Source of the DNA: Casimicrobium huifangae
Lineage (GTDB): Bacteria; Pseudomonadota; Gammaproteobacteria; Burkholderiales; Casimicrobiaceae
Assembly: GCF_009746125.1 (NCBI RefSeq)
Contig: NZ_CP041352.1
Location: 3,270,436-3,334,435, forward strand
Length of the DNA stretch: 64,000 nucleotides
Direction of reading: 5' to 3'
The position numbers and the translations under genes were made by a program. Position 1 is the first letter of the stretch. Each line of letters begins with the position of its first letter. This document shows, piece after piece, positions 1-64,000 of this stretch. Below the pieces are notes generated by a model. It worked only from the letters and a program-made list of their open reading frames with translations. It was not told where the DNA came from and did not search any database.

Positions 1-2
1 TG

Positions 3-1484
3 ATCACCAATGTGCGCACCGAGCGCGGTGTGGTCGCCCATGAGGTCGTCGTGCGGCAGTGCCACGACGCCGTGACCGGACAGCCGGCAAGACTGGTCAG
101 CGAAACCGATGTCAGCAGCCTGCTGGAGGCCGAGTCGGAGGCGCTGTTTCTGGCGCAGCATGACGTGCTCAGCGGCCTGCCCAACCGGGCGATGGTGCGG
201 GTGGAGTTCGATCGTCTGCTGCGCACGGCAGCACAGCCACAGACAGCGTCCGATCTGCAGATCGGCATGCTCTACATCGACATGGACCGCTTCAAGCTGG
301 TCAACGATTCGCTTGGCCACGCTATTGGCGATGAACTGCTGATCGCCATCTCGGAGCGCCTGCGTCGGTCACTGGTGGGCGGCGAGTTCATCGCCCGCGT
401 CGGTGGCGATGAATTCCTGATCCTCGCCGCGCACCCGAATGGCGGTCGCGGCTGGCTGCAGGAAATCGTCAACCGTGCCTGCGCTGAGTTTCGCGATCCA
501 GTACAAGTGGGCGATATCTTCTGGCGCGTCACGCCCAGCGTGGGCATCGCCATTTACCCCGACGATGGCCGCGACGTCACCACCCTGATGCGCCGCGCCG
601 ACCTTGCCATGTACGAGGCCAAGCGGCTCGGCGGCAACGGCGCCGTGTGGTTCAACATGTCTATGGATCAGCGCCTGCAGCAACGTCTCGAACTTGAGCG
701 CGAACTGCATGATGCGCTCGAGAAATCGCAGTTTGAGCTGCACTACCAGCCGCGCGTGGCGGTCAGCGACAACCGCATCGTGGGCGCCGAGGCGCTGGTG
801 CGCTGGCGGCATCCGTCGCGCGGCCTGATTCCGCCACGTGAATTCATCCCGCTCTGCGAAGACACCGGCCTGATCAAGCCACTCGGCCTGTGGATCGCCG
901 CCGAGGCGATGCGCCAGCAGGCGCGATGGCAGGTGGCCGGCATCCGGCTGCCGATCTCGATCAACATCTCCGCCCAGCAGATGATGGCGCCGTTCTTCGT
1001 CGACGCGATGGTAGCCCTGCTCGCCGAACATCATCGCGACCCGCAGCAGATCGAACTGGAAGTGACCGAATCAATGCTGCTCGGCCCCGACACCGACGCC
1101 AGCCGCACGCTTGAGCGGCTCATTGAGGCCGGGTTCCGCATCGCCATTGACGACTTCGGCACCGGCTACTCGAACCTGGCCAATCTTGAGCGTTATCGCG
1201 TGGATACGCTCAAGATCGACCGCTCATTCATCGTCACGCTGGACACCGCGAGCCCGATCACCGATCTCATTCTTGGCATGGCGCGCATGTTGAACATGAA
1301 AGTGGTCGCCGAGGGCGTCGACAGCCCGCGCCAGCTCCACTGGTTGCGCGAGCGCGGTTGTCAGGAATATCAAGGCTTTCTGCACAGCGAGCCGATGACA
1401 GCCGACGCGCTGTGGCAACGTCTGGGGGGATCAGGCGTCGGCGCGAACGGAATGGGTGGCGCGGGCCACGCAGGCGTCGTTTAG
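3..1484 (+). CDS. GGDEF-EAL cyclic-di-GMP turnover protein (5' partial)
   Basis: The frame is open to the left edge, so the N-terminus is missing; an internal GTG at 12 is not a convincing start. Counting from that GTG, a GGDEF domain occupies about residues 50-215, with an intact GGDEF signature near 131. An EAL domain occupies about 235-475, with EAL at 260-262 and DDFGTGYS near 380. GGDEF domains make and EAL domains hydrolyse cyclic-di-GMP, the second messenger for biofilm/motility switching. Both catalytic signatures look complete, so either activity is possible. The lost N-terminal part probably carries a sensory module (PAS-like or membrane), which cannot be seen here. It converges on the response regulator gene downstream. 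Confidence 0.93.
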   Translation: MTNVRTERGVVAHEVVVRQCHDAVTGQPARLVSETDVSSLLEAESEALFLAQHDVLSGLPNRAMVRVEFDRLLRTAAQPQTASDLQIGMLYIDMDRFKLVNDSLGHAIGDELLIAISERLRRSLVGGEFIARVGGDEFLILAAHPNGGRGWLQEIVNRACAEFRDPVQVGDIFWRVTPSVGIAIYPDDGRDVTTLMRRADLAMYEAKRLGGNGAVWFNMSMDQRLQQRLELERELHDALEKSQFELHYQPRVAVSDNRIVGAEALVRWRHPSRGLIPPREFIPLCEDTGLIKPLGLWIAAEAMRQQARWQVAGIRLPISINISAQQMMAPFFVDAMVALLAEHHRDPQQIELEVTESMLLGPDTDASRTLERLIEAGFRIAIDDFGTGYSNLANLERYRVDTLKIDRSFIVTLDTASPITDLILGMARMLNMKVVAEGVDSPRQLHWLRERGCQEYQGFLHSEPMTADALWQRLGGSGVGANGMGGAGHAGVV

Positions 1485-1493
1485 CTCGGCACG

Positions 1494-1523
1494 CTGCGCC
1501 GGTGTCGCATCCGCCCGGCGCAG
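1494..1523. terminator. Hairpin between convergent genes
   Basis: A 9-bp perfect inverted repeat (CTGCGCCGG at 1494-1502 and its complement at 1515-1523) sits between the stops of the converging GGDEF-EAL and response-regulator genes. There is no T-run, so it is at best a weak bidirectional terminator. Confidence 0.35.
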
Positions 1524-1556
1524 TGTCAACTGCCCGAATTCGCGCGCACCTGCCAG

Positions 1557-2120
1557 CTAATCCCCCGCCATCATCGGGGCATCGTCGCTGGCGTCCGAGT
1601 CGTCGAGCGCCTTGGGTTCGAGATTGAGCAACCGTTCGACGCGGGAGAACACCTCCGCGCGCGAGCAGGGTTTGCGCATGAAGTCGTCGGCGCCGATGCG
1701 TTTGACGTAATACTCCTCGGTTGCGGCTTCGTTGCCGCTCATCACAATGACCGGTACCGAGCCAACGTACTGCGAACGGCGAACACGACGCAGCACGTCG
1801 AAGCCACTGATACCGGGCAGCACAATATCAAGAAAAATCAGGCTCGGCTTGTTCTTGCGCAGCAGCTCGAGCGCGGTCTCGCCATCAAACGCTTCGAGGA
1901 TGACGAAGCCATTCTCGCGAAGCATTCGCCCCAGCGCTGCGACCATTGTCTTGGAGTCGTCAACAATCAGGATCGACGTGCCTTCCGGTACACGCCTGCG
2001 TGCCCGACGGCGCCGTTCAACGGGCTGCGCTGGCCCGCCCGTAGTGGTGGGTTCACCAGGGCGAGTGTCGGCCGCCGGTGTGGGCAATGGACGACGTCTG
2101 AAAAAACCCAGCAAAGACAT
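1557..2120 (-). CDS. Single-domain response regulator with basic N-terminal extension
   Basis: A CheY-like receiver domain covers about residues 49-165 of 187. The acidic pair is D54-D55, the phospho-acceptor is D98 (FLDIVLPG), the switch Ser is near 128 (MSG) and the conserved Lys is K150. No output domain follows; the C-terminus is a short acidic tail. The N-terminal ~48 residues are Pro/Arg-rich and low in complexity. I chose ATG at 2120 because a purine-rich AGGGGGG ribosome site lies just upstream; the longer open frame to 2291 has no comparable site. Stand-alone receivers of this kind act in PilG/PilH- or chemotaxis-type pathways by protein-protein contact, but no partner kinase is in the window. 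Confidence 0.88.
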   Translation of the reverse strand: MSLLGFFRRRPLPTPAADTRPGEPTTTGGPAQPVERRRRARRRVPEGTSILIVDDSKTMVAALGRMLRENGFVILEAFDGETALELLRKNKPSLIFLDIVLPGISGFDVLRRVRRSQYVGSVPVIVMSGNEAATEEYYVKRIGADDFMRKPCSRAEVFSRVERLLNLEPKALDDSDASDDAPMMAGD

Positions 2121-2343
2121 AATCCCCCCTTTTTTACTCGGCCCCCCTACTGCTTTGACCACTGGGCCGTCGCACCTTGCGCGAGCGCGTACGCAACACT
2201 TCGAAGATTGGCTCTTTTCCCGAGATGCTTCAAGCTTAGCGCAATGCCGCAGCAACGGCACCTCCGCCTGATTGCGGGGCTTTCGCTGCAAAGCGAGGCA
2301 GGCGCCCCGAAGAGGCGCTGCAGCAAACGGTTGCGGCGATCAA

Positions 2344-2709
2344 TCACCCCATCACAAACACGCAAAGCTTGTTGCCGTCAAGATCCCGAAAGTACCCCGC
2401 GTAGAACCCGGTGCCACGCGACCCCGCCGCCCCTTCATCCGTTGCACCAAGACTGATGGCTTTGGCGTAGATGCGATCGACGTCTTCTTTCGAGCGCATG
2501 GCCAGCGCCACCATCACGCCGTTGCCCACAGTCGCGGGCTCGCCGTTGAACGGCTTCATCACGGCCAGGCTGGCCCCGCGCTTCTGCCCCCAGGACACGC
2601 CTGTCTCCGACTCCCAGCTGCGGGTGGCGCCGACTTCGGCCATCAAGGCGTCGTAAAAAGCAAATGCACGCGGCAGATCGTTGGAGCCCAGGGTAACGTA
2701 GCCAATCAT
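2344..2709 (-). CDS. VOC (glyoxalase/bleomycin-resistance) superfamily protein
   Basis: A 121-residue protein with the paired beta-alpha-beta-beta-beta fold typical of VOC metalloenzymes. The first module starts MIGYVTLGSNDLPRAFAFYD. The second ends with a DLDGNKLCVFV strand, as in lactoylglutathione-lyase relatives. Metal ligands cannot be assigned with certainty and the substrate is unknown. It lies upstream of, and in the same direction as, the response regulator, but a gap of more than 200 bp argues against tight co-transcription. Confidence 0.82.
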   Translation of the reverse strand: MIGYVTLGSNDLPRAFAFYDALMAEVGATRSWESETGVSWGQKRGASLAVMKPFNGEPATVGNGVMVALAMRSKEDVDRIYAKAISLGATDEGAAGSRGTGFYAGYFRDLDGNKLCVFVMG

Positions 2710-2869
2710 CGCAATCTCCGTCGAACCGATAGATGGACGGCAAGTCTATCGCTGCCACCGCCATCCGGCACGCGCACCCGCCATTCGTCGCAACGGGCTT
2801 GGTGACTGCCACAGGGAATGCAAAATCCCGCTACGCCTGATGCTCTGGGCGGAACGCGACGGAGTGGCG

Positions 2870-4150
2870 ATGGCGATATTCACAAAAGGGCGAGTCGTCG
2901 GCTCGCTGGTACTGCTGGGGCTGGGTGGCTTGCTGTGGGGCGGCTACGCGCTGCAGATGAAGCTGGGAGCGCCAGATGAAAAGCCGCGCTACAAGGTGGC
3001 GGATGTTGATCGCGGGGCGATCGTGCAGTTTGTCACGGCAACGGGGACGCTGAACCCGGTGGGACTGGTCAACGTGGGCACGCAGGTGTCCGGCACTGTC
3101 AGCGAACTTTCGGCGGACTTCAATGATCGCGTGAAGCGCGGGCAGGTGTTGCTGAAGCTTGACCCCACCCTGCTCAATGCCCAGGTCAAGCAGGCCACTG
3201 CCTCACTGGAGGCGGCGCGAGCCCAGTTGACGCTGGCTGACAGCAACTACAACCGCAACCTGAAACTGGTCGAACAGGGCTTCATCTCGCGCGCCACGCT
3301 GGAGCAGTTACGGCAGGCACTGGACGCAGCGAAGTCGCAGGTTGATCTCAGCCGTGCGCAATTGGAGCGCGCACAGGCCGATGTGGCCAACAGCATCATC
3401 CGCTCGCCCATCGACGGCGTGATCATCAAGCGCACCGCCGATCTTGGACAAACCGTCGCCGCCAGCTTCCAGACTCCCAACCTGTTCACCATCGCGCGTG
3501 ATCTCAAGCAGATGCAGATCGACACCAACGTCTCCGAGGCAGATGTTGGTCTGCTCAAGGCGGGCCAGGCAGTGCGCTTTGTGGTGGATGCCTTTCCGGA
3601 GCGTGACTTCGAGGGCAAGGTACGTCAATTCCGTCTGTCGCCGAACGTCACGCAGAATGTTGTGACCTACAACGTGGTGATTGAGGTCGACAACCCCGAT
3701 GAGCTGCTGAAGCCAGGCCTCACGGCGCAGGTGCGCATCATCACCGCCAACAAGCCGGACGCACTGCGGGTGCCCACCGCTTCACTGCGCTATCGGCCGA
3801 GCGAGTTTGAAATCGCCATGGACACGGTCAAGAAAAAGATGCTCGGCGAAAAAACGGCTGACGAGAAGGCGAAAGGCAAAGAAAGCGACAAGGCAAAGGA
3901 CGCTGACAAAGCCGCCGCCGAGGCCGACAGCACCGACGAGCTAGGGTTGCGCACCAAATCCGGCGAGCGGCTGTACCGCATCTACCGCATCACTGACGGC
4001 AAGGACGTGAAAGTGCCGCAGCGCGCCGAGCCGGTCGACGTCGTCATTGGCGTCGCCAACAGCAAGTTCACCGAAATTGTGAAGGGCCCGCTGACCGCCG
4101 GCGACCGCGTTGTGGTGCGCTCACTGCTGGCCGACCCGACCAGGCAGTAG
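2870..4150 (+). CDS. Periplasmic adaptor (membrane fusion) subunit of a MacAB-type ABC exporter
   Basis: An HlyD/RND-type adaptor of about 426 residues that bridges an inner-membrane ABC transporter to an outer-membrane TolC-like duct. A single N-terminal membrane anchor (about residues 8-27) is followed by a split lipoyl domain (VGTQVSGTVSEL ... RSPIDGVIIKR). Between the lipoyl halves is a helical hairpin rich in Ala, Gln and Leu (about 100-165), followed by beta-barrel and membrane-proximal domains. Around residues 318-362 there is a Lys/Asp/Ala/Glu-rich charged insertion. ATG at 2870 follows GGAGTGG at good spacing and puts the anchor right at the N-terminus; an in-frame ATG at 2840 is less likely. 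The ATPase gene follows after 18 bp. Confidence 0.9.
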   Translation: MAIFTKGRVVGSLVLLGLGGLLWGGYALQMKLGAPDEKPRYKVADVDRGAIVQFVTATGTLNPVGLVNVGTQVSGTVSELSADFNDRVKRGQVLLKLDPTLLNAQVKQATASLEAARAQLTLADSNYNRNLKLVEQGFISRATLEQLRQALDAAKSQVDLSRAQLERAQADVANSIIRSPIDGVIIKRTADLGQTVAASFQTPNLFTIARDLKQMQIDTNVSEADVGLLKAGQAVRFVVDAFPERDFEGKVRQFRLSPNVTQNVVTYNVVIEVDNPDELLKPGLTAQVRIITANKPDALRVPTASLRYRPSEFEIAMDTVKKKMLGEKTADEKAKGKESDKAKDADKAAAEADSTDELGLRTKSGERLYRIYRITDGKDVKVPQRAEPVDVVIGVANSKFTEIVKGPLTAGDRVVVRSLLADPTRQ

Positions 4151-4168
4151 CGGCACGGAACGCAACCC

Positions 4169-4942
4169 ATGACCACCGCACTCGTCGAATTGCGCGACGT
4201 TCGCAAGAGTTATTTCAGCAATCGCATTGAAACGCCCGTATTGCATGGCATCAATCTGGCGATGCAGCGTGGCGAGTTCGTCGCGATCATGGGGCAATCC
4301 GGGTCCGGCAAATCAACGCTGATGAACGTGCTTGGCTGCCTCGACACACCGACTTCGGGCAGTTACTCGCTGGCTGGAGAAGACGTTGGCAGCCTCTCCC
4401 GTGCCGCGCTGGCCGGATTGCGCAACCGCACCATCGGCTTTGTCTTTCAGAGTTTCAACCTGCTCAAGCGCATGTCGATCCTTGACAACGTGGCGCTGCC
4501 GCTGATCTACGCCGGTGTCAACCGCAAACAGGCGCGCGAGCGCGCGCAGCACCAGCTCGTACGCGTTGGCCTCGGTGAACTGGCGCGGCGGCAGCCCAAC
4601 CAGCTTTCGGGCGGCCAGCAGCAGCGCGTCGCCATTGCGCGGGCACTGGTTGCCGATCCGCCGCTGATCCTGGCCGATGAGCCGACCGGGAACCTCGACA
4701 CCCGCACCAGTGCCGACATCATGGCGGTGCTCACCGAGCTCAATCGCGATCGCGGACAAAGCATCATCCTGGTCACCCACGAGCCGGACATCGCGGCATT
4801 TGCGCGGCGGCTGGTTCGCCTGAAGGACGGGCTGGTGCTCTACGACGGCCCGGCGCGCGAAGGTTTGCGTGAACTGGCACAGGAAGAAGCGGTCAACCTG
4901 GCAGGCAGCCTGAGCACGGCTACCACTGAGGAGCAGGCATGA
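4169..4942 (+). CDS. MacB/LolD-type ABC transporter ATP-binding protein
   Basis: A 257-residue nucleotide-binding subunit. Walker A GQSGSGKST is at residues 42-50, the ABC signature LSGGQQQRVAIARAL near 146-160, Walker B with ILADEPTGNLD near 167-177 and the H-loop in TH(EPD) near 200. These features match the family that pairs with FtsX-like permeases (MacB, LolD). Here the ATPase and permease are separate polypeptides rather than the fused E. coli MacB. The stop overlaps the permease start (ATGA at 4939-4942), indicating translational coupling. The exported substrate could be a macrolide-like compound, peptide or siderophore; the sequence does not say which. Confidence 0.94.
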   Translation: MTTALVELRDVRKSYFSNRIETPVLHGINLAMQRGEFVAIMGQSGSGKSTLMNVLGCLDTPTSGSYSLAGEDVGSLSRAALAGLRNRTIGFVFQSFNLLKRMSILDNVALPLIYAGVNRKQARERAQHQLVRVGLGELARRQPNQLSGGQQQRVAIARALVADPPLILADEPTGNLDTRTSADIMAVLTELNRDRGQSIILVTHEPDIAAFARRLVRLKDGLVLYDGPAREGLRELAQEEAVNLAGSLSTATTEEQA

Positions 4943-6162
4943 AATTCACGCAATTGCTTGCTGAATCCGCCGGTGCCATGCTGGCCAACCCGCTGCGCAC
5001 CTTGCTGACCATGCTGGGCATCATCATCGGGATCGCCAGCGTTGTACTGATGCTGGCGGTGGGCGATGGCATCAAGGCATTCATCGACAAGCAGCTCGCA
5101 GTGCTCGGCAGTAACCTGGTTCTGGTGCAGGCCGACATGCGCAAGTCCGCTGGCGCGCGACTGCGCACCGGCACCGTACAGACGCTGACGCTGGACGACG
5201 CCGAGGCGGTGAACCGCTTGCCGAGCGTGGTCGGCGCAGCGCCGATGCTGACGACGTTTTCGCAGATTTCGGTGGGCAACGACAACAGCAATACGCAGGT
5301 GCAGGGCACCACACCGGCCTCGTTCCGCATCCGCAATCTGCGCATGGCGAAAGGCAGCCCGATCACCGAGGTTGACGTGGCCAGCGTCGCGCGCGTTGCC
5401 GTGCTGGGCAAAAAGACCGCCGAGCAGCTGTTCTACAAAGCCGATCCCATTGGCCAGACCATTCGAATTGACAACCAGAGTTTTCAGGTTACGGGTGTAC
5501 TCGATAACGAGGGCCAGAGCTTTGACGCCGGCGATATCGGCGAAATCGTGATCGTGCCGATTTCCACGGCGCGCGTATCGCTCATACGCACGGCGTCACC
5601 TCGCAGCGTGCAATACGTGGTGGCGCAGTCGAAATCGGCCGAATCCGTCAACGACATGGTGGTCGATATCAAGGAGCTGCTGCGTGACCGTCACCGCATT
5701 CGCGCTGACGACGAGGACGACTTCCGCGTGGTCAACTTTGGCGAATTCGCCAAGTCGGGGGCGGCAATCGCAACCGGTCTGTCGGTGGCGCTGGGTTTCA
5801 TCGGCGCGATCTCGCTGGTGGTGGGTGGCATCGGCATCATGAACATCATGCTGGTATCGGTCACCGAGCGGACGCGCGAGATCGGTATCCGCATGGCGAT
5901 CGGCGCGCGTCCGTCGGACGTGCTGTGGCAATTTCTGATTGAGGCGGTAGCCATTTGCGTGGTCAGCGGCCTGATTGGCATCGCACTGTCGGCTGCTCTG
6001 GCGGCAGCTGTCTCATCCAGCGGCAAATTCGAGCTGGTGGTCGGCATCAAGGCCATCCTGATCGCCACCCTGTTCAGCGGCGCGGTTGGCGTGTTCTTCG
6101 GCTTTTATCCGGCACGGCGGGCGTCGAAACTGCAGCCAGTGGAGTGTCTGCGCTACGAATAG
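4939..6162 (+). CDS. MacB-type FtsX-family ABC permease
   Basis: A 407-residue permease with the MacB/FtsX layout: an N-terminal transmembrane helix at about 21-44 (TLLTMLGIIIGIASVVLML) and a large periplasmic domain (about 45-270). Three C-terminal helices follow at about 280-400, including the conserved VSVTERTREIGIRMAIGA coupling segment. It should assemble with the ATPase gene it overlaps and with the adaptor encoded two genes upstream to form a tripartite efflux pump. An outer-membrane TolC-like partner is not encoded nearby, so a housekeeping one is presumed. Confidence 0.94.
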   Translation: MKFTQLLAESAGAMLANPLRTLLTMLGIIIGIASVVLMLAVGDGIKAFIDKQLAVLGSNLVLVQADMRKSAGARLRTGTVQTLTLDDAEAVNRLPSVVGAAPMLTTFSQISVGNDNSNTQVQGTTPASFRIRNLRMAKGSPITEVDVASVARVAVLGKKTAEQLFYKADPIGQTIRIDNQSFQVTGVLDNEGQSFDAGDIGEIVIVPISTARVSLIRTASPRSVQYVVAQSKSAESVNDMVVDIKELLRDRHRIRADDEDDFRVVNFGEFAKSGAAIATGLSVALGFIGAISLVVGGIGIMNIMLVSVTERTREIGIRMAIGARPSDVLWQFLIEAVAICVVSGLIGIALSAALAAAVSSSGKFELVVGIKAILIATLFSGAVGVFFGFYPARRASKLQPVECLRYE

Positions 6163-6205
6163 CTGATCGCCCGGTCAGCGCCGGCAATTCAGCGAAAATA
6201 GGGGA

Positions 6206-8587
6206 GTGATCCCAAACGACTTCATCGCCCAGCTGCTGTCGCGCGTCGACGTCGTCGAGGTGATCGACCGCTTTGTACCGCTGAAGAAGGCCGGCCAGAA
6301 CTATCAGGCCTGCTGCCCGTTCCACAAGGAAAAATCGCCCTCGTTCTCTGTCAGCCCGACCAAGCAGTTCTACCACTGCTTCGGCTGCGGTGCGCATGGC
6401 TCGGCCATTACCTTCCTGATGGAATATGGCGGAAAGAGCTTCCCCGATGCCGTTGAGGAGCTGGCGCAAAACGTCGGCCTCACCGTGCCGCGCGACAACT
6501 CGCGACCGGCCGACCCGCAGGCGGGCGGCCTGTTCGACGTGATGCTCACCGCTGCGGGCTTTTACAAGCAGCAACTGAAGCATTCGCCGATCGCGATTGA
6601 CTACTTCAAGAAGCGCGGTGTCAGCGGCGAGGTCGCACGCCGCTTTCATCTGGGCTGGGCGCCGGCCGGCTGGCAGCCTCTGGCAGAGGCCTTTGACGAC
6701 TACGCCGACAACCAGTTGCTGGAAACCGCCGGGCTGGTCACCACTGGCGACGCCGGCAAACGCTACGACCGCTTTCGCGAACGGGTGATGTTCCCGATCC
6801 TGAATCAGCAGGGCGCGGTGATCGCGTTTGGCGGGCGCATTCTCGGTTCCAAGGATGACGGCAATGGCCCGAAATACCTGAACTCCCCCGAGACGCCGAT
6901 CTTCAGCAAGGGGCGCGAACTGTATGGCCTGTTTCAGGCGCAGGGCGCAATCCGCAAGGTGAATCGCGTGCTGGTGGTTGAGGGCTACATGGACGTGGTC
7001 GCGCTGGCGCAGTACGGCGTGGAGTATGTCGTGGCCACACTCGGCACCGCGACCACCGAAGCGCATGTGCAGCGCCTGATGCGGCTGGCCGACGAAGTGG
7101 TGTTCAGCTTTGATGGCGACAGCGCCGGCCAGCGCGCTGCCTGGCGTGCGCTCGAGAACGCGCTGCCGGCGCTGCGCGACGGCAAGCAGATCCGCTTCCT
7201 GTTCCTGCCCGAAGAACACGACCCCGACAGCTACGTGCGTGAGCATGGTCGCGAGGCATTCGAGGAGTACGTCGCCAACGCCTTGCCATTGTCGCAGTAC
7301 TGGATTGATGAGCTCAACAAGCGCCACCCCGGTGATAGCGCGGAGGCCAAGGCAGCGCGCGCCGCAGCGGCACGTTCGCACCTGGAGCTGGTGAGCGCAC
7401 CGATGCTGCGCGAGTCACTGGGAACGGTCCTTGCCAAAGACACTGAACTTTCGCTTGCATCGGTACTGCCACCAGTTAAGCGCGCTGCTCCGACCGAGGA
7501 AGAGCAACAGACCAGCTACAGACAATATTCCGGAGTCAGACCGCCACCTCTACGATTTGATCCGTTAGAAAAGCGTCTACTGCTTCAATCGAGGCGGATT
7601 CTTGCTCAGCCCAAACTCGCGATGGTCATTGCCGGAACTGTGCCAGCTAAGGCGGACGAGACCAATTTCGCGTTAAGACTCTTGATCGCCGTGGCAAATC
7701 AAGCGATCAAGATGGATGGGCCATCTCACTTTGGTATTTGGCATGCACAGTTCGAGCAGACAGACTTCGCGTCTACCGTATCAAGTTTATTAGTAGACAA
7801 AGATGTCGACATAGATGAGAGAGTGCCCTTCGAGGAAGCTGAGAGCGAGCTACGTGAGCTACGTAATCAGATTGAGTCGGGGACACTATTTCAGTCAACT
7901 CAGGTAGTGTCCGTCCCACAGAATCTCGCCAATCTCGGAATTCTTGCTCTCGGACCGCGACGTCAAGCGACTACTGCAAATGCTCTGCCCCTCCCCCCTG
8001 GTGGGGGAGGGGTTGGGGAGAGGGGGATGATGGCCTCCCAGCCACCAGCACCTGGGGCGCAGCCGTCACCCTCTCCCCTGCCCCTCTCCCCTCAAGGGAG
8101 AGGGGAAGACGCTGCGCACCGTCTTCGCGACTTCGCACGCGAACTACGTGCCAATCAAACCCCTTGGGAGCAGGAGTTATGGCAAGAGCTTCGCGCCCAC
8201 CGCTTCGCCGACGTGAAATTCAAGCGGCAGCAGCCGATTGGTCCCTACATTGCGGATTTTGTTGCCCTATCCAGATCAGTCGTTGTCGAACTAGATGGAT
8301 CACAGCATTCTCAAAACGCTGACTACGATCAGAAGCGCGATGACTTTCTCAGACAGGAAGGCTTTCGGGTAATTCGCGTCTGGAACAATGAATGGACTGA
8401 AAATCGGTCGGGCGTTCTTGATGCGATCTGGGCAGCCGTCACCGACAACCCCGGCGTCGGGCAGTCATCACTTTCCGGTGCCAGCGACCCGGATCAAACC
8501 CCGGACGACGATCTCGACGACATCCCGTTCGACTTCAACGCCAACTTCGCGCCGTCGCCGGACGACCAGCACGACGCGCCTTTCTAG
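6206..8587 (+). CDS. dnaG: DNA primase DnaG with C-terminal DUF559 nuclease-like insertion
   Basis: The replicative primase, which synthesises RNA primers for lagging-strand replication. GTG at 6206 fits the family N-terminus MIPxxFI. The zinc ribbon uses C37, H40, C58 and C61. The TOPRIM core contains VEGYMDVVAL (near 258) and FDGDSAG (near 300). A divergent helicase-binding region spans about 420-575. At 793 residues it is some 170-200 longer than typical DnaG. The excess (about 595-745) is a low-complexity linker encoded by palindromic C/G-tract DNA plus a DUF559 (Vsr/PD-(D/E)XK-like) domain containing YIADFVAL and VVVELDGSQH. An acidic tail ends the protein. Sample GC falls from about 70% (7081-7140) to about 45-52% in 60-base blocks of the 3' third. 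Core primase identity is certain; whether the insertion is translated or removed is unknown. Confidence 0.95.
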   Translation: MIPNDFIAQLLSRVDVVEVIDRFVPLKKAGQNYQACCPFHKEKSPSFSVSPTKQFYHCFGCGAHGSAITFLMEYGGKSFPDAVEELAQNVGLTVPRDNSRPADPQAGGLFDVMLTAAGFYKQQLKHSPIAIDYFKKRGVSGEVARRFHLGWAPAGWQPLAEAFDDYADNQLLETAGLVTTGDAGKRYDRFRERVMFPILNQQGAVIAFGGRILGSKDDGNGPKYLNSPETPIFSKGRELYGLFQAQGAIRKVNRVLVVEGYMDVVALAQYGVEYVVATLGTATTEAHVQRLMRLADEVVFSFDGDSAGQRAAWRALENALPALRDGKQIRFLFLPEEHDPDSYVREHGREAFEEYVANALPLSQYWIDELNKRHPGDSAEAKAARAAAARSHLELVSAPMLRESLGTVLAKDTELSLASVLPPVKRAAPTEEEQQTSYRQYSGVRPPPLRFDPLEKRLLLQSRRILAQPKLAMVIAGTVPAKADETNFALRLLIAVANQAIKMDGPSHFGIWHAQFEQTDFASTVSSLLVDKDVDIDERVPFEEAESELRELRNQIESGTLFQSTQVVSVPQNLANLGILALGPRRQATTANALPLPPGGGGVGERGMMASQPPAPGAQPSPSPLPLSPQGRGEDAAHRLRDFARELRANQTPWEQELWQELRAHRFADVKFKRQQPIGPYIADFVALSRSVVVELDGSQHSQNADYDQKRDDFLRQEGFRVIRVWNNEWTENRSGVLDAIWAAVTDNPGVGQSSLSGASDPDQTPDDDLDDIPFDFNANFAPSPDDQHDAPF
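7988..8012. repeat. C/G-tract inverted repeat at the start of the DUF559 insertion
   Basis: A perfect 10-bp palindrome (CCCCTCCCCC at 7988-7997, its complement at 8003-8012) with a 5-nt loop, lying in frame in dnaG just 5' of the DUF559 segment. Confidence 0.75.
8081..8105. repeat. Second C/G-tract inverted repeat before DUF559
   Basis: A perfect 10-bp palindrome (CCCCTCTCCC at 8081-8090, its complement at 8096-8105) with a 5-nt loop. It encodes the linker PLPLSPQGRGE directly before the DUF559 fold. Such tracts commonly precede stand-alone DUF559 reading frames. Confidence 0.75.
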
Positions 8588-8605
8588 TTCACACTGCTCA
8601 ATCTC

Positions 8606-9445
8606 ATGACCTCACCGCTGATTTCCACCACTGACCTGGCCGCGCAACTGGCTGATCCACATCTGGTGATCGTGGATAGCCGCCATGACCTGCTGAACCC
8701 TTCACTGGGACCGGAGGCTTATGCCGCCGGCCATTTGCCGGGTGCGATCTTCATGTCGATCGACGATGATCTCTCCGCCGCGAAAACCGGCAGCAACGGC
8801 CGCCATCCGTGGCCGACGGCGGAAACCTTCGCAGCAACGCTCGGGCGCAAGGGCATCGGCAATGCCAGCCGCGTGGTCGTCTACGACGGCGGCAATGCCA
8901 TGTACGCCGGCCGGCTGTGGTGGATGCTGCGCTGGCTGGGTCACGACAACGTTTTTGTGCTCGATGGCGGCTACGCGCAGTGGCAGAAAGAAGGCCGTGC
9001 CATTGACACCACCGCGCGCCAGCGCGCGGCTACCAACTTTCAGGCCACCGTGCGCAAGGGCATGCTGCTCAACGCCGCTGACACGCTGGCAGCGCTTACT
9101 GACCCGTCGCAACGCATCCTCGACGCCCGTGCACATGAGCGCTATCGTGGTGATGTCGAGCCGGTGGATCCGGTGGCTGGACACATCCCCGGTGCGCTGA
9201 ATCGCCCGTTCGCGCTCAACCTGCGCGACGGCGTGTTTAAGTCGGCTGAAGAGTTGCGTCGCGAATTCGAGGTGGTGCTGGCCGGTCGCACCCCGGCACA
9301 ACTGATTCATCAGTGCGGTAGCGGCGTGTCGGCCTGCGCCAACATCATCGCGATGGAACACGCCGGACTTGGCGGCAGCCGGCTCTACGCCGGGAGCTGG
9401 AGCGAATGGTGCGCCGATCCGTCACGCCCGGTGGCGCGCAGCTAG
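8606..9445 (+). CDS. sseA: 3-mercaptopyruvate/thiosulfate sulfurtransferase (tandem rhodanese)
   Basis: A 279-residue protein with two rhodanese domains. The N-terminal one (about 8-125) is non-catalytic. The C-terminal one (about 150-275) carries the active-site loop CGSGVSAC, with the persulfide-forming Cys at its start. The CGSGxx loop is the type associated with 3-mercaptopyruvate sulfurtransferase (SseA) rather than the CRKGVT loop of thiosulfate:cyanide rhodanese. The enzyme moves sulfane sulfur to cyanide or thiols in the cytoplasm. It starts 18 bp after dnaG and may be transcribed with it. The substrate choice is inferred from the loop only. Confidence 0.9.
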   Translation: MTSPLISTTDLAAQLADPHLVIVDSRHDLLNPSLGPEAYAAGHLPGAIFMSIDDDLSAAKTGSNGRHPWPTAETFAATLGRKGIGNASRVVVYDGGNAMYAGRLWWMLRWLGHDNVFVLDGGYAQWQKEGRAIDTTARQRAATNFQATVRKGMLLNAADTLAALTDPSQRILDARAHERYRGDVEPVDPVAGHIPGALNRPFALNLRDGVFKSAEELRREFEVVLAGRTPAQLIHQCGSGVSACANIIAMEHAGLGGSRLYAGSWSEWCADPSRPVARS

Positions 9446-9452
9446 GCCGGCC

Positions 9453-9641
9453 TCAATCGCGATAGTTGCCCCAGGCCTTCATGCTCTTGCGCATGAAGCT
9501 CACTTGCGCTTCCCACTTCGTGCAGCGACGGCAGATGAAAGCGTGTGCCCGGATCACGGCGCGTTCAGTCGCCGACAACGCGCGATCTTCGCGTTCGGAG
9601 ACGAGAGCCGCGACTTCACGGCAGGTGCGCAGGAATTTCAT
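9453..9641 (-). CDS. Small zinc-finger anti-sigma factor (ZAS-like)
   Basis: A 62-residue protein with the H33-x3-C37-x2-C40 motif (HAFICRRC) that binds zinc in ZAS/zf-HC2 anti-sigma factors. It lacks a membrane segment, so it would be a soluble, possibly redox-responsive regulator. Its ATG overlaps the stop of the ECF sigma gene (ATGA at 9638-9641), the classic coupling for a sigma/anti-sigma pair. The open frame extends further upstream inside the sigma gene, but the coupled ATG is preferred. Signal and regulon are unknown. Confidence 0.8.
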   Translation of the reverse strand: MKFLRTCREVAALVSEREDRALSATERAVIRAHAFICRRCTKWEAQVSFMRKSMKAWGNYRD

Positions 9642-10219
9642 GTTGACGTCTTGGCAGGGCCGTTGCCGAACCACTTGAGTTGCAGGCATTCCCGCAACCG
9701 CAAGCGTGCCCGATGCAGCAGCACCCAAGCATTGGACGAGGTGATCTGCAATTCCTTACAGATCTCGTCGGTGGAAAACTCCATCCACTCGCGCATGAGG
9801 AACACGCGGCCCATCGTTGGCGGCATCTGGTTGATGCAGACATCCAGCACCTCCAGAAATTGCTTCGAATTGAGCGTTTGCTCGGGGTTGGGCCAGTCGT
9901 AGGTGTCACCACGAAAGTGGCCATCGGGCACGAACAGTAAATCCTCCAGCTCGGCGTCCTCATCGGTATTGACCGACGATGCCACTTCGCGCGAATTGGC
10001 GCGCAGGCAGTCGATGATCTTGAATTTGAGGATGCCGACCAGCCAGGTGCGCAGGCTGGAGCGACCGCCGAAGCTCTGCGGCTTTTCGAGCGCCGCCAAC
10101 ATGGTCTCGGCCACCACATCTTCGGCCCAGGCGTCATTTCGTAGCTGCAGGCGGGCGAAGCGCAGCAGATAACTGCGTGATTCGGCGACATCGTCGGCAA
10201 ATTTGGCAAGGTCGGTCAT
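9638..10219 (-). CDS. ECF RNA polymerase sigma factor
   Basis: A 193-residue group IV sigma factor. Region 2 covers about 15-85 (LRFARLQLRNDAWAEDVV) and region 4 about 125-185 (the helix-turn-helix STDEICKELQITSSNAWVLL followed by HRARLRLREC). The linker carries an acidic stretch. It directs RNA polymerase to stress promoters when freed from the anti-sigma factor encoded by the overlapping downstream gene. ATG at 10219 is preferred over an in-frame TTG at 10237; neither has a strong ribosome site. The divergent glycine-zipper gene and a structured repeat lie upstream. Confidence 0.9.
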   Translation of the reverse strand: MTDLAKFADDVAESRSYLLRFARLQLRNDAWAEDVVAETMLAALEKPQSFGGRSSLRTWLVGILKFKIIDCLRANSREVASSVNTDEDAELEDLLFVPDGHFRGDTYDWPNPEQTLNSKQFLEVLDVCINQMPPTMGRVFLMREWMEFSTDEICKELQITSSNAWVLLHRARLRLRECLQLKWFGNGPAKTST

Positions 10220-10289
10220 CGTGAACGAAGGCAGCAATCGGGAGTTTTTGGCGTGCTGCGAGTGTATGGCTTTTCGATGAAATCCTCAC

Positions 10290-10381
10290 CGAAACTGGGC
10301 TCAGTGAGTCAATTGGCATCAAGTCGACTTTTCCAAATTTTCGCCTTCAGCCCGCGCGGGATATGAGTTTCAACAAAAAGG
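10290..10381 (+). repeat. Intergenic structured repeat, copy 1
   Basis: The first of three degenerate copies of a ~85-bp element (others at 17064-17150 and 27792-27876). Shared features in order are GGGCT, then TCGACTTT, then an AATTTTCGCC-like stretch, then AGCCC (complementary to the first GGGCT), and a purine-rich end. It lies in the divergent gap 10220-10537 between the ECF sigma and glycine-zipper genes. I see no other gene in that gap. Confidence 0.5.
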
Positions 10382-10537
10382 TGACGAGTAGTCTGAATGC
10401 TCCAGACAACCGTCAACGAGTTCGCCTCGGGGCACGTTTTTGCGCGAGTGCTGTCCAACCAGTTGACCCGCGCAAATGGCGCAGAGTTTTCCGATAGCGC
10501 TTTCCGCTGCGAGCGGAGCAACGAAGGAGAGAATCCA

Positions 10538-11200
10538 ATGAAACAGATGTTTGCCATGACGCTGGCCGCCGTTGCGGTCACTGCGGCCGTTGCGCAGCCG
10601 GCGCCGTCCTACGCACCGCCGCAGCAAAGCTATAGCGACACCGCACAGGTGCTCTCCGCGCAACCGATTTACGAGCGCAACAACGTTCCCCGTCAGGAAT
10701 GCGCCAATGAAACCGTGACCGAAACGCGCACGGTGCCGTCGCAAGGCTACGTCACCGCCAATTACGCCCCAGGACAGCCAGCACCTGCGCCTGCCCCCAC
10801 GGGTGAGCGCACCGTCGGCGCTGGCACCATCATCGGCGCCATCATCGGCGGCGTGGTGGGGCATCAGTTCGGCAACTCGTCGGGCGGCCGCGATCGCGGA
10901 ACCGCCGCCGGCGCCATCGTTGGCGGTCTGGTCGGTAACCAGATCGAAAACAGCGCACCGGCCACCACCGCAGCCCCGGTCGCCAGCGGCCCGGCCCGTG
11001 TTGACTATGTGCCGGAGACGCGCACCGTACAGCGCTGCCGCACGGTCTACGACGGCCGCGACGAAATCGTTGGCTACAACGTGGCCTACCGCTATCAGGG
11101 CCGCGATTACACGACGCGGATGGCCTATGACCCGGGCCCCACGATGAATGTGCGCGTCAACCTAGCGCCGGACGTTCCGCCGCCGGTGCGTCGCCCGTAA
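10538..11200 (+). CDS. Glycine-zipper 2TM envelope protein (17-kDa-antigen/SlyB-like)
   Basis: A 220-residue exported protein. A Sec signal peptide (about 1-20, MKQMFAMTLAAVAVTAAVAQ) leads to a Pro/Gln-rich region, then a glycine-zipper hairpin at about 90-130 (TIIGAIIGGVVGHQFGN and GAIVGGLVGNQIEN) that inserts in or on the outer membrane. The C-terminal part (VPETRTVQRCRTVYDGRDEIVGYNV) is a small conserved beta domain of this family. GGAGAGAATCCA before ATG 10538 supports that start over the upstream in-frame codons. A likely role is envelope integrity. The divergent ECF sigma gene could regulate it, but that is inference. Confidence 0.88.
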   Translation: MKQMFAMTLAAVAVTAAVAQPAPSYAPPQQSYSDTAQVLSAQPIYERNNVPRQECANETVTETRTVPSQGYVTANYAPGQPAPAPAPTGERTVGAGTIIGAIIGGVVGHQFGNSSGGRDRGTAAGAIVGGLVGNQIENSAPATTAAPVASGPARVDYVPETRTVQRCRTVYDGRDEIVGYNVAYRYQGRDYTTRMAYDPGPTMNVRVNLAPDVPPPVRRP

Positions 11201-11209
11201 CGAATTGAG

Positions 11210-11477
11210 TTAACCGCTTCCACATCTTCCAAGAGCAAGTAACCGAACAACGATAACGCTGACCTCCATCACCCGCCGCCCGCGTCTCCTCCCCCGAAAT
11301 CACGCGCGCGGCATCTGCCGTCGGGCTCCTCCCCCTTGCCCGACGGCGGGACCCGGTGAAGCGATCACAGCGACATTGCGCAGTCGCAGCCCGGCCGGGC
11401 CTCCCCTTCCCAGCCTTGCCTCTGCCAACCCGCTCCACGCGGGATTGCCTCAACGGCCACCACTGGTGGCCGTTTTT
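11210..11477 (+). ncRNA. Candidate C-rich small RNA or long structured 3' UTR
   Basis: The 360-bp gap after the glycine-zipper gene holds no credible reading frame, but it does hold a set of hairpins ending in a canonical terminator. A perfect 10-bp stem (GCCGTCGGGC at 11317-11326, complement at 11338-11347) displays a loop TCCTCCCCCTT. Two more C/T-rich stretches are TCTCCTCCCCC (about 11285-11295) and CCTCCCCTTCCC (about 11400). A small hairpin is at 11429-11443. Exposed CCUCC loops are the hallmark of small RNAs that pair with Shine-Dalgarno sequences. The 5' end is unknown; it could be processed from the upstream mRNA. Confidence 0.45.
11453..11477 (+). terminator. Rho-independent terminator
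   Basis: A perfect 9-bp stem (ACGGCCACC at 11453-11461, complement at 11465-11473) with a 3-nt loop, followed by TTTT. It closes the glycine-zipper transcript or the candidate small RNA and insulates the RidA gene. Confidence 0.88.
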
Positions 11478-11560
11478 GTTTGCATGAACGCTGCGTGCGG
11501 CAGCGCAGCACGACGCCCGTACAATGGGCGCAAATTTTTTCGTCTCACTTGGAGCACATC

Positions 11561-11944
11561 ATGATTCGTCGTTACGGCGTCGGCAAGCGTCTTTCCGAAA
11601 TGGTCACCTACCACGGCTTTCTGTATCTGGCCGGGCAGGTTGCCGCTGATCCGTCGGCTGACGTGAAAGGCCAGACCGAGCAGATCCTCAAGCAGATTGA
11701 TGAACTGCTGGAAGAAGGCGGCGCCACCAAAAAAGGCATTCTCACGGCCACGATCTACCTCGCGGACATCAACACCTTCGCGCAGATGAACGAGGCCTGG
11801 GACGCATGGGTCCCGGAAGGCAATCCGCCCGCCCGTGCGACGGTTGAAGCGAAGCTCGCCAAACCGGAATACAAGGTGGAAATCCAGATCACGGCGTGCA
11901 ACGGCATGAGCTCGCACGGCCACGGTCACGACCACAACCACTAA
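11561..11944 (+). CDS. RidA family protein with His-rich C-terminal tail
   Basis: A 127-residue RidA/YjgF-like protein. Family members hydrolyse reactive enamine/imine intermediates released by PLP enzymes. The core contains LYLAGQVAAD near residue 22, a central IYLADINTFAQMN and the conserved ARATVEAKLAKPEYKVEIQI strand with the substrate-binding Arg. The last residues form a His-rich tail (HGHGHDHNH), which is unusual for the family and could bind metal. ATG 11561 follows a TTGGAG ribosome site. The PLP aminotransferase gene starts 21 bp downstream, consistent with RidA protecting against its by-products. Confidence 0.88.
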   Translation: MIRRYGVGKRLSEMVTYHGFLYLAGQVAADPSADVKGQTEQILKQIDELLEEGGATKKGILTATIYLADINTFAQMNEAWDAWVPEGNPPARATVEAKLAKPEYKVEIQITACNGMSSHGHGHDHNH

Positions 11945-11965
11945 CGAGAGGTAACCAGGAGTCCA

Positions 11966-13240
11966 ATGCTTGACCCGATCAGAACCCAGTCCAACCTTGC
12001 CGCCCCGGCGCACGTTCGCGAAGCCGAAACGATGCGCGTGAGCCGGGCAACGTTCGATGAGGTGATGTTTCAGACGTACGTCCCGGCGCAATTTGTGCCG
12101 GTGCGAGCGTCCGGGTCGCGCATCTGGGATAGCGAGGGCCGCGACTATGTGGACCTCGCCGGTGGCGTGGCTGTGCTCTCGCTCGGGCACTGTCACCCGG
12201 CGCTGAACGCCGCGCTCAAGGCGCAGGCCGATCGCATGTGGCACATCTCGAACTACATGGTGAACGAGCCCGCGATGCGGCTCGCCCAGAAGCTGGTCAA
12301 CGCGACGTTCGCCGACCGCGTGTTCCTGTGCAACAGCGGCACCGAGGCTAACGAAGGCGCGCTGAAAACGGCCCGCAAGTACGCCAGCACCAAATACGGC
12401 GAGCAGAAGCACCGCATCATCTCCACCACCAATTCGTTCCATGGCCGCACCTGGCTCGCGGTGTCTACCGGTGGCAGCCCGAAATACACCAAGGGCATGG
12501 GCCCGGTGCCAGCGGGCATCACCCATGTGCCATACAACGACGTGGATGCCTTGCGCGCGGTGATGGATGACGACGTGGCCTGCATCATCCTGGAGCCGAT
12601 GCAGGGCGAAGGCGGCATGTATCCGGGCAGCGCCGCATTCCTCGGGGCCGCGCGCGAGCTATGCGACAAGCACAACGCGCTGCTGATCTTCGACGAGATC
12701 CAGAGCGGCGTGGGCCGTACTGGCGCGCTCTACAGCTACATGCAAAAAGGCGTGACGCCGGACATCCTGACCAGCGCCAAGGGCATCGGCGGTGGCTTCC
12801 CGATTGGCTGCTTCATGGCGCGTGCCGAGGTCGCCGAAGTGATGCAGCCGGGTACTCACGGCACCACCTATGGCGGCAATCCGCTGGGCGCTGCAGTTGC
12901 CGAGACGGTGATTGACATCGTCAACAACGAAGCCTTCCTGCAGCGCGTGCTGGTCGCCGAGCAGCGCCTGCGCACAGGGTTTGCGGCCATCAACAGCAAG
13001 TACAACGTGTTTGCCGACGTGCGCGGCGAAGGCCTGTGGCTTGGCTGCGAGCTGGTCGCCAAGTACGACAACCGCGCCAGTGAATTCATGAAGGCCGGCC
13101 ACCGCAACAACGTGGTGTTCCTCACCGCCGGCAACAACAACATCCTGCGTTTCGCGCCGGCGCTCAACATCAGCGACGCCGAAATCGACGAAGGCCTTGC
13201 GCGCACCGAGCGCGCGATTGCGGAAGTCGTTAGCGCCTGA
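11966..13240 (+). CDS. Class III aminotransferase, acetylornithine/succinylornithine type
   Basis: A 424-residue PLP enzyme of fold type I, subgroup III. Motifs include VFLCNSGTEANEGALKTAR (phosphate-binding loop), NSFHGRTW, LIFDEIQSGVGRTG and the Schiff-base lysine K272 in TSAKGIGGGFP. The C-terminal LRFAPALNIS strand with its Arg is typical of ArgD/AstC-type enzymes. It would exchange an omega-amino group with 2-oxoglutarate/glutamate in arginine synthesis or degradation. The exact substrate (acetylornithine, succinylornithine or another omega-amino acid) cannot be fixed. It is probably in an operon with ridA (21-bp gap); REP repeats follow its stop. Confidence 0.9.
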   Translation: MLDPIRTQSNLAAPAHVREAETMRVSRATFDEVMFQTYVPAQFVPVRASGSRIWDSEGRDYVDLAGGVAVLSLGHCHPALNAALKAQADRMWHISNYMVNEPAMRLAQKLVNATFADRVFLCNSGTEANEGALKTARKYASTKYGEQKHRIISTTNSFHGRTWLAVSTGGSPKYTKGMGPVPAGITHVPYNDVDALRAVMDDDVACIILEPMQGEGGMYPGSAAFLGAARELCDKHNALLIFDEIQSGVGRTGALYSYMQKGVTPDILTSAKGIGGGFPIGCFMARAEVAEVMQPGTHGTTYGGNPLGAAVAETVIDIVNNEAFLQRVLVAEQRLRTGFAAINSKYNVFADVRGEGLWLGCELVAKYDNRASEFMKAGHRNNVVFLTAGNNNILRFAPALNISDAEIDEGLARTERAIAEVVSA

Positions 13241-13256
13241 TCAACAGCGCGATAAC

Positions 13257-13288
13257 GTAGCCTCGATGTAGCGCAGCGGAATCGAGGG
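13257..13288 (+). repeat. REP element 1 (GTAG type)
   Basis: GTAG followed by a short palindrome: CCTCGAT and ATCGAGG arms around a GTAGCGCAGCGGA-like centre. One of four copies clustered around the RAYT transposase gene. Confidence 0.85.
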
Positions 13289-13331
13289 AACCACGACGGC
13301 TGTCGGAGTCATTCGACGGCGTCCGCGTGTT

Positions 13332-13362
13332 GTAGCCTCGATGCAGCGAAGCGGAATCGAGG
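13332..13362 (+). repeat. REP element 2 (GTAG type)
   Basis: Same orientation as element 1. GTAG plus CCTCGAT/ATCGAGG arms and the centre GCAGCGAAGCGGA. It lies just past the 3' end of the transposase gene. Confidence 0.87.
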
Positions 13363-13381
13363 AAACCCGTGCCTGTCGAAT

Positions 13382-13900
13382 TCATTCAGGGACGTCCAAC
13401 TCCGGCGCGACAGCCCAATTTGGCGGCAGGAGCCCGTTCCGCACGTAACGATGAAACGACGAATGCGGCCAGCCGCCCGGCGTGTCGGCATGACCATGTT
13501 TCACCGGGTTGTACTGGATGTAGTTGACTTGGCCTTCGAAGTCGCGTTCGTCGCGAATGGTGTGTTCCCAGTAGCGCCGTTGCCAGAGGTCATAGGCGCC
13601 GGCGTCATCACGGGTGAGCGCAACGCCCGCACGTCGGCAAGCGGAGGTGAAGCGCGCCTTGATCGCCTTCCAGCGCCCCGCGTAGTCAGCGTCACCCGGC
13701 GGTAGCGTCCAGATGCAATGCAGGTGATCAGGTAGCACCACGATTGCGTCGGTGGTGAACGGCCGTTCACAGCGCACCCGATGGTACGCAGCCCGCAAAT
13801 CCTCGATGCGCTCCACCAGCAAGGGCGAACGACGATCCCGCAAAGTCACCGTGAAGAAGTACGTCCCGCCCGCCACAAAGTTACGCCGATACGCAACCAT
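13382..13900 (-). CDS. REP-associated tyrosine transposase (RAYT, Y1 HUH family)
   Basis: A 172-residue IS200/IS605-like Y1 transposase of the domesticated RAYT group. The metal-binding HUH-type motif is in LPDHLHCIWTLP, and the catalytic tyrosine lies in YIQYNPVKHG. The family signatures WQRRYWEH and GWPHSSFHRYVRNG are intact. ATG at 13900 is chosen; a TTG one codon upstream is possible. It has no IS ends of its own, but GTAG-type REP palindromes lie on both sides (13257, 13332, 13922, and inverted at 14049), the usual setting of RAYTs that mobilise REPs. The gene looks full-length and intact. Confidence 0.92.
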   Translation of the reverse strand: MVAYRRNFVAGGTYFFTVTLRDRRSPLLVERIEDLRAAYHRVRCERPFTTDAIVVLPDHLHCIWTLPPGDADYAGRWKAIKARFTSACRRAGVALTRDDAGAYDLWQRRYWEHTIRDERDFEGQVNYIQYNPVKHGHADTPGGWPHSSFHRYVRNGLLPPNWAVAPELDVPE

Positions 13901-13921
13901 CAATCAGCACCACAACAATCC

Positions 13922-13953
13922 GTAGCCTCGATGCAGCGAAGCGGAATCGAGGG
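13922..13953 (+). repeat. REP element 3 (GTAG type)
   Basis: Same orientation as elements 1 and 2 and identical to element 2 across the palindrome. It lies 5' of the transposase gene. Confidence 0.87.
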
Positions 13954-14048
13954 AAAACGCACGCGGGAGAGGAGAATTGGGAAATCGGAAAAGTGCTTCG
14001 ACACGGAATGATTCATCAACATTGGTTGCGATCAGCAACCGCACGATT

Positions 14049-14079
14049 CCTCGATTCCGCTGCGCTGCATCGAGGCTAC
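14049..14079 (-). repeat. REP element 4 (inverted copy)
   Basis: A reverse-complement copy ending in CTAC (GTAG on the minus strand). With element 3 it forms a BIME-like inverted pair about 95 bp apart. Confidence 0.87.
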
Positions 14080-14081
14080 CT

Positions 14082-14264
14082 CTAACTGCGAAGGAATAGA
14101 AACCAAACTAGCGCCGCGCCTAGGCCCAAAGCGATGAGCACGGAAACGACGTCGACTTCCCGTTCACTGTCCTTTTTCTTTCGACGCAGCGAGACCTCGT
14201 CGAATTCGACATCGTCGGGTTCGACTGGAGTGGACTGATTCTCGGCGTGGTGAACCGGATCCAC
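14082..14264 (-). CDS. Small C-terminally membrane-anchored protein, function unknown
   Basis: A 60-residue reading frame starting GTG 2 bp after the alaS stop. An acidic/basic soluble part (PDDVEFDEVSLRRKKKDSE) is followed by one C-terminal transmembrane helix (about 38-58, VVSVLIALGLGAALVWFLFL). The tail-anchor-like shape and tight spacing to alaS support a real gene, but no family is recognised and no ribosome site is evident beyond the overlap zone. Confidence 0.5.
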   Translation of the reverse strand: MDPVHHAENQSTPVEPDDVEFDEVSLRRKKKDSEREVDVVSVLIALGLGAALVWFLFLRS

Positions 14265-14266
14265 GT

Positions 14267-16873
<2,607 letters not shown>

Positions 16874-17063
16874 GACGTCTTCTGGTGGTTCTTCTGGAAA
16901 GGATGGCGGCGAGGCGACACCTGCAAAGGCGTTGCGCCCGACGCGCGAAACCTTTGATTTTACTGGGCAAGCAGGCCTTTTCGGCAGTCTCGGTATTGCC
17001 TAATCGGCATCGGCGCCTGACCGGTGGTAGCAATGCAACTTTTTGTTGGAATGGCGTCGGCAT

Positions 17064-17150
17064 TGGGCTCAAGCGCAAAAATCGCTTAAAGTCGACTTTA
17101 TAAATTTTTGCTATTGAAGCCCAATTCGAATAAGGCTTTCGATGAAAAGC
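17064..17150 (+). repeat. Intergenic structured repeat, copy 2
   Basis: Second copy of the three-copy element. TGGGCTCAA near the 5' end can pair with TTGAAGCCCA about 50 nt later. Inside, GCAAAAAT can pair with ATTTTTGC around the conserved core GTCGACTTT (here a palindrome AAAGTCGACTTT). It sits in the 354-bp divergent gap 16874-17227 between alaS and the MFS gene, which otherwise holds nothing I can identify apart from a -10-like GATAAT at 17215-17220. Confidence 0.55.
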
Positions 17151-17227
17151 TTATGCCATCGGTTCTACCCGGACGCGATTGAAACAGCAGCCCGTTCGGG
17201 TGTGAGGCTTGCGCGATAATTAGGCAC

Positions 17228-18493
17228 TTGGAACGCATCACCCTCCCCGAACCCGCAGCCGATCGGCCTGCGGCCTCTCAGCCCAATCCCCCTGCCGCGA
17301 CCAGCGGCGCTGCCGCACCCGCAGACCGCGTGTCCGCGCCCGCCGGTGCGCTACCGCGCGAGCTGTTCGTACTGGTGGCGTTTCTGATCGTTGCTCACAC
17401 CGCCTTCAATGGCATCCGCATCACCACCTCGCTGGCGGCCATCAAGGCGGGCGGCGGCGCGCTGTGGGTAGGCTTGCTGACAGCGATGTTCAACATCGTG
17501 CCCGCCTTTGTTGCGATTCGCGTCGGCCGCCTGGTCGACCGCGTGCCGCTGCGGCGTCCGCTGATCGCCGGCTGCGCGCTGGTGGCAGCAGGTGGCGCCA
17601 TCGCGGCCGTTGAACCCATGCTGGGCATCCTGGCACTTTGCGCCATCGCCATCGGCATTGGCTGGATGGCGATTGCCGCTTCGTCGCAGTACGCAGTCGG
17701 GCTGTTCGGCGGCAGCGAGAACCGCGTCCGCGCGTTCAGCGTGATGTCGATGGGGTTTTCAATTTCGAGCTTTCTCGGACCGCTGATCGCCGGCTTCATG
17801 ATCGACCATGTCAGCTACCGCGCAGCGTTCGCGGCGCTCGCTGCCCTGCCCGCCATTGCGGCGATCGCGTTCGCGACGCGCTGGCTGAAGCTGCCCACTG
17901 TCGCCCCGCGCGAGGACGCACCGAACGGCGGTGCGCGTGAACTGCTGGGCATGCCCGCTGTGCGCAACACGTTGATCTCGGCCGCGTTCATCACCGTTGG
18001 CTGGGATCTCTACATCTTCATGGTGCCGGTGCTGGGCACCGAGTTGCACCTGACCGCAACGCAGATCGGTTCGGTGCTGTCGTTCTTCGCGGTCGCCGTG
18101 TTCGTGGTGCGGCTGTTCATGACGCGCCTGACCGACCGGCTGGGCGAGCGCGGGGTGATGGTTTCGGCGATGGCGGTCGCGGGGGTGACCTTCATCGCCT
18201 TCGGCTTCGCGCACAGCTATGGCGTGATGATGGCGCTGTCGTTCGTCATCGGCCTGGGGTTAGGCGCCAGTCAGCCGATCGTCCTCTCCATCCTTCACGA
18301 CGCCGCGCCACCGGGCCGCATCGGCGAAGTGAACGGCATGCGGATGACGATGATCTCCACCAGCCAGTGGACGATGCCGCTGGTGTTCGGCATGCTCTCG
18401 GCGAGCACCGGCATGCTGCCGCTGTTCCTGATCATCGGTGGCGGCATTCTTTCGGGCAGCTGGTTCGCGCGACGCAAGTTGCCGACGGCGTAG
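17228..18493 (+). CDS. MFS transporter, multidrug/sugar-efflux type
   Basis: A major facilitator permease of about 421 residues with 12 predicted helices. The first is LFVLVAFLIVAHTAFNGI, and the loop 2-3 motif GRLVDRVPLRRP is the MFS A-motif. The second half repeats it as TRLTDRLGERGVMV. It is a secondary transporter in the inner membrane with unknown substrate. The TTG at 17228 has no good ribosome site; a -10-like hexamer ends only 8 bp upstream, so translation may really start at GTG 17330, just before helix 1. The ~45-residue Pro/Ala-rich N-terminus would then not exist. It is divergent from alaS. Confidence 0.85.
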   Translation: MERITLPEPAADRPAASQPNPPAATSGAAAPADRVSAPAGALPRELFVLVAFLIVAHTAFNGIRITTSLAAIKAGGGALWVGLLTAMFNIVPAFVAIRVGRLVDRVPLRRPLIAGCALVAAGGAIAAVEPMLGILALCAIAIGIGWMAIAASSQYAVGLFGGSENRVRAFSVMSMGFSISSFLGPLIAGFMIDHVSYRAAFAALAALPAIAAIAFATRWLKLPTVAPREDAPNGGARELLGMPAVRNTLISAAFITVGWDLYIFMVPVLGTELHLTATQIGSVLSFFAVAVFVVRLFMTRLTDRLGERGVMVSAMAVAGVTFIAFGFAHSYGVMMALSFVIGLGLGASQPIVLSILHDAAPPGRIGEVNGMRMTMISTSQWTMPLVFGMLSASTGMLPLFLIIGGGILSGSWFARRKLPTA

Positions 18494-18677
18494 ACGCAAC
18501 GCCGCCGCCGGCTGCGTTGGCAGCCACCCGCCAGTACCGGTGCTCGCCGGCACAAGCCATGCGCAACACGCTAATCACATCAGCCGCACCGTTCGCGTCA
18601 GTCGCGCCAATTGACAACTGTATTTGCGTACACTATTCTCGCAGCTCCCATTGTGCGCGCGGCTGGCCAGACTGACC

Positions 18678-19112
18678 ATGAAAATCCCCCGAATGAGCAT
18701 GATCACGCTGGGCGTCGCCGATCTCGATCGCGCCACGGCGTTTTACGAACAGGTGCTCGCTACACCGCCGAACAAGTCGCACGACGGCGTGCGCTTCATC
18801 GAGCTGCCCGGCGTCTGGCTCAGTCTCTACCCGCTCGACAAGCTGGCTGCGGATGTTGCGCCCGGCCTAGACGCAACGCGCGGCCCGTTCCCCGGCTTCA
18901 CGCTCGCACACAACGCGCGCAGCGAGGATGAGGTACGCGCGATCTGCGAGCGTGCCCGCGCGGCCGGCGGCAAGATCATGACCGAGCCGGAGGCCACGTT
19001 CTGGGGGGGTTTCCACTGCTACTTGGCCGACCCTGATGGTTACTACTGGGAAATTGCTTACGGCGAGATGTTTGATTTTGATGCGCGTGGCGATATGCGC
19101 TGGAGAGCCTAG
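18678..19112 (+). CDS. VOC family protein (glyoxalase-like)
   Basis: A 144-residue VOC-fold protein. It starts MKIPRMSMITLGVADLDRATAFYE and ends with FHCYLADPDGYYWEIAYGE, the pattern of the second beta-alpha-beta module with its Glu metal ligand. Such proteins are metal-dependent lyases, dioxygenases or resistance proteins; the substrate is unknown here. ATG 18678 is chosen from the fold start, although the frame is open further upstream to 18624. It is not obviously linked to its neighbours. Confidence 0.83.
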   Translation: MKIPRMSMITLGVADLDRATAFYEQVLATPPNKSHDGVRFIELPGVWLSLYPLDKLAADVAPGLDATRGPFPGFTLAHNARSEDEVRAICERARAAGGKIMTEPEATFWGGFHCYLADPDGYYWEIAYGEMFDFDARGDMRWRA

Positions 19113-19218
19113 CCTGCTGAACAGTCAGCTGCGCTAACGCTCACTTCGGTTCGTGGCGCCCCTTCAACTACGCTCAGGCGCTTTTAGGTACTTTCGCGCT
19201 ACGCTCACCCTCATTCCC

Positions 19219-19295
19219 CCGTTCGTGGTGAGCTTGTCGAACCATGAACCTGACGCACTCGCGACGATGTGGTTCGACAGGCTCACCACGAACGG
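19219..19295. repeat. 26-bp inverted repeat overlapping the tag leader
   Basis: The arm at 19219-19244 (starting CCGTTCGTGGTGAG) and the arm at 19270-19295 (starting TGGTTCGACAGGC) are complementary at 25 of 26 positions, separated by 25 bp. The right arm ends 12 bp before the tag start codon and supplies the purines of its ribosome site. Elements of this GTTCGACAGGCTCACCACGAACGG type recur in many proteobacterial genomes. The rest of the gap (19113-19307) shows nothing else. Confidence 0.85.
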
Positions 19296-19307
19296 AGACG
19301 AAACCTC

Positions 19308-19967
19308 ATGACTACACCCAAAGCCACTACTACCAAAGCAGCCAGAAGCAACGCCCCAGTGCCTGCCGACTCGAAAACCCGCTGCTTCTGGGCCACCGGC
19401 GTACCCGACTTCTACGAGAAGTATCACGACGAGGAATGGGGTGTGCCCTGCTTTGACGAGCAGAAGATGTTCGAGATGCTGATTCTTGAAGGCGCGCAGG
19501 CAGGCCTGTCGTGGCAAACGGTACTCGCCAAGCGCGAGAATTACCGCAAGGCGTTCGACGGCTTCAATGTGGAAAAGATTGCGCGCTACAAAGAGCCGAA
19601 GATTGAGAAACTGCTGGCCGACGCCGGCATCATCCGCAACCAGTTGAAGATTCGCGCAGCTGTCACCAACGCTCAGGCTCTGCTCCGGTTGCGTGAAACA
19701 GCGGCGCGCCCGGAATTGGCGCTGACCGATTTCTTCTGGCAATTCGTCGATGGCCGACCAAAGCAGAATGCTCTCAAACGCAAGGAAGACATCAAGGCCA
19801 CCACACCCGAGTCGGACGCACTGTCGAAAGCCTTGCTAAAGGCCGGATTCAAGTTCGTCGGCTCCACCATCGTCTATGCCCACATGCAAGCCTGCGGAAT
19901 GGTCAACGACCATCTCACGAGCTGCTGGCGCTACGAGGCGGTGCGGGAGATGGGCCGGCAACTGTAG
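19308..19967 (+). CDS. tag: DNA-3-methyladenine glycosylase I
   Basis: A 219-residue Tag-family base-excision enzyme that removes 3-methyladenine from alkylated DNA. Signatures are RCFWATG...YHDEEWGVP, FEMLILEGAQAGLSWQTVLAKRENYR and the C-terminal AHMQACGMVNDH. The last supplies His and Cys zinc ligands together with the N-terminal Cys and His. The N-terminus is about 25 residues longer than E. coli Tag and Thr/Ala/Lys-rich. ATG 19308 follows GGAGACGAAACCTC; the frame runs upstream through the inverted repeat to 19269, which is not favoured. Confidence 0.93.
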   Translation: MTTPKATTTKAARSNAPVPADSKTRCFWATGVPDFYEKYHDEEWGVPCFDEQKMFEMLILEGAQAGLSWQTVLAKRENYRKAFDGFNVEKIARYKEPKIEKLLADAGIIRNQLKIRAAVTNAQALLRLRETAARPELALTDFFWQFVDGRPKQNALKRKEDIKATTPESDALSKALLKAGFKFVGSTIVYAHMQACGMVNDHLTSCWRYEAVREMGRQL

Positions 19968-20174
19968 CGGGCGCACTCCGTCTCGATGCCGCGTCGCTCG
20001 TTCAGGCGATACGCACGCAGACATGTGGTGTCAAAAGTCACCCCGAAGGGGCAAGTCAGTGTTGACCACGAGTGTCACAGCGATGATCGCCGCCGAGGCT
20101 TCTCGCGGCTAGCTGCTTGCTTGGGTCCGGTCGTGTTCGTCGTTACAGACCGATCGTTCAACCAGCGGCCCGGT

Positions 20175-21854
20175 TCACTGCAAGGTCATGCCACATTGTG
20201 TTGTGAGGAACTTGCGGATGTCGCGCACGGTGTTGGTTCCCCACTCATCGCGCGCAGCATTCGCCGGGAAAGCGACGCCGCCAATCACCGCATTCCCCGT
20301 CACGCCCAGCGCAACACGCGTAGCGATCAGCATGTCGGTCGTTGCCAGCACCTTGCCGTCACCATCGATATCGAGCGAGCAGGCGCGAGCGCCAAACGGC
20401 CCGCCTTCGTATCGGGCCACGCAGAAGTCATCATTGCTGCCGTTTGAGCAATTACCAACGACGACGATTTTTCCATCAGACTGTACCGCCACGCTGTAGG
20501 CCGTGTCGTCGTCACTACCGATCGTGGAAATGGCGCGGCCATCAGTGTTGAAGCTGGTGTCAAGCGCCCCGGTGCCGTGATAGCGTGCAATGCAGAAATC
20601 GATGGTACTCAAGCCCAGGCAGTATCCGGCTACGATGATCTTGCCGTCACTTTGTAGCGCAATGGTGCGAATGAACGAGTTGCCGTTGCCCATGGTGGTG
20701 AACAGCTGGCCGTCGGTGCTGAAGCTGGGGTCAAGCACGCCACCAGACTCAAAACGCGCAAGGCAAAAGCTGGAGCCGGCGCCACCACTTTGCAGATCGC
20801 AATAGCCGGCCACCACGATCTTGCCATCAGGCTGCAGGGCTGCGCCACCGTAGGCCGATGCGTTGAAGTTTCCGATCTGTGCCTGCGCCCGGCCATCAAC
20901 ATTGAAGCTGGTGTCGAGCGATCCATTCGCGTTGTAGCGAGCGAGACAAAACTGCGAGTAGCCGCTTGCAGCCGTGCTGTAGCAAAGTCCGGTCGCCACG
21001 ATCTTGCCATCCGGTTGCAGCAACACCGAGTCAACGTAGCTAAGGCTGGCGCCAATCGTAGTCGCCACTTTCCCGTCACCGCTGAAGCTGGTGTCGAGCA
21101 CGCCGTCAGCGGTGTAGCGAGCCAGGCAGAAAGTGTTGCCGGCGCCGTTGTCACAGGTGCCACCGACGACAATCCTGCCGTCGGGCTGCAGCGCGGCGCC
21201 GCGCAACGAACTGGACACACTGCCAGCCGCAGTGATCACTTTGCCATTGCCATTGAAACTTGTGTCAAGCGCCCCGGCGACGGTATAGCGAGCCAGACAA
21301 AAGCTGGTGCTTGCGCCGTTATCGCAAGTGCCTGCGGCGACGATTCGCCCATCCCGTTGCAGGGCCAGCGCCCGGACATCGTCGTCGCCCGAGCCAATTG
21401 CCACAACAAACTTGCCGTCGCCGCTAAACGTCGTATCAAGCGCACCGTCAGCGGTGTAGCGAGCAATACAAAAGTCCGTGTTGGAGCCGTTTGCGCAGGT
21501 GCCGGCAACCACAATTTTCCCGTCGGCTTGTATCGCGACGCGTCTCGCACCATCGTTGCCGGTGCCGAATGAAGTGTTGACCTTGCCAAAAGCGCCGAAC
21601 GTGTTGTCCAGATCACCCGGCGCACCTAGAGCAGGAAGCGACGACAACACCAATAGGGCGAGACTCCAGCGCAGGAACCCGTGGCACTTATCCGCGACTG
21701 GCGCCGATGGCCAGATCCGCGATGGCGATGCGCTTGCCGCTGCGGCGGGTGCTGCCACCGGCAGTGGTCTGCGCAAGGTCTGCAGCGAACGCCGTTTCGC
21801 AACGGAAAGAAGTGAGCAAGACAACTGCATATTCATGCTCTGGAGTTGGGTCAC
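20175..21854 (-). CDS. Secreted delta-60 repeat protein with dockerin-like C-terminus
   Basis: A 559-residue exported protein. A long N-terminal region ends in a signal-like helix (FLRWSLALLVLSSLPALGA, about 60-78). Seven delta-60 (beta-propeller-like) repeats follow, each built on LQxDGKIVVAGTC ... FCLARYTADGALDTSFSGDGKV (about 80-480). The C-terminus holds one EF-hand-like module (LDIDGDGKVLATTDMLIATR) and a WGTNTVRDIRKFL-like end. The same module occurs in the 44548-46200 protein. GTG at 21854 overlaps the stop of the upstream gene (GTGA), so the two are coupled. A start closer to the signal helix is possible. Likely located at the cell surface or secreted; function unknown. Confidence 0.85.
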   Translation of the reverse strand: MTQLQSMNMQLSCSLLSVAKRRSLQTLRRPLPVAAPAAAASASPSRIWPSAPVADKCHGFLRWSLALLVLSSLPALGAPGDLDNTFGAFGKVNTSFGTGNDGARRVAIQADGKIVVAGTCANGSNTDFCIARYTADGALDTTFSGDGKFVVAIGSGDDDVRALALQRDGRIVAAGTCDNGASTSFCLARYTVAGALDTSFNGNGKVITAAGSVSSSLRGAALQPDGRIVVGGTCDNGAGNTFCLARYTADGVLDTSFSGDGKVATTIGASLSYVDSVLLQPDGKIVATGLCYSTAASGYSQFCLARYNANGSLDTSFNVDGRAQAQIGNFNASAYGGAALQPDGKIVVAGYCDLQSGGAGSSFCLARFESGGVLDPSFSTDGQLFTTMGNGNSFIRTIALQSDGKIIVAGYCLGLSTIDFCIARYHGTGALDTSFNTDGRAISTIGSDDDTAYSVAVQSDGKIVVVGNCSNGSNDDFCVARYEGGPFGARACSLDIDGDGKVLATTDMLIATRVALGVTGNAVIGGVAFPANAARDEWGTNTVRDIRKFLTTQCGMTLQ

Positions 21855-22363
21855 GGGGCAGCAACCGATTTGGCGATACCGATGGCTTGCGCTTTGGTCA
21901 GATTATTCATCACGATACGCAAGATACCGTCATCGCGCTGGATTGCGACCAGGCGTTGCGGATCCGCGGGCACCAGCGCAGCGCGTTTGCCGACGCCGGC
22001 GATCGGCTCACGTTTCGCTTTGCTCGTCTGCTCATGCGGCGTGATGATGTTTTCGTACAGTTCATCGGAAACGCCCTTGCCGTCCTCTCGGGCGATGGTT
22101 TTCCGGTCGTAGTACTGCACCGAGACTGTGGCGAAACCTCCAGCGCCCCGTCGCATCCATGCGCAGCCCAGTTCACCGGACTTTTCCATGCGAGCATCGG
22201 CTGCTTCAAAACCGGCCCCTGCAACTGCCTGCAACTTGGCGGCAGGCAATAGCTTTGCGCACATGGCCTCCGGCGACTGTGCGTTGGCGGACACCGACGC
22301 CAACCCCACAACAACGACGACAACAGCGGCGATCCCGGTGCGTATCAGTTTCATCAATCTCAC
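21851..22363 (-). CDS. Periplasmic protein of unknown function
   Basis: A 170-residue exported protein. The signal peptide is IRTGIAAVVVVVVGLASVSANA, cleaved after about residue 28. The mature part has one Cys early (MCAKLL) and another in the LGCAWM segment, suggesting a disulfide. I do not recognise a family with confidence; the layout resembles small DUF3558-like lipoprotein domains without a lipobox. GTG at 22363 is favoured because GGAG lies 7 nt upstream; an ATG three codons in is the alternative. It overlaps the start of the delta-60 gene, implying a shared role. The 272-bp gap upstream shows no gene. Confidence 0.75.
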   Translation of the reverse strand: MRLMKLIRTGIAAVVVVVVGLASVSANAQSPEAMCAKLLPAAKLQAVAGAGFEAADARMEKSGELGCAWMRRGAGGFATVSVQYYDRKTIAREDGKGVSDELYENIITPHEQTSKAKREPIAGVGKRAALVPADPQRLVAIQRDDGILRIVMNNLTKAQAIGIAKSVAAP

Positions 22364-22635
22364 GATGTTCTCCGGAAAATTGAGTTTTCAGGGTTTCCTT
22401 GCCGGCGATTTCTCACCGCAGACGATTCGGGCGCCGTCGGTTGCAGAGGGTAGGCGCGACCGCGCGGTTGGCATGCAAACTCGGACTGCACCAACCTGCC
22501 CCACAGTTCGCCGGCGCCCCAATGCCCATCGACACAGACAAAGACGCGCTCTGCCGCTCGTTAATGCCACAGTTTGACCGCACCGGCGCAAAGAATGCAC
22601 CCCGTGACCACTTGCCCGGTGCCTGCCTGGGCCAA

Positions 22636-23130
22636 TCAGTCGGGCGCCCCGCCTGTCTCAATACTGGCAACTTTGCGCTTCACCATCAAGTGTTTGACGA
22701 TATCGTGCGGATAGACGCAGTGCTCGTGCGCACTGACGTAACCAAGTGCGCGGTAGAAGTCTGGCGCCTGAAAACTGAATGTTTCCAGGTAGAACTCCGT
22801 GCAGCCATGCTTCTGCGCTTGGGCCTCAAAGGCGCGAACCAGAGCAGCCCCAACTCCCCGTCGACGGTGCTCTGATGCAACCCACAGCTGCTGTAGCTCG
22901 CAGCAGCGTCCCCAGCGTCGGCCCACCGCCCCACCAATCACACCTCCGGTAGCGTCGCGGGCAAAGCAGGACAGCGGCGCCACTTCATGCAGCGGCGCAG
23001 CAGCGTCGTTGAACTCGCCGATGCCGTTGTCAACGATGGTCGTTTCCGCGGGCGGGCAACTGTCGTGCGTCTGTATTGACAGGGTTGGTGACACCAGTGA
23101 TTTTGCGGGTGCGGAGGGCAAGTCAGACAT
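22636..23130 (-). CDS. GNAT family N-acetyltransferase
   Basis: A 164-residue GNAT protein. The acetyl-CoA-binding motif A is LQQLWVASEHRRRGVGAALVRAFE (about 82-105). Motif B follows as FYLETFSFQAPDFYRALGYV. The first ~30 residues are extra and Ser/Pro-rich. The acceptor is unknown. It lies 12 bp downstream of the zinc-ribbon gene on the same strand and is likely co-transcribed. Confidence 0.85.
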   Translation of the reverse strand: MSDLPSAPAKSLVSPTLSIQTHDSCPPAETTIVDNGIGEFNDAAAPLHEVAPLSCFARDATGGVIGGAVGRRWGRCCELQQLWVASEHRRRGVGAALVRAFEAQAQKHGCTEFYLETFSFQAPDFYRALGYVSAHEHCVYPHDIVKHLMVKRKVASIETGGAPD

Positions 23131-23142
23131 CAGTTCAGGCCA

Positions 23143-24471
23143 TCAATCAAACAGCGAACCCAGCAGACTGCCGATACCATCGGTGACCAGATCGACGATG
23201 CCGTCGCCAGCGCTGGATGCGACCTCCCCAATGCTGTCGGCGACGCCGCTGCTGACTGCGTCGACCGCGCCGCTGCCAATGTCACTGGCGACACTGCCGA
23301 TACTTTCGCTGAAGCCCGAGCTGCTGGCGCTGCTAAATACGCTGCCAATTTCGTTCAGCAACCCACCGCCAGAAGCAGCATTGCCGGACGCACCGAACAG
23401 CACGTCGGTCGCCGATGGCAAGGCATCGCCCGCACCACTCAGGCCACTGGCGATCGACGACGAGGTGCCATCAGTAAAGATGTTGCTGCCGATTTGTGTA
23501 ACGCCGCTGCCGGCACCGGACAGGGCATTGCCCAAGCCCGACGCCAGACCTGAGCCGTTGCCGAACAGGGCGTCAGTCGCGGTGGGCAGCGCGCCAATCC
23601 CGGTATTGCCCACCGAGGATGCGCCGGAACCGATGGATTCAAGCAAACCACCGGTCGCCGCCGTGCCCGTATCTGCCAGCACACCACCCGCCACACCGCC
23701 GGCGGCCGCCGGCACCGCGCGGCTACCGGCGTGGCCCACGCCTCGCGCGGCGGCACGCCCAAGCGCAAAGAGAATGTCAGCAGCGAGATCGGCGGTGTCC
23801 CAATTGCTCCAGCCACCCGATGACGAAGAGCTGTAGCCGTAGCCTGGTGATTGTGTGGGGTACTGCGCCGGCACCTGTTTCTGGCGCTCCTGCAGATAGT
23901 GATCGATGGCCTTCTTCGCGGCTTCGCGGTCGAACACCGAGACCGGCGCGCGGCAATATTCGCAAGCATCTGTCTTGCCGATATTGACCGGCGCCGCGCA
24001 GCCGGAACACTTGATCTGTTGCACGCTGGCCGCCAGTTTGGCGCGCTCCTGCTGCGTGAGTTCCCGCACGAACTGCTTCTCGGCGAGGAAGTTGTAGAAC
24101 GTGGTGAGGCGGCCATGTCCCTTCGGGCAGGACTGATAGGCAAACCGCGTGTTCTTGACGCGATCATTGGTGAGCCGCATGCCGGTGCCGCAGGCAACAC
24201 AGCGCAGCCCCTCACCGAACTTGCTGCTGGCGTTGCTGGAGGTGCCGCCGCGCTCGTTGATAAGCTGGAACAGCGCTACCGTGCCATCGGGCGATAGCTG
24301 TGAACTTTCCCACTGATCGAACCAGATGGCGTTGCAATCGTGGCACACGTCCAGTTCGACACTTTGACCGTAGTGGCCGGGCAGTTCGTAGAGCGACATC
24401 AGCGTGCTGCAATTGGTACAGCGCTTGTTCGACTGGCGACTTTGCAGTGGTGGAAATTGCGAGGCGGACAT
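23143..24471 (-). CDS. Zinc-ribbon protein with long Gly/Ser/Ala repeat C-terminus
   Basis: A 442-residue protein. Its first ~180 residues contain several CxxC pairs arranged as zinc ribbons: RCTNC/VCHDCNAIWF (the zf-TFIIB-like pattern), RCVACG/SCPKGHG and KCSGCAAP/ACEYCRAP. A charged helix (DREAAKKAIDHYLQERQ) follows. The remaining ~230 residues are low-complexity Gly/Ser/Ala/Asp repeats with recurring units such as LPSATDVLFG and SGLGNALSGAGSG. Function is not known; the ribbons suggest nucleic-acid or protein binding and the tail resembles a flexible scaffold. The GNAT gene follows after 12 bp. Confidence 0.8.
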   Translation of the reverse strand: MSASQFPPLQSRQSNKRCTNCSTLMSLYELPGHYGQSVELDVCHDCNAIWFDQWESSQLSPDGTVALFQLINERGGTSSNASSKFGEGLRCVACGTGMRLTNDRVKNTRFAYQSCPKGHGRLTTFYNFLAEKQFVRELTQQERAKLAASVQQIKCSGCAAPVNIGKTDACEYCRAPVSVFDREAAKKAIDHYLQERQKQVPAQYPTQSPGYGYSSSSSGGWSNWDTADLAADILFALGRAAARGVGHAGSRAVPAAAGGVAGGVLADTGTAATGGLLESIGSGASSVGNTGIGALPTATDALFGNGSGLASGLGNALSGAGSGVTQIGSNIFTDGTSSSIASGLSGAGDALPSATDVLFGASGNAASGGGLLNEIGSVFSSASSSGFSESIGSVASDIGSGAVDAVSSGVADSIGEVASSAGDGIVDLVTDGIGSLLGSLFD

Positions 24472-24651
24472 GACAGTTCCTGACGAACGCTAAATAGGCA
24501 CCGCGTCGACGTCACTCAGTGAATGCGCGGCTGGCACCTCACGCGCCAGCAGCGGTAGAGACGCGACGGGCGATAGCTTAACGACAATCGCCTTACGTTG
24601 CCGACGTGGTGGTTGGCGTGCGACGAAGCGGACGTAGTGGCGACGAGGCCA

Positions 24652-25584
24652 CTATTCGTCGGACGGATCGGCGTCGTTGCGTGCGCCCCATGGGCGGGCA
24701 CGGCGGAAGGAGCTTTTGAAACCGTTGCGGGAACCCGATGGCCAGCTGCTGGCAGGCGTAGCTTCTTCGGCTTCTGTGGATGATGGCTCAGCCTGTTGCC
24801 GGCCTCTGTTGCCAGTCTGCTTACGACTGCCAAAGCTGCTGGATTTGCCGGCGGGCGAACGCAACGAGCTGGTGCGTGTGTATTCCTGCGGCGCCTCCGC
24901 GTCCCCGAAGAGTTCCGGCTCTGCCTGCGCCGCCGTGCTCGCTACCTTGTTGGCAGAAGCTGCTCGCCAGTTGCTGCGGCCTGATAGCCCGCTACGACGG
25001 GTGCCGTCGACCGCGGCCACAGGAACCCGTGGCACGATCTTGAACGCGTCACCAAGGTGGAAACCGCGCGTCAGCAAAAAACGAATCTGCTTCTGCCGGA
25101 CCTTGTCGTCAGCCGGCGTCTCCCCGCCAAAACGTCGTTGCCACAGTGCCTGTGCGACTTCCGCATCGTCCTGCTCCAGCGCTTCCAGTGCAAGGCTTGC
25201 CGCATCCTTCTTGATTCCGGCCTCGGCAAGCTTGTTTTCAATATACCGGCGACTGGCTTGACCAGCGAGTCGCCGCACCATGGCCTCGGCGTAACGTTCA
25301 TCAGACTGCCAGCCGGCGGCGGCCAGATCGTCAAGAAGGCGCTCAATCTCGTCCTTCTTTTCGGCAGCGGTCACTGCATCCTGACTGGTTCGACGCGCTC
25401 GCGCCTGTGCCAGCTTGCGCAGCAACTCCTCGCGGGAATGCTCGCGCGTCGTCAGCAGGCGCAACGCCTTGTTGCGCAGCTTTTTTGCGGCTTCGAGCGT
25501 TTCAGCGTCGCTACGGTCCTTGCTCGCCATGAGCGGATTATTGATCGCTTGCGTCAGAACGGGAAGAGCGAGCGAGAGTTGCAT
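24652..25584 (-). CDS. recX: Regulatory protein RecX with long C-terminal extension
   Basis: A RecX-type modulator that binds RecA filaments and limits recombinase activity. The three-helix repeats lie in about residues 20-190 (LRNKALRLLTTREHSREELLRKL, WQSDERYAEAMVRRLAGQ, RRYIENKLAEAGI, RQKQIRFLLTRGF). The final ~115 residues are an extra Ser/Arg/Gly-rich disordered tail not found in the ~150-residue E. coli protein. ATG 25584 follows GGAG at 7-nt spacing; the frame is open to 25665. It lies directly downstream of recA, 164 bp away, in the usual recA-recX order. Confidence 0.9.
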   Translation of the reverse strand: MQLSLALPVLTQAINNPLMASKDRSDAETLEAAKKLRNKALRLLTTREHSREELLRKLAQARARRTSQDAVTAAEKKDEIERLLDDLAAAGWQSDERYAEAMVRRLAGQASRRYIENKLAEAGIKKDAASLALEALEQDDAEVAQALWQRRFGGETPADDKVRQKQIRFLLTRGFHLGDAFKIVPRVPVAAVDGTRRSGLSGRSNWRAASANKVASTAAQAEPELFGDAEAPQEYTRTSSLRSPAGKSSSFGSRKQTGNRGRQQAEPSSTEAEEATPASSWPSGSRNGFKSSFRRARPWGARNDADPSDE

Positions 25585-25748
25585 GCGTATTCTCCGTTTT
25601 CGGCATGCGCGAGCAGGAACGTGCCCGCAGCCAAGGCAGGCGTGCGCTTGCACGCCCGCAGTCACCGAGTTTCCAGCGCGATCCGGTCCTCATATGGCGC
25701 ACCACCTCCCATCGAGAACCTGGCGGATGCGCAACGAGCATGCCGGGG

Positions 25749-26801
<1,053 letters not shown>

Positions 26802-26940
26802 TTTGGTCATCCTTGCATTGTAGGGAGGGCAACCTGCGCATTCCTCACGTGAGCGACCTCGTCAGGAATGGTGCCTCGCAGGTTGCCGAAATCGCGTCCG
26901 GCAAAACGACTTCGGGCTGGTGACTTCTATTTCGTGCTGA

Positions 26941-27005
26941 CTTGCGTTTATTCCACAGCAAGCTTGCGTTTATTCCACAGCAAACTTGCGTTTATTCACA
27001 GCACT
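26941..27005. repeat. Three tandem 22-bp repeats in the recA-lexA intergenic region
   Basis: Units start at 26941, 26963 and 26985, each beginning CTTGCGTTTATTC. The first two differ only at their last base; the third has lost one C and so contains TTATTCACA, a match to the DnaA-box pattern TTATNCACA. The 22-bp period equals about two helical turns. The rest of the 299-bp gap holds the LexA box and no gene. Confidence 0.85.
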
Positions 27006-27032
27006 GGATAAACTTCACTGTATGGATGCGCA

Positions 27033-27048
27033 CTGTATAGCTTTACAG
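27033..27048. promoter_or_regulatory. LexA (SOS) box between recA and lexA
   Basis: CTGTATAGCTTTACAG matches the CTGT-N8-ACAG operator exactly. It lies 53 bp before the lexA start and about 230 bp from the recA start. A half-matching CTGT at 27018 lies 15 bp to its left. LexA would autoregulate here and may also act on recA. Confidence 0.85.
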
Positions 27049-27100
27049 TATTCATGTCAAGCGGCGATGCGCAGGATTTCTGATTTCGTGGAGACACCGC

Positions 27101-27709
27101 ATGCGCCCCTTGACCGCCCGCCAGGCTGAGATCCTTGCCCTGATTCAGGACTTCATGGAGCGCTCCGGCTTTCCGCCGACGCGCGCCGAGATCGCCGAGA
27201 AACTGGGCTTCAAGTCCGCCAACGCCGCCGAGGAGCACCTGCGAGCACTCGAACGCAAGGGCATCCTCGATATCCTTCCCGGCGCGTCGCGCGGCATCCA
27301 GTTGAAGCAATCCGGGTTGCCGGGGCTGCCGCTGATCGGGCGTGTCGCCGCCGGCTCGCCAATCCTCGCCGAGGAGAACGTGAAGTCGCGGCACAAGATC
27401 GACCCGGCGCTGTTCTCACCCGCGGCAGACTACCTGCTCAAGGTCAAGGGCGATTCGATGATCAATATCGGCATCATGGACGGTGATCTGCTCGCCGTGC
27501 ACAAAACGTCCGACGCGCGCTCCGGGCAAGTCGTCGTGGCCCGTATCGACAATGAGGTGACCGTGAAGCGGCTCAAGCGCAAAGGCAATGCGATTGAGCT
27601 CCTGCCCGAGAACGACACCATGAGCCCAATCCCTGTCGACCCGACCGCGAGTGATTTTGCGATTGAGGGCCTGGCCGTTGGCGTGATTCGCTCGGGCGGC
27701 ATTCACTAG
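27101..27709 (+). CDS. lexA: SOS repressor LexA
   Basis: A 202-residue repressor of the DNA-damage regulon. An N-terminal winged helix-turn-helix (about 1-65) is followed by the autocleavage site A84-G85 (RVAAGSP) and a peptidase domain with catalytic S119 (GDSMINIGI) and K156 (EVTVKRLK). RecA filaments stimulate cleavage after DNA damage. ATG 27101 follows GGAG at 9 nt. A consensus LexA box lies just upstream and recA diverges from it. Confidence 0.97.
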
Positions 27710-27791
27710 GAGGCAGCGTGACGGCCACGCGCTGTTGCGCCAAAGCGCCTGCATTAACTCAGCAGCTTTTTGTGGAAAGCCCCGTCTAATC

Positions 27792-27876
27792 TGGGCTAAA
27801 CCCCAAAATCTACGGCGAATCGACTTTTTGCCAATTCGCCCTCCAAGCCCTATTTGAATGCGGGTTTCCGGGAAAG
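27792..27876 (+). repeat. Intergenic structured repeat, copy 3
   Basis: Third copy of the family, lying between the stops of convergent lexA and the HAD gene. GGGCT and AGCCC mark the outer arms. Inside, GGCGAAT pairs with ATTCGCC around the core CGACTTTTTGCC. The inner stem sequence differs from that of copy 2 yet still pairs. Confidence 0.55.
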
Positions 27877-27880
27877 GTTG

Positions 27881-28528
27881 TTAACCTGCCAGCACGCCGT
27901 GTGCAGCCAGCGCGGCCGCCACACGCTCCGGACAGTCGATCAACTCCGCCTGCCAGCCGCGCGCACGCGCTGCCGCGACGTTCGCAGCTGAGTCATCCAG
28001 AAACAGCGTCGCCGACGGATCGAGCGCATAGCGCCGCTCTAGTGCCTCGTAAATGGCTGCATCTGGTTTCGACAGTTGCTCACGCCCGGAGAAGATGCCG
28101 CCCTCGAAGCGGGCGATCCAGGGGCAGCGATTCTCCAGCACACCGGCAAACGCTACCGGCATGTTGGAGAGGTACAGCACACGGTGTTGCTGCGCATTTC
28201 TGGCCGTGCCTGCGTCACCGGTCGCACCCGTCAGCGCAACCACAGCAGCCACCGAATCGTGCAGCACCGGCAACACGTGCGGAATCCGATCAATGAACGC
28301 CTGCAGCGCTATGCGATCAAGGTCGAGCCGGGCAGCCGTACGCGCGGCGAGCTCATCACTGTCAAGCAGCCCGCGATCAAAGTCCTGCCAGTCCTGATGC
28401 TCAATCATCGCCAACGCCAGCTCAGCGGGGGTCCGTGATAGCTGATCACGACCGGGATAGTGCTCAACGATCAAGCGGACCGGGTTCCACTCGACCAGTA
28501 CATTGCCAAAGTCAAAAACAACATTCAT
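27881..28528 (-). CDS. HAD-superfamily hydrolase (subfamily IA)
   Basis: A 215-residue HAD phosphatase. Motif I is FDFGNVLVEW, motif II LYLSNM, motif III the Lys in LSKPDAAIYE and motif IV FLDDSAANVAAA. A small helical cap (about 20-90) precedes the core completion, typical of subfamily IA. The substrate is probably a small phosphorylated metabolite. ATG 28528 places motif I at the N-terminus; an upstream in-frame start at 28546 has no better ribosome site. It converges on lexA. Confidence 0.85.
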   Translation of the reverse strand: MNVVFDFGNVLVEWNPVRLIVEHYPGRDQLSRTPAELALAMIEHQDWQDFDRGLLDSDELAARTAARLDLDRIALQAFIDRIPHVLPVLHDSVAAVVALTGATGDAGTARNAQQHRVLYLSNMPVAFAGVLENRCPWIARFEGGIFSGREQLSKPDAAIYEALERRYALDPSATLFLDDSAANVAAARARGWQAELIDCPERVAAALAAHGVLAG

Positions 28529-28620
28529 CGCGAAAGCATAGGGCATGACACGTGGCGGCCCGGCACCACGATCTGTAACGTTGTGATGAAATGCGTCGGC
28601 AACGACAAATTCCGCAAATC

Positions 28621-28908
28621 ATGGTTACGCTGAACGCTGATCTCTTTGAATCACTTCTGGGAAAACGTCTCTCGGTCGACGCTCACGGTGGCGTGGAGAT
28701 GTGGACCATTGACAGCGTGACGCGTCGCGCGCAACACGCGGCGCGGACCGATCAGCCGTTCAATGTCTACCTCACTGCACCGGCGACCAACGACCGGCTG
28801 CAAGGGATGCGTCGGGGCGTGTTGCCCGACGGCGAAGCGATTGATTTCTTCGCCGTGCCGATTGGCGCAACGGCCGACGGCGTCAATTACGAAATCGTCT
28901 TCAACTAG
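28621..28908 (+). CDS. DUF6916-like protein
   Basis: A 95-residue protein. It starts MVTLNADLFESLLGKRLSVD and ends IDFFAVPIGATADGVNYEIVFN, the pattern of the DUF6916 family (N-terminal hydrophobic strand, C-terminal FLVPIGPxxxGxxYEAVF). My recollection is that this family tends to occur beside Tail-Collar protein genes, which matches the context here. It lies at the edge of the collar cluster on the opposite strand, and its 3' end overlaps the GNAT gene by 8 bp tail to tail. No enzymatic motif is visible. Confidence 0.75.
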   Translation: MVTLNADLFESLLGKRLSVDAHGGVEMWTIDSVTRRAQHAARTDQPFNVYLTAPATNDRLQGMRRGVLPDGEAIDFFAVPIGATADGVNYEIVFN

Positions 28909-29473
28909 CCACAGGCTTCGCTGCGGCCAGATCATCCGGCTCGCGGCGCATGTAGAGATAGATACCCCGGGCTTCAACCTCGCGGAAGCCCTGGCGCTCA
29001 TACAGCCGCCGCGCTGGATTGAACGGTTCGACGTGTAGCGTCGTCGGCAATCCAGCTGCGCCGGCAATTTCAACGAGAGCACCGCTGATGGCGCCGCCAA
29101 TCCCACGGTTGCGACAATGCTCAAGCAGGGTAATTTCCATCAGCCGCAGCTCGCCCGACGTGCGGGTGAAATACAGTCGCCCGACCGGTGCCTCATCCAG
29201 CCACACAATCAGCAGGTTTGCGGTCGGGTAGTGCTTGACGTAGTGCGCATGCTGCGAATCAAACTGCCAGCGGCAGAACGCCGCCTTCTGCTGTTCGGTC
29301 CAGTCGACCGCCTGACGCAGTTCATCGGCACGCGTCAACGCGTAAAGAGACGCGGAAAAGTCGAGATCGGCAGGCGTTTCGGCACGGAGATCAACGTGGA
29401 CGCCGGGCAACGCGACGCGTAATCGCGCGAGCAGCGCCGCTACATCGGCACCGCTTTGCAAATCCGGGGTCAA
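28901..29473 (-). CDS. GNAT N-acetyltransferase of the Tail-Collar cluster
   Basis: A 190-residue GNAT protein. Its early part ADELRQAVDWTEQQKAAFCRWQFDSQHAHY is typical of a GNAT subgroup that occurs with Collar-domain proteins. The acetyl-CoA motif is LMEITLLEHCRNRGIGGAI, and the C-terminus has LHVEPFNPARRLYERQGFREVEARGIYLYM. The acceptor is unknown; modification of a cluster protein is possible. Its ATG overlaps the stop of the Tat-signal gene (29470-29473), showing coupling. Confidence 0.87.
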   Translation of the reverse strand: MTPDLQSGADVAALLARLRVALPGVHVDLRAETPADLDFSASLYALTRADELRQAVDWTEQQKAAFCRWQFDSQHAHYVKHYPTANLLIVWLDEAPVGRLYFTRTSGELRLMEITLLEHCRNRGIGGAISGALVEIAGAAGLPTTLHVEPFNPARRLYERQGFREVEARGIYLYMRREPDDLAAAKPVAS

Positions 29474-30186
29474 ATCAGCTCGCCGTGAACCGCGAAACTG
29501 ATGTACGGGAAGTCCAGGCCATTCAGTCGCGATTGCCGCACGGGAGCGCGAACATCACCGGTGAACGCATAGTCTGCCAACGCCGGCGGGGAACCGGTCG
29601 CCGCACGCGGGCCTGCCAGTACATACACGCCCGGCTTCAACTGCGGTCCGCTGCCGCTGGCCATGAAACTGAAAAACGCCGAGGCCCGCTTGCCGTTTGT
29701 TGCCGAGGTATGGGTAACCTCAAAACCGGCGAAGGCGTTGTCATGCGCGGTAAACAGCACTGACTGGCTGGTTCCGCCAAGACGTTTGGGAGCGTGCGAC
29801 CACAGATCATGCCGCATCACGGTGCTGTCGGGTGCGATGTGCACCGCGACGATTTGCAGCAAATCGTCCGCCAGTGCGCCGGCGCCCGCAGCAAAGCCGC
29901 GAAAGGAGACGTCACGAATGGGGCTCAGCACGGCTTCGCGCCCCGTCACGGCGATCTTTGGCGCAGCCACCATGTTCGGCATCTCGGCAAATCGCGCGAG
30001 CGCAAACGGCAGACTGCCACCGAGATCGCGCGCAACGACCGACTCCGCGACCAGCGCGCGGCCACCGCCCTTTGGCACGCCAGCCAAGTCCACCGAGCTC
30101 GGCGCCGTCCAGATTGAGCTCGCGCCCGCCACAGCGACACCCGCCGTGGTGGCTGCTGATACCGACAAAAATCCCCGTCTGTCCAT
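29470..30186 (-). CDS. Tat-signal protein of the Tail-Collar cluster, function unknown
   Basis: A 238-residue protein with a twin-arginine signal (MDRRGFLSVSAATTAGVAVAG), so it is probably exported folded. The mature part (about 35-238) is beta-rich and contains no catalytic motif I can name. ATG 30186 gives a compact Tat leader; a TTG at 30201 would add five residues. The collar gene is 40 bp upstream and the GNAT start overlaps its stop, so it belongs to the same transcription unit. Confidence 0.75.
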   Translation of the reverse strand: MDRRGFLSVSAATTAGVAVAGASSIWTAPSSVDLAGVPKGGGRALVAESVVARDLGGSLPFALARFAEMPNMVAAPKIAVTGREAVLSPIRDVSFRGFAAGAGALADDLLQIVAVHIAPDSTVMRHDLWSHAPKRLGGTSQSVLFTAHDNAFAGFEVTHTSATNGKRASAFFSFMASGSGPQLKPGVYVLAGPRAATGSPPALADYAFTGDVRAPVRQSRLNGLDFPYISFAVHGELI

Positions 30187-30226
30187 CTTCTTTTGTTCCA
30201 ATCACCAAGCTTCGCAGCTTACCCGA

Positions 30227-30745
30227 CTATGTTCGCGGTGGGTAGACGCCCTGCAGCGCAATATTGAAATACAAGGTCAAATAAGGCTGCATGTTGTTGT
30301 GCGGTTGGCCACCACCGGCGGGCGCCAGTGTCGAAGCAGACAGCGTTGTCAGGGAACCCGGCGCCGAATACAGATTACCGCCCGTAGACCGCGCCAGGGC
30401 CTCGGTCGGGCCAGCAATCCGGTCTTCGCCGATATCGTTGCGCGCATTGAGTGCGTGTGAGTGACTCGGGATTTCCGATTCGAGCAGCGTGACCGTGTCG
30501 CTACCACCCGTCTCACCGAGGAAGTGCAAGGACAAGCCTGGACCTTGCTCCGGATGCATCGGTGCCGAACCCTGCAAGTTGGGCAGCGCGAAGTTGCTTT
30601 TGCCATCGCCACCGTAGGTGGTGCCTAAAAGAGAGAACAACGCCGTGTTTTGCGACAGCGGCAATATCTGCCCGTTGCACCAAGCCCAGCCCTTTGGCGC
30701 GAAGTTGAACGGAAAAATACGAATTTCAGCAACAAATGGATCCAT
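30227..30745 (-). CDS. Phage Tail-Collar domain protein 1 (MdpB-like)
   Basis: A 172-residue protein of the Tail-Collar/microcystin-dependent-protein family. The conserved N-terminal pattern is EIRIFPFNFAPKGWAWCNGQ, then LFSLLGTTYGGDGKSNFALP and a C-terminal GGGQPHNNMQPYLTLYFNIALQG. In phages this domain forms part of the tail fibre; chromosomal members are thought to be exported or surface proteins of unknown function. There is no signal peptide. GGAG precedes ATG 30745 at 6 nt. It is the third of three consecutive paralogues and the most divergent in its middle. Confidence 0.92.
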   Translation of the reverse strand: MDPFVAEIRIFPFNFAPKGWAWCNGQILPLSQNTALFSLLGTTYGGDGKSNFALPNLQGSAPMHPEQGPGLSLHFLGETGGSDTVTLLESEIPSHSHALNARNDIGEDRIAGPTEALARSTGGNLYSAPGSLTTLSASTLAPAGGGQPHNNMQPYLTLYFNIALQGVYPPRT

Positions 30746-30760
30746 TTCGTTCTCCGCTTC

Positions 30761-31264
30761 TTAGGTGGGCGACGGGAAGATGCCGAACAGCGAGATGATG
30801 AAGTTCACGCACAGGTACGGCTGAAAGTTATCGTGCGGCTGACTGCCGCCGACCGAAGAAATTGACTGCGCTGCCAGCGGCACAGTCGGCGTGGCGGCGA
30901 AAAATGGCGTCGCGGTCAACGGTGTCGCGATGACATTACCGCTGGCGTTCGGCACCGTGGTCTGGTCCGACGACGCCAAAAACGGGTGTGAGTGTGCGGG
31001 AATCTGCGATGTAGTCAACGTCACCGTCTCGACACCACCTGTCTCAGCCAGGGTGAATCCATTGCCCTGATGAATCGGGATCCGCCCGCGCATATCTGGC
31101 AACGCGAACGTGGATTGCCCATCGCCACCGTAGGTGGTGCCTATCAGATTGAATAGAGTTTCGTATTCGGAGATGGGCAACAACTGCCCTTGGCAAAACA
31201 TCCATCCAGCCGGGGCGAAGTTGCCCGCGAAGATCCGGACTTCTCCAACATAAGGTTGAGCCAT
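30761..31264 (-). CDS. Phage Tail-Collar domain protein 2 (MdpB-like)
   Basis: A 167-residue paralogue of its two neighbours. It has VGEVRIFAGNFAPAGWMFCQGQ at the start, LIGTTYGGDGQSTFALPDMRGRIPIHQG in the middle and GGSQPHDNFQPYLCVNFIISLFG at the end. A His/Ser-rich loop (IPAHSHPFLASS) matches the metal/carbohydrate-binding loop of collar proteins. AAGGAC precedes its ATG. It lies 12 bp after protein 3 and 15 bp before protein 1, so all three are surely co-transcribed. Confidence 0.93.
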   Translation of the reverse strand: MAQPYVGEVRIFAGNFAPAGWMFCQGQLLPISEYETLFNLIGTTYGGDGQSTFALPDMRGRIPIHQGNGFTLAETGGVETVTLTTSQIPAHSHPFLASSDQTTVPNASGNVIATPLTATPFFAATPTVPLAAQSISSVGGSQPHDNFQPYLCVNFIISLFGIFPSPT

Positions 31265-31276
31265 GTCCTTGCCTCT

Positions 31277-31780
31277 TTAGGTCTGACTGGGGAAGATGCC
31301 CTGGAGCGCAATGCAAAAGCTCAGGGTCAGGAAGGGCTGCATGTTCAGATGCGCCTGACTACCGCCAACGTTCCCCACCGTGCCAGCGACAAGCGTCGTC
31401 GGCGAAGTCAACGGGCGGTATGCCTCGTAATTCAACGAGTTGGCGAGGGTTTGACCGCCCGGGACCGACCCAGTCGCATTGGCGTTGGTTGCATTAACGT
31501 AGTGGATATGCGTGGGAATTTCGCCGATTGACAGGGTATGCCCCTGTTCGCCGCCCCGCTCACCGAGCGTGTGGCTGCTGCCGACATGAATAGGCGTACG
31601 TCCACGGTTGTCAGGCAGGGCGAAATTGACCCGGCCATCGCCGCCGAACGTGGTGCCCAGCAGCGAAAACAGGGCCTGGTTTTGATTGATCGGCAGCAAT
31701 TGCCCGTTGCATAGCGCCCAACCTTTGGGAGCAAACCCAAAGCTCATGATGCGTATCTCAGCCAAAAACGGTTCTGCCAT
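31277..31780 (-). CDS. Phage Tail-Collar domain protein 3 (MdpB-like)
   Basis: A 167-residue paralogue, the first of the trio to be transcribed. It has LAEIRIMSFGFAPKGWALCNGQ, LFSLLGTTFGGDGRVNFALPDNRGRTPIHVG, the loop IPTHIHYVNATN, and the end GGSQAHLNMQPFLTLSFCIALQGIFP. It has 65 bp to the giant surface-protein gene upstream and 12 bp to paralogue 2. Cysteines in the CNGQ and FCIALQG positions are shared with protein 1 only in part. Confidence 0.93.
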   Translation of the reverse strand: MAEPFLAEIRIMSFGFAPKGWALCNGQLLPINQNQALFSLLGTTFGGDGRVNFALPDNRGRTPIHVGSSHTLGERGGEQGHTLSIGEIPTHIHYVNATNANATGSVPGGQTLANSLNYEAYRPLTSPTTLVAGTVGNVGGSQAHLNMQPFLTLSFCIALQGIFPSQT

Positions 31781-31845
31781 GGTGAGGACTTTCTCTGATG
31801 GGTGAAATCAATCCCGACGGATCGGGCGCGAGGTTGCGAGCGATG

Positions 31846-34800
31846 TCATGGCGCACTCGGTGCTGTCGGCGACGTGCAGATGACGCCGGTCAAAGTGATG
31901 GTCCCAATTACCTCGGTCGTCGCCGTCGGATGATTGGCAGCCAACTCAAAGGCGGCGGTCGTACCGGCCGGCGGGACGTCGTAGAGGGTGACCAACGCCG
32001 GGGCTACCTGACGGGCACGCACACCAACGAAACCGGTCGAGGGTGGCACAGTCGCAGCGTTATTCGCAATATGCAAGCACGCCGTTGAGCTTTGCCGTGC
32101 ATTGATGGCGATCGGATTCACGGCATTGACCGAGTCGGTATGGGTAATGTTGTTATTCAGCACGGTAGCGTGGAAGTTCGGATTGGTGCCAGCATCCGGC
32201 GTATTGACGATGATGCCGTTGAACAATCCGTGATTGGTTACGGTGTTGTTCTCGAATCGCACGAAACCTGGAGCGCCGGCGCCAACGGTGCTGGTGGGGT
32301 AAGCAATCAACGTGTGATTGGTCGCCGTGGTGGGCGTTGTCACCGTGTTGTTGCGGACGGTGGCGTGCAGTCGCGAGGATGCCGTAGCGTTACCCGGCGT
32401 TTGCCCGACGAAGATCGCGGCACCACCGAAGCCCGCGGCCGGAGTACCCGGCACCAGGTTGTTGTTAATGTCAACAAAGAGTTGCCCGTTGCTACCGTTG
32501 GAGAACACTACCCCTTCATTGCCTTGCGTAGTCTTCGACCAGCGCGAGTTCTGCAGTGTGAAGTGGACGGTTGAAGAGCCGTTGGCGGCAGCCTGAATCG
32601 CCTGCGACTTGTTGTCGTCGAACTGGCTGTTGTCAACCAGCACGCGGCCCAGGGCTGTGCCTTGCAGCTCCATCTGGATGCCATCGGCCCCTCCGCCAAC
32701 ACTGTTGCTCTTGACGACAGTTCGCGTGACGGCGAGGCCAAAATTGTTGCTCTGGCCATAAATCTCGACGTTGTGTTCGATGCCGCCCTGAATCCAGCTG
32801 TCCGTGATCGCGTTGGCGGTGCCGCTCAGACCGTTGATGCCGGGGTCACCCACGACATCGAGCTTGCCAAACACCAGCGGTGCATCCTGGCCTCCGGTCG
32901 TCACGCCAATGGTGCCGTCAATCACGCTTCGGTTAAGCGAGAAGTTGGTGGTGTTGGTTGCATAAATCCCGAAGTTATGCGTCGCGTTGCCAGTAATGCG
33001 CATTCGAGTGAGCGAGACATTTGCCGTGTTGTCGAGGCGGATACCCGTCGCGGCGTTCTGGATAGTGCCGCCGGTACAGTCGGCCGTGACGGGAGCCGTA
33101 GCCACCGTATTCTTGTCAACAACCGACCCGCCGCAGTTTCCTGCGGAATTGCCTAGCACCGTCAATCCGCCACTTGATCCAGTGCTCGACAGGTTGATGC
33201 CCGTCGTCGCGCCATTCACCGAGATACTGCGGAAGACCAGATTGCCGGCACCGATAGTAGTGTTGGTCACGTTTAGTGCCGTCCCAGTTGTTGACGTCAA
33301 CGTGCTCGCGGTGTTGGTGGCGGCAACGGTACCGCCACCGGTCGCATTGAATGCCGTGTTGCCACCTGTGCTGGCGGTGATCACACCGGTGAAATTGATA
33401 GTTCCGCCGGTGTTCGACGTCAACGAGATGCCAGTACCGTTGTCGGTCACTGCACCGCTGAACGTCGCAGTACCGCTGGTCTTGCCAGTAACACTGATCG
33501 ACCGTGCCCCCGCTCCCGAGGTTACGGTGGCGGCATTGTTAATGGTGGCGGTGCCACCGATGACGGAGAAGCCGGTCGCCGTCGCGCCGCTGATAGCGCC
33601 GCCATTGATGTTGAGCGTCCCGGTAACTGCATTGAGCAGCACACCAGTAGCACCGCCCGTTGACGAGACTGCGTCGAACGTTGCCGCAGCAGCCCCGTTG
33701 ATGAGGCTCAACGCCGGCAGGCCGCCCGTGATACTGAGGTCAGACGCAGTCAGCGTGCCGAAGTTGTTGCCGCTAACCGTCGGTCCCGCAGTACCGGTCA
33801 GATTGAGCCCTCGCACCGTGTTGTTGCTGTTCAATGCCACTGTGACGCCGGTCGACGTGATGAATGGGCGCGTTGCGTTAATCGCAGGTCGTGCCGGAAT
33901 GGCGCCGACTGGCGGAACGCTGGTGCCAAATACCGCATCGAAGCTCGCGCCAGTTACGCCCTGACCGTACAACGAACCACCGCTGTTCAGTGTCACGGCC
34001 TGCGTATAGATGGCTGAATCGGAGATAAATATCGTGCGGCCGGTAAGGGCGCCGATATTGGTCAGCGCCGTCGCGAGTGTGCACTCGTTGGTGAGCGTGC
34101 AATTGCCACTGCCGACAGCGGCAGTTTTCACGTAATAAATCGTCGGTCCGGTGAGGTTAAAGCTCACATTCTGGTAAGCACTGCATACGCCAGGCCCAGG
34201 GTTACCGTTGTCACAGACGCGATAGGCGAAACCGACGACCGTACCAGTAGCTTCGGCCGGTGGGCTAAAGGTAAAGCTGCCGTCGGCGTTGATCGTCACT
34301 GTTGCACCGGCGAGCACCGAGGTTGGCACGGTGTCGATAGTGACAACACCCAAATCCGGGTCGGTTCCACCCAGCGTGGCCGCCGGGAACGTGACCGGAA
34401 TATGGACCCGGGCCGCCAGCGTACCGGGGTTGGTCGGGATTGGTGGATCGTTGACCGCAATGATGGTCACGGTCGTGGTTTGTGTCGCGCACAGATTAGG
34501 CGTACCGTTATCACAGACCTGAATGCCTACGTCACAGGATGCAGGAGGGATGGGGCCAGCTGGCGTGAATGTGTAAACACCGGTACCGGCAACGATTGAG
34601 GCGCCTGCGCAAGTGTTGGTGCCAGCAATGCTCCACGCCTGCGCCGGACCATCCGGGTCAACGCGAGTCGCGGTGTAGGTATAGAGCGTATCTTCAGTGG
34701 CTGTAGTCGGCGCGGCGCTATTGATCACGGGCGCGTCGTTAACCGCCGTAATGTTCAGTGTTGTGGTTTGCGTTGCACAGAGATTCGGGGTGCCGCCGTC

Positions 34801-37800
34801 ACAGACCTGGATGCCGATGACGCAGGAGGCCGGAGGCGTCGGACCAACCGGCGTGTAGGTGTAAACGCCCGTGCCCGCAACAATGCTCGCCCCCGCACAG
34901 GTGTTCGACGCGGTGAGACTCCACGTCTGCCCCGGACCATCCGGATCATTGCGTGTGGCGTTGTAGGTGTAGGCCACGTCTTCCGTCGCCGGCGTCGGTG
35001 CCGTGCTGTTGATCACCGGCGCGTCGTTGACCGGCGTAATCGTGACCGTCGTCGTCTGCGTCGCGCAGAGATTCGGGGTGCCGCCGTCGCAGACCTGGAT
35101 GGCCACCACGCAGGATGCGGGGGGTACCGGGCCAGCTGGCGTGAAGGTGAATACCCCCGTACCCGCCGCGATCGAGCCGCCACAGGTGTGGGTACCGAGC
35201 AAGCTCCACGTTTGGCCCGGTCCATCAAGATCAGTGCGGGTAGCGTTGTAGGTGTAGAGCGAGCCTTCGGTCGCCGTGGTCGGCGCGGCGCTGCTGATCG
35301 TGGGCGCGCTGTTGACTGCGGTGATGGCCAGCGTGGTGTTCTGTGTGGCACAGAGATTCGGGGTGCCGCCGTCACAGACCTGGATGCCGATGACGCAGGA
35401 GGCCGGAGGCGTCGGACCAATCGGCGTGTAGGTGTAAACGCCCGTGCCCGCAACAATGCTCGCCCCCGTACAGGTGTTCGACGCGGTGAGACTCCACGTC
35501 TGCCCCGGACCATCCGGGTCAAGGCGCGTTGCGTTGTAGGTGTAGGCCACGTCTTCCGTCGCCGGCGTCGGTGCCGTGCTGTTGATCACCGGCGCGTCGT
35601 TGACCGGCGTAATCGTGACCGTCGTCGTCTGCGTCGCGCAGAGATTCGGGGTGCCGCCGTCGCAGACCTGAATGGCCACCACGCAGGATGCGGGGGGTAC
35701 CGGACCAGCTGGCGTGAAGGTGTACACACCGGTAGCTGGAACAATGGCAGCCCCAGCGCAGGTGTTGGTGCCAAGCAAGCTCCACGTTTGACCCGGCCCG
35801 TCGGCGTCGATACGTGTGGCGCCATAGGTATAGAGAGCGCCCTCAGTCGCAGTCGCAGGCGCGACGCTGTTGATTGTGGGCGGACTGTTGACTGCGATCA
35901 CGTTGATGGTCGACGTGACGGGAGCGCTCGGAAGCGCACCGTCGTTGCCGATCCACGTCACCGTACGCGCAAGCGTCGAGGGTGTGATCGAGGTGTTGTT
36001 ATATGTCACCGAGCGTAAGGCCGCCTGATAATTGGCCAGCGTGGCAACACCAGTCAGCGTCAAGGTGCCGGTGGCCGGTGCAAAGGAGCCGGTGATGCCA
36101 CCGGCATTGACGAAAGCGAGCACGTCTTCGCCATTGGCATAGTTGGCGGTGATCTGAACCGTCGCACTCGTGAGGTTCACGCTATCCACGTCGCTCACCG
36201 TCACCGTGCCATCAACCACGGCCGCAGATCCGCCTTCGGTGAAGGCAAGGGTGGCGCCAGCGGTAAGCACGGGTGCGTCGTTCACAGCGACAACGTTGAC
36301 GGTCGAGGTCACCGGCAGACTCAGGGCTGCACCGTCGTTGACAATCCACGTGACCGTGCGCGCAAGTGTCGACGGATTTTCCGAGGTGTTGACGTAGGCA
36401 ACACTGCGCAGGGCCGTCTGCCAGGTCGCGACGGAGGCACTGCCGGTCAGCGTCATTGTTCCTGTAGCCACTGAAAACACGCCAGTAATGCCGCCCGCGT
36501 TCACGAAGGAGAGCACATCCTGACCGTTAAAGTAGTTACCGGTGATTTGCACTGTCGCGGCAGTCAGATTGGCGCTGTCCACATCATTGGCGGTCAGGCC
36601 CGGCGAGAGCGCAATCGCTGGTGAATTTTCCGTGTAAGTCACGGTATTGCCTGCTACGACGACTGGCGCGTCATTCACCGGTGTCACATTGATCGAGCTG
36701 GTCGCGGTGTTGCTCAAGTTGGCCGTGGCGCCACCATCATCTACGGTCCAGCTGACAGTGCGCGTCAGCGCCGACGGGTTGTCCGAGGTATTGACGTAGG
36801 TCACACTGCGTAGGGCAGCCTGGTAGTTCGCCAGCGAACTGGAGCCAGTCAGCGTCAGCGTGCCTGTGCCAGCAACAAAGTTGCCGGTGATGCCACTGGC
36901 GTTGACGAACGCAAGGACGTCCTGGCCGTTCTGATAATTGCCGGAAATGACAACCGTCGCGCCGACCAGATTTGCACTGTCGATGTCGGCAATGGTGATG
37001 GTGTTGTCGATAACGGCGGCGGGGCCATTCTCGGTGTAGGCGAGCGTAGCGCCGGCCGTGAGTACCGGGGCGTCGTTGACGGGCGTGACGTTGATCACAA
37101 AGTTTTGCGTGGCGCTAACGTCGACACCGCCATCGACAACACCACCGTCGTCACGGACGCGCAGTGTGATCGTCGCCGTGCCATTGGCATTCGGGGCGGG
37201 TGTGAAGGTCAGGTTGCCGTTCGTACCATTAACTGCAGGTTGCGTACTGAAGAGCGCGCTATTGGTGTTGCCAGTAATCTCAAAGGTGAGCACCTGTGCC
37301 GACTCGCACGGTGCACCCTTGCTGAGAGCAGTCGCCCAGCCGGCGACCGTTTGCGGGCCGGAATCTTCGTTGACGGTTACCGTCGCGCCGGCGGTAAAGC
37401 TTGGCGCCTGGTTGACCGGGCGCACTGTCAGTGTGAAGTTCTGCGTCGTCGTACCAACAATATTGCTGGCGGTGAGTGAGATCGGGTAGGTGCCGCGCGT
37501 GCAAACGGCAGGTGTGCCGCCAACCGTTGCCGTGGCGGCGGGCGTGCCGGCATAGGTGAACGTAACTGCGGATGGCAACGTCCCGGTCGGCTGCGCCATA
37601 CCTGTAATCGGCAAACCAACCGAGGTGGTGGTTACGGTATGGGTGAATGGTGCAAGTTCCGGAACGCTGACCGTTGCGGCGCTGGTGATTGTCGGCGCAC
37701 CGCCAACCGTCAGCGTGAAGCTCTGGGTCGCATTGGGCGTGACGCCGTTGATCGAGGTGAACGTACAGGCGTGCGGACCGGCTTCAGACACAAGTGGCGA

Positions 37801-39111
37801 GCCGGAAAGCGTGCCTCCGCCATTGGCGTCGGCGACGAAGGTGACCGAGGGGAGCGCCGGGGTACAACCACCGAATGCCGCGGTTGGCGTGGGCATGCCA
37901 TTCGAGGCGAAAGTGAAGCTGTTGGCCTGGGTCGGGATAAAGATGGCGCTGTTGGCGCTGGTGATCTGCGGCGCGCGGGTGTTGGTAATGCTGACCGTGG
38001 CGGTCGCGGAATCGAGGGTGCCATCGTTCACTTTGAACGTGAAGCTGTCACTGGCCGTCGCGTTCGCATTGGGCGTATAGGTAACGTTGGGAGCAGTTCC
38101 GCCGAGTACGCCCTGAGTCGGTGGCACGAGCACCGCGTAGCTCAGCGTGGCGCCCTCGTAGTCGGAACCAGTCAACGTGATGTTGAGTGTTTCGCCAACC
38201 TTGGCGGTCACACTCTGCGGATTGGCTACCGGTGGTGAGTTCAGCGCAGCATCGATGCGGAAGTAAAGGTTGGGCCCATCATACGTGGCATAGAGCGCTG
38301 ACACATCGGTGCCTGCTGGCGCATCGCCCAGCGGATCGGTAGCAAGTGCGGACACGCCAGACCAGTCGGTAATCAGGCCGTCCCGCACGATCGCTGCAAT
38401 GATCTGTCCGGAGAGCGAGATGGCAAATACTGCGACTACGACAAGCTGCATGCCGTGCCAGCCACGCCGCCGGGCGTGCCACACAGCCAGCGCGAGCAAC
38501 AGAGCCGTAAGACCCAGCGCCATCGTCGACAGCGCAGGAACCACCAGCGGTGGCGGGGCGTCGAACAGGATCGCAGCGCCGTTGCTTGACAACAACGCGT
38601 CTGCGCCGGTGATACCGTCAGCCCCGGAAGTCGTCAGGCCAATCCGCATCTTCAGGCCTGACTGCGGCAGGTAGGCAGTCGGGATATAAGTCTCCACTGC
38701 CGATGTACCGTTCGCACCGAAACCGCGCGCCACCGGGTAAGCCGCACTGTCAAGCGTAACCGGCGCCGACAGGCTGGAGCCGGTGCAGGACTGCAGGGTA
38801 ATGCCCGTCACCCGGTAGCCTGTCGAGTTGGCAACCACCGTCGTATTGAGCACCAACTCAACGCCGGCAAACGACCCATCAGCCGTACTGATGGTGCAGC
38901 CAGAATTAATGTTGTTGTCAGTATCGAGCAGCACACCGAAGGTGGTTGTTGCAGCCCCGGCGACCATTGATCCCGCAAGCGCCGAGGCCGTCACCACCGC
39001 GCCTAACATCGCTTGCGCCCGCCGCCAGCGGGCGGTCAAAGCCAGCGCGGTACGCGCGCCGCCAACATGATGGTTGTGATCATCGCTGCCAGACGATTCG
39101 GTCAGATTCAT
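31846..39111 (-). CDS. Giant Ig/cadherin-like and beta-helix surface protein
   Basis: A 2421-residue exported protein heading the collar operon. A basic N-terminus and signal-like helix (about 30-53) precede a small beta domain. A VPALSTMALGL segment with a hydrophobic stretch and HARRR lies at about 190-220; this resembles an IPTL/VPxxS sorting signal but is internal. A second hydrophobic stretch follows at about 225-247. Then come Ig/cadherin-like repeats, three of VNDAPVLTAGATLAYTEN type (about 680-1075) and five of TEDVAYTYNATRxDPDGPGQTW type (about 1075-1555). The C-terminal ~760 residues form a Gly/Thr/Asn-rich right-handed beta-helix. ATG 39111 follows GGGGGA; an upstream in-frame start exists at 39138. 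Role: probably adhesin or surface matrix. Confidence 0.88.
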   Translation of the reverse strand: MNLTESSGSDDHNHHVGGARTALALTARWRRAQAMLGAVVTASALAGSMVAGAATTTFGVLLDTDNNINSGCTISTADGSFAGVELVLNTTVVANSTGYRVTGITLQSCTGSSLSAPVTLDSAAYPVARGFGANGTSAVETYIPTAYLPQSGLKMRIGLTTSGADGITGADALLSSNGAAILFDAPPPLVVPALSTMALGLTALLLALAVWHARRRGWHGMQLVVVAVFAISLSGQIIAAIVRDGLITDWSGVSALATDPLGDAPAGTDVSALYATYDGPNLYFRIDAALNSPPVANPQSVTAKVGETLNITLTGSDYEGATLSYAVLVPPTQGVLGGTAPNVTYTPNANATASDSFTFKVNDGTLDSATATVSITNTRAPQITSANSAIFIPTQANSFTFASNGMPTPTAAFGGCTPALPSVTFVADANGGGTLSGSPLVSEAGPHACTFTSINGVTPNATQSFTLTVGGAPTITSAATVSVPELAPFTHTVTTTSVGLPITGMAQPTGTLPSAVTFTYAGTPAATATVGGTPAVCTRGTYPISLTASNIVGTTTQNFTLTVRPVNQAPSFTAGATVTVNEDSGPQTVAGWATALSKGAPCESAQVLTFEITGNTNSALFSTQPAVNGTNGNLTFTPAPNANGTATITLRVRDDGGVVDGGVDVSATQNFVINVTPVNDAPVLTAGATLAYTENGPAAVIDNTITIADIDSANLVGATVVISGNYQNGQDVLAFVNASGITGNFVAGTGTLTLTGSSSLANYQAALRSVTYVNTSDNPSALTRTVSWTVDDGGATANLSNTATSSINVTPVNDAPVVVAGNTVTYTENSPAIALSPGLTANDVDSANLTAATVQITGNYFNGQDVLSFVNAGGITGVFSVATGTMTLTGSASVATWQTALRSVAYVNTSENPSTLARTVTWIVNDGAALSLPVTSTVNVVAVNDAPVLTAGATLAFTEGGSAAVVDGTVTVSDVDSVNLTSATVQITANYANGEDVLAFVNAGGITGSFAPATGTLTLTGVATLANYQAALRSVTYNNTSITPSTLARTVTWIGNDGALPSAPVTSTINVIAVNSPPTINSVAPATATEGALYTYGATRIDADGPGQTWSLLGTNTCAGAAIVPATGVYTFTPAGPVPPASCVVAIQVCDGGTPNLCATQTTTVTITPVNDAPVINSTAPTPATEDVAYTYNATRLDPDGPGQTWSLTASNTCTGASIVAGTGVYTYTPIGPTPPASCVIGIQVCDGGTPNLCATQNTTLAITAVNSAPTISSAAPTTATEGSLYTYNATRTDLDGPGQTWSLLGTHTCGGSIAAGTGVFTFTPAGPVPPASCVVAIQVCDGGTPNLCATQTTTVTITPVNDAPVINSTAPTPATEDVAYTYNATRNDPDGPGQTWSLTASNTCAGASIVAGTGVYTYTPVGPTPPASCVIGIQVCDGGTPNLCATQTTTLNITAVNDAPVINSAAPTTATEDTLYTYTATRVDPDGPAQAWSIAGTNTCAGASIVAGTGVYTFTPAGPIPPASCDVGIQVCDNGTPNLCATQTTTVTIIAVNDPPIPTNPGTLAARVHIPVTFPAATLGGTDPDLGVVTIDTVPTSVLAGATVTINADGSFTFSPPAEATGTVVGFAYRVCDNGNPGPGVCSAYQNVSFNLTGPTIYYVKTAAVGSGNCTLTNECTLATALTNIGALTGRTIFISDSAIYTQAVTLNSGGSLYGQGVTGASFDAVFGTSVPPVGAIPARPAINATRPFITSTGVTVALNSNNTVRGLNLTGTAGPTVSGNNFGTLTASDLSITGGLPALSLINGAAAATFDAVSSTGGATGVLLNAVTGTLNINGGAISGATATGFSVIGGTATINNAATVTSGAGARSISVTGKTSGTATFSGAVTDNGTGISLTSNTGGTINFTGVITASTGGNTAFNATGGGTVAATNTASTLTSTTGTALNVTNTTIGAGNLVFRSISVNGATTGINLSSTGSSGGLTVLGNSAGNCGGSVVDKNTVATAPVTADCTGGTIQNAATGIRLDNTANVSLTRMRITGNATHNFGIYATNTTNFSLNRSVIDGTIGVTTGGQDAPLVFGKLDVVGDPGINGLSGTANAITDSWIQGGIEHNVEIYGQSNNFGLAVTRTVVKSNSVGGGADGIQMELQGTALGRVLVDNSQFDDNKSQAIQAAANGSSTVHFTLQNSRWSKTTQGNEGVVFSNGSNGQLFVDINNNLVPGTPAAGFGGAAIFVGQTPGNATASSRLHATVRNNTVTTPTTATNHTLIAYPTSTVGAGAPGFVRFENNTVTNHGLFNGIIVNTPDAGTNPNFHATVLNNNITHTDSVNAVNPIAINARQSSTACLHIANNAATVPPSTGFVGVRARQVAPALVTLYDVPPAGTTAAFELAANHPTATTEVIGTITLTGVICTSPTAPSAP
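34750..35895. repeat. 573-bp higher-order tandem duplication inside the giant gene
   Basis: Near-identical DNA recurs with a 573-bp offset: landmarks CAGAGATTCGGGG at 34778 and 35351, and again at 35066 and 35639. The unit contains two ~95-residue Ig-like modules and is in frame (191 codons). Confidence 0.85.
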
Positions 39112-39332
39112 ATTTCCCCCGCAATTGCGTCGCCCCACCTCCGGAGTGGCGCTGACGATTGCATCGCCCGTTTTGGGCGTAAACAGACAAGAATAGTAAT
39201 CGGGAAAGTCCTAGGGACCAACACATTTGATGACGCCGTCACAATCGTGACCATGCACGCAAGCGCCTTGACTGACGCTGCTGGCTCCATTTTGGACACC
39301 GCAATGTCACCAACACATCGGGGCGCGCCGCT

Positions 39333-39800
39333 ATGATCGACGCCAACATCAGAAACCAGGCCTGCAGACCCGGCGCCATGCGACCGACACCAACACCGAC
39401 GCCCCTTGACCGAATCCCGTTTCTCAGGTTGCTAGGCATGCAACAGCATGAAGCGGCATCAGGCCGCTCCCGTTTGTGCTTGCCGGACCTGCGCGAGGAA
39501 TTCTGCAACCTGATTCCCGCTGCGCATGGTGGCGTGCTGATGACTTTGCTCGACGTGGCGATGGCGCGTGCGGCTACATCGCTGGATTCGGCAGCCTCGC
39601 ACAGTGTCGTGACCGTCGAAATGTCGACTCGCTTTATCAAACCGGGGCGTGGCCCGCTGACTGCCGAAGGCCGTGTCCTCCATGCCGGAAAATCCCTGTG
39701 TTCATGCGAAGCGCATGTTCATGACGCTGACGGGGATCTGGTTGCCAGCGCGATGGGCACCTTCAAATTCTGGCGTTCGCCGCCGGGCGACGTCGAGTAG
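39333..39800 (+). CDS. PaaI/HotDog-fold thioesterase
   Basis: A 155-residue hotdog-fold protein. The pattern HGGVLMTLLDVAMARAA (helix carrying the active region) followed by VTVEMSTRFIKPGRGPLTAEGRVLH and CEAHVHDADGDLVASAMGTFKF is that of PaaI/YbgC-like acyl-CoA thioesterases. It would hydrolyse an aromatic or medium-chain acyl-CoA. The start is unsure: ATG 39333 or ATG 39378, and neither has a clear ribosome site. Its stop abuts the stop of the convergent TSUP gene. Confidence 0.85.
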   Translation: MIDANIRNQACRPGAMRPTPTPTPLDRIPFLRLLGMQQHEAASGRSRLCLPDLREEFCNLIPAAHGGVLMTLLDVAMARAATSLDSAASHSVVTVEMSTRFIKPGRGPLTAEGRVLHAGKSLCSCEAHVHDADGDLVASAMGTFKFWRSPPGDVE

Positions 39801-40556
39801 TCACGCCGACCACAACACACTGACGAGACCTGCCAGCGCGAGCGCGGCGAGTACGGCCAGCACGGCGCGACGAAAACCGGCCTCAGAGACCTGGTGAAAG
39901 CCCCGCGAACCAACCACGATGCCTGCCAGCAGGGGAAACGCGAGCCATGCTGCCCGAGTGAACGTCTCCGCAGTCACTATCCCATGCCAGCTGCCCCATG
40001 ACAGTGAGTACAGGGCGCTGCCGAAGAAGAGCACGATCAGTGTCGCCCGCAAGTTCCTGGCTGGCAGCGAAACGGCGAACAGCATCACTGATGCCACCAT
40101 GCCGCCGAGCGACGATGCGCCTGCGAAGAAGCCCGCGACAAAGCCGGTCCCAAAACGCAGCTTGAACCCGTCGGGCAAGTTCGGCCGACCGTTGGCCAGC
40201 AGGCATAGGCAGGCAATCAGCAACAGTGCGCAGCCCCCTGCGCGAATGGACGCCTCGGGCAAGTAGGCCAGTGCTGCAACGCCGAGGGGAATCGACAGCA
40301 GGTACGCGGCAGCCATCGGTGCCAGCCATCGCCAGTCGACGTCTCGCCACACGGTGGGTATCAGCGCGATGCTCGCAATGACCTCCATCGTTTGCGCAGT
40401 TGGGATGATCAATCGGGGCGAAATCACGAAAGACGCGCTGGCAACGAGCACCGCTGACAACCCGAACCCGGAGAAGCCACGCACCAGACCAGCTAGAAAC
40501 GAGCACGCGGCGAGCACCAGTAAATGTTGTGGTGCGGAAGAAAGCAAATCCATCAC
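39801..40556 (-). CDS. TSUP family permease (TauE/SafE-like)
   Basis: A 251-residue inner-membrane protein with about eight hydrophobic helices. The two TSUP repeats both carry the conserved Gly-rich motif: FLAGLVRGFSGFGLS in the first half and FVAGFFAGASSLGGMVASVM in the second. Members export or import sulfite, sulfoacetate or other organosulfur anions; the substrate here is unknown. Two consecutive Met codons are possible starts. It converges with the thioesterase gene with no gap. Confidence 0.88.
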   Translation of the reverse strand: MMDLLSSAPQHLLVLAACSFLAGLVRGFSGFGLSAVLVASASFVISPRLIIPTAQTMEVIASIALIPTVWRDVDWRWLAPMAAAYLLSIPLGVAALAYLPEASIRAGGCALLLIACLCLLANGRPNLPDGFKLRFGTGFVAGFFAGASSLGGMVASVMLFAVSLPARNLRATLIVLFFGSALYSLSWGSWHGIVTAETFTRAAWLAFPLLAGIVVGSRGFHQVSEAGFRRAVLAVLAALALAGLVSVLWSA

Positions 40557-40818
40557 AGGACATTAGCGCACTGGCCGCGTTCATCCGGCACCGCTGTCCG
40601 CTTTCGCATCATAGTGTGGCGATCGGCGGTTTGTGGAGAGCATGGACCAGACACGGTCGGCACTTCTGCCGCAAGACTGATGACTCCACTGCTACGGTTC
40701 GGTATCGCATTTCGATACGTGACGGACCGTCGCGCGCAACCTCGCGCTGCGCGGTGGCCTTTCCGGCATCTGCATGAAAAAGTTCGCTCCGTCTTCAACA
40801 CTGAAAGCGAATCAAAAC

Positions 40819-41286
40819 ATGCACACCCCGAACGTAATCATCCACCGTGACACCGGCGCCTGGCGCCTTCAGGTGTGGGTGTCGTTCGCCATCGCAGTAT
40901 TTCTGTGCACGACCGGGCTGTCGTATCTGCCCGGACAGGACATTGACCGCGCCTTCATGATCATGGGCTATCTGTTCTGTCTGTCAGCCACCTTCGTGCT
41001 GTCGAAATTCGTGCGCGACAACCAGAGTCAGAAGGCCGACACACCGATGTGGCGCTGGGTGGTCTACGGCGCGTTCTTCCTGGCCATGGCCCTCACCGGC
41101 TGGGGGCTCTGGCGCATGAACATTAACGAGACCTACAAAGCGTTCCTGCTGGTCAGCTGGCTCTACCTCATCACCTCAACCTTCACCCTTGCCAAGACCT
41201 TGCGTGATGGCCATGACGCCGATCTTGCCGAAGCTCGTCTGCAGGGCCGCACCGGCGCAGTGCTGCCATCGCAAAGCATGCAGTAA
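40819..41286 (+). CDS. YiaA/YiaB-like inner-membrane protein
   Basis: A 155-residue protein with two YiaA/B two-helix modules: WVSFAIAVFLCTTGLSYLP + AFMIMGYLFCLSATFVLSKFVRDN, then WVVYGAFFLAMALTGWGLW + AFLLVSWLYLITSTFTLAKTLRD. Function is unknown; in E. coli related genes are tied to envelope stress. ATG 40819 matches the family start; the frame is open to 40774. It precedes the two small envelope genes that follow on the same strand. Confidence 0.85.
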   Translation: MHTPNVIIHRDTGAWRLQVWVSFAIAVFLCTTGLSYLPGQDIDRAFMIMGYLFCLSATFVLSKFVRDNQSQKADTPMWRWVVYGAFFLAMALTGWGLWRMNINETYKAFLLVSWLYLITSTFTLAKTLRDGHDADLAEARLQGRTGAVLPSQSMQ

Positions 41287-41330
41287 ACCCCGTTCGTCCC
41301 TTTACCGCCCCATCTCAACAAGGAGACGTC

Positions 41331-41852
41331 ATGACTACCCGCACCAATTTCAACGACCGTCGCTCGCCGACCAGCCGTTTGCTTCTACGTTTCAGCTCGT
41401 CCACGGCGTGGCTGGTTGCTGCTGCAGCGATTGCCCTGTCACCATTGACCGCTCATGCGCACCGCGACGACGGGCTATCAGCGCTCAGCGCACTCTCAGC
41501 ACTGCCGGTCGCATCAGTAGTCGTGGCTGGCAGTGCCGCAGCAGGCGCGAGTGCAGCTGCCGTAACCTTGCCTGTGGCACTTTCGGCAGGAGGCGCAGTG
41601 CTGGTGGTGAAGTCCATCGAGATCACGGCACGCGGCACGCTCTGCGTGCTCGAACGTGCTTCCGATGGCGCGCGCGTCAGCCTTGAGTTTGCCGGGCGCA
41701 GTTTTGAACGCACGGTATTGAGCGTCGGCAAGTCGGTGCAGCTCAGTGTGCTCGCGTCCGGCACGGTGCTCTCAGTGCTGGGCGAAGCGATCGCTTTTGT
41801 GCCCAACGAGCTCGGCCGCGCCCTGCTGCACAACGAACGACTCACGTACTGA
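41331..41852 (+). CDS. Exported protein partner of DUF2145
   Basis: A 173-residue protein with a long N-terminal signal peptide (cleavage near AHAHRDD, residue ~42). The mature part is Ala/Ser/Val-rich with two hydrophobic stretches and the C-terminal pattern VLSVLGEAIAFVPNELGRALLHNER, which recurs in proteins encoded directly before DUF2145 genes. Function unknown; probably an inner-membrane or periplasmic partner of the next gene. A ribosome site AAGGAGACGTC precedes ATG 41331. Confidence 0.8.
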   Translation: MTTRTNFNDRRSPTSRLLLRFSSSTAWLVAAAAIALSPLTAHAHRDDGLSALSALSALPVASVVVAGSAAAGASAAAVTLPVALSAGGAVLVVKSIEITARGTLCVLERASDGARVSLEFAGRSFERTVLSVGKSVQLSVLASGTVLSVLGEAIAFVPNELGRALLHNERLTY

Positions 41853-41865
41853 TGAGCTCTCAACC

Positions 41866-42657
41866 ATGAACTCGATTTCTCCTCTCATCGCAGCTGCATT
41901 GGCTGCGCTTTGCCTGATGAGTGCGCCAGCACAGGCCGGCCGCTCCTGTGAAACAAAGCCGGCAGATTCCCGCACCGTCGAAAAGGGATTGACGCTTGCT
42001 GAGCGCGCCAACGCCGCACTCAACGCCAGTGGCGCCAGGGTCGTGTTGCTGGCTCGGGCCGGGCAGGATCTCAGCCGTTACGGTTTGCGCTACTCGCATC
42101 TCGGCTGGGCTTATCGCGATATCGAGGGCCATTGGCGGGTCGTCCACAAACTCAATATGTGCGGCACTGCCGATGCGTCGATCTACCGGCAGGGGCTCGG
42201 CGAGTTCTTTCTCGATGATCCCTATCGGTACGAAACGGCCTGGGTAGTACCAACGGCCGAAGTACAGGATCGACTGCATGCGCTGCTGAGCGACGGCAAC
42301 CGTATCACCACGCTTCATGTCAAGCCGTACAGTATCGTGAGCTATGTCTGGGCGGAAAAGTACCAGCAGTCAAACCAGTGGGCGCTGGAGACACTGGCGC
42401 TGGCGATGGACGGCGAGATTCGTAGCCGTGCGCAGGCACAAGCCTGGTTGCGCTACAAGAACTATCAGCCGACCACACTGACGCTCGGACCGTTGACCCG
42501 ACTGGGCGGACGGATCAGTGCAGCAAATGTCGCATTCGACGACCATCCCAATGAAAAGCGCTTCTCCGACCGTATTGAGACGGTCACCGTCGACTCAATA
42601 TTTGCCTGGATGCAGGCAGCGCGGCTGGGAGGCGCGCCGCAGACGCTGAGGCTTTAG
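41866..42657 (+). CDS. DUF2145 family periplasmic protein
   Basis: A 263-residue exported protein. The signal peptide PLIAAALAALCLMSAPAQA is followed by the DUF2145 hallmark GARVVLLARAGQDLSRYGLRYSHLGWAYRD and VVHKLNMCGTADASIYRQGLGEFF. The conserved Cys, His and Tyr residues resemble NlpC/P60-like or transglutaminase-like folds, so peptidase activity on the cell wall is possible but unproven. ATG 41866 lies 13 bp after the partner gene and gives a clean signal peptide. Confidence 0.87.
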   Translation: MNSISPLIAAALAALCLMSAPAQAGRSCETKPADSRTVEKGLTLAERANAALNASGARVVLLARAGQDLSRYGLRYSHLGWAYRDIEGHWRVVHKLNMCGTADASIYRQGLGEFFLDDPYRYETAWVVPTAEVQDRLHALLSDGNRITTLHVKPYSIVSYVWAEKYQQSNQWALETLALAMDGEIRSRAQAQAWLRYKNYQPTTLTLGPLTRLGGRISAANVAFDDHPNEKRFSDRIETVTVDSIFAWMQAARLGGAPQTLRL

Positions 42658-42712
42658 GGGCAAGACTTGCGGCGCGCTACACTGCCAGCCTTCCATCTGC
42701 GGGGAATGCACC

Positions 42713-43144
42713 GTGAAGTCGCAACCTAACCTGATCCGTTACCTGCTGGCCCTGTTGCTGATGTGCTGCGCGACTGTCGCGGCGGCGCAGGACAAGGCTG
42801 TCTATCACATTGACAACGCTGCTGCCCAGGGCCTGAAGGGGCTGCGCAACATCCGCAATCACCTCGACACTGCGCCAGACACCAAAATCATCGTGGTCAC
42901 CCACGCCGAAGGCGTCGACATGCTGATGGAAGGCGCGAAGGAGGAACGGAGCAAGACCGAGTACGCGCCGCTGGTATCTGCGCTCAAGGCGCGCGGTGTG
43001 AAATTCGAGATCGGCGAGATCACGCTCAAGAACCGCAACCTGAAGAAAGACCAATTCATCCTGGATGCCGACTACACGCCGTCCGGTGTGGTGCGCATCG
43101 CCCAGTTGCAAACGCGCGACCACTACGCCTACATCAAGCCCTGA
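42713..43144 (+). CDS. Exported DsrE-like protein
   Basis: A 143-residue protein with a signal peptide (RYLLALLLMCCATVAAAQ) and a DsrE/F-like alpha-beta fold: KAVYHIDNAAAQGLKGLRNIRNHLD, KIIVVTHAEGVDMLMEGA and YAPLVSALKARGVKFEIGEITLKNRNL. DsrE-type proteins handle sulfur or act as small structural partners; the catalytic Cys of the sulfurtransferase members is not visible in the mature part. GTG 42713 follows GGGGAATGCACC. A strong terminator closes the gene. Confidence 0.8.
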   Translation: MKSQPNLIRYLLALLLMCCATVAAAQDKAVYHIDNAAAQGLKGLRNIRNHLDTAPDTKIIVVTHAEGVDMLMEGAKEERSKTEYAPLVSALKARGVKFEIGEITLKNRNLKKDQFILDADYTPSGVVRIAQLQTRDHYAYIKP

Positions 43145-43167
43145 GCGGCTGTACAAGGCGGAGACCA

Positions 43168-43199
43168 GATGCCCGCTACGTGCGGGCATCGTCTTTTTT
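43168..43199 (+). terminator. Rho-independent terminator upstream of speDE
   Basis: A perfect 9-bp stem (GATGCCCGC at 43168-43176, complement at 43182-43190) with a 5-nt loop, followed by GTC and six T residues. It ends 20 bp before the SpeDE start codon. Confidence 0.9.
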
Positions 43200-43219
43200 G
43201 ATTGCCGGACTTTGTTGAC

Positions 43220-44470
43220 ATGCACGGACTACATCTCACCGCCGACCTCTTCGACTGCGCCGCCACCCGCGAACTGATGACCGATCGTGGTGTGCTGCAG
43301 GAAGCCTGCATTCGTCTGGTGCGCCGCTCGGGACTCACCGTCGTGGGCGATGATTTTCACCAGTTCGCCGCCGTCGACGGTGAGCCGGGCGGCGTGACTG
43401 GGCTGGTGCTGCTGGCCGAGTCCCACCTCGCGGTGCACACCTGGCCCGAGCTGAACGCAGTGACGCTGGATGTCTACGTCTGCAATTTCCGTCAGGACAA
43501 TTCGGCCAAGGCACGGGCACTCAGCGATTCGCTGGTCGAACTCTTCGTTCCCGGTCACGCCAACCGCAATGACCTGCTGCGAGGTGCACCACACTCGCCG
43601 GATTCACCGGACGGCGCGCATCTCACGCTGGAGTGGTTGACACCCGACGTGGTGCATGGCTTCGCGCGGCAGCGTCCGCCGGTGGCGATCCAGACTCCGG
43701 TGCAACGCCTGGAGTGGCACGACACCCGCGCCCTTGGCCGCGTCTTCACGCTCGACGGCGCTTTCATGGCCAGCGAGCGAGACGAGTTCATCTATCACGA
43801 GTGCATGGTGCACGTGCCGGCATTGACCCACGGCGATCCGAAATCGGCGTTCATCATGGGTGGCGGCGATGGCTGTTCAGCGCGGGAGCTGCTGCGCTAC
43901 GCGGGCATTGAGCGCATTGTGGTCGCTGAGCTTGATCCTGACGTCATCGAAAGCTGTCGTCGGCAGTACTTCGCTGTCAACGGTGGCGCACTGGACCACC
44001 CGCGGGTCAACGTCCGCATCGGTGACGCGCTTGGCACCTTGCGCGAGAGTGAGGCGGAATACGATGTGATTGTGATGGACCTCACCGACCCTGGCGACGA
44101 CGGCAGTCTGGCGAGCGAGCTCTACAGCACCGAAACCTATGCGCTTGTCCGGTCAAGGCTCACGGCAAATGGTCTGGTCACGTTGCACATTGGCAGCGCG
44201 TTCTATCACCCCGAGCGCTTCCGTAAAACGCTGTCTGACCTGCGCGAAGTATTTACAGAGGTCGCCGCTTACAAGGCTTTCATGCCGGTTTACGGCTGCG
44301 AGTGGGGCATGGCCTGTGCCAGCATGCACGGCAACCCGGCGAACATGGCGGCGCGTGAGGTATCCGCCGGGCTGGCGAAGCACGCCATTCAGGGCCTGCG
44401 CTTCTACACACCGCGCGTACACGCCAGCCTGTTCGCGTGGCCCGCGTATGCAGAGGCACTTGGGGCGTAG
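43220..44470 (+). CDS. S-adenosylmethionine decarboxylase-spermidine synthase fusion
   Basis: A 416-residue bifunctional polyamine enzyme. The N-terminal ~125 residues are a class 1B AdoMet decarboxylase. Self-cleavage between E67 and S68 in LLAESHLAVHTWPE would produce the pyruvoyl cofactor and separate a small chain from the chain carrying the synthase. From about residue 155 a spermidine-synthase fold follows with GGGDGCSARELLRY, VAELDPDVIE and VMDLTDPGDDGS. Together they make decarboxylated AdoMet and transfer its aminopropyl group to putrescine. ATG 43220 is chosen over TTG 43202; the latter would sit within 3 bp of the terminator T-run. Confidence 0.92.
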   Translation: MHGLHLTADLFDCAATRELMTDRGVLQEACIRLVRRSGLTVVGDDFHQFAAVDGEPGGVTGLVLLAESHLAVHTWPELNAVTLDVYVCNFRQDNSAKARALSDSLVELFVPGHANRNDLLRGAPHSPDSPDGAHLTLEWLTPDVVHGFARQRPPVAIQTPVQRLEWHDTRALGRVFTLDGAFMASERDEFIYHECMVHVPALTHGDPKSAFIMGGGDGCSARELLRYAGIERIVVAELDPDVIESCRRQYFAVNGGALDHPRVNVRIGDALGTLRESEAEYDVIVMDLTDPGDDGSLASELYSTETYALVRSRLTANGLVTLHIGSAFYHPERFRKTLSDLREVFTEVAAYKAFMPVYGCEWGMACASMHGNPANMAAREVSAGLAKHAIQGLRFYTPRVHASLFAWPAYAEALGA

Positions 44471-44547
44471 CCTGATTTTATTCGCAACGCAGCAAGCGAA
44501 CTGATGCGGTGAGAACGGACGTGTCAGACGCTCCAATCGCGGCGCTA

Positions 44548-46200
44548 CTAAGGCGCGACGGTAAGCGAACAAGTGCTCGCCAGATGTGCCCGAATACTGG
44601 CCCACGTGGTGCGCGTTGCGCAGGGTGATACCGCGTTGGCGATCACTGCGTTTCCGCTGATTCCAAGCAAGGCGCGCAACAGCAGCACACCGTCGGTGGC
44701 CGCATCGACACTCGAGTCTCCGTCAATGTCGAGCTTTTGTGCAGTCAGGTGATTCGCTATGTCAGCGGCGACAATTCGTTGTGCCGAGAGTCCGAGTGCG
44801 CCAGCCGTCGCCGCATTGCCCGTCATTCCAAGCATCCAGCGCAGCATCAGCAACCCGTCGGTGACGCTCCCGACACTGCCGTTGTTGTCGGCATCAAGCG
44901 CACAAGTGACCGGTTGTCGTGCTGTCACCCCGGTTACCGACGCATTGGCGGTCACTGAGGCAAGTGTGAGGGCCGGAGCAAAGATGGTGTCGGTCTTGCG
45001 TGGGTACAGTCGCCCGGAAAAGCCATAGGGCACGGAGCAACTGTAGTTACCGCTGGCATCGCTAGTGGAACACGTAGCGCCGGCGCCGCCACAGAAGGTG
45101 ACGCCCCCAATCGCTGCGGCAGGGCCGGCAATGGTGCCCGTCACCGTCAACGGCCCCACCGCTGCCTGGCCCGAGTTGACATTGACCATCAGGGACGAAA
45201 CGTCAACCGCCTCAAAGTCGCTGCCGCGAATGAAATCAAGCTCGTGCAATTCGTCGTTGTTCCAGCGATCGTCGGTAGCGCCAGAGATGTACCAGTTGCT
45301 GCCGTTGTCCGCGAGCATCATGCCGTACTTCTTGAGCGCCCGCAGGATGGTGATAGCCGTCGCCGACAGTGGCGGCATGCGCACTTCGGACACGCTGGCC
45401 TTGAGGCGAAAACGGGCGCCCATGGCCGGCACATTCGAGCTGGTGTTGCTCGATGCATAGTGCCGCGCTGGCCAGTCGAACGCGCGCCGCGTCACCTGTG
45501 CGGTAAAGCGGACTGCATGTGCAATCTCGCCAGCGGCCACCTCGTCGTAGCGGATCAGCCCCGGCAGGATGGGCAAGCCAGCAGCATCAGCAGAGTTCCA
45601 GGTCGCTGGACGTAACGCGTGCGAATTGAGATCCCACACTGCGCCGGAGTAACCTGTCCAGCTGGCAGGCGCAGCGGGATAGGCTGGCGACTGGTTCAGG
45701 ACGCCCACCTCGTAGAGCTTGCAGGTGCCGCGATCAATAACGATCCCGTGGCGGTCACCAGACGGGAATGCAGCGCCACCTTCGATGGGGATGTTGGGCG
45801 GAATTGGATACGGACCTGGATCGCTCTCGTCAGCCACGTCAAATGTGATCGGCACCATTGGCTGGCCGGCCGGCACCGTAGTGAACGGAATGCCCATTGG
45901 CCGCCCCTGATAAAGGCCGGAGCCAAAGTCCAGATGCAGACCTGCGTTAATGCCGATACTGGCGACAAAGTTGGCCGAATTACCGTGGACTGGCAGTGTG
46001 TCGACCGGTACGTTCCAGATGCTGTTGGCCGGAAAGATCGGGCAGCCACCGATGACAGGCGCCGCGCCGTTGGCGCCCGAAGTCGCAGTCATCAGCACCA
46101 GTGATGTCAATAGCGCTCGCGCAAACCAGAACGCCCCATGATCGGGAATTGCATCCCCTCTGTTGGCGCTGCACGCGAGTGAGCCAAATTTCGAATTCAT
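44548..46200 (-). CDS. Secreted protein with two C-terminal EF-hand/dockerin-like modules
   Basis: A 550-residue exported protein. A signal-like helix lies near 37-53 (ALLTSLVLMTATSG). A large unrecognised N-terminal domain follows (about 55-350; CPIFPANSIWNVPVDTLP, FPSGDRHGIVIDRGTCKLYEV, VRFTAQVTRRAF), then a carboxypeptidase-regulatory/Ig-like stretch (VTGTIAGPAAAIGGVTFCGG). Two EF-hand-like modules end the protein (LDADNNGSVGSVTDGLLMLRWMLG and LDIDGDSSVDAATDGVLLLRALLG). The closing CATRTTWASIRAHL segment matches the end of the delta-60 protein. ATG 46200 is favoured over 46275. Calcium-stabilised surface or secreted role inferred. Confidence 0.8.
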   Translation of the reverse strand: MNSKFGSLACSANRGDAIPDHGAFWFARALLTSLVLMTATSGANGAAPVIGGCPIFPANSIWNVPVDTLPVHGNSANFVASIGINAGLHLDFGSGLYQGRPMGIPFTTVPAGQPMVPITFDVADESDPGPYPIPPNIPIEGGAAFPSGDRHGIVIDRGTCKLYEVGVLNQSPAYPAAPASWTGYSGAVWDLNSHALRPATWNSADAAGLPILPGLIRYDEVAAGEIAHAVRFTAQVTRRAFDWPARHYASSNTSSNVPAMGARFRLKASVSEVRMPPLSATAITILRALKKYGMMLADNGSNWYISGATDDRWNNDELHELDFIRGSDFEAVDVSSLMVNVNSGQAAVGPLTVTGTIAGPAAAIGGVTFCGGAGATCSTSDASGNYSCSVPYGFSGRLYPRKTDTIFAPALTLASVTANASVTGVTARQPVTCALDADNNGSVGSVTDGLLMLRWMLGMTGNAATAGALGLSAQRIVAADIANHLTAQKLDIDGDSSVDAATDGVLLLRALLGISGNAVIANAVSPCATRTTWASIRAHLASTCSLTVAP

Positions 46201-46320
46201 GCCAATAGCATATCGCGATATTTGCCCTGCGAGAATCATCGCAATCATTGATGAGACGAAAGACGTAATTTGCACCGCAATCCATGCAGTACCGGGAAAT
46301 GTAGTCTTGGGGTCAGCCGC

Positions 46321-47091
46321 TCACCGCACGTCCAATAAAGCCGGAAGCACATCGCCCGCAGAGCCTTCAAGCCAGCAGGTGGCTTCGCGATTCGAAGCCG
46401 ACAGGTTCGGGTCGACAACGATCACGGCTGCGCCCTGACGGCCTGCCCGTCGAACCAGCGAGGCCGCAGGTTCAACAACGCCCGATGTTCCAACCACCAC
46501 AAACGTATCGGCAGTTTGCGCAAGCCGGGTCGCGCGGTCAAACGCAGCGGAAGGCAACGACTCGCCAAACCAGACAACGCCAGGCCGCACGGGGCCGCCG
46601 CACAATGCGCAAGGCGGCGGGCGGAGCCGGCGTCCGCCCTCGGGCTCATCAGGAATCATGTTGATCAGTTCCGGCGGCGCCGGCGTCGCGCACGCGAAGC
46701 AGCGCGGGGCGAGAATGCTGCCGTGCAAGTGCACGACATCTTCGCTGCCTGCACGCTCATGCAGGTCGTCGACGTTTTGTGTCACCACGTGGACGGCACG
46801 TGGCCTGACATTCGTGGTGAACGCTGCAATCGCGCGATGCCCGGCGTTGGGCGCCGCCTGCATCACCTTCTGTCGCCGCCATTCGTACCAGCCCCAAACC
46901 AGTTCTGGATCGGACTCGAAGCCTTCGGCAGAGGCCAGTAACGCCGGATCGAACCGTTCCCACAGACCGGTCAGCGCATCGCGAAACGTCGGAATGCCGC
47001 TTTCGGCGGACATGCCGGCGCCAGTGAAAAAGACGATGTGCCCGGCACGATGGATCGCATCACGCGCGGCTGACAGTGTGGCTGGATCCAT
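46321..47091 (-). CDS. Sirtuin NAD-dependent protein deacylase (CobB-like)
   Basis: A 256-residue sirtuin. The NAD-binding GAGMSAESGIPTFR, catalytic HGSILAPRCFAC with the general-base His, TQNVDDLHERAG and VVGTSGVVEPAAS are present. Zinc is held by C-F-A-C and C-A-L-C pairs. YEWRRQ supplies the Tyr-x-x-Arg pair that reads succinyl/malonyl groups in class III sirtuins (SIRT5, CobB), so desuccinylase as well as deacetylase activity is likely. It begins just left of the transketolase remnant. Confidence 0.93.
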   Translation of the reverse strand: MDPATLSAARDAIHRAGHIVFFTGAGMSAESGIPTFRDALTGLWERFDPALLASAEGFESDPELVWGWYEWRRQKVMQAAPNAGHRAIAAFTTNVRPRAVHVVTQNVDDLHERAGSEDVVHLHGSILAPRCFACATPAPPELINMIPDEPEGGRRLRPPPCALCGGPVRPGVVWFGESLPSAAFDRATRLAQTADTFVVVGTSGVVEPAASLVRRAGRQGAAVIVVDPNLSASNREATCWLEGSAGDVLPALLDVR

Positions 47092-47141
47092 ACGGGGCTC
47101 CTTGTGGCCAGCAGTCTATCGCCGCACGCCAGGACGCAGCC

Positions 47142-47478
47142 CTAATGTGCGAGCAGACGCTTTGCCTCCGCCATGATCGCAGGACTGTAATGCCAAACTT
47201 TTCGTAGAGCGCATCTGCCGGGCCAGAGGCGCCGAATCCGCTCATCCCTATGAAGCCACCACACGTGCCAAGATAGGCATCCCAGCCCATGCGGCAAGCG
47301 ACTTCGACCGCGATACGCGCTCCGCTGCCGAGTGTGGCTGCACGATAGACTGCATCCTGTCGGCCGAACAATTCCCAGCACGGTAGTGACACCACGGCGC
47401 AACCGATACCCTGGTCTTCCAGTGTCGCTCTCGCCTGCACCGCTAGCAGCATCTCTGAGCCGGTAGCCAGCAAGTCGG
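47142..47478 (-). pseudogene. Transketolase C-terminal remnant (frameshifted, N-terminally truncated)
   Basis: Reading from about 47478 leftwards, the minus strand encodes DLLATGSEMLLAVQARATLE, VVSLPCWELFGRQDAVYRAA, GGFIGMSGFGASGPADALYE and KFGIT, the last ~100 residues of a full-length transketolase. After KFGIT a one-base deletion shifts the frame; the true end AIMAEAKRLLAH is readable in the next frame and stops at 47142. The catalytic and TPP-binding parts are absent. The break coincides with the break of the opposite-strand fragment, so this is a rearrangement remnant. Confidence 0.85.
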
Positions 47479-47479
47479 T

Positions 47480-48211
47480 CCGGCGCCATTCGCCACCACG
47501 TACGCTGTGTTCGGGACGCGGCGGGCTTACGACTTCATTCGTCAATTGATCGCCGAAGAGAATCTCAACCTCAAGATCTGCTGTGCGTTGCCGGGTTTGA
47601 CGACAGGCTACGGTCCCAGCCATCAGGCGACGGAAGACCTAGCGATGATGCTGGCCATCCCCGGACTCACGGTGGTCGCCCCCAGGGACGCGCTCGACAT
47701 CGAGCAGGCTGTACCGCAGATTGGGGCACATCAGGGGGCCGTCTGCATGCGGCTTCTGCGTGGGCAGGTACCGCTGGTGCTGGATGAGTACGACTACAAG
47801 TCTGAATTGGGCAGCGCCAAGCGCTTGCGCGGTGGCAATGACGCACTGGTGATTTCCAGCGGCTTGATGACAATGCTCACGCTTGAGGTCGCAAAGCAAC
47901 TCGAAGCGGATGGCATCAAGGTCGCCGCACCGCACTGCCCGACCATCAAGCCACTGGATGAGGCCGCCGTCCTCGCTGAAGCGCGGCAGCCCGGCCGTGT
48001 AGTGGTGGTCACAGAAGACCACTCAGTCATGGGTGGTCTAGGTGAAGCTGTGGCAAGGCTGCTGATGCGCAAAGGCGTCATGCCTGCGCGCTTCCGCATG
48101 CTGGCATTGCCTGACGCGTTCCTCGACGCTGGCGCATTGCCCACGCTGCACGACCGCTATGGCATTTCTGCCGAGAAGATGGCGGCGTCGATCAAGAGCT
48201 GTCTCAAATAG
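47480..48211 (+). pseudogene. Transketolase-family C-terminal subunit, 5'-truncated
   Basis: Homology to the pyrimidine-binding/C-terminal half of split transketolases starts at about 47480 (PFATTYAVFGTRRAYDFI). It runs through GLTTGYGPSHQATEDLAMML, VTEDHSVMGGLGEAVARLL and DRYGISAEKMAASIKSCLK to the stop. About 75-80 N-terminal residues including the glutamate region that activates TPP are missing; an in-frame stop lies at 47456. A GTG at 47507 could start translation of a ~234-residue stub. The reading frame itself is undamaged, so decay is recent or the stub is still made. Confidence 0.8.
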
Positions 48212-48265
48212 CCCGTTTTCAGCAGATCGCCCTGCACGAGCCGCTTGTTTCGCGCGCGAAGGCGT

Positions 48266-49390
48266 TCACCAGCCGCCAAAGCGCGGCCAGGTAACCACGT
48301 CCTTGGCCGAATCAAGGGCAACATATTCTGGAAACTGGGCCGCCGTGGCGCAAGCGTGATTCGGCAGGATGCGCAATTGCGTCCCGACGGGAAAGCGCTT
48401 CGCGATGTCACCGTCGATACCACCGACACGCGCGATGATGCCGTGTTCCTGATTTGCGCCTTCGACGATGTATCCGTCAACCGGCACGCAGTTGAGGTCG
48501 CAGACCTGGCCGTAGCCATAGTCGTGCGTCTGCTTCTGCGTCCCCCGGTCGCGGCTCATCGCCATCCAGCCGGCGTCAACCAGCGCCCAGCCTTTCTCTT
48601 TCTGGTGACCGATCACGGTTGTCAGCACCGACAACGCAACGTCGTCCATGCTCGCTACACCGATGTTGGTCATCACCAGGTCGTGAAAAACATACACCCC
48701 GGCGCGCACCTCGGTCACCCCTTCGAGATGTTTCGCCGAGAGCGCAGTGGGCGTCGATCCCACGCTCACGTTCGGACACGGCAGCGTGGCAGCACGCAGG
48801 CGCTCGGCGGCAAGCACGCAGCGTGAGCGTTCCTGCTCCGCCATGGCTGCAAGGGCCTCCGGGGTATTGAGTTCGTAGCTGGCGCCCGCGTGCGTCATCA
48901 CACCGCCCAGGACCATACCACCTTCGTGCAGGGTGCGACCGACGGCGATCAGCTCATCGCCATCCGGTTTCAGGCCGGCGCGATGACCGTCGGTATCGAG
49001 TTCAAGCCACACTTCGAAAATGTGCCGGTGCTCGCGCCCGAAATCGACGATAGCCTGCGCAGCCTCAACGCTATCGACGATGATCTTGAGATCACACCCC
49101 TGGTCCCGTAGCGCTCGCACCTGCGGCAGCTTCACCGCCGCCATCCCGACCGCGTAAAGGATGTCGCTAATACCCGCTGCAAAAAACTGTTCGGCTTCCT
49201 TAAGCGTTGATACCGTGATACCGCTGGCGCCTGCCGCAATCTGCCGGAGCACAACCTCCAGGCATTTGCTCGTCTTCACATGCGGGCGCAGCTTGACGCC
49301 GAGCACCGTCATGCGCGACTGCATGGTCTCGATGTTGCGTCGCAAGCGGGTGAGGTCGAGTAGCGCGGCGGGAGTCGAAAGTTGAAGCAT
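48266..49390 (-). CDS. D-threonine aldolase / D-serine dehydratase family PLP enzyme (DSD1-like)
   Basis: A 374-residue fold-type III (alanine-racemase-like) enzyme. PLP attaches to K39 in RPHVKTSK. The barrel continues with GITVSTLKEAEQF, FEVWLELDTDGHRAGLKPDG and VSVGSTPTA. The C-terminal domain ends with the metal-binding LPNHACATAAQF (His and Cys ligands). Members cleave D-threo-3-hydroxyamino acids to glycine plus an aldehyde or dehydrate D-serine, needing a divalent metal. Substrate is unresolved. It converges on the truncated transketolase gene. Confidence 0.92.
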   Translation of the reverse strand: MLQLSTPAALLDLTRLRRNIETMQSRMTVLGVKLRPHVKTSKCLEVVLRQIAAGASGITVSTLKEAEQFFAAGISDILYAVGMAAVKLPQVRALRDQGCDLKIIVDSVEAAQAIVDFGREHRHIFEVWLELDTDGHRAGLKPDGDELIAVGRTLHEGGMVLGGVMTHAGASYELNTPEALAAMAEQERSRCVLAAERLRAATLPCPNVSVGSTPTALSAKHLEGVTEVRAGVYVFHDLVMTNIGVASMDDVALSVLTTVIGHQKEKGWALVDAGWMAMSRDRGTQKQTHDYGYGQVCDLNCVPVDGYIVEGANQEHGIIARVGGIDGDIAKRFPVGTQLRILPNHACATAAQFPEYVALDSAKDVVTWPRFGGW

Positions 49391-49519
49391 GGTGGCCCTG
49401 CTTTTGCGGTTTGCGGCTCAATGTTAGTGTGATCCGGTCGGGCGACGTCGCGAACCCGTTGGTAATCCGTTGGTTGGTCACCCATAGACTGCAGGCAGTC
49501 GAATCAGTCCTGACAACTT

Positions 49520-51208
49520 ATGAAGTTCAGTCCGCGTTGGCGCCATTTCGCCCTGGCCGCCCTTGCCTATGCCACCGGCGTTAACGCAACAACCATTACG
49601 GTCACGTCCGTAGCCGACGGCATTGCCACCGGGGTCGGGTGCACGCTGCGCGCTGCGATCGAAGCCGCCAATACCGATACCGCTGTTGGAGATTGCCCAG
49701 CCGGCTCAGGAGGCGATGTCATCGCATTCAATATCGCAGGCGCCGGCGTCCATACCATTCTTCCAGCGACGCCGTTGCCGAGCGTCACGCAGTCGCTGAC
49801 CATCGACGGCTATTCCCAACCCGGCAGCGCACCGAACACGCTGCCTGCCGGACAGGGCAGCAACGCGCAGCTTCGCATCGAAATCGATGCTGCGAACATC
49901 GGCAACGCTGCCGCCCTGTCGGTGGTTGGCCCCGCCGCAAATGTGACGACCATCCGCGGTCTCGCCATCACCTCCAGCGGTGCAGCGGTGTGCTGCGCGC
50001 AACGTGGAATCCTGTTGAGCAACGTCAGTTTCGTCTGGATACAGGGCAATTTCATCGGTATCGCGCCTGATGGCGTAACCGCTAAAGGATTGGGTGCGGG
50101 CGGCGTATTCCTGAGCACACCAACGCGGCAGGTGACGATCGGATCGGACGCTTTTGTGCCGACACCGCTCGCGGCAGAAATGAATGTCATTTCCGGCAAT
50201 CGTGGTCCCGGCATTCAGGGCAACGGCAGCACCGCCAATCTGTGGATTCGAGGTAACCTGCTGGGCACCAATGCTGCCGGGGTCGCAGCCGTGCCTAACG
50301 TCGGTGCCGGCATTCAGATGTCGGGGATACTGGCGGGCAATGCCATGTGGAACGACAACCTGATTACCCACAACACCATTTCCGGCAATCTGGGTGGAGT
50401 GGCTCTTTCCGAGTCGCGTCAGATCGACTTTTCATTCAACCGTATCGGGGTCGCTGCCGACGGTGTATCGCCCCTGCCCAACACCGGCCGTGGTCTCGAC
50501 ATCGGCGATAACCCCTTCTCCAGCCCGAGCACGACGACGACAGTACGGGTGGCCAACAACACGATTGCCAACAATACCGGCGGCGGGCTGCTGATTTACC
50601 GAGCCAACGCGGCCAACACTGTCAACGGCATGAGACTGGTTGCCAACGCGCTCTACAACAACACCGGATACAACCTTGACCTTTCGGCTACATCCACGTC
50701 CGATGGACCAACGATGAACGACGCAGGCGACAGCGACCAGGGCGCTAACGCGCTGCAGAATGCTCCCAACATAAGCGCAGTCACAGCCAACGGCTCGACG
50801 CTCAGCATCACCTGGAATCTCGCGACCAATCCTTCGGCCGCAACCTTCATCGCGGACTTCTTCCACTCGCCGACCTGCGTCGCCGGTGCCCCGGTGGCGG
50901 CGCGGACTTTCATCAACAGCAGCCAGATCACGACTAACGCCCAGGGCAACTACACAGGCATGCCGACCTTTGCCTCTGCGCTGACCAACGGATTCGTCGT
51001 TGCCACCGTCACCGCAGACTCGAGTGGCAATTCATCAGAGCTCTCCAACTGTTTCCCGATTACTTCGCTTGTCCAGCAAGCTGTGGCATCTCCTGCCGTA
51101 CCGGTACCGACGACGAACGCATCGTTCGCTCAGGTGATTCTCAGCCTCCTCATCGGTGTCTCTGCGCTCGCATCGAGGCAAGATCGCGACCGGAGCGCCC
51201 TGCGATGA
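49520..51208 (+). CDS. CSLREA-type secreted beta-helix protein with VPxPT sorting-like tail
   Basis: A 562-residue exported protein. The signal peptide (about 1-23) is followed by VTSVADG...CTLRAAIEAANT, the CSLREA-family start. A parallel beta-helix of Asn/Gly-rich rungs fills about 60-470 (IRGLAITSSGAAV, NVISGNRGPGIQGNGS, NTISGNLGGVALSES). The C-terminus VPVPTTNASFAQVILSLLIG + R-rich tail resembles IPTL-type surface-sorting signals: a Pro motif, a hydrophobic helix and basic residues. It heads a tight four-gene operon; its stop overlaps the next start (ATGA, 51205-51208). Confidence 0.87.
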   Translation: MKFSPRWRHFALAALAYATGVNATTITVTSVADGIATGVGCTLRAAIEAANTDTAVGDCPAGSGGDVIAFNIAGAGVHTILPATPLPSVTQSLTIDGYSQPGSAPNTLPAGQGSNAQLRIEIDAANIGNAAALSVVGPAANVTTIRGLAITSSGAAVCCAQRGILLSNVSFVWIQGNFIGIAPDGVTAKGLGAGGVFLSTPTRQVTIGSDAFVPTPLAAEMNVISGNRGPGIQGNGSTANLWIRGNLLGTNAAGVAAVPNVGAGIQMSGILAGNAMWNDNLITHNTISGNLGGVALSESRQIDFSFNRIGVAADGVSPLPNTGRGLDIGDNPFSSPSTTTTVRVANNTIANNTGGGLLIYRANAANTVNGMRLVANALYNNTGYNLDLSATSTSDGPTMNDAGDSDQGANALQNAPNISAVTANGSTLSITWNLATNPSAATFIADFFHSPTCVAGAPVAARTFINSSQITTNAQGNYTGMPTFASALTNGFVVATVTADSSGNSSELSNCFPITSLVQQAVASPAVPVPTTNASFAQVILSLLIGVSALASRQDRDRSALR

Positions 51209-52101
51209 GGGCCGCCCTCGCCAGCCGGAGTCGCATGTCGGGCAGCGTTGCAATGCTGATGACCGTCTCGGCAATGGCGTTGCTATCGCCGACGCCGCTG
51301 CTGGCAAGCAGTGTTGAAGGCGCCTGGCGTATTACCCGAGTTGCTCCGCTATCCGGAGAGAGCAGCACAACCGCGCGTAACTCGCTGATAGGCCAGGCGG
51401 TACGATTTGCGAATGGCCGGGTTGCCGGCCCTGCTCCGTTGTCATGCGAACAGGCGACGTGGGAGACCAACCTCTCGCCACCTGAAGGCTTGTTCGAGGG
51501 CAATTTCTCGCAGAGCAGCCACGGAGCAGCCAAAAGTCAGGCGTTGGTACATGGTCTTTGGCGCTTTCCCATTCCAGGCTATACGTTGTCGTGCAGCAGC
51601 GGCCTTTTTCACTTGCATCGACCCGAGCGCGCAACGCTGCTGACAGCGATTGATGGACAGGTGTGGACACTGCAACGCTTGTCGCCACAACTGCTCGCTG
51701 CAAATACGCCGGAATCTGTGGTTCAGGAATTGCTCGAGAACTGGCTCAATCCCCCGGCCGGTTTCGAACCAGCGGCCTTGAGCCGTGTTGAGCGATGGTT
51801 GACGCCAAAGCTCCAGCGCCTCATTTCCGTCTATTTTTCAGTGCCCGGCAAACCCGACGACGCCCCCGCAATCAACGGCGATCCATTCACCGATAGTCAG
51901 GAAGCCCCTGCCCGATTCGTCGTTTCCTCAGCCAACCTCAATCCATCCAGAACCGTCGCCCGCGTTCGTGTGCAACTCATTGATGGCAATCGTGTACGCA
52001 GCATTCAGTATCTGCTCCAAAGGCATGGCGACCGTTGGCAAGTTGATGACGTTCACTATCCTAACCGTCGCTCGATGAGCGCACTCCTCAGCAATCCATA
52101 A
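51205..52101 (+). CDS. Exported protein of unknown function (beta-helix operon, gene 2)
   Basis: A 298-residue protein with a signal peptide (SVAMLMTVSAMALLSPTPLLAS, about 13-35). The N-terminal half (VEGAWRITRVAPLSG, QAVRFANGRVAGPAPLSCEQ, HGLWRFPIPGYTLSCSSG) looks like a lipocalin-style META-type barrel with two Cys. The C-terminal half (VQELLENWLN, LTPKLQRLISVYF, RWQVDDVHYP) resembles the DUF3828/NTF2-like helix-plus-sheet domains. Assignments are tentative. Coupled to the beta-helix gene by a 4-bp overlap, it may process, anchor or inhibit a partner in the periplasm. Confidence 0.75.
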   Translation: MRAALASRSRMSGSVAMLMTVSAMALLSPTPLLASSVEGAWRITRVAPLSGESSTTARNSLIGQAVRFANGRVAGPAPLSCEQATWETNLSPPEGLFEGNFSQSSHGAAKSQALVHGLWRFPIPGYTLSCSSGLFHLHRPERATLLTAIDGQVWTLQRLSPQLLAANTPESVVQELLENWLNPPAGFEPAALSRVERWLTPKLQRLISVYFSVPGKPDDAPAINGDPFTDSQEAPARFVVSSANLNPSRTVARVRVQLIDGNRVRSIQYLLQRHGDRWQVDDVHYPNRRSMSALLSNP

Positions 52102-52106
52102 CAACC

Positions 52107-53357
52107 ATGATTGACCGCATCACCCAACGTACAACGCGCCTGGCCCTTTTTGTCCTGGGTCTGCTTTCCGGGTCTGCATTCACGTCCGCGTGCGCAGCAG
52201 ACATTGTTTCCCGCCTCGACGCAGGAGGGGGCCTCACCGTGGAAGTGGGCGAGCAGCGCGGACGCACTTTCAACGCCAACTACGGATTCGTCAAGGTCAG
52301 CAATTTCGAACCGAAAGTCCTCTTTCAGGGTCGGCCGGTCGTGATAGGCGCCGGGGCATCGGGTAACCCTCTGTGGGATGCCTGGGTCATCCGATCGCCT
52401 GCCGGGCCGGCCGTGCTGGCAGTCAATCGTGAGGTATTTTTGGTCACGCTGCGCAACGGTCAGCCACACGCCGAACTGATTGCAAATGCCAAGGCAGACG
52501 CCGCTACGATTCAAGCGCTGGACGGCAAGGGCGGGCAGCCAGAGGCGGTCACCACCATTTATCAGCGCAATGACGTCAAGGACGCCCGCGAACTGCCTGG
52601 CGACAGGCTATACCTGATCAGCGGCAGCACTGTACTCGACGGTCGCACACTGCGCACCTCCAGGCTGGCGATCAGCAGCGCAGAAAGTCGCAGGCAGCGC
52701 GGTGAGTACAACCCCGAGCCGGGAAAGGCGCTGCTGCTCTCTCCGCGCAAGTCGAGAACAGCGCTGTTCGCCAGAGGCGACCAGAACCGCGTGGCCCTGG
52801 TTGTTGTTGATCTGGGCAGTGGCGAGGTGACGCAGCACCTCCCGATCGACCGCGATCAGACTTACCTGGGTGAACTGGACTACTACGCTGACGCCACCTG
52901 GGCCGCCCGCTACTTTGAATGGTCGAGCAGCGGAGGCGGCGAAGTACTTTCGCTACGGCGCAACGCGGCTGCGATACCGAAAATTGGTTGGCATTTGACG
53001 TCCGGCAATACACTCGACCATCGCTATCGCCTGCTCGCGGTCGAAACGTCAATGTTCGACACCTTTCTTGCCTACACGATGGCACAACACGGCGCGGTCA
53101 TGGACGGTGAATCTACCCGGGACAATTTCGGCCGAACCGCGAACATTCGTATCGGTAGCCGCACGTTGACGGTACGCTGGTCGAGGTTCGAAAGTCCGCC
53201 CAATTTCGGACATCTCGAAGTGAGTGTCAACCAGTACAAGCTCCGCGCACCGCTCCTCAACGAGCTGGACTTCCCGGAACTCATCGCCAGCCTTGCCAAC
53301 GGCTTCAATCGCGAGCTGGCTTCCGGCAAGCACCAGCAACTCATCCAGAAGGACTAG
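52107..53357 (+). CDS. Exported protein of unknown function (beta-helix operon, gene 3)
   Basis: A 416-residue protein with a signal peptide (ALFVLGLLSGSAFTSACAAD; the Cys near the end could also be lipidated). The mature part is beta-rich with no recognised domain. It has motifs such as LDAGGGLTVEVGEQRGRTF, LYLISGSTVLDGRTLRTSRL and LGELDYYADATWAARYFEW. An alternating strand pattern suggests a beta-propeller or sandwich. It starts 5 bp after gene 2 and is followed after 1 bp by a small membrane protein, so it is a firm operon member. Confidence 0.75.
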   Translation: MIDRITQRTTRLALFVLGLLSGSAFTSACAADIVSRLDAGGGLTVEVGEQRGRTFNANYGFVKVSNFEPKVLFQGRPVVIGAGASGNPLWDAWVIRSPAGPAVLAVNREVFLVTLRNGQPHAELIANAKADAATIQALDGKGGQPEAVTTIYQRNDVKDARELPGDRLYLISGSTVLDGRTLRTSRLAISSAESRRQRGEYNPEPGKALLLSPRKSRTALFARGDQNRVALVVVDLGSGEVTQHLPIDRDQTYLGELDYYADATWAARYFEWSSSGGGEVLSLRRNAAAIPKIGWHLTSGNTLDHRYRLLAVETSMFDTFLAYTMAQHGAVMDGESTRDNFGRTANIRIGSRTLTVRWSRFESPPNFGHLEVSVNQYKLRAPLLNELDFPELIASLANGFNRELASGKHQQLIQKD

Positions 53358-53358
53358 G

Positions 53359-53643
53359 ATGGACTTCGCACTCAAGATTCTTTACTACGCAACACAGACG
53401 ATTGCCTGCCTGATGGTCGGTTTCTTCTTCCTGGCTGCGGTATTTGGCGGCACCGGAGCCAACCGGATCGTTGCGCTCGGCAGCGGCCTGCTGTCGTTTG
53501 CGGCGCTGGGTTTTGGCGTCTATCTCGGGCACTTTTGCGATCGCTGGCTGGCCGGTACCGCTGTCGCAGCGCTGGGAGTGATCGTGTTTTTTGTTGCAAT
53601 GATTCTCGGTTCGTTGCTGTTCACAAACGTCCATTGGCAGTAG
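53359..53643 (+). CDS. Small membrane protein (beta-helix operon, gene 4)
   Basis: A 94-residue protein with three hydrophobic helices (about 9-30, 36-55 and 62-88: TIACLMVGFFFLAAVFGG, IVALGSGLLSFAALGFGVYL, AVAALGVIVFFVAMILGSLLF). No family recognised. ATG 53359 comes 1 bp after the previous stop, with GGACTAGG as the ribosome site. Its 3' end overlaps the end of the convergent 53621 gene by 23 bp. Confidence 0.75.
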   Translation: MDFALKILYYATQTIACLMVGFFFLAAVFGGTGANRIVALGSGLLSFAALGFGVYLGHFCDRWLAGTAVAALGVIVFFVAMILGSLLFTNVHWQ

Positions 53644-53968
53644 CAACGAAAAAGAGGATTTCGCGTTCACCAATCTCGTAGCGCCAGTGTGGCGCCTGTT
53701 CGCGTTGTGTGCAGCGGGCCACGAAATCAAGAACGTCATGACGCTGATCCGCTGCCAGGCCGGTTGCTTTGGACCAATGTGCGCTGTCCGGCACGTGAAC
53801 GATCAGCCCCACATCGCCACCGCCCATTTCGCAACAGAAACGCAGCGAGCAGCTGTCATCTTCGTAATGGATTGAGCCGTCACGCAAACTGCCTTGAAAA
53901 CGCACCCGGCGGCCGAACGCATGCTTAAGTCGGGCCGCAGCGGTCGCCCTGATCTCCTGCTCATTCAC
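53621..53968 (-). CDS. Small hypothetical protein
   Basis: A 115-residue protein beginning with a helix (VNEQEIRATAAARLKHAFGRRVRF) and continuing as a beta-rich domain with several Cys (CSLRFCCEMGGGD). GTG 53968 is chosen because GGGAGAGG lies 5 nt upstream; the open frame continues to 54064 without a better site. No family recognised. It is convergent with the beta-helix operon. The ~330-bp gap 53969-54297 to its right contains only unconvincing small frames. Confidence 0.6.
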   Translation of the reverse strand: MNEQEIRATAAARLKHAFGRRVRFQGSLRDGSIHYEDDSCSLRFCCEMGGGDVGLIVHVPDSAHWSKATGLAADQRHDVLDFVARCTQREQAPHWRYEIGEREILFFVATANGRL

Positions 53969-54297
53969 GGTCGCCTCTCCCATCAACATTCGCCAATCAT
54001 TGCTTCGCCGCGTTGACAGAAGATCACCACAAAAATCGTTATGCCAGCTGGACTTTGCACACACTAGTCTATGTCAGAGCATCCACCAGAAGAGTATCTC
54101 CGGTCGGGCCACCCCGCGGTCTTGTGCGCAGCCGATATAGCCGCTACATGCGGCAAGAATGTTGGTGTGCCTGACTCGACAGCCGACGCAGGCTCGCAAC
54201 CCGGGTGGCCCGGCTTTCGCAAGTTGGCAATCATCGGTGCGCATTCGGTCAAAATCCGGTTCACCGCTTCCTGTGATCCTGTTGTCCATCACCTGAC

Positions 54298-56412
54298 ATG
54301 CCCCTAGCAAAGCCACGCGGTCGCAAATCAGCAAGCAGTCACGGCCCGGCGACTGCCGCCCCCTCGGTCGTCGCCGCAATGAGCCCCCGCGCGGCGCTTG
54401 CATGCGAGCTCGCCTCGCAGTACGTCGCAGGTCAGCCCGTGTCGGTACTGCTTGCGCTCGCCGACGACGCTGCTTCCGCAGGGGACGATGCAGCCGAACA
54501 AGTTGCACTTTCGATGGCTGCCGAACGCATCCACAGCGGTCGTGAAACCTATGCCGGTCTCGCCGGCATCACCCGCCGTCTGCTCGGCAAGCCCATTGCC
54601 GACGTGTCGACGCTGGACATACCGTTGCGCTGGTGGCCCTCGCTCGGCCGCTTTCTGGCGCTGCTATTTGCCGAACAGCATGATGAGGTTTTGCAGCAGA
54701 CCGCGACGTCCCTGTTGCAAAGCATCACGCACGATCCGTTTTGTGCCGAGCCCCACGTCGCGGTCACGCGTCTGACCATTGCCCGACATCTGCTCGGTTA
54801 CGCCGATCTGAAGTCGGACGAGGCGATTCTGGTTCAACTGGACGCCATCGCGGTCGAGGCGATGCGACTGATCGCCGCAGACAACGTCGCGGTATCGCTC
54901 TGGTGGGGTGAACGCGCAGTGATCGGCAGTCTGTCGTACTCCCGGCAGGGACGCGACTATGCCCGGCTGGAAAAGGTAATCGCCGGGGCCGAAGCACATC
55001 TGGCCAGATATCCGCATGGAGACACGCAGTTCAAATTGCTGCGCGTCCGGCTGGATATCGCCAATACTGCAAACGACCGCGTCGGCGCACAGTCGGCTCT
55101 GGCAGAAATGCCTCAGCACATCGGCTCCAACAAGAAAGTGAACCTGGTTATCTACCTTCGCTCAAGAGGTTTCTTCGCCCTTGAGCACGGTTCTGGCGTT
55201 GATGCGGAACGCGATCTTAGTCAGGCACTGGAGCTGGCCGAGAGCATCGAGGCGCCGCCACCGGTAAGGCTGGCTTTGACGCATCTGCTGGCGACGACGT
55301 TGTTTGTTCAGAACCGTTTGCGCGACGGCTGTGCTGTCCTTGAGCAGGCGCGAAGCTACACCGCCGCCAGCCAGATGCACTTTATCGATTCGCTCGCCGC
55401 GACGGCAGCATCGGCCGCCTGCTGGGACCAGGATCGCGACGCTGCCGTCCAGCTACTGCGTGACGGCCTCGGCACCTACCGCCGCGCTGCCCGTCATCTC
55501 TTCCTGCGTTCGACTCCAGAACTGGCGGCGATCACGGCCGCGCGCGCGTTGCAGTACGGCATCGAGACCGAATTTGTCGCCGAATCGATTCGGCGCCGGG
55601 AAATGCAGCCACCCGGGCGGGCGGTTGAATGCTGGCCGTGGGCCATCCGCATTCACCTGTTTGGTGGCTTCGCATTGCAGCGCAAGAACCGTGCTGCGGC
55701 CAGCAATGGGCGCGGCAAGGCGCAGCAAAAACCGATCGCCATCCTGCGCGCGCTGGCGCTGCTCGGACCGCGCGGCGGTGACCGTCGGGCGCTGGCACGT
55801 CGCGTCTGGCGTGGCGTTGACCCCGATGAACAGGGCGACGCACTCGACATGGGCATTGGTCGCGCCCGCAAACTGCTCGGTGATGATTCGCTGATTCAGG
55901 TGCAGGATGGCCGCATCTTTCTCGACGACAAGCGCGTGTTTGTCGATACCTGGGCATTCGACGAGATCGAGCAGGTTATTCGTGACACAGAGCGACAGCC
56001 TCCCAGTCGTCTGCGGATGGAAGAACTGGGACAGCAATTGATTGCGCTCTATGTGGGCCGCCTGTTCGATGACGACGACTCACTGACCGCCAGCGCCATC
56101 CTGATCGAGCAATTCCGAGAACGTTTCATCAACATGGTGACCTTGCTCGCCCGGGCGCTGGCGCGTCACGACCTGCGCGGCGCGATGGACTTGTTGCAAC
56201 GTGCCATCGAACGTGAACCGTACAGCGAACGCCTGTACCGCAGCCTGATCGAGCAACTTGCCAATGCCGGTGAATATGCGGAAGCCATGCGCTGGTATCG
56301 CCGTTGCCAGCACGCCGTGTCGCAAGCTTACGGTGTGGCCATCTCGCCAAACACCGAAGCCCTGCTGGCACTGATCCGCATGCCGCCGCCCAACCCACCC
56401 GTCGAAAGCTGA
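54298..56412 (+). CDS. BTAD/winged-helix transcriptional regulator with TPR-like N-terminus
   Basis: A 704-residue regulator. The first ~440 residues are helical TPR/MalT-like repeats (LSQALELAESIEAPPPVRLALTHL, GCAVLEQARSYTAASQMHFIDS). A winged-helix DNA-binding part at about 450-545 (IRIHLFGGFALQR ... PIAILRALALLGPRGGDRRALARRVW) is followed by a BTAD domain at about 555-695 (ERFINMVTLLARAL, DLLQRAIEREPYSERLYRSLIEQLA, MRWYRRCQHAVSQAYGVAISPNTEALL). In this group the helical part senses a signal or partner and the BTAD helps oligomerise. Having DNA binding and BTAD at the C-terminus is the reverse of the SARP order. Target unknown. Confidence 0.87.
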   Translation: MPLAKPRGRKSASSHGPATAAPSVVAAMSPRAALACELASQYVAGQPVSVLLALADDAASAGDDAAEQVALSMAAERIHSGRETYAGLAGITRRLLGKPIADVSTLDIPLRWWPSLGRFLALLFAEQHDEVLQQTATSLLQSITHDPFCAEPHVAVTRLTIARHLLGYADLKSDEAILVQLDAIAVEAMRLIAADNVAVSLWWGERAVIGSLSYSRQGRDYARLEKVIAGAEAHLARYPHGDTQFKLLRVRLDIANTANDRVGAQSALAEMPQHIGSNKKVNLVIYLRSRGFFALEHGSGVDAERDLSQALELAESIEAPPPVRLALTHLLATTLFVQNRLRDGCAVLEQARSYTAASQMHFIDSLAATAASAACWDQDRDAAVQLLRDGLGTYRRAARHLFLRSTPELAAITAARALQYGIETEFVAESIRRREMQPPGRAVECWPWAIRIHLFGGFALQRKNRAAASNGRGKAQQKPIAILRALALLGPRGGDRRALARRVWRGVDPDEQGDALDMGIGRARKLLGDDSLIQVQDGRIFLDDKRVFVDTWAFDEIEQVIRDTERQPPSRLRMEELGQQLIALYVGRLFDDDDSLTASAILIEQFRERFINMVTLLARALARHDLRGAMDLLQRAIEREPYSERLYRSLIEQLANAGEYAEAMRWYRRCQHAVSQAYGVAISPNTEALLALIRMPPPNPPVES

Positions 56413-56654
56413 TCAACGTCCTCATGGCCGGCACGGCGCCTCGCCGCACGTATTGCTGACTTGTGATTGAGGTGCCTACGGCTGGCGCATCCACTTGCCA
56501 AATCCACCCGGAAGAGCGCTACCCTCGGCGAGACAACCGTTGCGGTCGCCGGCAGCAACAGAAACCCGTGCTATCGTGTGAATCCACACACACCTCGCCG
56601 ACAGTCATGTCGTTATGCTGACGCGCCGACGGTGCAACACGCAAGGAGACCAAC

Positions 56655-57830
56655 ATGCCAGGACTGCTACCCAACGTCGATCCCGATGGCCTGCTCGAGT
56701 TTTCGGTGGTGTACACCGATCGCGCACTGAACCACATGTCAAAGCGCTTTCAGGGCGTCATGAAAGACATCTCGCGCATTCTGAAAGCGGTCTACCGCGC
56801 CCGATCGACCGCACTCGTTCCCGGCAGCGGCACTTTCGGCATGGAGGCTGTCGCCCGCCAATTCGCCACCGGCAAAAAGGTGATGGTGATCCGCAACGGC
56901 TGGTTCAGTTACCGCTGGACGCAGATTTTCGAGATGGGCAAGATCCCGGCGCAGGAAATCGTGCTGAAAGCACGCAAGACTGGCGCAGAGCGACAGTCGC
57001 CGTGGGCGCCAGCCCCCGTCAGCGAGGTGGTTGCTGCCATCGCGAGCAGCAGGCCTGACGTGGTATTCGCGCCGCACGTGGAAACTGCCGCTGGCATGAT
57101 CCTGCCTGATGACTATTTGCGGGCAGTTGCCGATGCCGTGCATGCCGTCGGTGGTCTGTTTGTGCTCGACTGCATCGCCTCCGGTGCAATGTGGGTGGAT
57201 ATGCAGGCCACCGGAGTGGACGTGCTGGTAAGCGCGCCGCAAAAGGGCTGGAGCAGCTCGCCCTGCTGTGCGATGGTGATGCTCTCGGAGCGGGCACGCA
57301 CGGCGATTGATGGCACCACCAGCACCAGCTTCGCCTGTGATCTGAAGAAATGGCTCACCATCATGGAAACCTACGAGAACGGCGCTCACGCCTATCACGC
57401 CACCATGCCTACCGACGCACTCACGCGCCTGTGGGAAGTGATGCTGGAGACCGAGCGCTATGGTTTCGAGCGCGTGCGGCAGGAGCAGATCGCGCTGGGC
57501 TCCAAAGTGCGCGCACTATTCGAAAGCCGCGGGATCACGAGTGTGGCAGCGGAAGGCTTCAAGGCGCCAGGCGTGGTGGTCAGCTACACCGACGATCCCG
57601 GCCTGCAGTCAAGCAAGAAATTTTTGGCCGAAGGCCTGCAGACCGCCGCTGGCGTGCCGCTGCAATGCGATGAAGGCAGCGACTTCTCCACGTTTCGCAT
57701 CGGACTCTTTGGGCTGGAGAAATGGCACAACGTCGATCTCACCGTGTCGCACCTGGCGACCGCGCTGGATCGTCTGGGTATTGCGCCGTTGCGGGAAGCC
57801 CCGCGGGCACCGGAGCGGGCAGCAGCCTGA
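56655..57830 (+). CDS. Class V aminotransferase (alanine/serine-glyoxylate type)
   Basis: A 391-residue PLP enzyme. The substrate loop VPGSGTFGMEAVARQF, VFAPHVETAAGM, DCIASGAMWVDM and the Schiff-base lysine K197 in SAPQKGWSSSP match the serine--pyruvate / alanine--glyoxylate aminotransferase group. ATG 56655 follows AAGGAGACCAAC. It would transfer an amino group between a small amino acid and glyoxylate or pyruvate. It is transcribed in the same direction as the BTAD gene, 242 bp apart with no gene between. Confidence 0.9.
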   Translation: MPGLLPNVDPDGLLEFSVVYTDRALNHMSKRFQGVMKDISRILKAVYRARSTALVPGSGTFGMEAVARQFATGKKVMVIRNGWFSYRWTQIFEMGKIPAQEIVLKARKTGAERQSPWAPAPVSEVVAAIASSRPDVVFAPHVETAAGMILPDDYLRAVADAVHAVGGLFVLDCIASGAMWVDMQATGVDVLVSAPQKGWSSSPCCAMVMLSERARTAIDGTTSTSFACDLKKWLTIMETYENGAHAYHATMPTDALTRLWEVMLETERYGFERVRQEQIALGSKVRALFESRGITSVAAEGFKAPGVVVSYTDDPGLQSSKKFLAEGLQTAAGVPLQCDEGSDFSTFRIGLFGLEKWHNVDLTVSHLATALDRLGIAPLREAPRAPERAAA

Positions 57831-57848
57831 GCACGAGACAGGCGCCCG

Positions 57849-60644
57849 CTATTTGGTAGCTGCGGTGCCGGACTTTTCGGCCTTGGCAAAGTCCCCTGCC
57901 AGGCCGATCAACCATTCGTCCGGTTTGATGTATTTGCGAAAGGCGGCATTGACTTCGGCCAGCGTTGCGACCTTGATCGCCGCCTCGCGGGCCGCATCAA
58001 GCGCAAAGGATTCGCCCCGATCCATTTGCGTGAGCAGCGCGCTGGCAATACTGTCGTCGCTGCTCCAGCGTTGCAGCCTTGCCTGCAGCTCGTTGCTGCG
58101 AGCGCGTGACAGCTCGGCCTCGGTGAAACCATCCTTGATCGCGAGCGCGGCCTCTTCGCGCAATGCCGCGACGACACGGTCGCGATTCTGCGGCGCATAG
58201 CTCCCTTCAACGCCGAAATAGGCCCGGTTGCCCACCTCGGGCAGGCTCAAGCTGGCGTCCACACTGTAGGACAGGCCGTCCTTCTTGCGAATGCGCTCTG
58301 CGAGCCGGTTATCGAGCTGGTTACCGCCGAACACGGCGACAGCGAGACGCAGCGCCGCCGCATCAGCATCGTTGGCGTTGAGTGGAAGAAACTGGTCGAC
58401 GTCGAGAAGCGCGTTGGCTTTGTCCGGAACCTCCACGGTCAGCGTATTGCCGGGCAGCGTCTGGTGCCGGACTTCATAGCGAACGTAGGCCGGCGCCTGC
58501 GACCGCCAGCCCTCGAACTGGCGCTGCACCTCCTCAACCACGCCATCGGGCGCGGTGCCCACCACCGCCACCTGCATCTGACTCGCACCCCAGTTGCGCT
58601 GCCAAGCCCGCTGCACATCTTCGAAGCTGATCTCCTGCAAGTCGGCGATCAACTCGGCGTTGGTCTTGCGGAACTCCGGATCACCGCGCTGCAGGCCAAA
58701 CGCTTTGTTCTTGTAGGGAAGGGCGACATTGTTGAGCACCGTTTGTGGCTCGTTGGCCCGCGAAGCGAGACTGGTGGTGATCTGCTTCTTGATCCGGGCA
58801 AAGGCGTCGGCGCTCATCTTGCCGGCACGAATTTCCGGCAGCAGCAGACGAATGGCGTCGAGTACATGCTCGCGATCACTGGTGATCGAGATCGTCGCGC
58901 CTTGCGAAACCGGACTGCCACCGACACTGTAGCGCGACTTGAGACGGGTCAGGGCATCGGTACGTGCCTGCTTTTTCTCCGGCGATTCGCCCTCCATCAG
59001 CAGCAATCCGACGAAACCGAGCGCCGGCTGCGCCACCTGTTCGCGACGTTCGCCCCAACGCAGCTGAATTTTCACCACTACCGAGTCACCGCGATTCTGC
59101 TTGCGTAGTACCGCCGATTGCAACGCCGGGTTGGCGCGGTCGCGCACGGTGCGCCTTTCCAGCGCATCCGGCGTCGGGATGAAGGCCTCGCCGTCGGCCA
59201 ACGCCGCACGCGGTTTGTAGGTCGCAACGATCGACTCCGGCGATGGCGCGACGGCCAGCTCGACGCGATCAGGCGCGGCCTCCGGCATGAACCGGGCAAT
59301 CGACCGGTTGGCCGCTTTGAAGTAAGTCTTCTGCACCCGCTGCAAATCGGCCAGCGTGACCTGCTGCGCACGGTCGCGCTGGGCAAACAGCAGGCGCCAG
59401 TCGCCCAGTGGAATCGCCTCCGAGAGCGCCATGCCTAGCGAGATTGGCGACTCGGCTGCCTTTTCGAATGCCACCGCCATCTCGCGCTGCGCGCGCTCAA
59501 GCGCCTCCTGAGTGACGCCGTTCGCCGCGCCGCCTTCCAGTGCGGTGATCAGCTCTGCCTCAAGACGTGCCAGATCGCTACTCTTGTCAGCCACCAGCAC
59601 GAATCCCGCGAAGCCGGCATCTACACCACCGAGGCCCAGCGGTCCGATCTGGGTCGCCTTCTTGCTCTCCACGAAGGTCTTGTACAGCGGCCCGGACGGA
59701 TTGCTGGTCAAGGTCGCCCCCAGCAGCGACAACGCCAGCGAATCGGCATGCAGCCTGACCGGTACCCGGTAGCCAACCGCGGCAATCTTGATGTCGCCAA
59801 CCCGGCGTACGGTGACATCGCGCTCGCCGTCCTGGGTGGGCTCGGCCGTATAGAGCGCCGGCAACACCCGCGATGGTCGGACGATGGCGCCAAACGATTC
59901 GGCGACCCAGCCCAGCGTACGCGCCGGGTCGAACTTGCCGGCGATCAGCAGCACGGCATTGTCAGGCTGGTAGTAACGCTTGTAGAAGGCCTGCAGGCGT
60001 TCAATGTTGACGTTCTCGATATCGCTGCGTACCCCAATGGTGGGCTTGCCATAGTTGTGCGCGGTGAACACCGCAGCGCCAAGCCGCTGCACCAGCACCC
60101 GGAACGGCTCGTTCTCGCCGCGTTCGTATTCGTTGCGGACGACCGTCATCTCGCTATCGAGATCCTTCTTCGCAATGAAGCTGTTGACCATGCGATCCGC
60201 CTCGAACTTCAGCGCGAAACGCAGGTTGTCATCGTTCGCGGTGAAAGCCTCGAAGTACACGGTACGTTCGTGGGTGGTATTGCCATTCCAGCGCATGCCA
60301 CGCGCGGTGAACTCCTTGGTCGGATCGGCGTGGGTCGGCGTGCCCTTGAACACAAGATGTTCGAGCAGATGCGCCATGCCGGTCTCGCCGTAGTTCTCGT
60401 GTTTGGAGCCCACCAGGTACGTGACGTTCACCAGCGTCAGATCTTTCGATTGATCGGGGAACAGCAGCACCTTGAGCCCGTTGGCGAGGCGAAACTCGCT
60501 GATGCCTTCGGCCGTCGGCCCGGCAGTGATCCCTGCGGGCAACGGGGTCGGCGCTGTCTGCGCGCGCAAGTCGGCCGGCAGCCACAGCGCAAGGAGAGTG
60601 AACAGGGAAATCAGCACTGCAACGGCGGGGGAACGGCGAGACAA
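57849..60644 (-). CDS. Periplasmic M16 family zinc peptidase (two-half insulinase type)
   Basis: A 931-residue protein with a signal peptide (AVAVLISLFTLLALWLPADLRA). The first M16 half carries the inverted zinc site HLLEH at residues 92-96 and the downstream Glu in VRNEYERGENEPFR; its pattern is ETGMAHLLEHLVFKGT. The second half (about 490-930) is the usual inactive partner with GDSVVVKIQLRWGERR and LSYSVDASLSLPEVGNRAYFG. It degrades peptides in the periplasm. TTG 60644 follows AAGGAG at good spacing. Its stop converges on the aminotransferase gene. Confidence 0.92.
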   Translation of the reverse strand: MSRRSPAVAVLISLFTLLALWLPADLRAQTAPTPLPAGITAGPTAEGISEFRLANGLKVLLFPDQSKDLTLVNVTYLVGSKHENYGETGMAHLLEHLVFKGTPTHADPTKEFTARGMRWNGNTTHERTVYFEAFTANDDNLRFALKFEADRMVNSFIAKKDLDSEMTVVRNEYERGENEPFRVLVQRLGAAVFTAHNYGKPTIGVRSDIENVNIERLQAFYKRYYQPDNAVLLIAGKFDPARTLGWVAESFGAIVRPSRVLPALYTAEPTQDGERDVTVRRVGDIKIAAVGYRVPVRLHADSLALSLLGATLTSNPSGPLYKTFVESKKATQIGPLGLGGVDAGFAGFVLVADKSSDLARLEAELITALEGGAANGVTQEALERAQREMAVAFEKAAESPISLGMALSEAIPLGDWRLLFAQRDRAQQVTLADLQRVQKTYFKAANRSIARFMPEAAPDRVELAVAPSPESIVATYKPRAALADGEAFIPTPDALERRTVRDRANPALQSAVLRKQNRGDSVVVKIQLRWGERREQVAQPALGFVGLLLMEGESPEKKQARTDALTRLKSRYSVGGSPVSQGATISITSDREHVLDAIRLLLPEIRAGKMSADAFARIKKQITTSLASRANEPQTVLNNVALPYKNKAFGLQRGDPEFRKTNAELIADLQEISFEDVQRAWQRNWGASQMQVAVVGTAPDGVVEEVQRQFEGWRSQAPAYVRYEVRHQTLPGNTLTVEVPDKANALLDVDQFLPLNANDADAAALRLAVAVFGGNQLDNRLAERIRKKDGLSYSVDASLSLPEVGNRAYFGVEGSYAPQNRDRVVAALREEAALAIKDGFTEAELSRARSNELQARLQRWSSDDSIASALLTQMDRGESFALDAAREAAIKVATLAEVNAAFRKYIKPDEWLIGLAGDFAKAEKSGTAATK

Positions 60645-60866
60645 GGGATGCTCCTTGGTCAGAAAGTCGGTGAAACAGACGGCGCCAACGAAGGCAGCGC
60701 GGTCACGTAACAGTGTCGAATGCTATGCCATTCGCATAACTCGTTGGGCACGCGCGCCGAGCGCGACGCTGCGCATCGTTCCGCCCCCCACATCAGCGGC
60801 AGCCTGGGAACCACGACGCGGCCATGAAGCGGCACAACGAGACACGGTGACGATCAGGGAATAGTC

Positions 60867-61439
60867 TCAGCAGTTGACCGGCGCAACGCCGGCGTAGTGA
60901 CGTCGTTCGAATCGGATGGGCGGCAGGCTCGTCTCGACACCATCGATTGTGATCGGCGGCAGCAGCAGCACGCCGGGTGCGCCTACCGCGGGCATGCCAC
61001 GCAGCTCAAAGCGAATTTCCTCGAACTGGTCCGCGCCCGGCGGCAACGGCAGCGGACGGCTGCCGGGCCGCCGCGTAGCGAGCGGTTCTGTCGTTCGCTG
61101 GAGCGCAACGCTCGCTAGCGGTGTGCCATCGGCAGCCTGCACCGTCGCGTTGCCCTGCACACTCACCTCGCGTCCGCGTGCGAGCCGCACCGCGACGTAG
61201 GCGGCCTTTGATCGACGCAGCGCACCCGGCTCGATGCTCACCTCAATGCGGGCCCCCTGACGCTCGTAGCTGAGTCCCACTTGCGGGCCGGAGATTCGGC
61301 AAAACTCGAGCACGGGGGTCGCCTGGTCGGCCTCCACATGCACATACGGCGCAGCGTAAGGAAAGCAGGCGCTCAGCAGGCCAGAGACAACGACTGGCAA
61401 CACTAGCTGGCGGGCCGTGCGTAGCAGGCGAGTGTTCAC
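60867..61439 (-). CDS. Lipoprotein of unknown function
   Basis: A 190-residue protein with a lipobox: QLVLPVVVSGLLSACF puts the lipidated Cys near residue 22. The mature part is beta-rich (FCRISGPQVGLSYERQGARIEVSIEPG, GNATVQAADGTPLASVAL, FELRGMPAVGAPGVLLLPPI). No family recognised. The open frame extends far upstream through lrgB, but GTG 61439 with GGGAAG 9 nt before it and the signal peptide define the true start. It begins 17 bp after the lrgB stop and probably shares that operon. Confidence 0.8.
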   Translation of the reverse strand: MNTRLLRTARQLVLPVVVSGLLSACFPYAAPYVHVEADQATPVLEFCRISGPQVGLSYERQGARIEVSIEPGALRRSKAAYVAVRLARGREVSVQGNATVQAADGTPLASVALQRTTEPLATRRPGSRPLPLPPGADQFEEIRFELRGMPAVGAPGVLLLPPITIDGVETSLPPIRFERRHYAGVAPVNC

Positions 61440-61456
61440 TGGCTTTGTCTTCCCAG

Positions 61457-62185
61457 TTAACCGATGATGGCGGACACGAGCGGAATCAGCACTGATGCCA
61501 GCACCGCCTGCAAGCCGAGGGCCAGCGCGGCCCAGGCGCCGGCCTCGGCGTTCACCTGCAACGCGCGTGCGGCGCCGATGCCGTGCGACGCAGTCCCGAG
61601 TGCGAAGCCGCGCGCGATCCAGCCGTTGCCGTCCGTCGCAATACCGATCGCGTCGAACAGATACTTGCCCGAAAGCGCGCCGACCAGACCAGTCACCACC
61701 GCGAACACAGCAGCGAGCGCCGGGATGCCACCAATCTTCTCGGCCACCCCCATCGCCACCGGCGCGGTCACGCTCTTCGGCGCCAGCGACAGCAGCACCT
61801 CGTGCGGCAAGCCCAAGGCCCAAGCGAACAAAACGGCGCTGCCGGCCGCTGCCGAGCCGCCGATCAGCGCTGCGGCGACAAAGCGCACCCCACGAGCCCG
61901 CAGTGCGGATCGCCGCTGCCACAGTGGCCAGCCCAGCGCCACCACGGCCGGGCCGAGCAGAAAGTGGATGAACTGCGCGCCGGAAAAGTAAGTCGGGTAC
62001 GCCGTCCCGGTCAACGTCAAGGCCCCGGCCAGCACCACCACCGACCACAGCACCGGGTTCGCCCACGGTGCCTGCTGCATGCGCGCATAGAACGCCTGTG
62101 CCGAGACGTAGACAACCAGCGTCGCGGTCAGCCCGAACAGCGGCGTGGACGACAGATAAACCCAGAGCTGCACGAAGTCGGTCAT
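61457..62185 (-). CDS. lrgB: LrgB family membrane protein
   Basis: A 242-residue polytopic protein of the LrgB/CidB family. Conserved segments are PTYFSGAQFIHFLLGPAVVALGWPLW, LAPKSVTAPVAMGVAEKIGG (the family signature) and FALGTASHGIGAARAL near the end. With LrgA it forms a holin-like system that in various bacteria affects murein hydrolase export, pyruvate/3-carbon transport and lysis. ATG 62185 overlaps the lrgA stop (62182-62185). The longer frame to 62605 is an artefact of lrgA in another frame. Confidence 0.92.
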   Translation of the reverse strand: MTDFVQLWVYLSSTPLFGLTATLVVYVSAQAFYARMQQAPWANPVLWSVVVLAGALTLTGTAYPTYFSGAQFIHFLLGPAVVALGWPLWQRRSALRARGVRFVAAALIGGSAAAGSAVLFAWALGLPHEVLLSLAPKSVTAPVAMGVAEKIGGIPALAAVFAVVTGLVGALSGKYLFDAIGIATDGNGWIARGFALGTASHGIGAARALQVNAEAGAWAALALGLQAVLASVLIPLVSAIIG

Positions 62186-62577
62186 TGCTTGCCCCCGGCA
62201 TCCGTCGTCGTGGCCTCTGCTGCCACGGCGGTGTCGCCGGTGTCGCGCAGCAGCGTGCGCAGGCAGAGCGCCGTGACCGCCAGGCCAATCCAGGTTGACA
62301 GCACAATCACCACGGCAAGCCGCCAGCCGTACTGGCCAAGCACGCCGAGGTGCGTCATCACACCAACGCCGACCGGGACGAATAGCAGGGAGAGGTGCGC
62401 CAGCAAAAATTCGGCCACCGCTGCCACGCGCGTCTGTACCGCACTTGCGCGCAGCGCGACCAGCAGCAGCATGAGTCCGATCACCGGCCCCGGAAACGGC
62501 AGCGCCAGCGCGCGGGCCAGCAGTTCGCCGCAGGTCTGCAGCACAAGAAGGATGGCAAGGCCGGCCAGTGCATTCAT
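62182..62577 (-). CDS. lrgA: LrgA/CidA family holin-like protein
   Basis: A 131-residue protein with four hydrophobic helices. The family pattern is LPFPGPVIGLMLLLVALR (with the Pro-Gly-x-x-x-Gly turn) and LLFVPVGVGVMTHLGVLGQYGWRLAVV. Its extended C-terminus is Thr/Ala-rich. It is coupled to lrgB by a 4-bp overlap and is the first gene of the unit lrgA-lrgB-lipoprotein. In the partner system of S. aureus the pair controls cell lysis; role here inferred from family only. Confidence 0.92.
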   Translation of the reverse strand: MNALAGLAILLVLQTCGELLARALALPFPGPVIGLMLLLVALRASAVQTRVAAVAEFLLAHLSLLFVPVGVGVMTHLGVLGQYGWRLAVVIVLSTWIGLAVTALCLRTLLRDTGDTAVAAEATTTDAGGKQ

Positions 62578-62743
62578 GACGGCAGTATCGCTGCCGGCGA
62601 GGCAAAGGCCAAGCCGTCGCCCGCTACGTCTCTCGCTCGGGTAAAGCTGGCGTCTTCGGGGATCAAAATGGGCCGTCCCATCGATACGCCGGTCTGTTCA
62701 GGTGATCGCCTGACCGCCAGGCCGGCGCCAACCTGCCCCTGCA

Positions 62744-63373
62744 CTACAAGGCGCGGATCGCGACCTTGCGGAATTTGATGATGCCACCCGGTGCGTCCTT
62801 CGCGCCGTTGCCAAACTGCAGGGCGATCGGGCCGCTGGCGAACTTGCCGTCTTCAACATCCACCGTCCGCTCGCCGTTGAGCACGACGGTCAGCCGCTTG
62901 CCCTTGGCAGTGATGCGGAAGGTGTTCCACTTGCCACCGGCTTTCGGCATCGGTTGTGCCACTTTCGCGATATCAACAATCGCGCCGGTGCCGTACAACG
63001 GATCGGGCCGCTGGTCGAAGATATTGACTTCGTAGGAGTTCGCCGCCGTCACCTCTTTGGTGTTCGACAGCCGCAGGAAGATGCCGCTGTTGGTGGTGTG
63101 ATCGGCCCAGAATTCGGCGTCGATCTCGAAATCGGAATAGCTGTTCTTTGAGATCAGGTAGCTCGCCACCTTGGCTTTGTCCGCCACAATCGCGCCGTCT
63201 TCAGCGCGCCAGTTGGCGTCACCAATCGGGTAGAAATTGTCCATCCCTTTGGCGCCATCGACCAGCAGCGTCCAGCCGGACGACCCCGACAGACTGGCAC
63301 AAGCGGCCAGCGCGAACGCCGCCACCAGTATTGACATCGCAGCAGCCACCCGGCGCCCGTTTGCTTGCTTCAT
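62744..63373 (-). CDS. DUF1080 (3-keto-disaccharide hydrolase-like) lipoprotein
   Basis: A 209-residue lipoprotein. The signal ends in the lipobox FALAACAS (Cys near 25). The mature part is a jelly-roll/concanavalin-like sandwich of the DUF1080/3-keto-disaccharide-hydrolase family: WTLLVDGAKGMDNFYPIGDANW, IDAEFWADHTTNSGIFLRLS, NTFRITAKGKRLTVVLNGE and IALQFGNGAKDAPGGIIKFRKV. It probably binds or cleaves an oxidised sugar in the periplasm. ATG 63373 is preceded by AGGAGGATCT; a GTG at 63391 lies upstream of that ribosome site. Confidence 0.9.
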   Translation of the reverse strand: MKQANGRRVAAAMSILVAAFALAACASLSGSSGWTLLVDGAKGMDNFYPIGDANWRAEDGAIVADKAKVASYLISKNSYSDFEIDAEFWADHTTNSGIFLRLSNTKEVTAANSYEVNIFDQRPDPLYGTGAIVDIAKVAQPMPKAGGKWNTFRITAKGKRLTVVLNGERTVDVEDGKFASGPIALQFGNGAKDAPGGIIKFRKVAIRAL

Positions 63374-63588
63374 AGATCCTCCTTTTTTCACTCCGGATGC
63401 GCCGATCTGGCGGCCGAGCGTTGCATTGTGCCCGCCGCACCGGGCGCGTCAAGCGCCACGACAAGAACGAGCAGGCCGGCCGCAACTCCCACGATCGACC
63501 ATACGCCGGAGCAGCCTGTCAGCGGTGGCTGGTGTCCCGTTCAAGTAAGCTCCGTGAGGACCAGCATCTGTTCTGCCCAGGAGCCCTC

Positions 63589-64000
63589 ATGAAGCTGCAA
63601 GTTCTCTTTGCCTCCGCACTGGTGACGCTCGCCGGTGGGCTCGTTGCACCGCTACCGGTGGTGGCGCAGGTTGCCCCCACCGCTGCCGAGGTCGGCCGTT
63701 ACACCGGGCTGCACGCGGCTGCCCAGCGCGGAGATGCGGCGACAATACGCCAGCTCGTGGCGGCCGGTGCCAGCCTCAACGCCCGCGAGGCCTACGGCCG
63801 CACGCCACTGCATGTCGCCACCTTCGCCCGCCAGCGCGACGCTGTGCGCGCCCTGCTCGCAGCCGGCGCCGACCCGTCGCTGCTGGAAAGTGATCGCTAT
63901 GACGCGGTGACCATCGCCGCCGTGGCTGACGACGAGGAAACGCTGCGCATCCTGCTGGCGGGCGGCGCCAGCGCCAAACTCACTACCAGCCGCTACGACG
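63589..64000 (+). CDS. Exported ankyrin-repeat protein (3' cut by window end)
   Basis: The frame is open to the right edge; 137 codons are visible. The signal peptide (VLFASALVTLAGGLVAPLPVVAQ) is followed by ankyrin repeats: TGLHAAAQRGDAATIRQLVA, AGASLNAREAYGRTPLHVAT, FARQRDAVRALLAAGADPSL and one starting YDAVTIAAVADDEETLRILL. Exported ankyrin proteins act in the periplasm or outside as protein-binding scaffolds. ATG 63589 follows CAGGAGCCCTC. The rest of the protein lies outside the window. Confidence 0.88.
   Translation, partial: MKLQVLFASALVTLAGGLVAPLPVVAQVAPTAAEVGRYTGLHAAAQRGDAATIRQLVAAGASLNAREAYGRTPLHVATFARQRDAVRALLAAGADPSLLESDRYDAVTIAAVADDEETLRILLAGGASAKLTTSRYD

Follow-up and report, generated by a model that had tools for sequence, protein, structure and literature searches.

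Results

The primase gene continues into a nuclease domain

The window, by which we mean the whole 64,000-nucleotide stretch of the Casimicrobium huifangae genome analysed here, carries dnaG at positions 6206-8587 (+ strand) as a primase gene with an in-frame insert. The ORF begins with GTG, has no internal stop and encodes 793 amino acids, with Pfam matches to Zn_ribbon_DnaG, DNAG_N, Toprim, DnaG_DnaB_bind and DUF559. The DnaG_DnaB_bind match is weak (17.8 bits against a cutoff of 29.1), the NCBIfam dnaG model scores 460.9 bits across residues 1-409, and this ORF is the one full dnaG match in the genome. DUF559 (PF04480) is matched over its full length at residues 639-745, with 123.8 bits against a gathering cutoff of 20.6 (E 3.5e-36), and is the sole match to the family in the window genome at E <= 1.

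An earlier note on this DNA had correctly described a dnaG frame running unbroken into DUF559, together with the motifs of that domain, and had placed the module at 7988-8450. These coordinates are right, but they span two different things: the domain proper, a Vsr-like PD-(D/E)XK nuclease domain, occupies 8114-8449 (+ strand, residues 637-748), and 7988-8108 is a palindromic repeat pair. The nuclease-primase fusion that the note described is real, but the low-complexity peptide flanking the nuclease is a multicopy palindromic repeat that had been overlooked. Downstream, the C-terminal DnaG remainder (8450-8584, + strand) comprises ~18 residues without a clear right arm, followed by the acidic DnaG tail, which is common to relatives with and without the insert.

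Thirteen alignment columns are identical between the window DUF559 and 27 other sequences, including the D of YIxDF and the ExDGxxH pattern; some of these are presumably catalytic residues. The AlphaFold2 model of the domain has a pLDDT of 90.2, and its Foldseek neighbours in the PDB include 3hrl (NGO0050), 3r3p (the catalytic domain of I-Bth0305I) and Vsr (1cw0, 1vsr). The same model also matches several mitochondrial ribosomal proteins. Structure prediction for the C-terminal 363 residues of DnaG (6 sequences) gave a mean pLDDT of 50, with DUF559 blocks at ~57-81 and linkers at ~30-40, and was set aside. The window domain misses the cutoff of the NCBIfam equivalog PRK09767 (NF007294), which we take to be YcjD, with 96.3 against 218 bits. 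A placement of YcjD in the PD-(D/E)XK superfamily is contained in a 2005 study (PMC1189080).

Comparison with the two other dnaG fusions described below gave pN/pS values for the DUF559 part of 0.156 (window-G011, 112 codons), 0.161 (window-G001, with synonymous sites near saturation at pS 0.765) and 0.179 (G011-G001), alongside 0.132 and 0.163 for the dnaG core. With pN/pS at ~0.16, DUF559 in dnaG has been maintained as a working protein under purifying selection.

A multicopy pair of palindromic arms precedes the nuclease

Two palindromes with inward-pointing C- or G-rich tails (7989-8011 and 8082-8104) sit between the helicase-binding region and DUF559. The left arm (7985-8027, + strand) consists of a palindrome and a G-rich tail of the triplex-motif type and is translated in frame; the right arm (8069-8108, + strand) is an inverted copy of the left arm type, with the tail preceding the palindrome. 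Between them lies the spacer that separates the two arms of a gene-less repeat pair (8028-8068, + strand), which recurs at 13 other places where both arms are present. The whole pair, 7985-8108, is translated in the dnaG frame, and as single-stranded DNA it folds into three stems with -45.8 kcal/mol (z -4.84). The palindrome pattern (7-nt loop, at most one mismatch) occurs twice in the 64 kb window and in none of 100 shuffles; with the Pfam score of DUF559, this rules out a chance resemblance.

When 7975-8130 was compared by BLAST with the window genome, 51 matches at E <= 1 were obtained, and both arms were present over at least 100 nt at 13 genome places besides dnaG. The hairpin pattern has 52 sites in this genome, as opposed to none for the same pattern with C- and G-arms exchanged. 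The arms match published TM rows, in which a hairpin is followed by a G-rich third-strand tail, when the two are compared by eye, making them a candidate triplex. They also share with REPINs the multicopy arrangement of an inverted palindrome pair around a short spacer. An Rfam search at a permissive threshold returned 47 weak matches, nearly all to miRNA families and far under gathering scores, which we take to be compositional.

The insertion is sporadic within the genus

The dnaG survey left out two fragmentary genomes (G003, G013) and one in which dnaG leaves the contig (G014). The dnaG-DUF559 fusion is present in 3 of the 14 assessable genus genomes: the window genome (G000), G011 (loci L003/L052, JAPUER010000083.1) and G001 (contig C177, locus L155, the contig starting within dnaG). 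The remaining 11 (G002, G004-G010, G012, G015, G016) lack the fusion; the distribution is at odds with an ancestral extension carried by all close relatives, which that note had named as grounds for refutation. Its other such ground, an assembly error joining two loci, is very unlikely, given that the window genome is a single 4.47 Mb contig and that the same fusion is found in G011 and G001. An artefact of assembly or annotation, or an insert that has decayed and is not produced any more, would find some encouragement in the loss of the right arm from the window copy; we nonetheless regard it as highly improbable in view of those two further genomes, the open frame, the pN/pS of ~0.16 and the conserved family residues.

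In a tree of the dnaG core, the window species groups with G011 as its sister (96/91), G012 branches next to them (92/93), and G001 and G015 are sisters (100/98). The dnaG site of G015 holds a clean arm pair but no nuclease, and that of G012 lacks the nuclease as well as any clear arm. The tree and the site states together indicate that the nuclease is present or absent between near sisters in two separate small groups. When the G012 site was compared with the G011 arm pair, none of 500 shuffles matched the observed similarity, as against 127/500 for G000 and 6/500 for G015, which is suggestive of G012 dnaG holding a trace of decayed arms. The occupied sites differ in their arms: the nuclease lies between two arm pairs of equal spacer in G011, has an arm pair on one side and a lone right arm on the other in G001, and in the window dnaG only the left arm pair is clear. 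The three dnaG copies form a five-row clade (100/99) in the DUF559 tree together with two copies from outside dnaG (G012_C3, G001_C55), within which the grouping of the dnaG copies is not firmly supported (94/12).

These data bear on whether DnaG has gained a new role through DUF559, such as nicking at or after primer sites, removal of lagging-strand hairpins or fork repair. The domain is under purifying selection of roughly the same strength as dnaG, and three species have the fusion in common, both of which could be read in this way. However, only 3 of 14 assessable genus members have the fusion, near sister species lack it, close relatives of the dnaG domain lie outside dnaG (G012_C3 and G001_C55), and unrelated enzymes carry insertions of this kind too. 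Apart from the purifying selection that acts on the domain, nothing was found for the new replication or repair function suggested in the earlier note, and such selection does not favour this function, since an active selfish nuclease would show it too. We therefore demoted a DnaG-specific function, the same kind of module being present in unrelated hosts and absent from most relatives, and consider domestication improbable.

Inverted arms flank most of the sampled DUF559 loci in the Pseudomonadota

We assembled 80 DUF559 loci from searches of the genus, order and phylum, taking the best matches first; 77 were testable and 3 incomplete, and owing to this choice the 77 are not a random sample. 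For each, the 300 bp upstream of DUF559 were compared with the 320 bp downstream, an inverted-repeat score of at least 18 being counted as a pass, and 292 controls were displaced by 750-900 bp within the same loci. Inverted arms flank DUF559 in 52 of the 77 loci (20/21 in the genus, 32/56 elsewhere in the Pseudomonadota), as against 0/292 controls (maximum 17.5); the other 25 score below 18. Judged by eye, the arms of the 52 passing loci are mostly of the TM kind, and the distance between outer arm ends is 410-761 nt. The window copy, whose right arm is missing or decayed, does not pass for that reason, scoring 8.5 around DUF559, under its shuffle maximum of 12.5. E. coli ycjD also fails the test, its TM repeats all lying 3' of the gene.

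Plasmid records matching DUF559 numbered 41, and ten of them were examined. All four Deinococcus plasmid copies found pass (20.5-57), and on three Deinococcus plasmids, which share an hpa gene cluster, the DUF559 gene sits in a different gap of that cluster each time. Among the cyanobacterial plasmid copies 1 of 5 examined passes, in a set where one control reached 32. Direct repeats flanking the 52 elements were at about chance level, and target-site duplication therefore gives no direct sign that an insertion took place. Distances between nucleases correlate weakly with those between arms (Mantel rho 0.135, reached by 43/2000 permutations; between host families, rho 0.132, reached by 67/2000), and co-evolution of arm type with nuclease type was rejected on this weakness.

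DUF559 resides in frame in unrelated host genes

A tree of 75 DUF559 domains contains a 13-row clade (99/96) in which 13/13 domains lie inside host ORFs. The hosts are lipB (two species, same loop), mnmG (two), oxoprolinase/hydantoinase B (two, same site), hsdM-type methylases (two), asparagine synthase (asnB, two), metG (one), a radical-SAM protein (one) and a haem-dependent demethylase-like protein (one). Host frames were translated at 19 loci, and at 14 of them DUF559 was judged to be fused with a conserved host protein; L175, L179, L184, L210 and L214 were not counted. L214 continues into a MurB-like frame, and L175 is in frame after another gene. Host domains were found by Pfam in all 10 of the 14 fusions that were scanned, namely nine of the 13-row clade and a TatD gene whose product carries DUF559 C-terminally. 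Pfam places host domains on both sides of DUF559 in lipB, mnmG, oxoprolinase, asparagine synthase and metG, and alignment places host sequence on both sides in the demethylase-like gene; some fusion ORFs leave the locus ends, where the second side is out of view. An intein reading was dismissed, the splicing (Hint) family being absent from the Pfam matches of the window DnaG and of the scanned fusions. The dnaG copies fall in another clade, and in-frame residence has therefore probably had more than one origin.

Gene-less arm pairs can likewise lie in frame within genes. At 8 of 18 repeat places examined in the window genome, the repeat lies in a frame open for at least 60 residues on both sides, and four of these were confirmed by Pfam (a UvrA-like protein, two molybdopterin oxidoreductases and a demethylase-like protein); the other four may be chance frames.

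Several sites occur both with and without the nuclease. The demethylase-like gene has the arms alone in the window genome and the nuclease form at the same site in G016, and the dnaG site likewise alternates between arms alone (G015) and arms plus nuclease (G000, G011, G001). In lipB, surveyed in 17 genus genomes of which 4 were unmatched by the motif, the nuclease is present in three (G004, G005 and G010, the G005 copy meeting a contig end) and the loop is empty in nine. Furthermore, one lipB-like copy of G014 (contig C286) is complete and has a full gene-less arm pair in the nuclease loop; a second (C281) has arms in the loop, and its ORF leaves the contig, with a nuclease beyond being possible. 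Occupied, arms-only and empty states of one site therefore all exist.

Repeat number follows DUF559 presence

Across 150 genomes of the order, the 44 with a strong DUF559 match (E <= 1e-20) have a median of 17 hairpin sites, with at least 10 sites in 28/44, compared with a median of 0 and at least 10 sites in 6/95 among the genomes without DUF559 (Mann-Whitney p 7e-12; odds ratio for at least 10 sites, 26). The 11 weak-match genomes, with a median of 2 sites, were set apart in this main test and counted as negative in a second test and in the family test. In the 21 families with both kinds of genome, DUF559 genomes are richer in repeats in 17, poorer in 3 and tied in 1 (p 0.0013). Exceptions exist, with 7 of the 44 DUF559 genomes lacking any repeats. 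DUF559 is a likely driver of the spread of the repeats.

The converse reading is that the repeats are moved by another agent (a RAYT-like transposase, replication slippage or hairpin recombination), with DUF559 as a cargo or as a parasite profiting from them, perhaps itself a repair or defence nuclease. The repeat-rich genomes without DUF559 (the 6/95 above) and the loose coupling of arm type and nuclease type speak for this, as does the tie of E. coli TM repeats to instability, unassociated with transposons, phages or plasmids, in the account given in PMC4666352. In addition, a 2026 study (PMC12907096) includes a link between a Caulobacter DUF559 protein and DNA damage, with a proposed role in mismatch repair. 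Against it, a second gene would hardly fit beside DUF559 in the 410-761 nt between outer arm ends, and within families the genomes with DUF559 tend to have more repeats. RAYT as the driver was also rejected in the window, where the one RAYT-like ORF examined (13382-13903) adjoins a different, GTAG-type palindrome. We rate a passenger role for DUF559 as the less probable reading, one which keeps real weight because the nuclease-arm correlation is weak.

Discussion

The insert in DnaG is, in our view, well supported as a selfish-type insertion. This possibility, which the earlier note had raised in the form of a tolerated selfish insertion, is borne out by a unit bounded by repeats, its sporadic distribution, gene-less versions at the same site and many other hosts. 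As the same kind of insertion is found in many unrelated proteins, the link of the module to DnaG is probably incidental. We think it reasonably likely that this module represents a small REPIN- or MITE-like element in its gene-bearing form, the nuclease of which would be the agent likely to spread it between arm-bearing sites.

The proposed element consists of one Vsr-like DUF559 nuclease gene between inverted TM arms, with the gene-less pairs (left arm, ~40 nt, right arm) as its short REPIN- or MITE-like relatives; that both forms belong to a single family is the simplest interpretation. The dnaG linker would have taken up a repeat pair and nuclease in frame and be read through, such that DnaG would carry the nuclease as a tethered domain ahead of its natural acidic tail. 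We infer that the nuclease cuts or nicks extruded arms, and that repair of the break would copy the element among arm-bearing sites in a homing-like manner, without target duplication. The lack of target duplication, the doubled arm pair of G011, the alternation of forms at the same in-frame positions and the likeness to a homing endonuclease together make it probable that the element is copied from one arm-bearing site to another, triggered by the nuclease, and not moved by cut-and-paste transposition. In-frame residence in an essential gene would guarantee expression and shield the element against crude deletion. The gene-less forms could equally come from the gene-bearing form by deletion between arms.

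The element family may be seen as a variant of REPINs, Rickettsia palindromic elements and homing endonuclease genes, set apart from REPIN/RAYT systems by its enzyme and from transposons by the lack of duplication. REPIN/RAYT systems comprise inverted palindrome pairs with a short spacer in many gene-less copies and one associated Y1 HUH transposase gene. The elements described here share the paired palindromes, short spacer, gene-less copies and single enzyme gene; in contrast, the enzyme between or beside the arms is a Vsr-like PD-(D/E)XK nuclease and not a Y1 HUH transposase, and the arm palindrome differs from that beside the RAYT-like ORF of the window. In homing endonucleases, a nuclease gene is the core of a minimal selfish element, and I-Bth0305I (3r3p), with its Vsr-like fold, is the nearest mobility-related fold in our PDB search. 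Unlike these, the present elements have multicopy palindromic arms, gene-less derivatives and fixed in-frame residence, and their allelic homing is putative. Unlike a classical transposon or IS, their target-site duplication is not above chance in 52 elements. The same domain or fold is found in E. coli YcjD and in N. gonorrhoeae NGO0050 (3hrl, a putative endonuclease); YcjD stands alone in E. coli, and the window copy is an in-frame part of DnaG.

The closest likeness of the arms themselves is with the TM/TMECO intrastrand triplex repeats, given as 23 copies in E. coli MG1655 in the text of Holder et al. 2015 (PMC4666352). Both have a C-rich/G-rich hairpin with a G-rich tail, sometimes in inverted pairs, at high copy number. 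The E. coli repeats are described there as always intergenic, and words starting in 'nuclease' do not occur in the main text of that paper, whereas the repeats studied here also lie in frame inside genes and bound a nuclease gene. Rickettsia palindromic elements (~150 bp), as described in a review (PMC10969869), are likewise in-frame palindromic insertions in unrelated protein-coding genes; its main text does not contain the word 'endonuclease', and on that description the present elements are set apart by their nuclease gene and by occurring in other bacteria. A literature search for a link between DUF559 and TM repeats, confined to openly licensed PMC papers and mostly made by listing, found none, and the element is apparently undescribed and widespread.

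More broadly, and tentatively, DUF559 may represent its own class of mobile DNA, a proposal that we find attractive though somewhat short of probable. Such elements, of ~0.4-0.6 kb, would comprise one Vsr-like nuclease gene with triplex-forming palindromic ends, would spread themselves and their gene-less derivatives by nuclease-triggered copying with neither transposase nor target duplication, and would be able to live as translated domains in proteins that are essential or conserved, among them DnaG, LipB, MnmG and MetG; the TM repeats now seen in E. coli and in other bacteria would be the product of their past activity.

The element joins three orphan observations: the largely uncharacterised DUF559/YcjD family, the unexplained TM repeats, and odd nuclease domains in conserved proteins. 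It also carries a warning for annotation, namely that DUF559 'fusions' can be insertions and not functional domain partnerships. E. coli K-12 now offers a direct test of what causes TM repeats to spread. If the nuclease does drive the repeats, few gene-bearing mobile elements would be smaller, and this one would have an unusual lifestyle in being translated within essential proteins.

The helicase-binding region of the window's DnaG (window 7436-7981, residues about 411-592) differs in codon composition from the rest of the gene, with a GC3 of 0.40-0.50 against about 0.8 upstream of it and 0.93 in the tail. The same region shares only 33-48% identity with the other DnaG proteins of the genus; the two other genus genomes that carry the dnaG-DUF559 fusion, G011 and G001, share 81% identity here. 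Together, the low GC3 and the low identity to the genus proteins indicate that this part of DnaG is probably a replaced or fast-evolving domain.

The C/G-rich palindromic triplex motif (TM) repeats, or arms, are also found inside other host genes. A gene-less pair lies in frame within a UvrA-like protein of the window's own genome (L036, G000:C1:4413197-4416317). Another genus genome, G014, has two lipB-like copies (L252, L253); one and the same loop carries TM-like arms in both, and DUF559 is absent from the complete copy. Inspection by eye of two asparagine-synthase-like genes (L188, L186) revealed the nuclease insert and, at another site that is also in frame, additional repeat tracts.

In E. 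coli, the DUF559 gene ycjD is enclosed by sapF and fabI (strain KE47, L256; MG1655, L268) and is followed at its 3' end by TM repeats; at least 80% of the locus is present in 3361 of 5426 genomes. Two other loci examined (L266-L267) have efflux genes rather than ycjD after sapF, an arrangement matching that described in PMC12817139.

A different repeat family occurs in the window, where several copies of a GTAG-type palindrome, distinct from the dnaG arms, adjoin (flanks 13240-14080) a RAYT-like Y1 transposase ORF on the minus strand (13382-13903; 20.6 bits, just under the Pfam cutoff of 23).

Finally, in the free-standing DUF559 copies L132 and L133 a GTG was seen by eye a few bases after the upstream G-rich arm tail, and this tail could act as the ribosome-binding site of the nuclease gene.
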